Origin: Symbiodinium natans
Taxonomy: Eukaryota > Sar > Dinophyceae > Suessiales > Symbiodiniaceae
Reading direction: 5' to 3'
DNA: 64,000 nucleotides
NCBI GenBank assembly: GCA_905221605.1
Contig: CAJNDS010000424.1
Location: 188,478 to 252,477 of the forward strand
A program made the position numbers and the translations under genes. Positions 1-64,000 of the stretch are shown in pieces. The first letter of the stretch is position 1, and each line of letters begins with the position of its first letter. The notes under the pieces are model-generated. The model saw only the letters and a program-made list of their open reading frames with translations. It searched no databases and was not told where the DNA came from.

Positions 1-11011: not shown

Positions 11012-11149
11012 CAAGGGGCACCCCAAAGCCTTGCTCCAGGTCGTGGTCTCCACCGGAGGGGCGGCTGATGAGTCCGCGCTGACGCGCGCGGCCGACGTGC
11101 TTGGAAGCTGCCGGCTCCTCAGAGCCGGCGCGAGTGGGAGAAGTGTTGG
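11012..11149 (+). CDS. REJ-type gene, candidate exon
   Basis: Acceptor ACCCAG; reads KGHPKALLQVVVSTGGAADE then SALTRAADVLGSCRLL, in phase with 10589. Flanked by CCCTAAA (left) and (TTTAGGG)7 (right), the donor being G|GTTTAGGG. Confidence 0.6.
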
Positions 11150-11544
11150 GTTTAGGGTTTAGGGTTTAGGGTTTAGGGTTTAGGGTTTAGGGTTGAAGTG
11201 TTTGGGGGGGTGGACCCTCAACCCCCAAGCCCGGTTCGGACAGCACCAGGATGGACTATTTATGGGGCTGTTCATGGGGGTTATAGGGCCGAATTGCCCA
11301 TCCTGGCATGTGCCCAAGCTTCCAGAGCAGCGCGCGTGCGATGCGTGCCCAAGGTCTTGACTTGGCGCTGCCCTTCGGAAGCACTTCTAGTGGAAGCGCC
11401 CGCTGCGGGGGGGGGTGGAGGGGTTTGGATGTTATTAGCCCGAAACCCTAGACCCTACATAGGGTTGAGAAGTTTAGGTTAATGTGCTTGTGCCCTGCTC
11501 CTTGTGCCCCAGACCCAAACCCTGAACCCTCACCCTCTGCCAGT

Positions 11545-11825
11545 TTAGGGTTTAGGGTTTAGGGTTTAGGGTTTAGGGTTTAGGGTTTAGGGTTTAGGGT
11601 TTAGGGGCGCGACGTTGGGCAGGAACGCGAGCGAGACCGGCGTGTCCTCGTCCGCGGGCACCTCCATCCTCGTCCCTTGCCGGGTCTTAATCGCAATTTT
11701 GGTTTCGGGTTGGGGGTTTAGGGTTTAGGGTTTAGGGGTTTAGGGATTTAGGGGTTTAGGGGTTCTTAGGGGTTTAGGGGTTTGGGGGTTTAGGGTTTTA
11801 GGGGTTTAGGGGTTTGGGGTTTATC
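11545..11825 (+). repeat. TTTAGGG tracts around a GC-rich island
   Basis: Perfect 7-mers at 11545-11607 and mixed 7/8-mers at 11711-11825. The island between (11609-11690) reads GATLGRNASETGVSSSAGTS in one frame and may be another exon, but its left flank has the unusual orientation. Confidence 0.8.
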
Positions 11826-12357
11826 CTGAACTCCTGAACTCCCCAACCGCAAGCTCCTTGAACTCCTAAGCCCAACTGAACTCAGGGCTACTAGGTAGTG
11901 TGTCGTGATGTTTTGAGTTTAAGAGGATCTGGCTCAGAACATATTCAGAGGGAATCAAGGGCAAACCTAGGCAAGCATCGTGACAATCGGGAAGAGCTCC
12001 GGGGACGCTTTGGAGGACGACGGGGCGACGTGGACTGCACAAAAGGAGAGTTGAATGGGAAGGAGGAGGAACCCTCAACCCTAAACCCTAACCCTAAACC
12101 CTAAACCCCAAACCCTAAACCCCAAACCCTAAAGCCCCTGTACTGGGAACCCTTCAGGGGATGCTGTGCAAGGCTATATAAGGATGGCCTGGGTGTAGGG
12201 GTTGGAGGAACTTTCTGGAGTCTGATGGTTTTTGCTTGTTGGGGTGTAGGAGATTTGGGCATGCGCACGGATGAGACTTGGAGTGAATGGGGCACGGCGT
12301 GTATGGGCTTCAGGTCTAGACAGCCCCGAGGCTGGTTGGTGGCTTAAGTGTGTCCAG

Positions 12358-12416
12358 CAACTCCAGTTTCGAGCAGGCCGTGCTCCCACAGAGTCTCTAC
12401 GACTCCGGTCAAGAAG
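12358..12416 (+). CDS. Candidate exon, last before DIM1
   Basis: Acceptor TGTCCAG, then NSSFEQAVLPQSLYDSGQE and donor GTCCCA. Probably part of the REJ-type gene; I cannot find the 3' end of that gene. Confidence 0.4.
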
Positions 12417-12419
12417 GTC

Positions 12420-12825
12420 CCAGCAACCCTAAACCCTAACCCCTGAACCCTCTTCTCTCCTGCCTTTTCAAACCCTAACCCCCCCCCCCCCCCGCCCAAA
12501 GCCCCATGCTCCCTAAGTCTTCGACTCTGAAGACCCAAAGCCCCCCCCCTTCGAGCAACGCTTTCTACCCCGCCCCTCCTTTTCAGGTGCCCAAGATAAG
12601 ACCAAAAACGCCCTCAATTGAGGCTTGTTTGGGCCTTACTTTGGGGTCGGCTGGGGGGGGATGACCCTCGGCTCCGAGCCAAAAGCCCTCAGCCCGTTGC
12701 CCCCTGACCCTTGGTTCGTAGCATGCATCCGCTTCTTTTGGGAAGTTACAGTAGGCTTGCAAGCCATTTTCGCTCGAGCTGAGCTCGAGATGTGATCAGC
12801 CACCGGCTAGCCCCAGGCGCGCGGA
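12420..12825. other. Intergenic region upstream of DIM1
   Basis: C-rich runs at 12480-12494 and 12541-12548, no telomere tract after 12475. The DIM1 5' leader probably lies near 12740-12825. No TATA-like box or spliced-leader acceptor can be assigned with confidence. Confidence 0.4.
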
Positions 12826-14774
12826 ATGGCCAAGGTGAAGAAGCAGAACTTGAAGAAGAAAGCCAACCAGGGAAAGTCTGCCACCAAGGGCAAGCCCGGC
12901 AAAAGTCAAGGTGCGGGGGGAGGTGGAACCGGAGTCCCGACCAACAAGAAATTCGGGCAGCACCTGCTTCGCAACCCCGGAATCGTTGACAAGATCCTGG
13001 CTGCTGCGGACCTCAAGCCGAGTGACACCGCCTTTGAGATCGGTCCTGGAACAGGCAACCTTACGCTCAAGCTGGTCGAGAGCTGCAAGAAGGCTTGGCA
13101 GTGCAGTTGGTGGCCTTTTGTCCTTGATTTTTGGTTTCTATAAGTTCTCTCTATGTAAAGTACCACTGAAAACGGGTACCCTTATCATGACATGGTTGCT
13201 GGGCTTCTAGGCTCCCTTATTTAAGGCCACCTTATCATAGTTGGTTCTTGGGCTACGATACCCTCAAAACAGGGCACCCTTATCATACTCTGCTTCTTGG
13301 GCTACTAAACCCTTAGTAAGGGGGGGCACCCTTATCATAATATCCCTAAACCCTAAATCCTAAACCCTAAACCCTAAACCCTAAACCATGGTATTCTTGG
13401 GCTACGAAGAAGCAGGTCATCGCCTGTGAGATCGACCCGCGCATGGCCGCAGAGGTCCGCAAGCGGATCGCCTCCACGGGCCGCACCAACCTGGAGGTCA
13501 AAGAAAACGACGTCCTGCGAGAGAAGCTGGGGTTTCTTTTGTGTTAGGGTTTAGGGTTTAGGGTTTAGGGTTTAGGGTTTAGGGTTTAGGGTTTAGGGTT
13601 TAGGGTGTAGGGTGTAGGGTGTAGGGTTTAGGGTTTAGGGTGGGTTTCTTTTGTGGTGCTTGTTTTTCTTGTTCTCGGGAAATCTCTTAAAGGTCCTAAT
13701 GTGCTTAAATAAAAGCTGGGGGCTTTCTTGGTGCTTGGATTTACTTGAAGGTCTTTTGCCAGGTAAGCAGGGTTTTTTGCATATGGTTCTTATAGTGTGT
13801 GTGTGTGTGTGTGTGTATGTATATATATATATATCATCTGCATCATTCGCCAGGAAGTGGCCCATCTTCGATGTCTGCGTGGCAAACTTGCCCTATCAGA
13901 TATCCTCACCATTCACTTTCAAGCTGCTGGCACATCGCCCCGCCTTCCGGTGTGCCGTACTCATGTTCCAGAAAGAGTTTGCCGAGCGATTGATCGCCAA
14001 AGTCGGTGAGTCTCAGTACGGACGCCTCGCCGTCAACACCAGCTTGTTTGTAAAGGTTACCTGCGTCTGCAAGGTTGGGCGAATGAACTTCACGCCACCT
14101 CCTGAAGTAGACTCGATGGTCGTGAAGATCGTGCCGAGATTTCCGCCGATCGAAGTCGACTTTCGAGAATGGGATGGCTTAATGCGGATTTGTTTTGGGC
14201 GAAAGCGTAAGACCCTGCGATCGTCATTTTGCATGTCCTACACGTTAAAGACGCTGGAGGACAACTACACCACCTGGTGTGCATTAACAGGCTGCAAGCC
14301 GGACAGGAGAAACATGAAGGACAAAGTGGTGGAAGTCTTGGCAGCCTTGAAATTGTCTGACAAGCGTGCCATCAAGATTGACTTAGACACCTACTTCAAG
14401 CTTCTCCTGGAGTTCAACACGCGCGGCATCCATTTCACGAACGTCAACGTGGGTACGAAGATTGGTGAGTCCGATGCGCCGCAGCTGCCAGATGATCTCT
14501 TCATGGATGAGGACCGTGGGACATTTTCATATTTCCCCTTATTATTGGGTTCAAGAGTCGGATAGTCTTTAGGAATAGTTTTCAGGGGGTCTTCAGGGCC
14601 ATCCCTAATCCCTAAACCCTAAACCCTAAACCCTCAACCCTAAACCCTAAACCCTAAACCCCAAACCCTAAACCCTAAACCCTAAACTAACCCTAAACCC
14701 TAAACCCTAAACCCTAAACCCTAGTCTTCATTGATGAGGACAATGAAGACGGTGATGAGGACATGGAGCAATGA
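12826..14774 (+). CDS. DIM1: DIM1/KsgA-type 18S rRNA adenine dimethyltransferase (4 exons)
   Basis: Dimethylates two adjacent adenines near the 3' end of small-subunit rRNA with S-adenosylmethionine, in the nucleolus during 40S maturation. Exons that keep phase: 12826-13092, 13416-13531, 13854-14515, 14725-14774; total 1095 nt, 364 aa (family about 310-320). The N-terminus is Lys/Gly-rich (MAKVKKQNLKKKANQGK), probably nucleolar targeting, and accounts for the extra length. Then FGQHLLRNPGIVDKI, SAM motif I EIGPGTGNLTLKL, ACEIDPRMAAEV (motif II acidic residue), catalytic VANLPYQISSPF, then REWDGLMRICFGRKRKTL and FNTRGIHFTNVNVG. The C-terminus is acidic, ending DEDMEQ. Introns: 13093-13415 uses a GC donor; 13532-13853 and 14516-14724 use GT. 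Introns hold family A and J elements and telomere-type tracts; the last acceptor is a mutated repeat, CCCTAG|. Intact as read. Confidence 0.93.
13108..13212 (+). repeat. Family A element in DIM1 intron 1
   Basis: Diverged copy: GTTGGTGGCC...GGGTACCCTTATCATGAC, ATGGTTGCTGGGCTTCTAGG. Two truncated repeats of its tail (CACCCTTATCATA..CTTGGGCTAC) follow at 13227-13340. Confidence 0.65.
13544..13642 (+). repeat. (TTTAGGG)n tract at the 5' end of DIM1 intron 2
   Basis: About 13 units, including TGTAGGG variants, beginning 12 nt after the donor. Confidence 0.95.
14520..14603 (+). repeat. Family J element at the start of DIM1 intron 3
   Basis: GACATTTTCATATTTCCCC, TTATTGGGTTCAAGAG, GTTTTCAGGGGGTCTTCAGG. 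Starts only a few bases after the donor. Confidence 0.65.
14608..14722 (+). repeat. (CCCTAAA)n tract at the 3' end of DIM1 intron 3
   Basis: About 16 units running up to the acceptor; the final unit reads CCCTAG and supplies the AG. Confidence 0.95.
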
Positions 14775-14816
14775 GACTGTTCCCTCTCCGTCGGCATGGA
14801 CAGCATCGCAGCAGGC

Positions 14817-14922
14817 CCTAAACCCTAAACCCCTAAACCCCTAAACCCCTAAACCCCTAAACCCCTAAACCCCTAAACCCCTAAACCCCTAAACCCCTAA
14901 ACCCCTAAACCCTAAACCCTTG
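14817..14922 (+). repeat. CCCTAAA tract with CCCCTAAA 8-mer block
   Basis: Starts about 40 nt after the DIM1 stop codon. Around ten 8-mers at 14827-14900 flanked by 7-mers. Confidence 0.95.
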
Positions 14923-15019
14923 GTGGACATCAGATGGCCATCTCTCACTGCCCGAAGACAGAGGGCTCGAGTAGAGATCCGGCAAGAAGCGCGAGCCTCC
15001 GCCTGACAAAAGTCTAAAA

Positions 15020-15745
15020 GGTTTAGGGTTTAGGGTTTAGGGTTTAGGGTTTAGGGTTTAGGGTTTAGGGTTTAGGGACCCTAACCCCCTGAACCCGAAA
15101 CCGAAACCTAGCCCTTTGGCGCCCCACAACCCTGCCGCTCAAGAGCCCTCCAGCCCCAAAGCCCGACTTGCAACACAGCAGCCTGATTTGGCCAATAGAG
15201 CCTAAACCCCTAAAACCCTAGGTCTAGGGTGAGGCTGCGCCAACAGGCCCTAAAAGGCCTTCTCAAGAGGCCTGAAAGTCCTACCGTGAATACTTGAAAG
15301 CCTTAAACCCTGATAACCTTAAACCCTAAAAACTTAAAACCATAAAGCCCTCAGCCCTAAAACCCTAAAGCCCGAAGCCCTAAACCCTAACCCGCCCTAA
15401 AGCCTGAAGCCCCAAAAACCTCAACCTTCCCTCTTTAGGGGATCCGAAGTACGGGCCCTGAATTTGGGTCCCCTGTTTAACAACACTCAACACACAATAA
15501 GGCCCATTCTTCAGATCCCTTTGCATCCCCGTAAGCAGGTTCCCCCCCCCCCCTGCCCCAAAAAAAAAAAAAGAGAGAGAGGTTATTTAGGGGTAACTAA
15601 GCCTAATTCAAGTCATTTAAGGGGAAACCTAGTAGGCGGGATAGTACAGAGGGGGGTAGACCCTAAACCCTAAACCCTAAACCCTAAACCCTAAACCCTA
15701 AACCCTAAACCCTAAACCCTAAACCCTAAACCCTAAACCCTAAAC
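15020..15745. other. Telomere-type tracts and degenerate CCCTAAA-derived DNA
   Basis: (TTTAGGG)8 at 15020-15077, a long decayed CCCTAAA field 15080-15430, and (CCCTAAA)12 at 15659-15745. The island 14923-15019 is exon-like by its flanks, but no frame is persuasive. Confidence 0.6.
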
Positions 15746-15769
15746 AAGGGCCCATGGTTCCAACCTCAG

Positions 15770-15853
15770 ACTTTGCGCCTCAAGCGCCGAAGGTCCAGAG
15801 TGTGAGCTCCAAGTTGGTGTCCCTGATCTCCGACCTGGGGCAGGCCTCTTCGG
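15770..15853 (+). CDS. Candidate exon, unrecognised gene
   Basis: Acceptor CTCAG; reads FAPQAPKVQSVSSKLVSLIS then DLGQASS; the donor is G|GTTTAGGG. CCCTAAA left, TTTAGGG right. It resembles the helical exons of the REJ-type gene but I cannot link it. Confidence 0.4.
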
Positions 15854-16054
15854 GTTTAGGGTTTAGGGTTCAGGGTTTAGGGTTTAGGGTTTGGGGTTTA
15901 GGGTTTAGGGTTTAGGGTTTAGCACTCCAAAGCCCAAACACAATTCGAAACCCTAATGCCGAAACCCCAGTGCCTCAAGCCGGATCCTTTCCGCCACTCG
16001 CGGTTGGCTCGGGGTTTGGAGGTTTGCGGCGGCCGCCTCAACTTGGTAACCCAG

Positions 16055-16164
16055 TGGTACCCTGTACCCTTTTTTTTTGGTTATGGGCTCCCTTAGCAAA
16101 TAGCCAACCCCAAAAAGTGTGCCCTTGTTAGAATATGGTTACTGAGCTACTAAGTCAACTCTAG
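16055..16164 (+). repeat. Family A element (copy 4)
   Basis: GTACCCTGTACCC, T-run, GGTTATGGGCTCCCTTAG, AATAGCCAACCCC, then TATGGTTACTGAGCTACTAAG. Confidence 0.75.
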
Positions 16165-16383
16165 ATCGCAAACCCGAATCCCTAATCCCTAAAGCCGAAG
16201 CCCTAAAAACCCGAAACTCAAAGCCCGAAACCCCAAAACCCTAAATCCTCAACCCTAAACCCTAAACCGCAAACCCTCAACCCTGAACCTTGAACCCTAA
16301 ACCCTAGACCCCAAACCCCAAACCCTAAGCCCTAAACACCAAACCTGAAACCCGAAACCCTAAACCCTAAACCCTCTAAACAG

Positions 16384-16455
16384 GCGGCCTCCAAGTCCTT
16401 GGAAGCAGGGGAGCTGCAGGACCCCATCCATGTTTTGGGGTCTCAATCGCTTAAG
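16384..16455 (+). CDS. Possible exon, unrecognised gene
   Basis: Acceptor TAAACAG ends a CCCTAAA tract; AASKSLEAGELQDPIHVLGS in one frame; donor G|GTTTAGGG. The phase left by the exon at 15770 would favour another frame, so the assignment is weak. Confidence 0.3.
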
Positions 16456-16821
16456 AGGTTTAGGGTTTAGGGTTTAGGGTGCAGGGGTGTGGGTTTTGGT
16501 TTAGTTTCGTTTTTGTAATGTTCAGGGTGTTTTTGGCTTCGGGGTTTAAGCTTTAAGCGGGGTACCGAGGGCTTCAAGCCCCTCACCTCTGGTTTCGGCT
16601 TCGATTTTGCACCCGGTTTGGGTGTAGGGCGCAGGGTTTAGGCTTCTGGTCCCGAAAACTGTTTCAGTTCCCGGTTTTGAGCAGTCTACTGTCCGTATCT
16701 ACAAAGGGATCGTTTGGGGGCTCTTGGCATTTTTTTCAAATAGGGATTCCCCTAGTACACAAAAGAACCCGAAGACACCCGCTAAACCCTACACCCTAAA
16801 CCCTAAACCCTAAACCCCACA

Positions 16822-16910
16822 CTCGAGGAGCTGAACTCTGTGGACGAGACCACCGGGGAGGGCGTCAAGCTGGCGGTCTCGAAGGAGTCGGCATCCGAGG
16901 ATCGGGAGGG
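16822..16910 (+). CDS. Candidate exon, unrecognised gene
   Basis: After a CCCTAAA tract the frame reads LEELNSVDETTGEGVKLAVS then KESASE. The right flank is a G-run, not TTTAGGG. Confidence 0.35.
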
Positions 16911-17001
16911 GTGGGGGTTGGGGGGGGGGGGGGGGCAGATCAGGAGCATGCCTATATCCCCCTTGGAAAATTACTTTAAGTTTGTTGTTTATATAAATTG
17001 T

Positions 17002-17095
17002 CTATATCCCCCTTGGGAATTATATTTTTGTTTTATATAAAACCCAAGAGGATGTTAGAAACATCGTTTTTATTCAGGTTCTAAGGGGAGTATAG
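17002..17095 (+). repeat. Dispersed element, family D (copy 1)
   Basis: CTATATCCCCCTTGGGAAT at the left, TTTATATAAAACCCAAGAGG in the middle, AGGTTCTAAGGGGAGTATAG at the right. The ends form a short inverted repeat (CTATAYYCCCCTT). A partial copy precedes it at 16950. Others: 41192-41286 and 62828-62923. Confidence 0.8.
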
Positions 17096-17125
17096 ATGTA
17101 GTAGTGACAGGGTGTTTCTGAAAGT

Positions 17126-17181
17126 AGGGGGGGGGGGGCACCTTCTTGGGGTTTCTACTTTTTTTTTGGGGGGGGGGGGGG

Positions 17182-17220
<39 letters not shown>

Positions 17221-17222
17221 CT
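17126..17222 (+). repeat. Poly-G tract
   Basis: Nearly uninterrupted G from about 17167 to 17220, with shorter runs before. Potential G-quadruplex, and also a likely sequencing or assembly weak point. Confidence 0.9.
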
Positions 17223-17639
17223 ATTTTCGGGGGGTCACCGATTTTTCGTAAACCCCCACAAGGTAGTCTTTCGCAGTGTTTACATGGGAAAAAGTACACT
17301 GTACATACGAAAACATTCTGACAGATGTGCGTACAAATAGATCGGGTCCACAAGTTGGAGAATGGGGGAACGGAATACTTAGAGGTTCAGGGTCCTTCTA
17401 ACCCCAAGTAGAACTGCACTTCGAATTCTAAGCCACCGAAGTCCTCTAAGTAGGTGATAAGTTAGACAGTTAGACTTGTGACTCTGCTTATAAGTACCCC
17501 TGAACCTCCAAAGTAGTCCTTGTTCATGTTGGTTGAGGGTTTTTGACCGTGAGCTCCATGACCCACTGGCTGCTTGGGCCAGGCAACTTCCAGCGGTGTC
17601 CAGCTGCAGCATGGCTTGCAAGCCCCCTAAACTCTAAAC

Positions 17640-18062
17640 CCCAAACCCTGAACCCTAAACCCCAAACCCCAAACCCTAAACCCTAAACCCCAAACCTCAA
17701 ACCCCAAACCCTAAACCCTAAACCCGATCCGGGGTGTTTCCCCGAACCCTGGTCCCAGCTACCAGGACAAGCCTTGAGGCGTTGCGCCCCCCCCCCCCCC
17801 CCCCCCCCCACCACACCACCGCTTGTTGATGTAGCCGCCCAGGATGGCTATGGCGTTGGCCACGAACCCAAGCCTAAGAAACCCTAACTTGGGGTTCAGG
17901 GTTTAGGGTTTAGGGTTTGGGGTTTAGGGTTTAGGGTTCAGGATTTAGGGTTTAGGGTTTAGGGTTGACTGAACCCTAAAGTCCCAGAAGCGCAACGGCC
18001 CAAAGCCTGCATCCCAAGTACCCCAACATGGTCTTGAAGAAGGACTTGGCGCCGGTCATGCC
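17640..18062 (-). CDS. Possible minus-strand exons, unrecognised
   Basis: On the - strand, 18062-18006 reads GMTGAKSFFKTMLGYLG and 17869-17818 reads FVANAIAILGGYINKR; both look more protein-like than the + strand. The second island has CCCTAAA left and TTTAGGG right. Boundaries not resolved. Confidence 0.3.
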
Positions 18063-18218
18063 CTCAGCCCTACCCTGAAGTCCTCAAGTCCCAAAGCCCT
18101 AAACCCCTCAAACCATGAACCGCTGAAACAACCCTGACGCCCTAAAGCCGAGACTCCCCCATAAACCCTAAACCCTGAACCCTAAACCCTAAACCCTGAA
18201 CCCTGAACCCTGACCCCT

Positions 18219-18333
18219 AAACCTTGTAAACCCCAAACCTTGTAAACCCCAAACCTTGTAAACCCTAAACCTTGTAAACCCTGAACCTTGTAAACCCTTA
18301 ACCTTGTAAACCCTAAACCTTGTAAACCCTAAA
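18219..18333 (+). repeat. 16-bp tandem repeat (AACCTTGTAAACCCTA)n
   Basis: About seven copies; half of each unit is the telomere-type CCCTAAA, the other half AACCTTGT. It sits inside a CCCTAAA tract. Confidence 0.9.
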
Positions 18334-19051
18334 CCCTAAACCCCCAAACCCTAAACCTCAAGGAAGCAGCTGTCGATCTCAGCTTCAGCCTTGGCGGGTC
18401 GGCGACTCGCTCAGACGTGTGATAGTATTGAGCTGCAAAGCACCGAGTGGCTGCTGCTGGGACTGCAAAGCCGAGGTTTTGGGGCTAGGGTATTTAGGGT
18501 TTAGGGTTTAGGGTTTAGGGTGTTTAGGGGTGTTAGGAGTTTTACAAGCTGTAGAGTTTCAGTGGGTTTCATCAGTCTTAGAACCTGACGAGCTTCCCCG
18601 GTTCAGTCCCGCCGAAGCCGAAGGAGGGGAGTCCTTAAACGCCTTCCAAAAGCTTCCCCTCTCTCCCCCCCCTCCCCCCCCCATCCCACCCCCAACATCC
18701 CCACCGCTTAAAGGCCCCTAAACCCTAAACCCTATAAACCCCTGAACACCTAAGAACTTCCCCTAAGTTCCCTTTGAAGCCCCCTCTTTTTGGAGTGGGC
18801 GGAGAGGGGAGACCTTGGAGAGCTTGGGATTCCGCAAGGTTCTTACAAGGCGCTGAGCCGCGAAGCACGCGCCCTCAAACCCCTCAACCCAAAACAGGCC
18901 TCTAACCCTAAATACCCGATAAACCTAAAAACCCTAAAAACCCCAAGAACCCTACAAACCCTGTAAAACCCCACAAACCCTAAACGCCCTAAACCCTAAA
19001 CCCAAAACCCTAAACCCTAAACCCTAAACCCTAAACCGGCCAAAGGAAGAG

Positions 19052-19138
19052 CAACCCGCACAGCTACGCCCGAAGCGTCCGGGGCGCCAACGGCACGGTG
19101 CCCGAGGATGCGGCGCCTTGGCAGCCTCAGGGCTTCAG
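19052..19138 (+). CDS. Candidate exon, unrecognised gene
   Basis: Reads NPHSYARSVRGANGTVPEDA then APWQPQGF, ending CAG|GTGGGT. (CCCTAAA)n left and (TTTAGGG)9 right at 19143. Confidence 0.45.
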
Positions 19139-19142
19139 GTGG

Positions 19143-19207
19143 GTTTAGGGTTTAGGGTTTAGGGTTTAGGGTTTAGGGTTTAGGGTTTAGGGTTTAGGGT
19201 TTAGGGT
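19143..19207 (+). repeat. (TTTAGGG)9 telomere-type tract
   Basis: Nine clean units starting five bases after the candidate exon. Confidence 0.95.
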
Positions 19208-19209
19208 TA

Positions 19210-20155
19210 GTGATGGACTCTCTAGGGAACCAAGGCACCTTTCTACACTGCCCCACCACGTTCGAAGTTTGGGGCTTAGGGCTTGGGAACCGATGCCGAG
19301 CCAGCCCCCATGTCCCCTAGTGCGTCCCATATCCTGGTAGGATAAGGGGGACCCTTAAAAAGGGAGCCCTTCTTAACCCTCTTCTGGCTCTCTTAAACAG
19401 GGGCCTTATTCAGAGGGTCTATATCCCCAAGGGTCCCCCTAAATCCTATCCCCTACCATAATGGGTTGTAAGCTCGTGCCGCCTGTTCTGTGAACATTAC
19501 TCACTCTCGTTCTTGTTACGTGAAAGGATGTCCTGAACGTGGAGATTCGATTCTGCGGCAGATCAGTGCCTTGGGCCTTACTCTAGGTTCCTTGCAGGGT
19601 TTGGGGGTTAAGGTTTAGTTTTGGTATGTTTTTTCTTTGTTGGGGGGCGGGGGGGTCCTGCCTGGGATTTCGCAGGGCTTTGGTTTTGACATGTTTCCGT
19701 CTCGGCAGGAGGCTTACCCACTTAAGTGCCAAAATCTCAGTGGTCTAGGTATACCTTAAACATTGCAAGCCTCTGCAAGCCTCAAGTGTTTTTCTGCTGT
19801 TGAAATATCCATGGCGTCCGTCGCCCCGTGGCTCGAGATAGAGCGGAGATCCCGGATGGTCGCGTTAGCCACTTCGAGCTAAATCCTTGGTGCATACATG
19901 AACATCCCTTGATAGCGGACATATCCATGGACCATGGATGCACATATGCGTGCGTAGTTATGCTGGGGCCATGCTCATGACCTATGACGGGAAATGCTGC
20001 CAGTTTCGCATTTCAAGCTCTCTCTCTCTCTCTCTCTTTTTTTTCCCCTCTCCCTCTCTCTCTCTCTCCACACGCACACACTGTTGCTGCGAAATCACTC
20101 GGCCATGCTGGCAACTGGCACCTCGTGCCCATAGCCGACTCGCCCCAAACCCAGC
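19210..20155. other. Region upstream of the ParB-like gene
   Basis: No telomere-type tract from 19210 to 20155. Holds a fold-back CCTTAAAAAGGG sequence near 19350 and a (TC)n/(CT)n tract at 20019-20075, 80 nt before the start codon, which may be part of the promoter or leader. Confidence 0.4.
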
Positions 20156-21136
20156 ATGAAGCTGCGCCCTGAAGAGATTTTCTTCTCGCATGACTCCATC
20201 AGCTGCCGCTTTTCATGTGGCCGCTTCATTGAAGACACGTACCAGCAACTTCGAGATGGGGACATCCACGTTTCCATCATCCCTAGGATGACCGTCTGTG
20301 AGGTTGATGGCGAGTGGTTTGCTTTCAATGGCAACCGCCGTCTATGGGTCTTCAAGAAGCTGGCCTTAGAAGGGATTCTTCAGGAGGTCCAGGTTTATGT
20401 CACAGACAGGTCAATACCAAGGAGACGCTTCACTACCGACACTGAAGGAAGAAGGATTGAAGTAAGGCACCGAAGCGATTTGGACTTCCCGCCACCTGGG
20501 CCTCGGATATGCGCAAGATTCCAAAACGAGGCCACCCAACAGTCTTTCATGGATTCGGCGACTGCAGGGGCCATCAGTTCGGTGGCCCTTTCGTACGAAG
20601 GGTCTGGATATTTTCTTTGCAAAACGGGTGGAGGTTGGAAATATCGTGGAATGTCGACAGAAGTCGGCACTGCGGTTTCAGAGAAGAAGGACTCTACTGC
20701 ACCTACATGCGTGGCTTTGGGAGATGACGATCGCTTTTTTGTGAAGTTAGACGATGGGTCCATGACTTGGAAAGCTTGCCAAGCGTTCTCCAAAGCTGTC
20801 AAGAAAGCTTCGAAGGAAAGATTGACTGTTGAAGCGGTCGCATTTGCGCCTCATGGAGGCTGGTGGATGCGCACCTCTGATGGAGCATCTCAGTGGGACG
20901 ATCTGCCTGAAACTTTGCAAGAGAGATTGCAGGAAGAGGACGGAAGCGCTATGTATGTCTCCGTGAGCAAGGCAGGTGACGCGTGGTTTGTAGAATTTCC
21001 TGGGTACAGAACTTGGCAGGGTGTGGATGACAGTTGCACAAAGGCAATAGACGAGCACGGTCGGCGCATTTCTCGAATTGTCTTTGGTGACTGTGACTTC
21101 GGCGGATGTGATGACATAGTTCTCGAATTTTATTGA
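20156..21136 (+). CDS. ParB-like NRR protein with C-terminal repeat region, intronless
   Basis: 326 aa in a single exon, unlike its neighbours. Residues 1-85 have the ParB/sulfiredoxin-like pattern: IFFSHDSISCRFSCGRFIED, then VDGEWFAFNGNRRLWVFKKL. The N-R-R is the usual signature of these eukaryotic ParB-like proteins. Residues about 135-315 contain four diverged repeats built around a strand plus Trp: YFLCKTGGGWKYRGM, FFVKLDDGSMTWKAC, WWMRTSDGASQWDDL, AWFVEFPGYRTWQGV, suggesting a beta-propeller-like or carbohydrate-binding fold. Biochemical role unknown; no membrane segment or signal peptide. The first ATG follows a CT-rich leader and is accepted as start because the DSIS motif begins soon after. 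Confidence 0.8.
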   Translation: MKLRPEEIFFSHDSISCRFSCGRFIEDTYQQLRDGDIHVSIIPRMTVCEVDGEWFAFNGNRRLWVFKKLALEGILQEVQVYVTDRSIPRRRFTTDTEGRRIEVRHRSDLDFPPPGPRICARFQNEATQQSFMDSATAGAISSVALSYEGSGYFLCKTGGGWKYRGMSTEVGTAVSEKKDSTAPTCVALGDDDRFFVKLDDGSMTWKACQAFSKAVKKASKERLTVEAVAFAPHGGWWMRTSDGASQWDDLPETLQERLQEEDGSAMYVSVSKAGDAWFVEFPGYRTWQGVDDSCTKAIDEHGRRISRIVFGDCDFGGCDDIVLEFY

Positions 21137-21613
21137 CGCACGCAGAACTTGATGAGCCGAGATGGTTTTGCCGCACAGAAAAAGACACTGCTAAAACATG
21201 ATGGGGAGGGGTGTGTGTTGGGGCAGACACTATCTTGGTTTTACGAGAAATATCTTTTATGAGTTTTATTATTTGTATGACTGCTGGTATTTCTGTTCTT
21301 TCCTTTTTCTTTTAGGGTTACTCTGGCCGAATTCTTTTTTTGATATACGTAGCATCGAGTAATACTTTTTCTCATGTCTAATGTTTTTTCTTTTTTATAG
21401 TCAGTATGTCTTTATTTTCCTTTTACTTCCATTACTTACTTCGATTACCTCTATTACTTTTTTCTGCTGTATACTACTCTATTATTTCTTGTTTCTTTCT
21501 ACCATTTCTATTCTTCCCTTTTTTGTACTACTACTTACATTTCTCGCATGCCTGCTATTTGTACTTACGACAAGACCGCTTTGTACTATTGTTATTCTGT
21601 GGATCATTTTCTT

Positions 21614-21659
<46 letters not shown>

Positions 21660-22004
21660 TGTCACTGACGACTACTCTGTTTGTTTCTTTATTGCTGCTT
21701 GTGCTCTGTGTACTGTTTTTGTCATGCTTGAACCTTATAACTCGTGCTGTCAGATGACGTTACATTTGTTTGTTTGACTATTCTACTGCTAAATGCTTTG
21801 CTATCGCTATAACGTTTACCTTTCAGCCTTGCAGAGATCAGGGTTGGGTGACGGTGACCGGAAGGTGTGCCCCCCTTGTACTGACCACCTTGAATGAATG
21901 AACAATATGTGCCACAGTTGCTGCTGTTGAAGGAGAACTTGAGTCTGCCTCCTGCTTATTCTTACTTTTGCGCTGCTTCTCTGCTCCTTCGAAACTTTAT
22001 TCAG
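21137..22004. other. T-rich 3' region with (CTA)n microsatellite
   Basis: Very AT/T-rich sequence from 21240, (CTA)n at 21616-21657, no telomere-type repeats. Likely 3' UTR or spacer after the ParB-like gene. No other gene seen. Confidence 0.6.
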
Positions 22005-22091
22005 AGACTCCAGCAGGTCTTGAACGAGCTGGCGGACGCTCGGGCCCCCAGCAGCCGTTCCACCAGCTTTGTTTCCGAGAGTCTGGCGCAG
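22005..22091 (+). CDS. Candidate exon, unrecognised gene
   Basis: Acceptor ATTCAG; reads RLQQVLNELADARAPSSRST then SFVSESLAQ and the donor CAG|GTTCAGGG formed by a degenerate telomere-type repeat (TTCAGGG)n. Confidence 0.5.
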
Positions 22092-22514
22092 GTTCAGGGT
22101 TCAGGGTTCAGAGTTCAGGGTTCAGGGTTCAGGGTTCAGGGTTCAGGGTTCAGGATTGATTAGGGTACCCAAAGCCCTAACCTGAACCCTAAACCGGAAA
22201 AGAGGAGACTCAGCCTCCTGGCTCCCCTCCTCGGTCCCCCTCCTCGCTCCCCCCTCCTCGCTCCCCCGCCTCGCTCCCGTGCCTCCCACCCCTCCTCTCC
22301 CAGAGCCTCCATCCCCATGACAGGGGCACTCATGCAAGTACCCTCAACAAGGTCACGATGTGGGCAACCTTGCCTGCGAACCTTTAAAAACCCCCGAAAC
22401 CCTAATTACTATTAAAAACCCTAACCCTAAGCCTAAACTCTTCGAAACCCTGAACCCTAAACTCCTTTAAACCCTAAGCCCTCAACTCTAAACCCTAAGC
22501 CCTTCCTGTACAGG

Positions 22515-22590
22515 AGGGCTCAAGCTCCCCGCCCGAGGTGCGACTTCCAATCCCCAGCTTCCCGGCTGCCCCAGAAGGCTCTGAAAGCAA
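22515..22590 (+). CDS. Possible exon, unrecognised gene
   Basis: Acceptor TGTACAG; SSSPPEVRLPIPSFPAAPEG in one frame. TTAGGG-like repeats follow. Confidence 0.3.
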
Positions 22591-22790
22591 CAGTTTAGAT
22601 TCAGGGGTCGGGTTCAGGGCTTAGGGATGTAGGGGTGTGGGGTTTAGGGTTCAGGGCTTAGGGGTGTAGGGTTCAGGGCTGGGCTTAGGGGTGTAGGGTT
22701 CCGGGTTTAGGGAGTCGGGTTTAGGGTTCATGGGGAGGCTCTGGGGCTTTTTGAGGGCTTAGTTTTGATGACTAGCCACCTCCCCCGCAT

Positions 22791-22822
<32 letters not shown>
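22791..22822 (+). repeat. Poly-C tract
   Basis: About 29 C in a row, then C-rich sequence. Confidence 0.9.
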
Positions 22823-22824
<2 letters not shown>

Positions 22825-23055
22825 AACCCCTCCCACCCCCCGGCCCAGCCCAGCCCCGCAAAACATACTCGGGACGAGGAGTTTGGAATTTAGGGCTTGT
22901 TGGTTGCGGCTGTTGGTGCTATCATCGCTCACACTGCTGGCAAGATGATCGTCAGACTACATTGACGATGCAGCATGATTCTGGCAATATTCATGGTGCA
23001 CGGCTCAGATAACAACTGTCATGTACATAGCAATAAGAAGTACCAGATGAGAGAC

Positions 23056-23208
23056 GCCCCAAACCCCAAACCCCAAACCCCAAACCCTAAACCCCAAACC
23101 CTGAAATCCTAAACCCTAAACCCTAAACCCTAAACCCTAAACCCTAAACCCTAAACCCTAAACCCTAAACCCTAAACCCTAAACCCTAAACCCTAAACCC
23201 TAAACCCT
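23056..23208 (+). repeat. (CCCTAAA)n telomere-type tract
   Basis: About 20 units, the first few CCCCAAA. Ends just before the exon at 23217. Confidence 0.95.
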
Positions 23209-23216
23209 CCGGACAG

Positions 23217-23293
23217 GTTTCGTCAACAAGCCGACCTGCGCCCGCTACGACAAGCAGCAGGCCACGTGGACTGTCGAGAATGCCGGGCACCGA
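23217..23293 (+). CDS. Candidate exon, Cys/Trp motif
   Basis: Acceptor GGACAG; reads FVNKPTCARYDKQQATWTVE then NAGHRV. The C-x-x-Y-D-x5-W spacing recalls the GPS region of polycystin or adhesion-receptor proteins, which would fit a REJ-type neighbour; this is inference only. Confidence 0.4.
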
Positions 23294-25045
23294 GTTGGGG
23301 GGCTGTGGGGGCTCTGACAGGGTGAACTTCTGAGGGTTTCGGGTTTAGGGTTTAGGGTTGGGGCTTGTAGGGTTTAAGGTTTAGGGTTTAGGGCTTGTGC
23401 ATGAGTAGAGGGCTTATCAGCAAGGCGACTGATGTTATGTCCGCTTTAGACAGACGCTTCAATGCAACTCCAATCTCTGAGGCGGTCACGGCTCCGGCAG
23501 ATGGAGGCCACTTCTTCTAGGGGTCGGAAGACTTACGAATCGTGTCCCCTTATGGCCCTTACATAACTATCCTACAAGAAGCCCCCCCCGAAGCCCTTTT
23601 CTAGCTGTGAGGGTTCCGATATTCGGGGGATCTGTGAGCTGCGAGCTCTAGGGCTGCGCGAGTGCGAAGGGGGGCGTGCATGTCTGGGGCTCTCTATGCC
23701 GTCAGGGTCACGTGAAGCCGGAGCAAGAAGGAACAAAAAGCTAAGGCTTAAAACTTAAAACCTCAGGGTTTAGGGTTTAGGGTTTAGGGTTTAGGGTTTA
23801 GGGTAACCCCAAGGTCACGTCAACTTCCAAGTGCTCGCCTTTTCTCACCCTCGCAGGCATGGTGAGATGCTCGTCAACATTCACCTCGGTCTCCTATGTT
23901 GTCTTCGCGGAGCACGTGCGAACCTCAACTTCTCTGAGAGGTGCTCCGAGAAAGACAGGGTGGCGAGACAGGGAGAGATGGGCTGAAGAGACGGGAGAGT
24001 GATATCTCTTGCTATATCTATCTGTCTGTCTATCTATCCATCTGTCGATCTCTATCTATGTATACATATGCATGCTGAACTGGTATAGTATTCATATAAC
24101 AAGTAGTTACATCAAGTTACATCTGGAGGTAAGAGTCTCCATGACATGCTAAGATCGCCGTTGCCACAGCGACGACGGAGACGGTGACGATTACTACCCC
24201 TACATCGTTGGCACCTCAGTGTTGCTTCCTGCGTTGCTCAGAGACAGGATGCTCGCTGGGTGCACTCGACCGCTTGCATGAAAGGGGTGGGCACCCCTGA
24301 AACCCTAAACCCCAAGTTGCTGGGACTAGACCCTACACGGTTTTTCCAAGTAGGTTAGAGCTTTTGGTTGCCAAGAGAGATACACGAATTGTGGAAACGC
24401 CCAAGTTTTCGGATGCCAAACCAGTGTTGCCGCCGGTTTTGTGGGCCACAGTGCGAACAACATGTCTTCAAACATGTTATTCGACTCGTATGTCACACGG
24501 TGCCTATCAGAACAGCCCCATCACGTGTCTGTTTTGGCGTGCTACAAAGACGAGCATGCTATAGTTTCATTGAGCCACAGAGACCCACAAATGTCCAGAA
24601 TTCAGATGAGGGTCAGCCGTTGTTACTCATCCCGAAAAAGGGGTACTCTTTGGAGGCTGTTGGGCCCCCTCTACAGATTAGAGTCTTTCGGGGCCATCAG
24701 GACGACCACATCGGTGTCCGGCGTGATCGATGAGACTTCCTTGACGCCCCCTGGCTTTGGGTTTAGGGTTGAGGGATGTGGGGCTATATTAAACCCCATG
24801 TAGAGGTACCATTGGAAGAATGGTTCCTGAAAGGGAGGACCAGCAAAACTCCCAGTTACGACTTATGGCTTCATGTGCAGGCCTAGGTGTGCTCATGGAC
24901 GTGAGTGTTGTGAAGATTCCATACTTGAAGTATCATGGGCAGTTTAGGAGCAAAACGGCAAGTAAGGCAACCGGTGTTCTATCCTTATTTCAGGTGCTGA
25001 GAGCCCTACCTGTATAGCTACTCGTGAACCTTCAAGCAGGCCCAT

Positions 25046-25194
25046 CTACTTGGACGTTCATGGTACTTATTTTCCAGTTCTAACTGTACTTATAACTATA
25101 CATACAACCACATTAGGGCACTTAAGGGGGCTGATAAGTACAGTCATAAGAACAGTTATAATTGGTGAATAAGCACCCATGAACCTCCAAGCAG
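25046..25194. repeat. Fold-back element, family E
   Basis: Left CTACTTGGACGTTCATGGTA and right ATGAACCTCCAAGCAG are inverted; pairing extends inward through CTTATT/AATAAG and AACTGTACTTAT/ATAAGTACAG. Related copies at 43828-43911, and partial ones at 17455-17523 and 39173-39260. MITE-like. Confidence 0.8.
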
Positions 25195-25606
25195 TCGTCA
25201 GCACACTACCACCTAAACCCTAAACCCTAAACCTTAAACCCTAAACCCTAAACCCTAAACCCCAAACCCCAAACCCTACCTTGCACCTGCACTCCATCAG
25301 GCTCACCCCATCCAACGCGGCCCTGCGTGTCGTCGCTTGGAGAGCTCTTGCATGTCCCCTGAGCCTTAAGCCTTAAGCCCTAAGCCCAAACCCTAAACCC
25401 TAAACCCTAAACCCTAAATCCTCAACCCGAAACCCTAAATCCTCAACCCTAAATCCTCAACCCTAAACCCTAAACTCCACAAATCTAGGACCTAGCTCCC
25501 TCTGCGAGATGGTTTGCATTCCGGTCAATTTTTGTGATACGACGCCCCGGCTCTTCCTTTCGTTTGAGAGGGCGCTGCTCACAACCTTCGAACCCTAAAC
25601 CCCCTA

Positions 25607-25717
25607 CATATGGGAGGCTGTCAAAATTATGATCCCTTTTGGGGTAACCTAAGTATTAGGTGCCATATTATAATGGGGGTCCAAAAAGGGACCATAATTT
25701 TGACAACCACCCATATG
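25607..25717. repeat. Fold-back element, family F
   Basis: CATATGGGAGGCTGTCAAAA with TTATGATCCCTTTT at the left is inverted at the right as AAAAAGGGACCATAA with TTTTGACAACCACCCATATG; about 37 bp per arm with few mismatches. Shorter copy at 31501-31570. Confidence 0.85.
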
Positions 25718-25730
25718 GGGGCCTGAGTAG

Positions 25731-25813
25731 TTAGAATAGGTTTTTGGGGGTCATTATAGTATAGTTACAAGGGGACCACAAGGGAATCTTGTTAGTAATT
25801 ATTCCGACCCCTA
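25731..25813 (+). repeat. Dispersed element, family H (copy 2)
   Basis: TTAGAATAGGTTTTTGGGGG, GTATAG, AGGGGACCACAAGGGAAT, then AGTAATTATTCCGACCCC. Lies 13 bp after the family F element. Confidence 0.75.
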
Positions 25814-26548
25814 TAGAGCTATATTACATATGGGAGGTGTCCGACATTCGGGAGACCTTATTGGGGTCCCAATTATAAGGGAATCCTACTATTTGGGGGG
25901 TCGATATAAGGGGTCCCTTATTTTCGGAACCCTAAACCCGAAACCCTGCAAGTCCTGTAAGGCCTAAACACGGGTTTTCAAGGAGTGGTTCGCAGATTTG
26001 CATCTGTAAGCCGGTGAGAAAACTATATTCGCGTTTAGGGTTTAAGGGCTAGGGTTTAGGGCGAGGGTTTAGGGTTTGAGGCGTTTGTGGTGCTTCATGC
26101 CCAGCACAGGTTGTGAGCTTCTTGATGAGCTTCGTCATGTTCCTGGCCATCTGATGGATCTGACGCGATCGTTTTTGCAGGCATGTCCCAGGTACAGCCA
26201 CGATCGAGGAGTGATGCTTTGGCCTTTTTCTACGCTGAGGTGCTTAAAAGTACGCGGGCTGACGAGGGCTGACGAGCTGCGCAAGGGTTTAGGGTTTAGG
26301 GTTTAGGAGCCTTTCTTCCATGTATGTGTTCGTGCATATGCCGTAGTGCGCTGATTGCTCGACGCCCTTTTTCAGTGATCCAGCCTTGCATTTTGCCATC
26401 AGAAATTTTCGGCAAGTGGACGACTGCAACAGATTGAACTAAAGCCCTGAAGTCGAGAAGGCATATACACCCTTAAACCAACAATCACAACCCTAAACCT
26501 CGAAACATCCCTATAAACCCTAAACCCTGATTCCAAAACCCTGAACAC

Positions 26549-26644
26549 TTGCAGTCGTTCAATGTGAACCTTCGCCGGGAGCCGTCGAATGCCGGGCTCT
26601 TTGGTCCCAACATCTTTCAGGAGCTAACGCCGAAGTTGGCCCGC
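26549..26644 (+). CDS. Candidate exon, unrecognised gene
   Basis: Acceptor ACTTGCAG after CCCTAAA-derived DNA; reads SFNVNLRREPSNAGLFGPNI then FQELTPKLARTK, with AAG|GTGCGC as donor. The frame continues to a stop at 26743, which may be read-through. Confidence 0.45.
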
Positions 26645-27046
26645 ACGAAGGTGCGCCTCGCCAACTACGCTGCTGCATCGCGCGCTTGGGCGTGCGTTGC
26701 AGCATCTGCACAACACTCTAGAGCAGCCTCCGTCGCTGCATGAGCAAAGTGCCCAAGAGTACATGCTCATGGCAACGATGCGCTGAACAGTGGCCGTTTG
26801 AACTTATACATTTTGCCACGACAAAAAATCGCTGGAACTTTTGATCCCCGGGAGAGCATGCAATCGTAGGTCGTAGGCCCGTAGAGTCGCGCAGATCTCA
26901 AGATTCGCAGGATTTCTCTGACATTCCTTGCCTCCCCGAAGAAGAGCATCTCAATCCGAATCTCTGCAGAATTTGCTTCCTTTGTCGGGCCAGTAGGTTG
27001 ATAGGCCAATGGCAAGTCATCAAGCCACTAAAGGAGGGACCCTAAT

Positions 27047-27320
27047 AAGGGACCTTAGGGGTTATTTAGGGGCTACTTAGGTTACATAGGGACCAGAATA
27101 TATATATATATATCTTATATTATATTATTTAAATTTTATCATGCTATCTCATATTATATTATATTATATTATATTATATTATATTATATTATATTATATT
27201 ATATTATATTATATTATATTATATTATATTATATTATATTATATTATATATATATAGGGTATATATAGGGGGTATGTAGGGGTTATATAGGGGAACAAGA
27301 TGAAGGGTCCCTTCTGGGGG
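27047..27320. repeat. Family C element enclosing an (ATATT)n array
   Basis: Left TTATTTAGGGGCTACTTAGG and right GGGTCCCTTCTGGGGGTC match elements at 42194-42300 and 45588-45705. This copy is expanded internally by about 24 units of ATATT (27136-27247). Confidence 0.8.
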
Positions 27321-27493
27321 TCGAGAGCCTTTTTCAACCCTAAAACCCTAAAGATTACAAGCATCAATGCAGCGTGCCGATGTTGGCTCCAAAGGCTAAT
27401 CCGGCAGGCTCAAAACGTCGTCATCATGGCCTGTCGAGGTTTAAGGCGCCATTGCGTTTACGCATTGTTTAGAGTTTGAGACTCTTGAGGGAA

Positions 27494-27595
27494 ACCCTAA
27501 ACCCTAAACCCTAAACCCTAAACCCTAAACCCTAAACCCTAAACCCTAAACCCTAAACCCTAAACCCTAAACCCTAAACCCTAAACCCTAAACCC
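27494..27595 (+). repeat. (CCCTAAA)14 telomere-type tract
   Basis: Fourteen clean units. Confidence 0.95.
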
Positions 27596-28150
27596 ATTCA
27601 GAGTTAGATCTTTTGCTGGCTTTGTTTCGGGCATCCTTCTGTGACACGTTTGCCACATCCTGCCGCAGTCATGGCGCCTGCAGTCTCCAATTGAAGGTGC
27701 AGGTTGGAGATGCGAGGAGTTTGGAGAAAGGAATTTGTTTTTGGGGGTGGATATGATCGTAGTATGAAACAATATTACCATGATTCATGTATGTATAAAG
27801 TGTTTAAAAATAAATGGAGTCCCCCTGCTCAAGGAGTTTAGTTTTAGGGCTTCGGGGGTTTAATTTTTCGGGTACCTGCAAGTTTGCCCTCCCACGTACT
27901 GGGAGCAGCTGTCCGGGTGGCTAGGCATGCCCCTGAGCCGACAACCCTCTGAAGCCTGTGCACCCTGATTTTATGCTGGAGACCCTGAGCCATAAGTTTA
28001 GGATTTAGGGTTTAGGGTTTAGGGTTTAGGGTTTAGGGTTTAGGGTAACTACCTCAAACCCCCAAACGCTATATAGACCCTGAACACTCTAGACTGCATG
28101 ACTGCGTACAGCCTGAGCCTCAGACCCTCATGGACCTCACAACCCTTGCA

Positions 28151-28230
28151 GGCCGCCCGCAAGGCCTTCCTACGCAAATTCTACACAGGGCTGTCCTACC
28201 AGCCCAGGTGCGAGGCCATACGGGGGGAGG
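28151..28230 (+). CDS. Candidate exon, duplicated gene (copy 1)
   Basis: After CCCTTGCAG reads AARKAFLRKFYTGLSYQPRC then EAIRG. The paralogue at 31794 keeps FLR-FYT-LS--P-CEA, so selection on protein sequence is likely. Function unknown. Confidence 0.5.
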
Positions 28231-28596
28231 TCTCCAAACCATGATCTTGATGTTTGAAGGTTCAGGGCCTTGGGGGGGCTTGGATTGGGAATCCTACACA
28301 AAGGCCATGGTGGCGTAGAGAGCTGACCGGTGTGGAGTGTACGCGATAGAAAACCAAACAGGGCCATGATTTAGATCAGTTCCCTGCCGTCCTCGCCCCC
28401 CTCCGCTCCCCTCCGCCCCCAAATATGGCCGACTGAGGTCCTCATTGGGAGAGTGTTTCGAGACCAAAAGCGTTTAGAGGGAGAGTTTGTGGGGGGATCT
28501 TACAATCGTGATGGACCAAGCCCGATTGCCGGTGCAACTGTTGACAGAACCTTGATCGGATGTTCCCATGGGTGGCTCATGCCAGGGCTGCACCCA

Positions 28597-28680
28597 CCTA
28601 AACCCTAAACCCTAAACCCTAAACCCTAAACCCTAAACCCTAAACCCTAAACCCTAAACCCTAAACCCTAAACCCTAAAC
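28597..28680 (+). repeat. (CCCTAAA)12 telomere-type tract
   Basis: Twelve clean units. Confidence 0.95.
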
Positions 28681-29109
28681 CGAGTCTATGGACACTGTCC
28701 TCCGCTCACTTGGGGCTGGCGCGGGTCTTCCAGCAAGTCATCAGACTTCGAAGGTTTTGTTTCACGATTCCGGTGCTTCCCTTTTGTGGATAATAACGAT
28801 ACAGTTCCGCCGGCGCCTCCTGCCGGGACGATGCCTAGGGAGGCCATGACATGTTTTCAGTCAGCTAAAGCGAGCTTCCCCGCACAGCTTCCGTCTCTAG
28901 CCGACGCGCGGGAGCAGCTGAAGCGGGTGTTAAGGTTGTGCCTGCTCCTACCCCCGATGACCGGACCAGCGACACGACCTGAGTTCATGAGTCGGGTGCG
29001 CCAATGATTTGGGATTTGAAGTCGCCAGCCCTTGTTTATTTTGTTTGTGCGGCTGGTAAGATTTGGGGGTCTAGGCTCGTTTTTGAACCTCATGAGACCA
29101 GAAAAGGGT

Positions 29110-29215
29110 GGTTTTGCTGTTCCTTGGACCACGTTCAGGTGATTTCGGGTGCAACCCTTGTGGCGGTACATCAGATTGCGGGGAAGGGCTGCATAGGGCC
29201 CTCTGCCTTCCGACG
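29110..29215 (+). CDS. Candidate exon, duplicated gene (copy 1)
   Basis: Reads HVQVISGATLVAVHQIAGKG; the paralogous segment near 32862 reads HILVLSVATDVAVHQVEGKG. Conserved pattern H-x-x-V-x-S-x-A-T-x-V-A-V-H-Q-x-x-G-K-G. Boundaries uncertain. Confidence 0.4.
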
Positions 29216-29559
29216 CGTATGTGCCTGGTTGTGAACCCTTACCCTTGAACCCCAAACCTTAGACCCGAGAGCCTACGGGTGCAAAGCTCGAGAGGCTCGC
29301 AGCCTCAGCCTATTGAAGTTGCTCTCGCGATCTGGTGCGCAGAAGGACAGGCGCTGGCAGAAGGCTTCTTACCGTTCGCCCCAAAAAAGAGGGCTATCAG
29401 ATGCTATCAGGCAAGCGTTTGATTGGACATTCCTGATTATGCTTAGACTGCCCCGAGCTCTCATGTAAACCCCCCATGAGGTGGCCCTAACTCCCTGGCC
29501 AAACTTTCCAGCAGTCCGTTGCGGGGTGAAGACACACGAATCCTTCCCCTTCAGTTTTC

Positions 29560-30780
29560 TTTTCCGTGCGGCAACCCTGAGTACACGAAACAAGCAAACA
29601 TGGGTTGTTCCAAACTACGGCCCTTGTATAGGTGACTGTTACAGGATTCCTTGCCAACGGGAGCCTAATTTTTGAACTTTAAGCCCAACATGCCCCTCGT
29701 GAGGAGAAGGCGCCTTCTCCGACGAGCGCCCGACGCACTTTGAATGAGGCGACTTGCCGGAAGGGTCTGGTTTAGGGTGTGGCGGGTCCCTAAACTTTCT
29801 GAAGCCCAAAGGCTTGGCAGCCTAGTAGAGCGCATGAACGTGGCCGCGCCTCACGCGCCTCACGCGCCTGTGTGTGGGCCGAGAGGAGACCCTTGCGAAG
29901 ATCACAAGGCGGAACCAGAAAGCCTGACCGAGATCCCTGTCTCAGCCTGAAAACTCTGGCACCCCCTGCCCCCCCCCCCCCACCCCCGCGCAGGAAAAGG
30001 TGACGCTTGTTGTAGGGGGTGGATTCAGTCGTGGGATTCAGGGTTCAGGGTTAAAGCACGGTTGAGCTTTTCATTCAACCCCAGAAACACAGAAATCGGG
30101 GGGGGGGTCTGGGTTGGATCCCCCGTGGCGAGGCCAGCGCGACATATCTGGGTGGCAAGATGGACGACCTCACGTGTGCAGGGGCGCTTGGAATGGCTTG
30201 AAATGACAGTCCCGAAAATGATGTGCGCTTGCACCTTGCCGAGCTTGGTGTATCGAATGGCTCTATGTTAAAGGCTAGGAAAGCATTCCTGGGCTAGGGC
30301 TTCGAGAAGACCTCAACCGCTAAGCCGCAAACTGCAGCTTCCCTTCAACACGAGGTTTGCGCGTGGGTCATCTACGACCGCTAGTGAGCGTCGGAGCTTG
30401 TGATGCTGCGCCAAGCCTGGCATTGAGTTTCCTCGTTTCTCTCCTGGACAGTCCTGCAATTTGCAGCCCTGGTCCCTTGAATGCTTCAAAAATCCGCATG
30501 AAGCAGGCGTGAACCATGGAAAATCGTTGCAGAAAAGAGAACAGCTTCATCAACATGAAATGATTGCGAGTCGAACTTGGAAATAAGGGTGGGCAGAAGA
30601 AACCTGATTTTTGTTCTCCCAATGTTTAGCCAGCCTTTTCAACCTCTCATATGTTCGCAGTGAGCAGAGAGCATTTTAATCAGAATCACCCAGATGCCCG
30701 TGTCGGGACAGTACGTTGGTAAGCCAATGGCAAGTCATGTTGAGGAGGTGAGGAGATCTCCTACGCCCCAGATCCTAAGG
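29560..30780. other. Low-repeat stretch without a clear gene
   Basis: No telomere-type tracts. 30715-30740 (AAGCCAATGGCAAGTCAT) matches 27001-27022 (AGGCCAATGGCAAGTCAT), another piece of duplicated DNA. ORFs here are short and overlapping. Confidence 0.45.
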
Positions 30781-30837
30781 GCCATGGCACTGAAACCCTA
30801 AACCAAGCATAAATTAAGCCTGAAGCCCTAAACCGTA

Positions 30838-30924
30838 AGCCCTAAACCCTAAACCCTAAACCTTCCTAAACCCTAAACCCTAAACCCTAAACCCTAAACC
30901 CTAAACCCTAAACCCTAAACCCTA
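30838..30924 (+). repeat. (CCCTAAA)n telomere-type tract
   Basis: About twelve units with one TTCC interruption. Confidence 0.95.
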
Positions 30925-31059
30925 CACGTGTAGAAGCGTGTCGACGCCGACTCCGGAGGCTACTGTAGCGCGCAGGCTCCAAGCGTCGTCTTGAGAGTCG
31001 AGGCCTCACTGGCCTCCCACTGTGTCGATGGTCTATCAGGGTTTATATATACAGAAAAT

Positions 31060-31165
31060 ACAAATATTATATATATATATATATATGTGTATATATATAT
31101 AAATAAATTCAAAATCTATGCATATATATATATATATATTTGTGTATATATATATATAAGATGTA
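31060..31165. repeat. (TA)n microsatellite
   Basis: Runs of TATATA with short interruptions. Confidence 0.95.
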
Positions 31166-31500
31166 TATATTGTTGTCATTGTCATCTATGTTAATTTTTG
31201 CCGCATCTGCAGCGGCCCGGCGCGTTGCCATGGCGCCCGTCGCGGCCAAGCCTTCTAAGACCTCGGCCATGAAGGTGATTGGAGCTGCGAGGAGTTCGGA
31301 GTAAGGGATCCCATTGCTCTAGGGTTGAGAGAGTCTAGGGTTTAGGGTTTAGGGTTTGGGGTCTAGGCTTTAGGGTTTAGGGTTTAGGGTTTAGGGTTGC
31401 GACCCAAGCACCGTAGTTTCACTGTAGGGAGCTGAGGCTGAGCCCCCGAAACCCTGAACTTTAACAGAGACACTAGGCTGCAAGTCCAAGGGAGCTAGAT

Positions 31501-31570
31501 GGGTGGCTGTAAAAAATACGATCCTTTTTGGGGCACCCTAAATACTAGGTGCCGTATTTTGACAACCACC
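31501..31570. repeat. Fold-back element, family F (short copy)
   Basis: GGGTGGCTGTAAAAAATACG inverted as CGTATTTTGACAACCACC; arms of about 20 bp around TTTTTGGGGCACCCTAAAT. Confidence 0.8.
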
Positions 31571-31793
31571 CGCCAAAATATGGGCCCTTAATATGTAACT
31601 GCCTCCTCTAAAGGGTTCTGAAGTATGGGCCCTTGGGTTGTGCATGGTAGGAGCCCCATTCGTCCCGCCCATGAAGTGACCATGTAACTCCAACCCGACC
31701 TCAGGCCCCAAACACTCAAGACCCTGAACACTATAGTCCCCGCGACTATAGACCCTGAGCCGTAGACTCTACAGACCCTAAACCCTTGCAGGC

Positions 31794-31880
31794 CGACAAG
31801 TCCTTCCTTCGAAGCTTTTACACGCGCCTGTCAGACGATCCAAAGTGTGAGGCCATGCAGTGGGCAGTTCTCCATACCAT
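31794..31880 (+). CDS. Candidate exon, duplicated gene (copy 2)
   Basis: After CCCTTGCAG reads ADKSFLRSFYTRLSDDPKCE then AMQWAVLH; paralogue of 28151-28230. Confidence 0.5.
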
Positions 31881-32839
31881 TGGTTATGGATTAGGGTCTA
31901 GGGAGTCTAGGGTCTGTGGTGTTATACTGGGAGCCCCATAAGGGACAATGGTGTAGAGAGCTGACCGTACTTGCCGGCAAATTAATGGTACAATTAGTAC
32001 CAGTACATTCACAAAACGAAGGACTGTGGGCGTGGGCCTTCTGCGTTGCGTTGTTGTCTTTCTCCACTGTTTCTTGTACTCAAAACGGGGGACCGTTTAG
32101 CACAATTAGTACAACTGGCACAACCACTTCGTGCAAGTAGTACTAGTACAACGAGTACTCTGGGTACGCTTGGTACAATGAGTACATTGAGTACAAGGGG
32201 TACATTGAGTCCAATCAGCGCAATGCAATTCTTGCAGGTGCAATTCTTGCAGGTCTCACAATTGTTACAACTCCTAAACCCTAAACCCTAAACCCTAAAC
32301 CCTGAACCCTAAACCCTAAACCCTAAACCCACAACATGAGCTGCTTCATGTCTTTTAAATGCTCACACTTCTCACAGCTACGACAACAGCCCGCACAATG
32401 AACGCAATTCTTGTTCTAGATGATCAACAGGCATGGGGCCCGAAGGCTCCGGGGTTTAGGGTTTAGGGTTTAGGGTTTAGGGTTTAGCGTTGTGCCTGCT
32501 CAGCCAGTACTCTACACGTTCGTCGGTTCTCATCCCGGATTGGAGGGTGTAGCCCACCTCCACCACCATCCCCGGCCCTCCTGGCAAAAAGAATAGGATT
32601 TGTGTACCAACGAGGTTCTGAACACGCAGAAAGGAAAGTGGAGCGACACTCCCTGAATTTCCATCAGTCGCGTGCGCCAATGATTTGTCTTTTTTTAAAT
32701 GGCTTGCCCTTATTCTTTTGTTTCTGCGGCTAGTATGGTTTAGGGACTTATAGGCACTTATTTTCTGAACCCCATGAGACCAGAAAAGGGTGCTCTTGCT
32801 GTTTCTAAACCCCAAACCCTAAGCCCTAAACCTTGGAGA

Positions 32840-32910
32840 AACGGCCCCAAGCCCGGCTGGATGCACATTCTGGTGCTTTCGGTTGCGACGGATGTGGCGG
32901 TGCATCAGGT
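32840..32910 (+). CDS. Candidate exon, duplicated gene (copy 2)
   Basis: Reads GPKPGWMHILVLSVATDVAV then HQ, with CAG|GTTGAG as donor. Paralogue of 29110-29215. Confidence 0.4.
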
Positions 32911-33894
32911 TGAGGGCAAGGGCCCGCTGCAGTCCGACCCCCTAAACCCTAAACCCTAAACCCTAAACGCTAGACCCTAGACCCTAAACCCTAAACCCGG
33001 AAAGCCTCTGCGGACGCTAAGTTGGAGAGGCTGACGCAGCATCAGCATGCTCAAGTTCCTGTGGGCAAAAGGACCGGCATTCGCAGAAGGTTTTAATTGT
33101 TTTCCTTCGACCCAAGGGTTTAGGGTTTAGGGTTCAGGGTTTCGGGTTTTTGTGATGAGACATTCCAGACACGGATGATGGTTGCACTGCCCTGCTCTCT
33201 AACTTGAGCCTGAGTCCCCTGAAGGAACCCTGAACTCCCTTAGCCATAAACAAGCTTGCCAGCACACCATTGCGGGATGCAGACGCGCGTAATCCCGCTC
33301 TGCAGGTGGCACCAGCACGGCCAGCATGCGCAAGGAACTTGAGGATGTTGATGCTGTGAGCCTCTCGAGCTTTGCATCCACAGAGGCTCTCGGGTCTAGG
33401 GCTTGGGGTTCAAGGGTTATAAGGGGTCGGGGTCCGGATTCACAATCAGACTCCTAGGTCGGATTGCAGAGCTCATTCCGCTTTCTTAGGGTTTAGGGTT
33501 TAGGGTCTACCCACAAAACAGTCTATGAGCCCAAGATTGTAAACTCTACATCAACCCTAGAACCCCTAAACTCCCACAGTAGGACCCCTAAAGTCTACAC
33601 AGGCTCTAACCAGCCCCTGGGATCACTACAGTAAAGCCCCTAGACCCCCCACCCTACAAGCCCTCAATGCAAGGAACCCCAAACCCTGAAAGCCTAAACT
33701 CGGAACGTAAGACCCTAAACCTTCTAAACCTTAATCCAACCCTAACTGGCACAGGCAGAGCGTTGGCGCTCCCTGAGTCGCGAGCACAGGCCGGGGCATC
33801 CCAAAGCCACGCGCGTCAAGGTAGGTAACTCTTGAGTTCAAGGGAAGAGCCTCTCAGCCCTAAACCCCGAGACCCGAGACTCTAGAAGCCCTAA

Positions 33895-34265
33895 AAGCCC
33901 TAGTCCGGCCCGCAAGCTGCGACTGGTAGGAGGGGACTTGCAGTGCTGGTTCTTTTATTTCCATACGCCAATGTAAGGGTTTGTGAGGGGTTCCCCTTCT
34001 ACGCCCCTACGCCTGCCGTGGCGGCAGCCCTAAACCCTAAACCCTAAACCCCAAACCCCAAACCCCAAACCCTAAACCCTAAACCCTAAACCCTAAGCCC
34101 TAGGGCGGTTTAGAGAGTTTAGGGGTTTTGCGGTCTTTGGGTTTAGGGTCCAAGCCCTTTTGCTTGCGCCGAAAAGCGCAGCGGCCGAGCGACTCCAAAG
34201 GAGACTCCTCGACTCGGCTGTTGTTGCCTTGTGTTCGTAGGGTTTAGGGTTTAGGTTTAAGGGTT
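33895..34265 (+). repeat. Tandem segmental duplication, copy 1
   Basis: Contains AGCCCTTTTGCTTGCGCCG, GCGGCCGAGCGACTCCAA and TCGACTCGGCTGTTGTTGCC, repeated at 34375-34670. The shared island reads LLAPKSAAAERLQRRLLDSA on the + strand and may be an exon, with donor at GTAGGG. Confidence 0.8.
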
Positions 34266-34311
34266 AAACCCTAAACCCTAAACCCTAAACCCTAAACCCT
34301 AAAAACCCTAA

Positions 34312-34372
34312 GCCCTAGAAGCCCTAGAAGCCCTAGAAGCCCTAGAAGCCCTAGAAGCCCTAGAAGCCCTAA
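34312..34372 (+). repeat. (CCCTAGAAG)n 9-bp tandem repeat
   Basis: About six units, a variant grown out of a CCCTAAA tract, at the junction of the two duplicated segments. Confidence 0.9.
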
Positions 34373-34374
34373 TC

Positions 34375-34670
34375 CGGCCCGCACGGCCTGGAAGGCCGAG
34401 TGCGACTGGTGGGAGGGCTAAACCCTATAGAACCCTAGACCCTAAACCCGAAACCCTAAACCCTAAGCCCTAAACCCTAAACCCTAAACCCCAAACCCTA
34501 AACCCTAAACCCTAAACCCTAGGGCGGTTTTGGGAGTTTAGGGGCGTGACGGAGCCCTTTTGCTTGCGCCGCAAAGCGCACCGGCCGAGCGACTCCAAGG
34601 AGACTTCTCGACTCGGCTGTTGTTGCCTTGTGTTCCTAGGGTTTAGGGTTTAAGGGTTAAGGGTTTAGTG
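34375..34670 (+). repeat. Tandem segmental duplication, copy 2
   Basis: Partner of 33895-34265, with few changes in the coding-like island and more in flanks. Confidence 0.8.
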
Positions 34671-34953
34671 TGTTGCTGACATTAGGTTTGTCTTTATTTT
34701 GTTTTTTTTTTGCAGGGTTTTGGGGGTTTGCGGCGATTGAAGGTTATTTTTGGGTTTTGAGGGTTTGAGGGATTTAGAGGGCTCACGGTTTTGGGATTGT
34801 TGCACTCTAGGTTTTTTTGTTTGTTTTTTGGGGGGAGGGTTTGGGTTTGCAGGCTTGAGGGTTTTGCTTCAGGACTTTAGGACCTTTGGGGATTGAGGCC
34901 TGTGGGCCAATGCTGGCGGCCATGGCCACCGGCCACCGCTGCTAGTTGCTCCC

Positions 34954-35051
34954 GAAATGGGACCCCGCTTTGCTAACAGCCCTTTATAGGGATTGTAGCA
35001 CCCCTTAGAATCCGTTTTTAAGGACTGCCAGTATAAGGGGGAACATCCCAA
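34954..35051. repeat. Fold-back element, family B (copy 2)
   Basis: Intact right arm AAGGACTGCCAGTATAAGGG then GGAACATCCCAA; left arm decayed (TTTGCTAACAGCCCTTTATA). Confidence 0.65.
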
Positions 35052-35869
35052 GACCTCCCAAAAATCCCAGTCATGACGGAGTTGTGGCCCCTGGGGCAGG
35101 CTCGTCGACGTTTCTGTTCGACAGATGGGTTGGCCGGGCTCCCTCCGTTGGCTGCAGGAGACAACCGGGGTTGACCCTAAACCCTAAACCCTAAACCCTA
35201 AACCCCTAAACCCTAAACCCTAAACCCTAAACCCCTAAGCCTAAAACCCTAAAACCCTAAACCCTAAGTCTAAACCCCAAATCCCGAATCAACATCATTC
35301 ACACGTCTGCCAGCCTGGCATGTCCATCTTCGCAGTTTGTGGTTTGTTTCTTGACTTTTCGCACATGTCTTAAGCTCTTACTTGTATACAGCCGCCGTGA
35401 CCTTCCAGGCAGAGCCTTGAACAAGTGCAACTTCGGAATGCAAGAGACTGCGCAGCACCGGCGTATGATTTGGCTCAAAGTGCGTTGGAGCTGACTCGCT
35501 GAGCTTTGCGCTGACAGCCTTAGCTTCACGCATTTAGCTTCTTATGCAAGGGGTCTAAAATGGGATAGCGGTGCGCCGGAAGGCTTTGCGGATGTATGGG
35601 CTTCTTCTTGGGGATGCTTGGAAACATTTTCATTCTTGGGTACTAAAATTCCTAAGAAACAGTTGAACATTGTTTGCTAGGGTTCCAAGTTCAGTATAGT
35701 CCTATCCTAGAGACAAATCCGACCATGTCGTCTTTGCCGTTCAGGCAGCAGGCCTGGGAAGCCACCCTTCGACAAAAGGGTGGGTTTCGTGGCTTCAGGG
35801 GTTTCAGATTTCGAGGTCTAATCCAGGTGTCTACCCTAAGCCCTAAACCCTAAACCCTAAACCCAAAAC

Positions 35870-35968
35870 CTGATGGCAGGTTTTCTGCTGGGAGCCTTGC
35901 GGCTGCCTCCCTTGGAGGCCTTGGAGGCCTTGGGGGCCTTTCTGGGCTTTGAAGGTGCAGGGGCTTGG
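35870..35968 (-). CDS. Candidate minus-strand exon, Lys/Ala/Pro/Ser-rich
   Basis: On the - strand, TTTAG| acceptor, then APAPSKPRKAPKASKASKGG and SRKAPSRKPAI, then donor CAG|GTTTTGGG followed by TTTAGGG repeats. Composition is like histone H1 tails or other basic nucleic acid-binding tails. The + strand is also open, so strand is an inference from composition and the donor. Confidence 0.4.
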
Positions 35969-36105
35969 CTAAACCCTAAACCCTAAACCCTAAACCCTAA
36001 ACCCTAAACCCTAAACCCTAAACCCTAAACCCTAAACCCTAAACCCTAAACCCTAAACCCTAAACCCTAAACCTTAAACCCTAAACCCTAAACCCTAAAC
36101 CCTAG
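35966..36105 (+). repeat. (CCCTAAA)20 telomere-type tract
   Basis: About twenty units, one of the longest in the window. Confidence 0.95.
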
Positions 36106-36347
36106 AGTAGGGTTTAGGCTTCACAGGGTTCAGGGTGGAGCTGTTGGTTATTGATGAACATGCTGGGCTGGGGAGCCAGAGAAGCCTAAGATGCCGCGGG
36201 TGTGCTGTTTGTGTTGTGCTCGTTTAGGGTTTAGGATTTAGGATATAGGGTTTAGGGTTTAGGGTTTAGGGCTCGGCCTGCGCGTCGGCCAGGACTGCCA
36301 AGACGGTGTCCCCTGAGGACCCGGCCAGACTGCTGGGCGTGCAACAC

Positions 36348-36350
36348 TCG

Positions 36351-36429
<79 letters not shown>

Positions 36430-36648
36430 GTGTCTCTGTGTCTCTGTGTCTCTGTGTGTCTCTCTATGTGTCTCTCAATGTGTCTCTCTATGTGTCTCTG
36501 TGCGTCTCTGTCTGTCTCTGTGTGTCTCCGTGTGTCTGTCTGTCTGTCCGTGTCTGTCTGTCTGTGTCTGTCTGTCTGTGTCTGTCTGTCTGTGTCTGTC
36601 TGTCTGTGTCTGTCTGTCTGTGTCTGTCTGTCTGTGTCTGTCTGTCTG

Positions 36649-36693
<45 letters not shown>

Positions 36694-36700
36694 GTTGTGT
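36348..36700 (+). repeat. (TGTC)n microsatellite
   Basis: Pure TGTC at 36348-36427 and about 36650-36685, with TGTCTC/TGTG variants between. Open in three frames, giving false Cys/Val/Ser-rich ORFs. Confidence 0.95.
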
Positions 36701-36934
36701 TTGTGTTTGTGTGTTTGTTTGTTTCCCTTTCAAGGTGGATTCGCGATTGTGTGATGGAAGACCCCTCATAAAGGCTAAACCACCATCACAAGAATGAAAA
36801 GACAATCAACGCACAATTAAGGGGAGTTCCTATTCTTAATGACACAGAAAGTTGGACAATAGAATCCAAGCAGGACCCTAAACCCCAAACCCTAAACCCT
36901 AGACCCCGCTGGAACCCTGCACCCGAAACCGCAG

Positions 36935-36999
36935 AAACACCCTGGGCCAGGCCAAGAACATCTCCTTCGTGGAGGAGGCTGAGGCGTGGATGGACTTAG
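36935..36999 (+). CDS. Candidate exon, small unrecognised gene
   Basis: Acceptor ACCGCAG; reads NTLGQAKNISFVEEAEAWMD then a GC donor (G|GCTTTAG). CCCTAAA left, TTTAGGG right. Confidence 0.45.
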
Positions 37000-37107
37000 G
37001 CTTTAGAAGAGGGGTTTAGGGTGCAGAGGTCTCTGTTCAACTGGGGAAAATTCCCCTGAACCCTAAACCCTACACCCCAAAACTCTGAACCCTTTTAGCT
37101 CTCCCAG

Positions 37108-37161
37108 GTACGCCAGCCATTGGAGACCAGCGCGGAGACGACGCCCGTCATCTCGCAGCAG
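37108..37161 (+). CDS. Candidate exon, small unrecognised gene
   Basis: Between CTCCCAG and CAG|GTGACG reads VRQPLETSAETTPVISQQ without stop. TTTAGGG-like repeats follow. Confidence 0.5.
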
Positions 37162-37854
37162 GTGACGGGGGCGGAGGGGGGGGGGAACGGGTTTAGGGTT
37201 TCGGGTTTAATTAGGGTTGAGGGTTTAGGGTTTAGGGTTTAGGGTTTCGGGTTTAGGGTTCCAGTCCTTTTGGAGCCGTACCCGCGACTAAACCGCAAGC
37301 CTGAGATCCCTTCGATGCTGGAGGATTGTTGTGTTTCAGGCCGAAGCCGCAGAGTTAGGCAGTGAGGCCCCGGGTGTCTGAGAAAAGAGAGGAGGTTAGG
37401 GGATGTTTGAGGGTTTAGAGTATTTATAGGGTTTTTTAGTGTTTTTTTGTCAGGGCTTATGCTGCTTAAGTCTGTTAAGAGGCTTATGTTGTTGGATTCA
37501 GGGCTTTGGCGTTTAAGGACGTGGGTTGTGGGAGGTGTGGGGGATTTTGATTCTTTTTGTTTGGGGGGCGGGGGGGTGGGGTTGGTCTTTGTTTTAAGAA
37601 GTGCCAGGGTAGCTTTGGGCTTTGAGGCGATTCGGCGCGCTGCGGGTCGAGGGTCGAGGTTTTGAGGGCTGAAGGGCTCAGGGTGGAGCAAGATCTCCTT
37701 TCAGGTTTACGGTTGCGCGCTTGCGCACCCCGGCGACTGTTGGCAGTTCAGGGGATAACACATCCCTAAACCCTAAACCCTAAGCCCCCAACCCTTTCAT
37801 ATGCGCCACCCGGGGGTTCCCACCCATCCCTGCGACTGTTCTGTTGATTTCAAG

Positions 37855-37896
37855 CAGCGCCTGCTGGAGACCGAAGGCGACGACGCAGAGGGGTAG
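37855..37896 (+). CDS. Candidate terminal exon, small unrecognised gene
   Basis: Reads QRLLETEGDDAEG then TAG; an acidic C-terminus. Probably the end of the gene with exons at 36935 and 37108. Confidence 0.4.
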   Translation, partial: QRLLETEGDDAEG

Positions 37897-38744
37897 AGAG
37901 TTTAGGGGGTTTGGGGTTTAGAGTTTAGGGTTTAGGGTTTGCAGGAATCGGAAGCATCCTGAGACTAGCAATCTCGCGATCAGGTCCCTGGGGTTGAGGG
38001 ATGTAACTCGGGATCAGAAACGGTACACTAGAATCACTAAAAGCCCTCTACACACTGAAGCCCCAAACCGATAAGCTCGATGAACCCTTACAAACCCCAT
38101 GAACCTTCAAACCATCGAAGGCATCTAAGCCCTCTAGACGCTAAAGACTAAAGCCTAAACCCTGCCCCCAAAACCCCAAACCCTAAACCCTAAAACGCCC
38201 TAAAACCCTATAGCCCTATAAACCCTACAACCCTAAACCCCTTTAAAGCATAATCTCGAGCAACTGCAGCACAAGCGCGCGAGGACACAAACACCGGGAG
38301 CTTGGATACATCCCCCACGGACGGGAAGTGCAGGGTTTGGGGTGTCGCCTTTCGGGCCTTTAGGATTTAATTATTCTAAAGTAGGGGTTACCCTAATTTT
38401 CTTCTAAGTTGTACAAACCATCGGGGAACTTCATCAATGGGTCCTTTGGGGTATGGGGGAGGCGGGGGAGGGGGCATGGTCCAGGCAGGTCCAGGAGGTT
38501 CTGGTGCGCTCAGGGTTCATAGAGTTCGGGGTCAGAGTTTTGGTGCCAAGCAGCGTCCAGGGGTTTTTTGCCCAAGAGAAGGAACCCGAAACCCCAGATC
38601 CTAAACCCCTGAGTTTGGTCGCAGGGTTTCATGTGCAGAGCCGGTGTAGGGGACGTGTCACTTGAAGGGTCGAAGCGCAAGCAGGAGACGGAGCCTGAGG
38701 AGGCGGAACGGCTTGGAGGCAGCCGGCTCCTTAAGGGCTTAGGG

Positions 38745-38896
38745 TTGGGATGTTCCCCCTTTTTCCCAAAAGTAGTCCTTAAATAGGGGTTATAGTACCC
38801 TCAATGGAGATTATAGCACCCTTATATGGGATTATAGTCCCCCCCCCCTTTTCGATTCCCTACTAAGGACTGCTAGTAGAAGGGGAATTATCCCAA
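38745..38896. repeat. Fold-back element, family B (copy 3)
   Basis: TTGGGATGTTCCCCCTTT and AAGGGGAATTATCCCAA at the ends, AGTAGTCCTTA and TAAGGACTGCTAGTA inside; the centre has three tandem TATAGYACCC repeats. Confidence 0.8.
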
Positions 38897-39249
38897 CTGT
38901 TAGGGTTTATCGCGAAAGCAAGTGCCTCTGAGGGGCTGGCCGTCCGTCTCTTCCCAACCGTAAGGTTGAACAACAAGGGTGTGGGGAGGGTCCAGCTGGG
39001 GGTTTAGGGTTTAGGGTTGAGGGTTTAGGGTTTAGGGTTTAGGGTCTAAGGTTTATAGGGCTTAGGGCCCAGATTGGGGGGGGGGGGGGGCGTCCCCCAC
39101 CTGGCAGTGTCCGAGTCCCTGTGTTGGCCTGCATGGACTCTCGGGGCGCTTCGGGGCGCAGACTTATTCACCAAATATGGCTGTACTTATAACCCACTTA
39201 TAGGCCCCTTAAGTGCTCTAATATGGTCATAAGTTTAAGGACAGTTCTA

Positions 39250-40000
39250 ATAGGTTAACAAATCTGCCTTACAAGACCTTTCCAAGAGCAGCGTCGAAGC
39301 CACGATACTACGTCTCCAAGCGCAGCGTCGCAACCATGTGCGGGTGGGCGCAGCTGAGTGCTGATGCATCTCCAGCAGCAGCGTCGAAACCGTGTACGGG
39401 TCAGTTTAATGCCCAGAAGATTCTCTGAATATACTCTGCGTTTGGGCACTCCAGGGCTTGTCTGCAAAGACTCCAAAGTTGGGCTGAATATATTTAGGAA
39501 ATGAAATTATAAATAATTATAATAATGATAATAATGATGATAATGAAAATAATAATGAATACTCCAGAGATTCATACCCTGGGTTGCGCTCCGATGGCTT
39601 CCCTGGGCAAACTCTTCGGGCTGGGCAACCTACAAAATTTCTGGGGATACTCTGGGGTTGGGCACTCCCAGGGATTCGCTGATTCTCTTCTGATGCTCTG
39701 CACTCTGGGGTTGGGCACGGCAGGGTTTTGTGGGATGCTAGAAAGCCGACTCCTCGAGGATACTCTGGGCTGGGCGCTCCAAAAACTCTCTGGGGACAAG
39801 ATCTGAATAAAGCACTCAAGGCTGAGCACTCCAGGCTGAGCACTCCAGAATTCTCACTCCACGGATGTTCTGGGAATCGACTGGCTCTAGGGGCTCTCGG
39901 TAAAATACTCTGGCCATGGGTTCTCTGGCGATGCTCTGGGGTGGGATGCGGGTGATGGGCGAGGAGTAGACCGGCCGTGCGCCGGGCAGTCAACTGCAAC
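39250..40000. repeat. Degenerate repeats with CTCTGGGGTTGGGCACTCC
   Basis: Many imperfect copies of GATACTCTGGGGTTGGGCAC and GGCTGAGCACTCCAG with irregular spacing of roughly 26-60 bp. ORFs on both strands here are repeat-driven. No gene supported. Confidence 0.6.
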
Positions 40001-40375
40001 TGCGAGTCACTTGCCCGTTTGGTCGATGCTGTTCTCCTGTCACAAGCCTAAACCCTAAACCCGAGAAAGCTTGAGGCCCATAAAGCCATGCAAAGTCTAC
40101 ACCCCAAACCCAAAACCCCATAAAGCCTGCAAAACCCCCCAAAAACCTGCGTCCAAACCCCAAGCCCTACAACCCCTCAAACCCCCGAACCCTAAACCCT
40201 AAACTCGAAAAAACCCTCAACCCCCGAACCCTAAACCCTAAACCCCGAACCCTGAAAAAGCCCTGAGGCCCTACCCTGGTGGCAGGCGACCATGCGCGGA
40301 CCGAGACGGAGCAGCCGCGGCGTGGCGATGCCGATGTTGAGGTGCTTCAAGAACCCATCTGAGCCCTAGACCATG

Positions 40376-40640
40376 AACCCTAAACCCTAAACCCTAAACC
40401 CTAAACCCTAAACCCTAAACCCTAAACCCTAAACCCTAAACCCTGAACCCTGAACCCTGAACCCTAGAAGCCCTGAGCCATCAGATGGGAAATGTTCAGA
40501 TGCAGGTCTTAAGGGCGTTTTAGGCTGACCATGACCCCTGCCTTGGGACGACATGAACACCAAAAGGGCATAGGGTTTAGGGTTTAGGGTTTAAGGTTTA
40601 GGGTTTAGGGTTTAGGGTTTAGGGTTTAGGGTTTAGGGAT
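40376..40640. repeat. Paired CCCTAAA (40376-40465) and TTTAGGG (40573-40640) tracts
   Basis: The two arrays face a 100-bp island. The island 40262-40350 to the left reads ARTETEQPRRGDADVEVLQE to a stop and may be a terminal exon. Confidence 0.85.
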
Positions 40641-41191
40641 GTTTAGGGTTTATGGCTCATATACACCTTAGTAGGACAGGAAGTATAGTAGTGTAGGGTG
40701 TATGACCCCAATCTTCGGGTTCATGTGGTCCAAGGTGAGCGCAAACAAAAAAACAGCCATGTCTTTTCTGGACGGCAGCTACGTGAGGTTCGAGGTTGGT
40801 CCTCCCCGCTGCCTAAACCCTGCTCTAGTCTGCAGTCGGGGAGGTATGGGGTGAGGGTTTAGGTTGAGGGCTTATACTTTCCAACGCCCCCCAACAACGA
40901 GAAAGAAAAGAGGAAACAGAGAGAGAGAGAGAGAGAGAGAGAACAAAAAGAGAGACAAAACAGCACTCGTGCTTCAAGAAGCCTTCTGAAGCTGAAGTCC
41001 CGGAGGATCCCGAGCTATGCTCCACCAAGCCTCCGGAGGACGAAAGAGGGGCTTCATAGACGTCGTTGCTCTCTTCGGTTTCCTTTTCTCTGCTTTGAGG
41101 TGATGTGTTTCGGAGCTGATGGTCCAGCTGAGGGCTTCCTTTGGGGTGGCTTCGGGCCTTCAACGTCAGGTTGATGTCTCACTTGCGGTGT

Positions 41192-41286
41192 TCTACATCA
41201 CCCTTGGGAATTGTTTTGTATTTGATATAAAACCCAAGAGGATATTTAAAAGTATTGCTTTTATTAAGGTTCTAAGGGGAGTATAG
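41192..41286 (+). repeat. Dispersed element, family D (copy 2)
   Basis: CTACATCACCCTTGGGAATT, ATATAAAACCCAAGAGGAT, TTATTAAGGTTCTAAGGGG. Confidence 0.8.
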
Positions 41287-42193
41287 TGTTCATGTGAGCC
41301 AGAAATGTGTCTCCACGTTGTCAGCCGTTGCCTAGCCCCTGCACCGTGCAGGTTTCTTTGACCAACCTGCGGAGAGTTGAGAGTTTGTTTCGTGGAGCTT
41401 GGGATGGGCAAGAATCCTTGCCGGGTGAAGCAGACCAGTTGTCAGCACTGGCAACGTAAAGTACACGTCTAGGTCTCAAGTCTACGATATAAAACTGCAC
41501 AGCTCCCCATGATCCCTTCCTGAAGTTTCTAAAGTTCCAAGCGTCCCCAATCCTCGCCCTTAAGCTCTCTGTGCAGAATCAGGAGCTATTTCGGGCGCGA
41601 CCACGTCTTCAGGAGCGCTTGGCTTATAGCCATTCAGGAATATTGGGGAGGTTAAGGCTCTCGGGGGGTTCAAGGTGTTGCTGTTTTGTCCTGACTGCAT
41701 TCACCGCAGTCTTGCTGGATGGATAGTTGGTTCTTACCGGGTACAGGCCACCTGAGCTTGACTGAACAGCTGGCGAATTAAGCACCAACGTGCGGTCACA
41801 AAGATGAGAGGGGCTTAGCATTCGCACATGGCAGTGTATTAATCCAAGGCAGTCCAAAGCTGTAACAGAAATGTTCTCTCAGATTCGCTTCCCTTCTGTG
41901 CTCGGCTGCGAGCATGAGAAACCGAACATCCTCCTCACTGCTCCTCGTAACTTCAGTAGTAGCCATACCCCCAGAACCTTTGGCCACAGGCTCTAACACT
42001 CGAACCTAGAGGAGAAGCAGCCAGCAACCCTAAACCACACACTCCCACATCATTAAAAAGCCATACCAAAGCTGTGAGATTCCCATTTGTCCCTGTAAGA
42101 AGGCGGCAGCTTGGGCTGCAGACGAGGCCACCCAGAGACCAGAGATAGGAGAAGAACAAGAGTTCAAGAGAGAACGCCAAGGGGCAAACAGAG

Positions 42194-42300
42194 GGACGGA
42201 GTTATTTAGGGGCTACTTAGGTGCATAGGGACTATAAGGTGTAAAAAGGGGTTGGGCAATAAGATTGAGGGTCCCTTCTTGGAGTCCCTCCTTATTTCCC
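42194..42300 (+). repeat. Dispersed element, family C
   Basis: GGAGTTATTTAGGGGCTACTTAGG, then CATAGGGACTATAAG and GAGGGTCCCTTCTTGGAGTC. Confidence 0.75.
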
Positions 42301-42833
42301 TGAGAACCGCCGCTCCAAACGCGGCATCAGAAGCTTGAGGAAACCAGCCCTAAAGGTTGAGGGTGAAGCCTTCTTTGGGGCCCTTTGGGCCTTAGCATGA
42401 ACGTTCATGGAGATCAGGGTAGCCGTGATTTCGGGTGGTGCGGAGGGGTCATTCCCACCAGGCCCTCCAGAAGGGAGTTGTTTCTTGAGGTCCGTACGCC
42501 AACTGGCCGCCCGTAGAAGGTTCCTTCAGGGTTTGGGGTGTAAGGTTTGGGGTTTAGAGTTTCGGGTTTCGCATTAGGCTTTGTGCACAGACCGCACAAG
42601 GAGAAGAACAAGAAAGAGAAAGGAGTGAGAGTGGACGAGAGTGGGCGAGAGGCGAACCAAGTGAATTAGCACACGGATCACGCGGGCTTATTTCCGAAAT
42701 CTCGGCCGTTCGGTTTAGCTAGATGTACTTGCTTCATTATACTCTTTTGAATTGACATACAAGTATAGGGCACGAAGCGCAAAAGTGGCTTGCCCCAGCG
42801 CTTCGCTTGTTTCGCGGGCCTTCGAGGCCATGA

Positions 42834-42990
42834 ACCCTAAACCCTAAACCCTAAACCCTAAACCCTAAACCCCAAACCCCAAACCCCAAACCCCAAACCC
42901 CAAACCCCAAACCCCAAACCCCAAACCCCAAACCCCAAACCCTAAACCCCAAACCCGAAACCCGAAACCCGAAACCCGAAACCTTGAAGC
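42834..42990 (+). repeat. CCCTAAA/CCCCAAA/CCCGAAA telomere-type tract
   Basis: Three blocks in order: CCCTAAA, about fourteen CCCCAAA, then CCCGAAA; shows local homogenisation of variants. Confidence 0.95.
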
Positions 42991-43105
42991 CCGAAGCCTT
43001 CCATTTTCCTTCCTTGCCGGGCCTTCTGCGGACACCTCACCCCGGACGCCCTCCGAGGAGCACGCGCAAGCGGACCAAGCTCGTCAGGAGGACACCGAGT
43101 CAAGT

Positions 43106-43172
43106 TTAGGGTTTAGGGTTTAGGGTTTAGGGTTTAGGGTTTAGGGTTTAGGGTTTAGGGTTTAGGGTGTAG
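43106..43172 (+). repeat. (TTTAGGG)9 telomere-type tract
   Basis: Directly follows an exon-like island at 43015-43104 as CAA|GTTTAGGG. Confidence 0.95.
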
Positions 43173-43548
43173 GGGCCCGAATAATGTTCACTTCATATTA
43201 GTCTACCAGCCCCCCCCCCCCCCCACCCAGGTATGGTCACAGGCCGCGGGCTCCGTAATTAAAAGCCTCTGGACTTACCCTGACCCTTGCCTTCCAAGCC
43301 TTCACCCAAAACCCTCAAAAGATTGCCTTGCAAAGCCTTACAGCCTAAAACCTGACGCAGCCTCAAGGAAGGCCCAAACCCGAACCCCATTCAAGTTATC
43401 GTTTTCAGCAACAAGGAAAAGGCAGCTTTTCAACCGGCTTTGGCCCGGAAGGATTGTGCACATCCGGGGGGGGGGGGGGAGGTTATCATTACGTTCTGGG
43501 ATTTGGACTGTTGCAAATTTAAATGGGTTTATTAATATGAGGTCAACA

Positions 43549-43646
43549 TTAGTTGGAATAGGATTTAGGGGCGTTATTATGGTATAATGAAAAAGGGACC
43601 ATTTAAGGGTCCATAAGGGAATACAATTAGTAGTTATTCCGACCCC
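43549..43646 (+). repeat. Dispersed element, family H (copy 3)
   Basis: TTGGAATAGGATTTAGGGGC, TATTATGGTATAATG, AGGGACC repeated inverted as GGGTCC, then AGTTATTCCGACCCC. Confidence 0.75.
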
Positions 43647-43827
43647 GATATCGGTTTTAACAGAGTTTGGGGCTTAGCCGGGAGCGGCAGCCGCGCGTTT
43701 TCGGCGAGGAGGGTTTAGGGTTTAGGGAGGGACCCCCTATAGACCCCCAAGTAGTAGGTTTCGCTTATGATAAGGACCCCAAGCAAGGTACCTCGAATTT
43801 CGTAAACCCCCATATCCCCTTAGCTGC

Positions 43828-43911
43828 CTACTTGGAGGTTCATGGGTACTTATAACCCCAATTATAAGTCAACTTGGGCTTAGAAGTACAGTTATAACTG
43901 GGGTTATAAGT
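43828..43911. repeat. Fold-back element, family E (copy 2)
   Basis: CTACTTGGAGGTTCATGGGT, then ACTTATAACCCCAATTATAA pairing with TTATAACTGGGGTTATAAGT. Confidence 0.75.
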
Positions 43912-45379
43912 ACCCTAAGCCCTAAATCCTAAACCCTAAACCCCAAATCCTAACCCTAAACCCATATCACCCTAAACCCCAAATCCTAAACCCTAAACCC
44001 ATATCTCCTTAGCAAAGGCCACCGGGAGGGCACCCTCCTCAAGGTGCACGACTTCCCCCCCAAGAGGTGTCCTCTTCCTCAAAAAACTCCTCAAGGATGC
44101 CGTTGAGTCTTTTAGGGTTTAGGGTTTAGGGTTTAGGGTTTAGGGTTTAGGGGTTCAGGGTAGTAGTCGGTTCTCGCGGAGTCACCTGAAGCCTTTATCC
44201 GTGTGCCGCCCCAGGACATGGAGGCAGCCTTCCGCGTCATCAAGGAAGCTCGCTGTGGGTGTGACAGTTGAGCCCCGAGTAGCGGCTTAGGGCTCGTAAG
44301 AGATGCTTCCCGCGTATGAGTACTCCGAGACTTACGTGCAAGCCGCAGGTCAACATCTTAGATCCTGAATTCACACCGTCTCTCCCAAGCCCTGGGCTCT
44401 AAAAACAAAGTGCCCGCCACCATCTGCAGGCACAGGATTCGGTGCTTTAGGACTCCGCACCCAAGTTGCATCCTTCCAGGGCCTCCAAATCCCAGAGCCC
44501 CTAGACCAGGAAATTCCCGAGCGTTTGGGTTTTGAGTTTGTAGGGTTTAGGATCTCCTCGAGGGCCTTATGTCCGGCTCCCGCACACTCTCAAGCCCCGA
44601 ACCCAACCCGATGACGATGCCCAAACCCTGAACTCCTCAAACCCTTCAGGTCATTTCAGGTCCCTAAACAACCCTAAAAGCAACCCTTCAACATTGACCC
44701 CCAAACAACCCTAAGCAACCCTAAACAACCCCTAAACGAACCCTATGTCCAAAATAAACCCCCAAGCAACCCCTTGAAACCGCCCAAGAAACCAGCCAAC
44801 AGACAAGGACTCTATCGACAGTCTGAAGGAGCTCATGAAAGCCCAACTGGAGCCGCTTGGGTGGGAAAAGGACTTAGGCTTTAGGGCCTTTGGGGCTTTA
44901 CGGCTTTAGGGCTTTAGGGCTTTGGGGCTTTGGGGTTGAGGGTCCTCGCTGAAACGCCAGGCTCTGTCCTGCCCCTGACGCAATAAATCTAAGCACATGG
45001 GCCACTTCTCGAAATTGCGGGCCCCCCTTTTGGTGTTACCATTTAAGTAATTACAGCGGCCCCTAGTTTTTAGGGTACCCAAACAAGAGAACATCATTTT
45101 GAGAGCTACCCACAGCCTACTCACCATAAACAAACCTCCAACTCTCAAACCCTGAACGTAGGGAGGCTAGGTTTCTGACGGTGCCAAGCCCCCCAGCCCC
45201 GAAACACGAAGCCCTAAACCCTTAAAACCTTGGAGGCCCTTGGAGGAGGCGTTGCAAGGCCAGCCCTAAACCCTAGACCCTAAACCCTAAATCCTAAACC
45301 CTAAACCCTAGACCCTAAACCCTAAACCCGAAACCCTAAACCCTAAGCCCTAAACCCTATAAACCCTAGTGATTAGGAG

Positions 45380-45455
45380 CCCTCTCTTGCCTAGGGTGTC
45401 GACGGAGGGCTTGGATCAGACCCAGGCTTGGCGCGAGGGCTTCGTGGTTTAGGTG
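45380..45455 (+). CDS. Possible exon, unrecognised gene
   Basis: CCCTAAA tract left, TTTAGG-like run right; reads VSTEGLDQTQAWREGFV. No recognisable domain. Confidence 0.25.
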
Positions 45456-45587
45456 TTCCGGGTTTAGGGTTGAAGGTTTGGGGTTTAGGGTTTAGGGTCT
45501 AGGGTTCAGGGTTTAGGGTTTAGGGTTTGGGGTTTGGGGTTTGGGGTTTAGGGTTTAGGGTCTAGGGTTAGGGTTTATGTATGGACC

Positions 45588-45705
45588 TTAGGGGTGCTGT
45601 AGGGGCTACTAAGATGTATGGGGACTATATAAGTATATCTAGCGGTTATATAGGGGAACAAGATTAAGGGTCCCTTCTGGGGGGTCCCTCTTCATATCCC
45701 CCAAA
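45588..45705 (+). repeat. Dispersed element, family C (copy 3)
   Basis: TAGGGGTGCTGTAGGGGCTA, GTATGGGGACTATATAAG, AACAAGATTAAGGGTCCC, TTCTGGGGGGTCCCTC. Confidence 0.75.
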
Positions 45706-47060
45706 GGTTTACTTGAAGGGTTCAGGCTAGGCGTTTTTGAGGCACTATACCTCTTCTGTTCATGTGGATACGAGACTGCGGCAGGAGGTTGATATACGTG
45801 AGCGTTGTGAAGGGTTTCAGGACGAGCAGCCGAACCGAGAGGAAGCCCCCAAATCCCGAAAGCCCAAATCCCTAGACGCCGACTGGCCGCCTGTAGAAGG
45901 TTCTCACAAACCACTAGACTCGCTTTGTGCTCAGATCCAAAAAGCAGAATCAAGAAAGAGCCTCCATATAGGGCACGAAAAGCAAATAGTGCTGGCCACT
46001 ATGTTCGCTTCACCGAACTTGAGTAGCTGCTCAGTAGTTGCTCATGGCCCACTCTGCTCGAGGAATCTAGAGAGGCCTTGGAGGGCCATAAAACCCTAAA
46101 CCCTATACCGAGAAGCCCTGAAGCCTCATCCGTTCCAGGGCCTTCTGGGGCATCTCTCACCCAGACGACCTCCCGAGGCAGAGGAAGATGACGAGGACGC
46201 CGAATCACGTAGGCTTCTCGGGTTTGGAGCTAGGAAAAATGGGCGTGACATCCCCGTAGCTGTCAGCACCAAGATGTGTCTTCTTTCCGAAGAAATCTCT
46301 TAAATAAAGCATGCCACCGAGTCTTTCAGGAGGCAGTTCTCGTCAGTGTCACCTGAAGCCTCTCTACCCTGGTAGGAAGCCCCAGATTCCCAGGAGCTCG
46401 AAGCAATGTCTCGAGCGCTGCAGGAGAAGCTGTGGGTGTGTTGAGAGTTCAGTGGCATTTTGGTGCTTGGGTTTGGGGAATGCCTGTCAGTCTCACCCTC
46501 GACCTTGAATGCTCCCAGGCACTATGCCCTAGAACCCCAAACTGATCTCCACCACCTGCAGCCCTGAACCCCAAACCCTAAACCCTAAACCCTAAACCCT
46601 AAACCCTAAACCCTAAACCCTAAACCCTAAACCCTAAACCCTAAACCCTAAACCCTAAACCCTAAACCCCCCCAAATTGTCGGCGTTTGGGTTTGAGGTT
46701 TCTAGTGCGGATCTCCTCGGGGAAGCGTGGCCCCAAAGCCCTTTGTTGCCTCTCCGGTTCCGAGCTGATGGCCTTCTGTCCGGCTCGCGCACACAACCCT
46801 GACACCCCTTGCAAGCCCTCCCCCTCTGAAGCCGCGAGCCCAACCTTCCGGCCAAGAAACAAGCCCCCAGTAATCCCCAAACAGCCCGCCGAAAAGCAAC
46901 CCTTAAAGCAACCCCTAGGCAACCCAGCCCTAAGCAACGCTTAAAAAACAACCATTCGAAAAACCCATAAGCAAGCCCAAAACAACCCGTAAGCCACCCC
47001 AGAATCACCCGAAAGACGAGGAGAATGTGGCGAGGATGGAGGTGCGTCAGCAGCGGGTTT
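45705..47060 (+). repeat. Segmental duplication, copy 2
   Basis: Partner of 42305-44860. The island 46130-46205 reads GLLGHLSPRRPPEAEEDDED and ends in a possible GTAGGC donor; the equivalent in copy 1 is less acidic. Confidence 0.7.
46568..46668 (+). repeat. (CCCTAAA)14 telomere-type tract
   Basis: Fourteen clean units inside the duplicated segment; absent at the same place in copy 1. Confidence 0.95.
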
Positions 47061-47174
47061 AAGGCGTTTAGGCGTGAGGGGGCTGTGGGTTAAGTGTTTA
47101 GTTTAGTGGTTTAGGGTCCTAAACCCCTAAGCCCTAAACCCTAAACCCCAAACCCTAAACCCTAAACCCTGAAC

Positions 47175-47690
47175 GCAGGGTTGAGGACTGAGGGTCTTCG
47201 GGGGTTGGGAGGGGAGGGGCATGAAAGGGCTTGGGGACCCAAACCCTGCGAACCCTGCAGGCGCTTTGAACCCTTGTTAGGGTTTCTATCGGGTTTATGC
47301 GGCTTCAGGGTTTAAGGGTTCCGGGGTTAAGGGTTTAAGGGTTCAGGGTTCAAGGGTTTAAGGGTTTAAGAGTTTAAGGGTTTAAGGGTTTAGGGGTTCA
47401 AGGGTTTATAAGGGTTCAGAGTTTGGGGTTTACGGGTTCAGGTTTAAGGGTTTGGGGGATCCATGATGGTTCGGATTGGGAGCCCGAAGCTAAACCTTGA
47501 GCCTCCAGGGGTCCTAAGGGAAGTCTCAACGTTGAGCCCTCCCCCGCCTTTCGACGATCGAAGAGGATCCCTCCCTTTCGACGATCGAAGAGGAAGACGA
47601 AGCGGAAGACGAAGAAAACAACGAAGACCAGGTGGCATGCTCTGATTCGAGGCTTTCGGGCTTCGGTTGAGCGTTGAGCTCGGCTTAAGT
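47175..47690 (+). repeat. Tandem duplication, uninterrupted copy with acidic exon
   Basis: Begins GCAGGGTTGAGGACTGAGGG. Contains GGGAGCCCGAAGCTAAACCT and, at 47548-47631, an exon-like acidic stretch reading STIEEEDEAEDEENNEDQ and ending CAG|GTGGCA. It serves as the unbroken reference for the copy split by the 13.56 kb element. Confidence 0.8.
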
Positions 47691-47750
47691 TCTATAAAAT
47701 CTATAAACCCTAAGTTCAAATCCCTGAACCCTTAAACCCTAATCCGTGAG

Positions 47751-48058
47751 CACAGGGTTAAGGATTGAGGGTCTTCGCGGGTTGGGAGGGGAGGGGCATG
47801 AAAGGGCTTGAGGACCCAAATTCTGCAGGCGCCGCAAATCCTTTTCAGGGTTTGTCGGGTTTACAAGGGTTTAGAGGGATTAAGGGTCTAGGGTTTAGGG
47901 GTTCAGGGTTTACGTTTTGGTGGATACATGATGGTCTGGACCAGGAGCCCGAAGCTAAACCTTGAGAGCCTCCGCGGGTTTTTGAGGAAAAGTCTCACCG
48001 TCGAGCCCTCTCCCAAACCCTAAGCCTTAAACCCTAAACCTTACTAGAAGAGGGATGG
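47751..48058 (+). repeat. Left half of the second tandem copy, split by the mobile element
   Basis: Matches 47175-47560 (GTTGGGAGGGGAGGGGCATG, GGAGCCCGAAGCTAAACCTT, GAGCCCTC) then stops matching at about 48010. The missing acidic exon reappears at 61670. Confidence 0.75.
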
Positions 48059-48071
48059 CCCGAAAGCATCG
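48059..48071 (+). repeat. Terminal inverted repeat, left end
   Basis: CCCGAAAGCATCG. A further CCGTGCG lies a few bases inside, also present inside the right end. Confidence 0.75.
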
Positions 48072-48084
48072 ATTTGCCGTGCGT

Positions 48085-48240
48085 TGACTCCATGCACTTG
48101 ATTCTTTGTAATCGAACTGTATGCACTTGGAGAAATGTATGCCCTTACATGGTTGCATAGTCACTTGTACACTGCACTTGTATGCACTGGAACCGCATGG
48201 CATTCAAGTGTGTGGAGTTGAATGCCATGCACTTGTGGTC
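48085..48240 (+). repeat. TGCACTT-rich left subterminal region
   Basis: ATGCACTTG or CACTTGTATGCACT occurs about seven times without fixed period. The right end has the regular 14-bp array of the related TATGCACTT. Confidence 0.65.
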
Positions 48241-48515
48241 AACTCTGTAGACTTTTCATCGGCGTTGAAGACAACGCCGAGCTCCAGCGGCCGGTCGCGG
48301 CACGCACCTGCGCCGGTGCAAGGAAAGAAGCAGAAACCACACAAGCACAAAAACAGACAAAAGAGGTGGAGTCTAAGTAAGGGCCGTGCATGTTGGTCGC
48401 CATGGAATACCTGCGCGCAGAAAACAGCTTTACTTGCAAGTCGGTCGACAAAGGTGCCAATCGTCCCGGGCGGTCCTAGCTGCATTTTCACACACGCGTG
48501 CGTCGCACCGTCATA

Positions 48516-48753
48516 TTAAACAGAGGTGGCCGCGCCGTCGTACTTTCGCAAGACAGCGTCCGTTTGGGGAACCCACATGTGTATTTGTCTGACATGTGGC
48601 ACCCGCGCTCCGAATTGACACGCTGCCTTGCAGAGGCTAACCTTTTTATCGCAAGCGCGCCGTCGACTTGAAATCATGTGCGCCAGCTTCCCACTCCGGG
48701 TCGCGTCGCGCTTCCCTCTCCATTCCGGATTGACGTTACTACTTACTACAAAG
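48516..48753 (-). other. 3' region of the ASCH gene with DAVLRK motif
   Basis: No independent gene. A - strand frame ends QTDAVLRKYDGAATSV, containing the recurrent 14-mer GACGCTGTCTTGCG at 48547-48560. Confidence 0.4.
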
Positions 48754-49503
48754 CTACTCAGCAACTTCGAACTGAAAGGACAGCTCAACTGGCTTGGTCC
48801 AGCCCAGCATGGACCTTGGCCGCCCTCCCACCGACACGGGCATCTTGAAAGCCTTGACGTCCAGGACCACCCAGCCGAAAAACCGCTTAGCACCCGAGGA
48901 CCACCAATCGAATGGACTGTCGACCTCGATGAGCGTATCCTGCCTGTGAGAGTCGAAGTCCCGATCGTCCAAGAACTCGGTCGCCCCAGCAAAGGTGATG
49001 ATGCCCAGGACCTGAGCCCGTGAAGGAGGAGGGCCAATCTCCGTGTCCACGATGGCACCCTTGGTGGACCCGGCGCCGACGGTCTCTATGAGGAAGAGCT
49101 GCTCGCCCTCCGAAAAGCACTGGTAGTGACCGAGGGCGTACTTCCTCACCTCCATCTTTTTGCGCCCAAGCATCAACAGCCGACTCCATGGGTACTGGAC
49201 ATTGAGGCCGCAAAGCGAGAGGCGCTGAGTCGACAAAAAAACTTCATTGGACACCGAAGCAGGCAAGTTAGGATCTTTCAGCCGTGCTGCGCGAGCGACC
49301 AACTCGGCCGCCGTGCCGCATTCTCGCATGGATTTCAAGTCTGCAAGAGCTTTCCTTCTGCTGTCACGCAGCGGACCTCTGATCGAAGTGTCCTTCTCCT
49401 CGCAGATGCGGATGTGCGCAAAATGCGCTCGCCAGCCATATCCATGCTTCTCCACGATCCCGCGCTGGCTAAGTTCCTGTGACTTTCTACCGAGACCCGC
49501 CAT
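48754..49503 (-). CDS. AP2-like + ASCH (PUA-fold) domain protein
   Basis: 249 aa, complete. Residues 20-62 (HGYGWRAHFAHIRICEE, SIRGPLRDSRRKALADL) have the W-R-A and G-P-x-R-x-x-x-x-A-x-x-D-L pattern of AP2-type modules frequent in dinoflagellates. Residues about 95-235 match ASCH proteins: VQYPWSRLLMLGRKKMEVRK, then EQLFLIETVG, VLGIITFAG, DDRDFDSHR, WVVLDVKAF. The ASCH/PUA fold usually binds RNA or modified nucleosides; some bacterial members are ribonucleases or amidohydrolases. Activity here cannot be told. Same strand as the phosphatase and Rep genes; start chosen at the first ATG before the AP2-like motif. It may equally be the 3' part of a longer spliced gene. Confidence 0.75.
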   Translation of the reverse strand: MAGLGRKSQELSQRGIVEKHGYGWRAHFAHIRICEEKDTSIRGPLRDSRRKALADLKSMRECGTAAELVARAARLKDPNLPASVSNEVFLSTQRLSLCGLNVQYPWSRLLMLGRKKMEVRKYALGHYQCFSEGEQLFLIETVGAGSTKGAIVDTEIGPPPSRAQVLGIITFAGATEFLDDRDFDSHRQDTLIEVDSPFDWWSSGAKRFFGWVVLDVKAFKMPVSVGGRPRSMLGWTKPVELSFQFEVAE

Positions 49504-49576
49504 GCTGCAACTTCACACCTGCCTCGAGCCAAGGTAGAGATCACAACAAAACTCTGAGCGCAGGAGAAGATCCACA

Positions 49577-49614
49577 ACACCGTCCCCAAGTTGTTTGCGA
49601 GGATTTCAAAGCTC
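49577..49614 (+). repeat. 38-bp copy of a minisatellite edge sequence
   Basis: ACACCGTCCCCAAGTTGTTT followed by GCGAGGATTTCAAAGCTCCA; the same occurs at 59115-59154 and 59551-59594 with one change. It sits 74 bp upstream of the ASCH start codon on the - strand. Confidence 0.85.
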
Positions 49615-49805
49615 CATGCGCTCGGGCCATCCCTCTAGAAGCACGCATGCGTGTAGAGCATCCGATGGAATGTGTGACGGCGCATATGTGTGCATGTTGA
49701 GGCGCAGGCAGGAGGCCAAGCAGCTTTGCATTTTATATCTTGGGCTGGTACACGCGAAAGACCCTTTCGCAAGACAGCGTTGAGGGGAGTAAGCAAGGGT
49801 TCAAA

Positions 49806-50529
49806 CTAGCGAGAGTTCTGCAGGCGGTGCAAAGCCAAGAGAGCATAATCTCTGCATTTCCACGGTTGCAGAGCTGGCCGAGCCGACAAGATGCAGTCCA
49901 CAGCTTCATCTGCGCTGCATTGGCCGTCCAGCACCAGCCAAGCGCAAGAGGGCAGTAGGACTGCGATTAATGCCACCGAAGCAATGGAAGAGCACGTTGA
50001 ACTCCTCGCTCGCCTGTTGGCACTGCTCGCGCAGAGTGCGCAAAGTCTGAGCCATGTCTGTCCAAGCCTGGGCGCACCGCTCTGCGCTCTCGAAGAACCA
50101 GGAAGCATCCCGGTTGCATTTGATTCTGGGGTCGTCCAATTCAACTTGGACGTGCCGCACACCAGAGCGGGAAAAGTGCTCGCGCCAGTCTTGGGGAGCC
50201 CCCCTGACTCGCAGCTCAGCTGGCCGGCACACGCTCACCACAACCGTCACAGAAGTGTTGGTGCTGACCTCGACGTGGAAGATGTCGGCAGCCGAGCGCA
50301 CGCTGCCCAGCAAGCAGCTCTCACCAGGCTTCGCAGACCGCACCACCACGGCATCGAGAGGCCAGTCGGAGATGTCGCCCAGGTTGTAGGAAGCTCTCCA
50401 AACAGTATAGTCCATGTCTGACCAAGGTCCCTCATTGTATTTTGTGGAGATGTCGAGCTGCCTCTGTCGAATCCAGCACATCTCCGCGTCGGACATTGTC
50501 GGCCCAGAAGACGTCAGCGAGGACTCCAT
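49806..50529 (-). pseudogene. Dual-specificity phosphatase, one frameshift
   Basis: From ATG at 50529 the first frame gives VWRASYNLGDISDWPLDAVV and the P-loop HCFGGINRSPTALL, the HC-x5-R-S signature of cysteine phosphatases, with nucleophile Cys and Arg kept; DDPRIKCN upstream holds a candidate general-acid Asp. The frame then stops quickly, but the next frame carries AWLVLDGQCSADEAVDCILS then ARPALQPWKCRDYALLALHR, the expected C-terminal helix of the family. The switch falls at about 49944, where one extra base separates the two. Either real decay or a sequencing indel. Family members remove phosphate from Tyr/Ser/Thr; the substrate is unknown. Confidence 0.75.
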
Positions 50530-51490
50530 GCATATGCAGAAAGCAGCAAGGAGGTTTCACTGCAGACCGCTCGTCGGGCCAAAACTAGCTTTTCGAGCCA
50601 AAGCCAGCAGCGCAGCCAGGTCTGCGGGTTTAGGGTATCTTGTTCAGAAGAGTGAGGGGCTGAGGTTCTGGGGTTCGGGCAGAACAATGTCAGAATGACA
50701 TTCCCACACAGACAGACACAAAACCACGTCATCGACTGGCCTAAAGCTCGGGATGTCTCCCATCCACGGTCAACGTCAAAGGCGAAGAGAAGTTGAGGTC
50801 AAGAAGAAGGCTACAGAAGAAGCACTGTTTCAGTCCTGCGCTCTAGTGAGAAACGAACTTGCCCAGTCCCGCGGGCTGCATCCCCACACCTCCGCAAGAC
50901 GGCGTCCATGCGGTTCCGCAGCCGCGCATCTTCGCAACAGAGCGGCCATGCGGTTCCACGGTCGCGCTACATGTGTGCGGTGGCGTGAAACACACGTAGC
51001 CGCTCAGACCGCCGGGATACGTCAGCACCGCCCCTAGTCATCATGCCGATGAGCAGCCTCAGATGAAAGATGCGGGAGAGACCTCAAGGCAGACATTCGC
51101 ACATCTTCCTCGTTGTACCAATCCACAATGCAACGTGCGCAATAGTGCGCCTGATGTCCATACTTCGTTCTCATGCACGGACGGTCGTGCATCTCGCAGG
51201 AGAAAGTACAACTGCCTCTTCGCGGCGGGCAAAGATTCCCCATTGCGGCAAGGAGCAAAAGGGCGCGGTCACCTAAGCAAACGTCGCAAAAAGGTGCTGC
51301 GGCGCCCACACGAATGCACGCATGTCACCATGCACTCAGACATCATGCCAACGTGTGAGTTGTGTCAAGTGAGTCCAAGGAGACATGCCATGTCATTCTC
51401 AGTCCAGGGAGACACGCAGTCTTTTTAGCAGGAGCTGCGAGAGTGTGCGCATGCCCACAGGCGCTGCAGGCGCTGACTGACCTGTCCAGG
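50530..51490 (-). other. Leader and spacer between phosphatase and Rep genes
   Basis: At 50550-50595 a leader-like sequence resembles the one at 58615-58660. At 51034-51309 a - strand frame is Cys/His-rich (CEMHDRPCMRTK, HYCARCIVDWYNEE), perhaps a degraded zinc-binding segment. 50873-50960 contains two related GCGGTTCC repeats. No firm gene. Confidence 0.4.
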
Positions 51491-51830
51491 GCGAGCCTTC
51501 CGCCGTGTCCGGCGCCGGCGCACCTTCCGCAAGACAGCGTCGGGCGCGCGGCGCCGGGGTCAGGCTCCGGCAAATAAACATCCGCAAAACTGGACCCTAG
51601 AGTCTCGAGTGCTGTCTAGGGCGAGGCTTCCGCCGTGTCCAGCGCCGGCGCACCTTTCGCAAGACAGCGTCGTGTGCGCAGCACCGGGGACGGGCTCCGG
51701 CAAATAGACATCCGCAAAACTGGACCCTAGAGTCTCGAGTGAAACATGTCTATAGGGCGAGGCTTCCGCCGTGTCCAGCGCCGGCGCACCTTTCGCAAGA
51801 CAGCGTCGCGCGCGCAGCAGCGGGGACGGG
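51491..51830 (+). repeat. Tandem repeat of 130-137 bp (2.6 copies) after the Rep stop codon
   Basis: Units start at 51491, 51621 and 51758 with GGGCGAGSCTTCCGCCGTGT. Each carries CGCAAGACAGCGTC and, in the first two, CATCCGCAAAACTGGACCCT. It begins right at the end of the Rep reading frame, so it is probably 3' UTR or terminator-like DNA. Confidence 0.85.
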
Positions 51831-51831
51831 C

Positions 51832-53700
51832 TCAGGCAACGTCCCAGGCTGCGCACTTCACCTTCGTCGGCGTCTCCTCGATGAGACTGGTGGCCGGGCG
51901 CTTGTTGCTCTGCAGCGTCGGCTCCCCCGCGAGCAAGTCCCAGACCATGGCGCGCTCTGTCTCCAGGTTGCGAACTTGAGCCTCCGTCGCCCGGGACATC
52001 CACTCCACGTGCAAGACCACAGCGTCCGTGGCCTCGTTCCTGAGTACGCGTCCCACCAAAAACCGTGGTTGGCCGTCTGCCATGTTGAAGAGGTGACAGC
52101 TGGTGAAGTGACAAAAGGCCTCGATCGCGAATGGCTGGGCGCCGTCCATGTGTGGGTACGAAAAGACCTGCTGGTGCTTGGTGACCAAATGCTTCTCGCC
52201 GCCAATGTCCACCTCGTCCATGGACGGCTCGTCCTTGGCGAAGGCCAGCAGCGTCACGCACTCCGCGGACACGGAACCGCGCGTGAAGAAGGTCCCGAGG
52301 TCCGAGCAGGACAAGTCTGAGAACAGACTCTGCACAGGCAGGACCGCGCCATCCCTCATTTCATTTACCAGGCGCGTCACCTTCTTGACCATGGGACGCG
52401 CGCGCTCATCGTAAGCTTCTCCGAAGGAAGGACGAGCTGCTAAGATCTGAAATTGCGTCGGAGCACTTGCGGATGCCTGCGAAGCTTGCGAGGACTGCAG
52501 CAAAGCGCCGCGGGGCTGCCCCAGCCGCTGTGAAGTACCCAAGCGAGCATCGAAGGGCCCCTTGAAGCAAAGCGCCTGCGGGCCCTTGTCCCGAAGCAAC
52601 TGGGCCAGCGCCTGCTCGTCCGCGACCCGGGCCAGCACTGCGAGCTCCGCTCCTCCCACCAGGACATTGTCCAGCTGCCCCGTCCAATCCGCCACGTGCA
52701 CGGTGGCCAGCACGCGACGCTCAGCGTACTGCTCTCCCGCGGACTCCCGCTGGCGTTCGCCAAGAGGAAGCGGCGAGGCTTCGACGGACAGCTGCGCCGC
52801 CAGCGCAAGCTGGCTGTCGTACCGAATCCGGCATGCAGCTTCCAAGACTTTTGCGCGCCACCGCTCCAGCTCGATGACCAGCTCGCCTCGCGCAGAGCTG
52901 GCCATCATGCATCGCAAACGGCTGGCCAGGTCGTGGCCCAGGAGAACGATCAAGATGTGCGGATGCATGGACCCGCGTCCTTGTGTCTCCAGAGGGCCGC
53001 AGAAAGCAGCGATGTCCCCAAAGCAGCCTGGGAAGGTCGATGCGGCGAAACCGTCCTCGTAGACCCCGGCCTGACCCGCCCTAAAGCTGGCTCGCTTGAA
53101 GGGCGGCAAACATCCCAAGACTTCTTCGAAAAATAGGGTCATCATGAGGTCAAAGAACCTCGCCTGAGACACGGGGTCGGCAGCTAGAATCCGACGCATG
53201 GCGGTCACGCACGGCAGAATAGGCTGCTCCAGATCCCAACCCAAAGAAACCTCGTAGTTCTCCACCTGCCCATCCACGCCCTGCGTGTGCAGCTGCAGAA
53301 GCAGGGCAGCGCGAGAATCTGCGAGGTTGGGCGTCATGAAGACGTGCGCGTTGCCGTAGTGCCAGCCAGCCGCATGGCCTCGAAGTCGAATTTGACTGCG
53401 ATGTCCTTCTGTGCCGAGGACACTGGCGCTGGCCTGCAGCACGCCGCCTAACGCGCGCTTCAGCGACACATCCACATCCGGTGAGCGCAACAACTCACGT
53501 ATGTCGGCCTTCTCGCCGTGCAACGCCATAGCCTTCAGCAGCTGCTCCGTGCTGACCGAGGCGATCATGGCGCAGTGCCGACTGAAGCCGCTCCGTTTGA
53601 CGTATGCTTTCGATGTGCGCATGAGAGAAAGTCGGCGGTTGGTGTCGTACATGACAGGCAAGAGCTGTTCCTGGCACGCAACTGTCGCTATACAGATATA
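51832..53700 (-). CDS. Helitron-like HUH (Rep) domain exon
   Basis: About 620 aa, ending at TGA near 51832. The exon probably begins at a CAG acceptor before EQLLPVMYDTNRRLSLMRTS. Near residue 125 GWHYGNAHVFMTPNLAD matches the start of the Helitron helicase-like N domain, and GRGSMHPHILIVLLG is the HUH metal-binding motif (H-P-H here; H-A-H in typical Helitrons). HUH enzymes nick single-stranded DNA and link to it through a Tyr; I cannot place the catalytic Tyr with confidence. The C-terminal 120 residues (FCHFTSCHLFNMADGQPRFL, VGRVLRNEATDAVVLHVEW) replace what should be a Pif1-type helicase; no Walker A motif is present. It would act in the nucleus on element DNA. Confidence 0.75.
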   Translation of the reverse strand, partial: YICIATVACQEQLLPVMYDTNRRLSLMRTSKAYVKRSGFSRHCAMIASVSTEQLLKAMALHGEKADIRELLRSPDVDVSLKRALGGVLQASASVLGTEGHRSQIRLRGHAAGWHYGNAHVFMTPNLADSRAALLLQLHTQGVDGQVENYEVSLGWDLEQPILPCVTAMRRILAADPVSQARFFDLMMTLFFEEVLGCLPPFKRASFRAGQAGVYEDGFAASTFPGCFGDIAAFCGPLETQGRGSMHPHILIVLLGHDLASRLRCMMASSARGELVIELERWRAKVLEAACRIRYDSQLALAAQLSVEASPLPLGERQRESAGEQYAERRVLATVHVADWTGQLDNVLVGGAELAVLARVADEQALAQLLRDKGPQALCFKGPFDARLGTSQRLGQPRGALLQSSQASQASASAPTQFQILAARPSFGEAYDERARPMVKKVTRLVNEMRDGAVLPVQSLFSDLSCSDLGTFFTRGSVSAECVTLLAFAKDEPSMDEVDIGGEKHLVTKHQQVFSYPHMDGAQPFAIEAFCHFTSCHLFNMADGQPRFLVGRVLRNEATDAVVLHVEWMSRATEAQVRNLETERAMVWDLLAGEPTLQSNKRPATSLIEETPTKVKCAAWDVA

Positions 53701-53768
53701 GCAAATTAAGACAGCGTCCAAAAGCGATTCAATATACTATCAAGGACAAAGTTCGACCTAACCAAATC

Positions 53769-54694
53769 TTAATACGACCGGGATGCGGACAGACTCCAAC
53801 GAGGAAGAAGGGGCGTCTCGGCGCTATCTCCATACGCCAGCTCCTCACGAAGTAGCAAGTACCGAAAGACTTCGCCTGCCTCCATGCCAGTCTCGCGCTT
53901 GACGAAAGGCACGCCGTCTCCCCAGGGGAAAAGATCCGGGAATGCCATGGCCCAGGTAGCCGGCTGAAACATGTTCATGGGCTCGTCGCGAGAGGGCACC
54001 ACAAGTTTCTGAGGTCGCACTTCGAACATTTGGCCCTGAGCCTGGCGCTCGTGCTCCACACTGTTAGCTAGCGACTGCACCCTTCGCACGCGGCTCAGCA
54101 CGCGCTGCTCCTGAGCTCCCTCGCGGCCCAACAAGCCCCCGGCATCTGCCTGCTCAGGACCCAAGTCGTTTTGAGCCCGATTGCGAAGAACCGATTCAGC
54201 CTCGGTATAGTCTTGCCGCGGCTTGCGACGGCACAATTCTTCCACATCGCGGCAGACTCGAAGCCAGCGGTTGCCCTGGTCTGAGTCATCGTTGAGGCCA
54301 ACGATACTAGACACGAGATGACCTGACTCCAGCGCAGCAGGTGGATTTCGCAAGACAGCGTCCTCCGAGCTGCTACCGGCTGGCGCGGCAGGCTGCTCCT
54401 CGCGCTCGTCTTCCTCAGCTTGCCCTTGCGCGTCAGCTGGCCCCTTTTGCAAGAGTTCACGGGCCAAGTAGCTGTCAACGGCAGTCTCCAAAACACAGCC
54501 TTCCAGCACGCTGTCCTGGAGTCTGCCCGGGTCCAGAGCAACCGAACGGTAGTAAGGCGAGGTCGTCCGAAGTTTCTCCACGGCTGCAACGTACTCGTCT
54601 CTGGGAGCTTGCAAGACATTGCTGGACTTCAGTTCCTGTTTCTTCTGGCCGACAAGAACGAACAAGATGTTCTCGGCCATGTCCTGGTCTTGGG
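53769..54694 (-). CDS. Helitron-like protein, exon before Rep (pre-Rep region)
   Basis: About 305 codons. Starts within DQDMAENILFVLVGQKKQEL, which continues the DUF6570-like region after a one-base frame change in a C6 run (54692-54697). It ends with NMFQPATWAMAFPDLFPWGD and FRYLLLREELAYG, the conserved 'PATW..F..LFP.G' entry of Helitron-like N domains. The middle is acidic and variable (EEDEREEQPAAPAGSSSEDA). An intron of about 70-150 nt should follow to reach 53700. Confidence 0.7.
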
Positions 54695-54697
54695 GGG

Positions 54698-55372
54698 CAG
54701 AGTCGCCTGAATAGCTCCAGGGCCGGCCTGTGGAAGGAAAATCGTGTTGCCGATGTATCCCTTCTGCCTCTCATCGCGCGGTAGCGACAGCGGCTGCAAA
54801 ACCGTCACCTGCATGCAGACCCGCACGAGAGGGAGTAACCGCTTTGTTCCAGGCGACAGGTTGCTCAGCTCGGGCAGAGAGCGTCCGATCCAGAGATCGT
54901 TAGCCAGCGCGTGCCTTGGAAGCATGAGAACGGAGCATTTCAAACTGCTGCGACACTCTCGGCAAACCGTACAAGGGTCCGAGGGTGATGCTGGCATGCG
55001 CCGTCGATGCAGCAACAGATACTGTCCCTCCATGTACGGGTGCTGGACAGCGGATGCCTGAAGTTCGGAAAGAGGTATCTGTGGCCAGCGCTCGGCGTAC
55101 CGATCGATGCCCAGCAATCGGCACAGACGAGCCTGCTGACTCGGCAATACTGTCTCGGCACCGGAGGGCACCTCGATTGAAGACATGTCTGCGTCCGGTG
55201 GCTGAAACAGGACCATGGGGTACAGCTCGTTAACCCAGAAGCGACGGGCGCAAACCACACAACCCCCTTCCGCTCGGCCAGCGTGCATTCCAGGAGGGCA
55301 GCGCAGCTGTTCGTCGAAGTTGGCTGCGATTGTACGCTGGCGGCTCATCTCAGGCACCTGACTCGTTCAAGC
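54698..55372 (-). CDS. Helitron-like protein, DUF6570-like Cys region
   Basis: Acceptor TCAG at 55373 then VPEMSRQRTIAANFDEQLRC. Conserved features: CVVCARRFWVNELYP, CTVCRECRSSLK, LPRHALANDLWIG, LSPGTKRLLPLVRVCMQV, GYIGNTIFLPQ. These are the marks of the DUF6570 domain found N-terminal to Helitron Rep domains. The two CxxC pairs suggest zinc binding. Followed by the frame change at 54692-54697. Confidence 0.7.
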
Positions 55373-55479
55373 ACGACAAAGCGTCAGACACGTACACTTG
55401 ACATGACAGGCAAAAGACACGTAGAAGGCTATTGCATGTGCCAAGGGGCCACAGGACCTCTGTGCGCTACCATTGCCAG

Positions 55480-56450
55480 GATTTTCTTGCGGTACTCCAC
55501 GAAAGCTCGCTCTACATCCAGAGAACGCACGCAATGACTGCTCACAATGTGCTCCTTAAGGTCTGTGAGGTTCTGGCAGTTGAAGTCACACAAGCGACAG
55601 CAGTACCTTTCAGAAAGTACTGAAGGGTCGTCCGAGAAAGAGCGCAGCAGGTGGCCGGACACAGCTTCATTCACGGCGGGCAAGGTCGGAGAGCAATCCA
55701 GCAGCGCAGCGACACGCTCCAGCTTCCGCGTCAGAGACTTCTGCGGGTCCTGCAGCAGCCTCAGCGCTCCCATGACGACTTGGTTCGCGTCTCCAACCAG
55801 ATCCTCCAAGGGGACATAACATTGCTTGCGGCACCCGCCCTCGCTCCAGCCAGGAACGGCAAACAGGAGCGCCCTCTCCGCAGCAGAACGCCAAAGAATG
55901 CCGGCTTGCGCGTCCGGGCCATTTGCTAAGCAATCCAGTGCCAACGTCGACAACGGCGCAAAGTCCGGAGGGTAAGCCTTTGTCATGGCCTTGACTCTTG
56001 CGGCGGCGCCCCCAGTGTAATATTTTTCCGCGCGCTTGGCCAAGACAGGGTTCTCCTCTACCGAAGGGATACGAGAACACCCTTCCACAACCTGCCAAGA
56101 GACGAGGTCGTCCCGCAAAGAGAGCACTGCGAGGTCTATACTTTCCTCGCGAGACCTTTCCTCCGACACTGCGTTGGGGCTGTGCAGCTCGCGCACGCCA
56201 AGGCCGGCCAGCGGGTGCAGGAGCTCCGTGGCCAAGAACCAAGCAAACTGCGACCAGTCCTCGGGCTTTCGCACGTGGGCGAACGTCTGGGACCAGCGGC
56301 ATGGCTCGCCGGGCTGCGTCCGTCGCTCCCAACCGTAGCGACGCATCAGGGCGCGCAGCACGGTGGTGTCGCCCTGGTCGAACTTACGGGTCTGATACTT
56401 GTGCTGGATGACGCTCAGGACTGCCTCGCAAAACAAGCTAAGAAGCAACA
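55480..56450 (-). CDS. Helitron-like protein, exon with C2H2 zinc finger
   Basis: About 320 aa. Residues near the end read CRLCDFNCQNLTDLKEHIVS then SH, a C-x2-C-x12-H-x4-H finger, followed by VERAFVEYRKKILAM and a GTAGCG donor. The same finger plus YRKK linker precedes DUF6570 in related dinoflagellate proteins as I recall them. The upstream part (GDTTVLRALMRRYGWERR, WSQFAWFLATELLHPLAGLG) is unrecognised; it is likely helical. Joined to the next exon it reads ILAM-VPEMSRQRTI in frame. Confidence 0.65.
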
Positions 56451-56459
56451 GAGGGCGAG

Positions 56460-57360
56460 GCATCATGTCGCAGTTCTAAGACGCCCCCCCACCTGGCCTC
56501 CATAACATCCTTGCGGTCCTCGTACCCGTCCGTGCTCTGTACTTGCGGCTCCGCCTCCAGGTTGGCCAGCAACCAAAGACGACGAGCGACATCCACGGGG
56601 TCCGTTCGCTCAGAGCAGTCAGCTAAACGCCACCAACCTCGGCACGCTACACACATATTCACAGCACAAACGGCGGCAAAGCAAGAAAAGTGAGAAAAAG
56701 AGTAATTCTGACGCTCACCTGCTCGCTGATCTGCACGATCTTCAAGCACAGCGGCCAGAAGACATTGCTGCAAAGGCGCAGAAAGAGATGGCACTCTCAC
56801 TCCTCTCAAGCTAGCTACAGCAGCTTCCCACGCAGTGCTCACTTCCGGGGCCAACGCAACATCTACCTCTGGCCAATGCGGCAGAGCCTGCAAAAGCAGC
56901 TCCGCAAGTAGCTGCTGCTCTGCAGCGGAAGAAAGATGCCTGTCGCAAAAGACTGTGGCAGTAATGTCCAGCGAGTAAGCAGCGGCAGGTCTGCGCAAAT
57001 TCACATCCTCGAAGATGTCAGGGGCAGCAAGGACCACCGCTGCAACAGTGTCTGCTCCAGCTTCGTGAGCTGCTCGGAGGGATCTCCAGACGTGGTATTT
57101 GATGTCCGCACTTGCGCTCGGAGCAGCGGCAGGACACAATGCCAGGACGATTCGCTCAGTCAAATTGCTCCTGCTCACACTCTGGAAGGCGACTCCCAAC
57201 TCCGCCGCCAGTTGCTGTAAGCTGGGCCCGTCGCCTCGGAAGCGCCATTTACGAAGCCTGGCCCGAAGAGACCGAGCCGCGCTTTCGCCGAGCTCTGCTA
57301 CCCAGCTCCTCAAGCCATCTGCGCTGACATCGTCCTCGACGTCTGCCTGCCCGAACGTAG
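56460..57360 (-). CDS. Helitron-like protein, N-terminal region with diverged SAP-like motif
   Basis: Open on the - strand for 300 codons. It begins ADVEDDVSADGLRSWVAELG and has SLQQLAAELGVAFQSVSRSN then LTERIVLAL, a fourth, diverged version of the SAP-like motif seen in the exons at 57445-58657. A GT donor lies near 56717 (GCAG|GTGAGC), and a further exon WWRLADCSERTDPVDVARRL then WLLANLEAEP follows. No enzyme motif. Probably part of the same protein as the downstream exons. Confidence 0.5.
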
Positions 57361-57482
57361 AAACGTCGAGGCCAAAAAAAGCAAGCAAGATTAAAACGTC
57401 AGGTGGCGGGCAGTAAAGGGGGGTGAGAAGAGCCTGAAACTGCCCTAGTCAAGAGACACTGCGCAGGACAAAAGCGAAGCTT

Positions 57483-57718
57483 TCCCCATGACGCCTCCTG
57501 CTCGGATATGCACTGCAACAGAGCGTCTAGAAGCTCCTGTTTGTTTCGCATGCCGGTGCCAGAGCCCTGCTGCACACCCGCAGCCCCAGCCAGCGCCCGC
57601 AACTGCTTGACGGTCTTCTTCGCGAGCTCCCCGCGCAGCCAAGCCACGCCGTCAGCAGCAAAACCTTCTCGCAGGCGCTGCAGCTCTTGCTGCAGCGCAG
57701 CGCCAGCTTCATCCTGTT
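57483..57718 (-). CDS. SAP-like exon, copy 3
   Basis: Reads LREGFAADGVAWLRGELAKK, TVKQLRALAGAAGV, RNKQELLDALLQCISEQEAS, WGK. The pattern L-x-x-x-T-V-x-x-L-R-x-L-A-x12-K-x-E-L-L-D-A-L is that of SAP or Rho-N-type helix-turn-helix motifs that bind DNA or RNA. Donor is GC (AAA|GCTTCG). Confidence 0.6.
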
Positions 57719-57915
57719 CAAAGGTCGACAAGAAAAGCCTGAAACTGCCCTAGTCAAGAGACACTGCGCATGCGCCGCTTGAACGTAAAGCCCAAAAAAA
57801 AGCAAGCTCCAAGCCAGAAACAACCTTGACCCCAACCTGCGTAGGAATGCAAACAATATGACACACAAACCTTAGAGAAGGAGGAAACCAAGAATACAAA
57901 GCACAAAAATGACGC

Positions 57916-58150
57916 TTTCCCCAAGACGCCTCCTGCTCGGAAATGCACTGCGAGAGAGCGTCGAGAAGCTCCTCTCTGTTCCGCATGCGCGCACCAGCGC
58001 GCAGGTGCACACCCGCAGCCCCAGCAAGCGCCCGCAACTGCTTCACGGTCTGCTTCGCTAACTCCTCGCGCAGCCAAGCCACGCCATGAGCGGCAAAACC
58101 TTCGCGCAGACCGTGCAGCTCTCGCTGCGGCGCAGCGCCAGCTTCATCCT
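57916..58150 (-). CDS. SAP-like exon, copy 2
   Basis: Same organisation as copy 3: GFAAHGVAWLREELAKQTVK, QLRALAGAAGVHL, RNREELLDALSQCISEQEAS. Preceded by CTTTTCTTCTCGACC and TTTCAG as in copy 3. The exon plus intron unit repeats every 436 bp. Confidence 0.6.
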
Positions 58151-58351
58151 GATCACAGGTCGAGAAGAAAAGCCTGAAACTGCCCTAGTCAAGAGACACT
58201 GCGCACGCGCCGCTTGAACTTAGAGCCCAAAAATAAGCAAGCTCCAAGCCACAAACAACATGACCCCAACCTGCGTAGGAATGCAAACCATGTGACGCAC
58301 AAACCTTAGAGAAGAAGGAAACCAAGAATACAAAGCACGAAAATGACGCTT

Positions 58352-58657
58352 TCCCCAAGACGCCTCCTGCTCGGAGATGCACTGCGAGAGAGCATCAAGA
58401 AGCTCCTCTCTGTTTCGCGTGCTCGCGCCAGAGCCCTGTCGTGTGCCCGCAGCGCCAGCAAGCTCACGCAGCTGCGTGACCGTCTTTTTCGCAAGCTCCT
58501 GGCGCAGCCAACCTGCACCTTTAGCACGGAAACCGCGCCGCAGCGTCTGCATAGCATCCCCGCCGGTGTACGACATGCCTGGACCTACAAAAACCCGCAC
58601 GGTCCAAGCTGGCGCCAAGGTTTCACTCAATAGCGCCTCTCGGGCCAAAGCTAGCAC
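58352..58657 (-). CDS. SAP-like exon, copy 1, with possible start codon
   Basis: ATG at 58657, MLALAREALLSETLAPAWTV, then GFRAKGAGWLRQELAKKTVT, QLRELAGAAG and RNREELLDALSQCISEQEAS. The N-terminus differs from copies 2 and 3, so this may be the first coding exon. GC donor AAA|GCGTCA. Part of the leader resembles 50550-50595. Confidence 0.55.
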
Positions 58658-58917
58658 GCACGCATGTAGAGCAACGCATCATGAGGTAACAGACATACAG
58701 CACACGAACGCTAGCACCGACACACAGTGCGGGATGCCTTCTCCCCTTCATTGACGTCGGCGCGCCCCAGGACGTCCAAATCGGACATCGCCCAAACATG
58801 TTACATTTGAGAGCAACCGCTGATCACTTCCCACAGAGAGACGAGTCTGAGCGCAGGACTGGTTGCCTTCCCTCCAAATCGAGATCACTTTTTTCCCGCT
58901 CCACTGCATGGCTGATA

Positions 58918-59112
58918 TTTGTCATGGTTTTGGAAACAGCGAATTCGGGGACCATGGTTTTCGCGATGGTTTTGGAAACAGCTAATTCGAGTACCATGGT
59001 TTTCGCGATGGTTTTGGACACAGCGAATTCGGGGACCATGGTGTTTGCGATGGTTTTGGAAACAGCAACTTCGGGAACCATGGTTTTCGCAATGGTTTTG
59101 GAAGCGAATTCG
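58918..59112 (+). repeat. Minisatellite 1, 42-bp unit
   Basis: About 4.6 copies starting GGTTTTGGAAACAGC, with GGGACCATGGTTTTCGC inside. A shortened copy recurs at 59491-59550. Period 42 keeps the + strand open. Confidence 0.9.
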
Positions 59113-59972
59113 AACACACCGTCCCCAAGTTGTTTGCGAGGATTTCGAAGCTCCACAATTCCGCGCCCACGCTATTTGCGAGGATTTCGAAGCCCCACAG
59201 GATTTCGAAGCCCCAGAATTCCGCGCCCACGTTATTTGCCAGGATTTCGAAGCCCCACAGTTCCGCGCCCACGTTATTTGCGAGGGTTTCGAAGCCCCAC
59301 AGTTCCGCGCCCACGTTATTTGCGAGGGTTTCGAAGCCCCAGAATTCCGCGCCCACGTTATTTGCTAGGTTTTCAAAGCCCCAGAATTCCGCGCCCATGT
59401 TATTTGCGGTGTTTTCATGCGCCCAGATGTCCGTTACCATGCTCTTTGTGGTGTTTTCATGCGCCCAGATGTCCGTTACCATGCTATTTGGTTTTGGAAA
59501 CAGCAACTTCGGGGACCATGGTTTTCGCAATGGTTTTGGAAGCGAATTCGAACACACCGTCCCCAAGTTGTTTGCGAGGAGTTCGGAGCTCCACAATTCC
59601 GCGCCCACGTTATTTGCGAGGATTTCGAAGCCCCACAGTTCCGCGCCCACGTTATTTGCGAGGGTTTCGAAGCCCCAGAATTCCGCGCCCGCGTCATTTG
59701 CGAGGATTTCGAAGGCCCACAGTTCCGCGCCCACGTTATTTGCGAGGGTTTCGAAGCCCCAGAATTCCGCGCCCACGTTATTTGCTAGGTTTTCAAAGCC
59801 CCAGAATTCCGCGCCCACGTTATTTGCTAGGTTTTCAAAGCCCCAGAATTCCGCGCCCATGTTATTTGCGGTGTTTTCACGCGCCCAGATGTCCGTTACC
59901 ATGCTCTTTGCGGTGTTTTCATGCGCCCAGATGTCCGTTACCATGCTATTTGCGGTGTTTTCAGACGCCCAG
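59113..59972 (+). repeat. Minisatellite 2, 42-bp unit
   Basis: About 18 copies of TTCCGCGCCCACGTTATTTG, then CGAGGATTTCGAAGCCCCAC; includes a GCGCCCAGATGTCCGTTACC variant at 59429, 59468, 59882 and 59921. The part 59491-59960 repeats 59072-59480 as a higher-order duplication. Confidence 0.9.
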
Positions 59973-60450
59973 GGTGTCCGCGGCGTACTACGTCTGGAGC
60001 AAGCTCCGCGTGTCCGTGGCGTACTACATTTGTACTACAAAAGTCGACTTTCCAGCCACGGAAGCTCCGGGTGTCCGCGGCGTACTACGTTTGTACTACA
60101 AAAGTCGACTTTCCAGCCACGGAAGCTCCGGGCGTCCCCGGCGTACTACATTTGTACTACAAAAGTCGACTTTCCAGCCACAGAAGCTCCGGGCGTCCCC
60201 GGCGTACTACATTTGTACTACAAAAGTCGACTTTCCTGCCACGGAAGCTCCGGGTGTCCGGGGCGTACTACGTCTGTACTACAAAAGTCGACTTTGCAGC
60301 CACAGAAGCTCCGGGTGTCCGTGGCGTACTACATCTGTACTACAAAAGTCGACTTTCCAGCCACGGAAGCTCTGGGGGCGTCCGTGGCGTACTACATTTG
60401 TACTACAAAACTCGATTTTCCAGCCACGGAAGTCCCCGGCGTACTACGTC
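59973..60450 (+). repeat. Minisatellite 3, 61-bp unit
   Basis: Seven to eight copies carrying GTCCGTGGCGTACTACATTT, GTACTACAAAAGTCGAC and CCAGCCACGGAAGCTCC. Confidence 0.9.
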
Positions 60451-60464
60451 TGTACTACGCAAGT

Positions 60465-60970
60465 CGAAAAAAAAACGCAAAAACACTACGGTTTTAGCAC
60501 CGCGACCACGCGAAAACCCGCAGAGGGGTTACGTTTGTATGTCAAAAAACGCAAAAACACGACGGTTTTGGCACCGCGCCAACGCCCAAACCCGCAGAGG
60601 GGTTACGTTTGTATGTCAAAAAACGCAAAAACACGACGGTTTTGGCACCGCGCCAACGCCCAAACCCGCAGAGGGGTTACGTTTGTTTGTCAAAAAAGGC
60701 AAAAACACGATGGTTTTGGCACCGCGCCAACGCCGAAACCCGCAGAGGGTTGACGCGCGCACGAAAAAAAATGCAAAAAACGACGGTTTTAGCACCGCGA
60801 CCCAGCGATTACCCGCAGAGGGTTGTCCGCGCACAGAAAGAAACGTAAAAAAACGATGGTTTTAGCACCGCGACGACGCCGAAACCCGCAGAGGGTTGTC
60901 CGCGCAAATCAAGAAACGTAAAAAAACGACGGTTTTAGCACCGCGACCACGCCGAAACCCGCAGAGGGTT
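60465..60970 (+). repeat. Minisatellite 4, 74-bp unit
   Basis: About seven copies with AAAAACACGACGGTTTTGGC, ACCGCG and AACCCGCAGAGGGGTTACG; later copies change to GAGGGTTGTCCGCGC. Confidence 0.9.
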
Positions 60971-61108
60971 GCAATCCCGATTGGCGATGTCAACCCAGCC
61001 CGCCGCCTTAGAAAGAGTAATTTTAATTTAGAAATCTAGGACTGGGTACGAAGGTCTAGTAAATTCTACGTAAATCTAGAAATTTGTATTCACTGATTAC
61101 TAAGCTCT

Positions 61109-61568
61109 ATGCAATTCACTCTATGCAATTCACTCTATGCACTTCCCTCTATGCACTTCACTCTATGCACTTCACTCTATGCACTTCACTCTATGCACTT
61201 CGCTCTATGCACTTCACTCTATGCACTTCACTCTATGCACTTCACTCTATGCACTTCACTCTGTGCACTTCACTCTGTGCACTTGCCTCTATGCACTTCA
61301 CTCTATGCACTTGCCTCTATGCACTTCACTCTATGCACTTCACTCTATGCACTTCACTCTGTGCTTCACTCTATGCACTTCATTCTATGCACTTCACTCT
61401 ATGCACTTCACTCTATGCACTTCACTCTATGCGCTTCACTCTGTGCACTTCACTCTGTGCGCTTGCCTCTATGCACTTCACTCTATGCACTTCACTCTAT
61501 GCACTTCACTCTGTGCACTTCATTCTATGCACTTCACTCTATGCACTTCGCTCTATGCACTTCAGTCT
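61109..61568 (+). repeat. Minisatellite 5, 14-bp unit (TTCACTCTATGCAC)n
   Basis: About 33 copies with TTGCCTC and TGTGCAC variants. The period is not a multiple of three, so all + frames are open; predicted Cys/Leu/Ser repeats are artefacts. Ends 41 bp before the right terminal inverted repeat. Confidence 0.95.
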
Positions 61569-61609
61569 ATGTTGTTGTGTCAGGGGGCTCCGCACGGAAG
61601 AACCCTTCG

Positions 61610-61622
61610 CGATGCTTTCGGG
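61610..61622 (-). repeat. Terminal inverted repeat, right end
   Basis: CGATGCTTTCGGG, exact reverse complement of the left end. Confidence 0.75.
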
Positions 61623-61785
61623 AATAAACCCTAAACCCTAAAGCCTAAATTCTTTTGGAAGGCTCCCCGCCTGGCGACGATCGAAGAAGAAGACGAAGCG
61701 CAAGACGAAGAAGACAACGAAGACGAGGTGGCATGCTCTGATTTGAGGTTGAGCGTTGAGCTCGGCTTCAGTCACCCTCCTCAAG
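61623..61785 (+). repeat. Right half of the split tandem copy, with acidic exon
   Basis: CCCTAAA repeats, then 61674-61727 reading TIEEEDEAQDEEDNEDE and GAG|GTGGCATGCTCTGATT, matching 47575-47650 at nearly every base. Followed by TTGAGCGTTGAGCTCGGCTT as in 47665-47685. Confidence 0.8.
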
Positions 61786-61965
61786 CAACTTCCCTAACCC
61801 TAAACCTAAACGTGCAAAACGCGAAAGGGTTCCTTAAAGCAGCCCTGATCTTAAGAAGGCCTGGGGAATCTGAGGGCTCCAAACCCTAAACCCTAAACCC
61901 TAAACGGGGCACTCCAAGGAGCTTCTGCAAGCTAGGGTCACTGTCGGGAAGGGCCATGTAACATA

Positions 61966-62078
61966 GTGGCCGGAAGAAATACCAATACTCTTCCCTTTAT
62001 GGTCCCTCTGCATGTATACTATAATTTAATGGCCCTTCCCCCCCCCCCCAAAAAAAAAGCCTACTCTAACCAGTAAGG
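61966..62078 (-). repeat. Dispersed element, family H (reverse copy)
   Basis: Reverse complement of the family: GGCCGGAAGAAATACC, ATGGTCCCTCTGCATG, TATACTATAATTTAATGG, then C-run and CCTACTCTAACC. It shows that the family inserts in both orientations. Confidence 0.7.
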
Positions 62079-62079
62079 C

Positions 62080-62827
62080 CCCAATAGATTATGTGCAAGG
62101 ATCATCTGAGAGGCACCGCGGAGGAGAACTTTGCGAAGTCTAAAACGACAAAACCCTTGTGAGAAGGGTTTAGGGTTTAGGGTTTTGGTGGGGAATAAGA
62201 GCCTTCAACCGTCCGAGCCCCTTCTGTGTCTCTTGGGGCTGTGCCTCCAGACATGTTCACATGTTGTTTAGGGTATCATGTCCGCTCAGGGGTCCGGCGT
62301 TTTTTGTCCCAGGTGCGACGGGGGCCTTTGTTTCTTAGGTGTGGCGGGCCTTTGTTTTTTCTAGGTCTCTAGGTTTTTGTTGTCTTCTTCCCTAGAGTAA
62401 AGAAACCTTCAACGAGTCCTCCTAGTTAAGCTCGAGATCCCCCCAACACCGAAGTCCTCAAAACTTCTCCCCTTCAATCCTCAGCCCTAAAACAAGCCCC
62501 AAACTCCCCCAAACTCCCAAACCCCCCCCAAAAACCCATTCTCTGCAAATCCTAAGCGTAAAGCACTAAGCCTCAACCCCTACATCCCCAAACCCTACAG
62601 GGTTTAAGGGTTTATGGGTGCCCGGAACCCCCAAATCCCTACACCCCTACCCCTGAACCAACACCAGACACTGCCAGGTGTAGGGTTTTGGGGTTTGGGT
62701 TTTGTGAAGCTAAACCCTGAATCCTAAACCCTAAGCCCTGAACTCCTATACTTGCCAAACGCTCGACGCTAAACGCGGAACTGGGTAGGCCGCTGTGGAA
62801 ATTATGCGTCCCCTATTGGATCATACT
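62080..62827. other. Gene-poor repeat region
   Basis: Decayed CCCTAAA-type DNA and T/G-rich stretches. No exon supported. Confidence 0.5.
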
Positions 62828-62923
62828 TTATATCCCCCTTGGGAATCATGTTTTGTATTTTGGTTTATATAAAACCCGGATATGAACAAGATTATCTTTA
62901 TTAAGGTTCTAAGGCGGGTATAG
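62828..62923 (+). repeat. Dispersed element, family D (copy 3)
   Basis: TATATCCCCCTTGGGAATCA, TTTATATAAAACCCGGAT, TTATTAAGGTTCTAAGGCGG. Confidence 0.8.
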
Positions 62924-63457
62924 TACTTAGGAACACCTTGCTTAGGGTTTTGAACTCGGCCAGGTCGCCGAAGCGGAGGCGGCCAAGCTCGGAGAGATCG
63001 GGGGAGCGAAGCGAGGGTCTATGGTTTAGGGTTTCGGGTTTGGGGTTTGGGGTTTAGGGCTTTGTAGGTGTATAGTATAGAAGGACGCGGGGGTTTATCG
63101 GTGCCAAGTGTTTTTCTCCATTTCGCCCTGTCCTCAGTTCCAGTAGAACCCTCCACGCTCTCTTTGCGAGAGGCACGACAACCACCGTCCCTAAACCCCA
63201 AACCCTGAACCTTAAACCTTAAACCTCAAACCCGAAACCCTAAACCCTAAACCCTAAGCCCTAAACCCTAAACCCCAAGCCCTAAACCCTAAACCCAAAC
63301 ATGCTGCAAGCCCGGCTAAGCTTCCAACCTGGATCCGGAAGTCGATCGAGTGAGAGAGAGACTCAGCCAGAAACAGGTTGAGGGTCAGGGGTTCAGGGTT
63401 CAGGGTCTGACGTTTATAGGATTTAAGGTATATTCCTCATTTAACTTCTAACGAGGT

Positions 63458-63616
63458 AGGGTCGGTAGGACATGTCATGTTTCCCCTTCTTGGGTTTAAG
63501 AGGATCATACTTGGGAATATGTTTCAGAGGGTATGTTTTTGGGGTATGTTTCCCTTATTAGGTTTAAGAGGATCATACTTGGGAATCTTCTTCAGAGGGC
63601 TTTTTTAAGGGCCATC
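63458..63616 (+). repeat. Two tandem family J elements
   Basis: TTTCCCCTTCTTGGGTTTAAGAGGATCAT and a second TTTCCCTTATTAGGTTTAAG 75 bp later; both continue ACTTGGGAAT and TTCAGAGGG. Confidence 0.75.
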
Positions 63617-63837
63617 CTAGCAGGCAGTGGCCCAAGTTCTGTCACCCTAAACCCTAAACCCTAAACCCCAAAACACTAAACCCTGAACCCTAAAACCTAA
63701 ACCCTAAACCCTGAACCCTGAACCCTGAACCCTAGACCCTAAACCGTGGGTGCGTGTCACAAGCAGTTCACTCCCAACCTAGTCGGGCTGTCAGACACAG
63801 CACTCCGAAGGTCTCCAAAGCCCGAACTCCTCAACCC

Positions 63838-63967
63838 CAAACCCTAAACCCTAAACCCTAAACCCTAAACCCTAAACCCTAAACCCTAAACCCTAAACCC
63901 TAAACCCTAAACCCTAAACCCTAAACCCTAAACCCTGAAACCCTGAAACCCTAAACCCTAAAACCCT
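63838..63967 (+). repeat. (CCCTAAA)n telomere-type tract
   Basis: About 18 units near the window's right edge, the last few interrupted by CCCTGAAA and CCCTAAAA. Confidence 0.95.
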
Positions 63968-64000
63968 ACATGGCGTGAAAGGTCAGGCCGCCAGTGCTCC

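Follow-up and report, generated by a model that had tools for sequence, protein, structure and literature searches.

Rolling-circle transposons of the Helitron2/Helentron type are the closest described systems to the element analysed here. Helitron2 elements insert after T runs, the Helitron-1N1 elements without target-site duplication (TSD) and the CRe-1,2,3 elements with TSDs (Bao and Jurka 2013, PMC3627910). The present family shows the same anatomy, with asymmetric inverted repeats, a T-rich target and no visible duplication. It differs in its 3' repeat, which lies 15 bp from the end where about 20-30 is published, in a 3' CTAG as in Helitron1, in the length of its insertions (26-37 kb) and in its hairpins, which are published at both termini of Helitron2 and are significant at neither here. 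Helentron/DINE-1/HINE elements share with it subterminal inverted repeats (12-15 bp), a TT target, a variable number of T's at the end, an RPA gene, gene fragments and short non-autonomous partners with tandem repeats (PMC4067079). The cargo differs, and no AP endonuclease, in Helentrons fused behind the helicase, was recognised here in the stretches scanned. The FoHeli elements of Fusarium oxysporum have asymmetric repeats of 12-16 bp and T-rich insertion sites (TNAT|T, two subgroups) but are 5-11 kb long, have other terminal sequences and lack an RPA gene (PMC5148889). Great length and captured cargo are also known from the gene-capturing Helitrons of maize, which reach 39 kb (cited in PMC6431247). 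Their length is tied there to captured gene fragments, whereas at least one long insertion of the present family bears Rep and RPA-like genes and a probable helicase as well. In the literature searched, dinoflagellate Helitrons appear as a repeat-class label only (PMC9087856) and no description of this family, its size or its cargo was found; the word Helitron has zero occurrences in the main text of the Symbiodinium natans genome paper and of a ten-year review of dinoflagellate genomics.

In the window, i.e. the whole stretch of 64,000 nucleotides of S. natans DNA that was analysed, the element extends over 48044..61622 (13,579 bp, on the minus strand by the orientation of Rep) and has its ends in common with 30 sister copies and three longer insertions. 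This 13.6-kb block is a shortened, probably non-autonomous copy of a very large Helitron. We assign it with high confidence to a non-autonomous copy from a Helitron2/Helentron-type rolling-circle transposon family, lying in a CCCTAAA telomere-like tract of copy 2 of a host duplication, a placement based on the termini, their asymmetry, the T-rich target, the many copies, the longer near-identical relatives and the internal deletion. The kind of element is already known; an earlier note on this DNA had suggested an element of a make-up not described in full.

The 13-bp repeat CCCGAAAGCATCG (61610..61622, minus) forms the 5' terminus and is preceded by host T's (61623-61624, AA on the plus strand). 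As the earlier note had it, the word is exactly inverted at the other end (48059-48071, plus) and CCGTGCG lies just inside both repeats (61591..61597, minus; inverted counterpart 48077..48083, plus; spacing 12 and 5 bp, respectively). The same note placed the boundaries at 48059..61622 and took the repeats for plain terminal ones. Position 61622 stands; the left end does not, since in sister copies the true terminus is a CTAG, here at 48044, 15 bp further. The ends are asymmetric instead, in the Helitron2/Helentron pattern (repeats of 8-16 bp, here 13 bp): the 5' repeat is terminal and the 3' copy lies 15 bp inward of the 3' terminus. Across 31 elements (the window copy plus 30 convergent pairs, chosen by their inverted repeat), the 3' terminal 15 nt, at 48044..48058 (minus) in the window, are exactly CCATCCCTCTTCTAG in 19, CCAATCGTCTTCTAG in 8 and other variants in the remaining 4 (L016, L033, L035 and L036).

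Within the window, the 13-bp word has 4 matches with up to 2 mismatches for 1.3 expected. This count is reached in 7 of 100 shuffles, so that by itself the word does not clearly exceed chance there. The inverted repeat is nevertheless taken as real because it sits at the break of the host duplication and is in excess genome-wide, with 531 exact matches (269+262) in the 759-Mb genome against 23 (12+11) for a reversed control word. Convergent pairs lie on many contigs; in all 30 that were inspected, CCCGAAAGCATCG adjoins host T's at the 5' terminus, and the 3' terminus reads, with small variants, CGATGCTTTCGGG-15 nt-CTAG followed by host T's. These two-ended copies provide the second copy with the same ends on which the claim of an inserted mobile element depended.

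A canonical Helitron1 (5' TC, 3' CTRR, A|T target) carrying a chance inverted repeat is an unlikely reading, which we dropped. The T before CCC and the final CTAG can be read as TC...CTAG, and the family shares with Helitron1 the 3' CTRR, a Rep with HUH and two-tyrosine motifs and a probable helicase (in the insertion on contig C1838). Against this, the repeat is present at both ends of all 31 elements (which were chosen by it) and the flanks are T|T, not A|T: counted at fixed offset, T occupies position -1 in 30/31 (copy L018 has C), -2 in 31/31, +1 in 29/31 and +2 in 28/31, i.e. insertion takes place between T's. No TSD is visible beyond the T runs in the 31 elements, where such runs could mask duplications of 1-2 bp. 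Nor does a 3' hairpin stand out. Single-strand folding found none better than shuffles and a stable hairpin at neither end (z about 0); the predicted 5' hairpin GCA-CG-GAAG/CTTC-CG-TGC, in which CCGTGCG pairs with GCATCG of the 5' repeat, is likewise no better than shuffles (z = -0.09).

The coding content of the Helitron2/Helentron-type copy in the window, all on the minus strand, bears out the proposal of a Helitron-like Rep with cargo. The N-terminal half of Rep (52720..53736) matches Helitron_like_N (PF14214, 9.9e-14) and has the HPH (HUH) motif typical of the Helitron superfamily; the part of its relatives that holds the tyrosine motif has no match anywhere in the block. No relatives of Rep were found in collections of viral contigs and genome contigs, and a PDB profile search with the Rep alignment gave no match. 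At a deletion joint with a few filler bases (52717..52721), Rep is joined in frame to the C-terminal half of an RPA-like protein (51835..52719), which matches P0012/P0017/P0022 at 61-67% and by itself gives no match in Pfam; the RPA assignment comes from PF16900 (2.7e-4, below cut-off), in the half missing in the window copy, and from PDB 1jmc (E 0.93). The stretch between Rep and RPA is missing and half of each is fused. AlphaFold reached a mean pLDDT of 33.8 for the RPA-like protein and 41.0 for the fusion, and neither model was usable. Upstream lie a DUF6570 region in two overlapping frames (53772..55366; PF20209, 6.5e-12, the second 3.1e-3 and below cut-off), ORFs that in part resemble the Effrenium protein P0033 (34%) and include a weak C2H2-like finger (55432..57448), and tandemly duplicated ORFs, one with a weak Rho_N (SAP-like) match (57465..58678; E 0.057). 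Still further towards the 5' end lie a 5' tandem-repeat module (58688..60975), which together with the ends accounts for much of the 2-4 kb copies, and then, inward of the 5' end, an array of 14-bp-type tandem repeats (61098..61572) common to sister copies. The cargo on the 3' side includes a dual-specificity-phosphatase-like ORF (49909..50556; PF00782, E 0.013), whose frame in sister copy L037 is open over 249 codons (E 6e-8, 33.0 bits for a cut-off of 33.5), and an ASCH-like ORF (48757..49512), named after the UniRef entry of its relative P0037; the ORF itself has no Pfam match and another relative, P0038, reaches E 0.11 only. Scans of the window for Rfam families (gathering threshold) and tRNAs found none.

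It appears improbable that the Rep::RPA fusion, instead of being debris, is expressed and kept by selection as a regulator or trans-acting factor. It is in frame and open over 634 codons with no stop, and a 606-aa protein, P0001, with one residue changed, is present in another public record. P0001 may however represent this very locus from a different assembly; only one such fusion occurs among 29 matches in the genome, and deletion derivatives with other joints exist.

The three longer insertions have the same termini in different flanks and measure 37.3, 32.4 and 25.7 kb between ends (C20 62776-100029; C2509 139317/171682; C1838 37767/63498). The ends on C1838 and C2509 were found in 1-2 kb stretches picked from the arm lengths of the window copy. 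All three insertions were read in part, so that nested insertions inside them are possible. The window block is itself incomplete, having arisen by deletion from an insertion of the 26-37 kb kind. In the parts read, the C1838 insertion codes for Rep, a probable helicase and an RPA-like protein, in the order Rep, zinc region, FYTGEYAAKKFE, GAGGSGKT/IDELSM/GDFLQL/YVMLSR motifs and then RPA; both the HUH and the YxxxYxxK motif of Rep are present. The catalytic YxxxYxxK, FYTGEYAAKKFE in this insertion, is also found in P0006/P0007/P0010. The helicase motifs of L081 were picked by eye. The match to a helicase domain, PIF1-like in the Helitron superfamily, is itself weak (L081: AAA_19, 5.6e-4, below cut-off; joined frames, 0.0074; Dda, E 0.031), a second helicase frame gave chance matches to hexon only, and seven chosen L081 ORFs, from parts of the long copies, had no Pfam match to an endonuclease. 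The match of the C20 Rep is limited to residues 1-226. Twelve segments of the long copies can be aligned to the window copy, 11 of them at 99.4-100% identity and one (L083) at 92.8%; this near-identity suggests that the family jumped recently.

We tentatively propose, at somewhat less than even confidence, that giant rolling-circle transposons of 26-37 kb exist in dinoflagellates, with asymmetric repeats as in Helitron2, a CTAG as in Helitron1, several accessory genes (RPA-like, phosphatase and ASCH-like, perhaps also J-domain and SAP-like ORFs) and very recent movement. Most of the hundreds of ends would belong to deletion derivatives of these transposons, by which coding sequence would be reshuffled; among the products would be an in-frame Rep fusion with a possible role in regulating transposition. 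On the reading of the window copy as a non-autonomous Helitron2/Helentron-type element, RepHel would come in trans from a long relative of 26-37 kb. Rep would nick the 5' end at T|CCCGAAAG, the helicase would peel the strand off and RPA would coat it. Replication would halt at CTAG of the 3' end, a stop that may be marked by the two inverted repeats pairing with each other, and the product would join between T's without target duplication. The length and cargo bear on the maximum segment that a rolling-circle transposon can move, and with such near-identical long copies, activity can be tested directly in a free-living Symbiodinium.

A DNA transposon of the cut-and-paste type, with ordinary symmetric inverted repeats that end at CCCGAAAG and Rep as a passenger, was dropped as very improbable. 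In its favour are the exact inversion of the 13-bp repeat and the occurrence of convergent pairs on many contigs, but the ends differ consistently in the 31 elements (CCC abuts the host T's at one, a further fixed 15 nt lead to CTAG at the other, with variants in 4/31), no direct target duplication of the kind left by DDE transposons is visible at the repeats, and the long copies have Rep together with the same ends.

The tandem duplication that the element was said to split is present in the host DNA. Copy 1 (about 47150..47690, plus) aligns with a left piece of copy 2 at 47727..48014 and a right piece at 61660..61772 (both plus; 75.6-80.3% identity by piece), and a telomere-type tract flanks the element on either side within copy 2. 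Such tracts are nearly absent inside, as also claimed, with 2 exact TTTAGGG/CCCTAAA units in 13,579 bp inside the element and 674 in 50,421 bp outside. An assembly chimera, i.e. foreign sequence joined into the contig, would explain why base composition and telomere-tract content shift sharply at both ends, but it was dropped as barely credible, both junctions being family termini seen at 30 further sites and the host DNA on the two sides consisting of halves of one duplication. The empty site expected at this locus was not found: a joined-flank search of the genome (79 matches, 40/349 candidates scored) returned the locus itself, duplication copy 1 and telomere-type tracts, one of which, C2100, spans the flank join (96% over 52 bases).

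Candidate autonomous copies, non-autonomous copies and one nested composite resolve the family from one end to the other. Further deletion derivatives are L037, L056 and L057. On C36, a solo 5' end (L044) and the 8 kb next to it (L051) had no tblastn match to the protein set of this analysis. Copy L024 has two 5' ends and a single 3' end; its flanks (L049, L050) contain no exact end motif within 1 kb. Its inner insertion point is GGGGATGTTTTT|GTC, after TTTTT, and siblings L029, L032 and L034 read through it, a paralogous unfilled site of the inner insertion. A nested composite whose outer 3' end is missing fits the polarity of rolling-circle transposition, with its start at the 5' end and its stop at the 3' end.

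The block at 48044-61622 of the window (13,579 bp, with Rep on the minus strand) is very probably an element of the Helitron2/Helentron type that was moved by rolling-circle transposition and, in this copy, depends on a long relative. The dependence is drawn from the Rep of the window copy, which lacks the tyrosine motif. The 13-bp word at 48059-48071 is exactly inverted at 61610-61622, as the earlier note had read. With up to two mismatches it has four matches in the window, a number reached by 7 of 100 shuffles, and by itself, in the window only, it is not clearly beyond chance. In the whole genome (759 Mb, 2,543 contigs, the window being on C424), the exact word occurs at 531 places (269 forward, 262 reverse) and the reversed control word at 12 forward and 11 reverse. 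Thirty convergent pairs, 1.9-8.7 kb apart, were chosen by eye among about the first 100 of the 531 places, read with 300 bp of flank each and aligned with the window copy in Rep orientation (n = 31). These pairs were selected by the exact word, so that its presence at both ends is no evidence in itself, whereas the adjoining sequence is. The 5' end consists of host T's followed by the consensus CCCGAAAGCATCGCGAAGGGTTCTTCCGTGCGGAGCC; at the 3' end, 15 nt separate the consensus GCACGGCAAATCGATGCTTTCGGG from the host T's. This stretch reads CCATCCCTCTTCTAG in 19 of the 31 elements, CCAATCGTCTTCTAG in eight and other variants in four. A flanking T is found at -1 in 30 elements, at -2 in all 31, at +1 in 29 and at +2 in 28, with L016 and L036, which carry indels in the 15 nt, counted at fixed offset. 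The terminal repeat is asymmetric, the 5' and 3' ends of the 31 elements being different from each other. Because the 3' end runs 15 nt past the repeat in the aligned elements, the left end of the window copy is 48044 and not 48059, where the earlier note had placed it. That note had proposed looking for other copies with both ends; 30 such two-ended relatives were read. Element lengths range from 1,880 to 13,579 bp, the window copy being the longest. At L042, L047 and one of two places in L041 the word is present without family continuation; L044 is a truncated solo end.

The element lies within a host tandem duplication, whose copy 1 spans 47150-47690 and whose copy 2 is in two pieces, 47727-48014 and 61660-61772 (75.6-80.3% identity by piece). 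Aligned to copy 1, both flanks are halves of copy 2, which bears out the claim that the block interrupts the duplication. CCCTAAA telomere-type tracts flank the element on each side, inside copy 2. Their suspected near-absence from the block also held, with two exact units (TTTAGGG/CCCTAAA) inside and 674 in the 50.4 kb outside; the tracts are extremely dense in 1-48043 and 61623-64000. Such a unit lies at most 60 bp from an end in 10 of the 31 elements, and tracts are thus near several sister insertions too. The terminal word with one mismatch at 47648-47660, which copy 1 of the host duplication has and copy 2 lacks, is probably due to chance.

The Helitron-like Rep with cargo previously attributed to the block was recovered as a Helitron_like_N half-Rep with phosphatase-like and ASCH-like ORFs. 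The minus strand carries a region with DUF6570 and, weakly, a C2H2-like finger, as well as a 634-codon ORF, the first half of which is Helitron_like_N (PF14214, 9.9e-14) with an HPH motif. The second half does not belong to Rep: Rep relatives such as P0002 (86%) end at 52720 and the match to an RPA-like Symbiodinium protein (P0012, P0017, P0022; 61-67%) begins at 52719. The name RPA is taken from a match to REPA_OB_2 (2.7e-4, below the Pfam cut-off) in residues 146-205 of P0017, a region corresponding to the half missing from the window copy; a PDB profile search of the RPA-like protein gave RPA only at E 0.93. At the joint, agreement with locus L053 on the Rep side extends to 52721 and agreement with L059 on the RPA side begins at 52717, a few bases lying between the two sides. 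The joint is an end-joining-like deletion. Locus L037 is without the Rep stretch, is 98.7% identical to the window copy over 57770-56853 and 98.9% over 51573-49642, and has different cargo ahead of the 3' end; in L056 and L057 other points are joined to RPA. In the public protein P0040, a SAP-like ORF is joined to an ASCH-like ORF, through either a further deletion or a spliced gene model. The phosphatase-like ORF is a 249-codon open frame in L037, where it scores 33.0 bits (6e-8) for PF00782, whose cut-off is 33.5. The ASCH-like name is that of UniRef for the relative P0037; a Pfam scan of the window ORF gave no match and the relative P0038 scores only E 0.11. In the DUF6570 region, at about 54690-54700, a frame change adjoins a C homopolymer; a 31-mer from there recurs unchanged in the insertions on C1838 and C2509 and not in C20 or C578, and therefore the copies vary at this point. 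The motif CGCAAGACAGCG occurs six times in the element (48547, 49768, 51528, 51658, 51794, 54349) and at no other place in the window; in either orientation, it is found twice in L025, four times in L037 and in none of the other 28 copies read.

Searched against the genome, the 634-aa ORF has at least 29 matches; among the matches listed, the window is the sole one in which both halves share a frame. On three contigs the Rep and RPA halves are on one strand but separated, by 11.8 kb on C1838, 19.0 kb on C2509 and 24.0 kb on C20. Those of C20 are enclosed by family ends at 62776 and 100029 (37,254 bp). The ends on C1838 (37767 and 63498; 25,732 bp) and C2509 (139317 and 171682; 32,366 bp) were located by fetches of 1-2 kb, guided by the arm lengths of the window copy, in which Rep lies 7.9 kb from the 5' end and RPA 3.8 kb from the 3' end. 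The flanks of the three insertions are mutually different. Thirteen segments were fetched from them, and 12 can be aligned to the window copy. Identity is 99.4-100% for 11 of these and 92.8% for L083, a segment from within the 5' tandem repeats of C1838. The thirteenth, L081, comes from the part absent from the window copy, with only short matches (77-82%). C1838 was read except for about 7.5 kb, and C20 and C2509 in part; nested insertions may account for part of their length. The match to the C20 Rep is limited to residues 1-226. In L081 of C1838, Rep is followed by a zinc region, MRCNVDVKYLGR and the tyrosine motif FYTGEYAAKKFE; two frames contain GAGGSGKT, IDELSM, GDFLQL and YVMLSR, which we take to be a helicase motif set, and the RPA-like gene comes next. 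Helicase profile scores are weak (AAA_19 5.6e-4; joined frames 0.0074; Dda 0.031), and profile search of the second frame returned chance hexon matches only. A J-domain-like ORF of this region is weaker than the helicase matches (E 0.057). A cargo ORF ending in KKYSLEWLRKP is common to L025 (3288-3752), L037 (6296-7039, both in element coordinates) and L081 (2523-3368); Pfam scans of the L037 and L081 versions gave no match.

To the observed termini, copies, target and deletion, a published model (PMC3627910) would add three steps: Rep would nick the element, the long relative would supply the function to the window copy in trans, and pairing of the terminal repeats would bring about termination. 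Published Helitron2, Helentron and FoHeli elements have asymmetric repeats of 8-16 bp and targets rich in T, and RPA genes and short partners that are not autonomous are described for Helentrons. This family differs from them in its CTAG at the 3' end, its 3' repeat at 15 bp, its length and the lack, on folding of its ends, of any hairpin better than shuffles. A review (PMC6431247) gives 6-7 kb as typical for Helitrons; for fungi it gives 14 kb, and for maize, where gene fragments have been captured, up to 39 kb. Among the open-licence papers listed by literature searches, no title or abstract opening reports a dinoflagellate Helitron family of such make-up; PMC9087856 mentions helitrons among the repeat classes of Symbiodinium, and the word Helitron is absent from the main text of the S. 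natans genome paper and of a dinoflagellate genomics review.

Composite or nested copies are found at two loci. L024 (C150:37722-43154) has a tandem pair of 5' ends with a single 3' end. Its inner element starts directly after GGGGATGTTTTT, where the siblings L029, L032 and L034 continue with GTC; the outer 3' half is absent, and a search of the adjoining 1 kb to each side found no exact end motif. This structure fits an element starting at the outer 5' end and stopping at the first 3' end, although it is a single case and a later deletion could leave the same picture. L046 (C199:46329-47402) has two tandem 5' ends 461 bp apart. Three loci on different contigs, L001, L002 and L048, have a common host flank beside the 3' end, and similar stretches including element parts (L001/L048, 518 bp at 97%; L002/L048, 1.2 kb at 99.7%) point to a larger repeat or segmental duplication carrying the end of the element.
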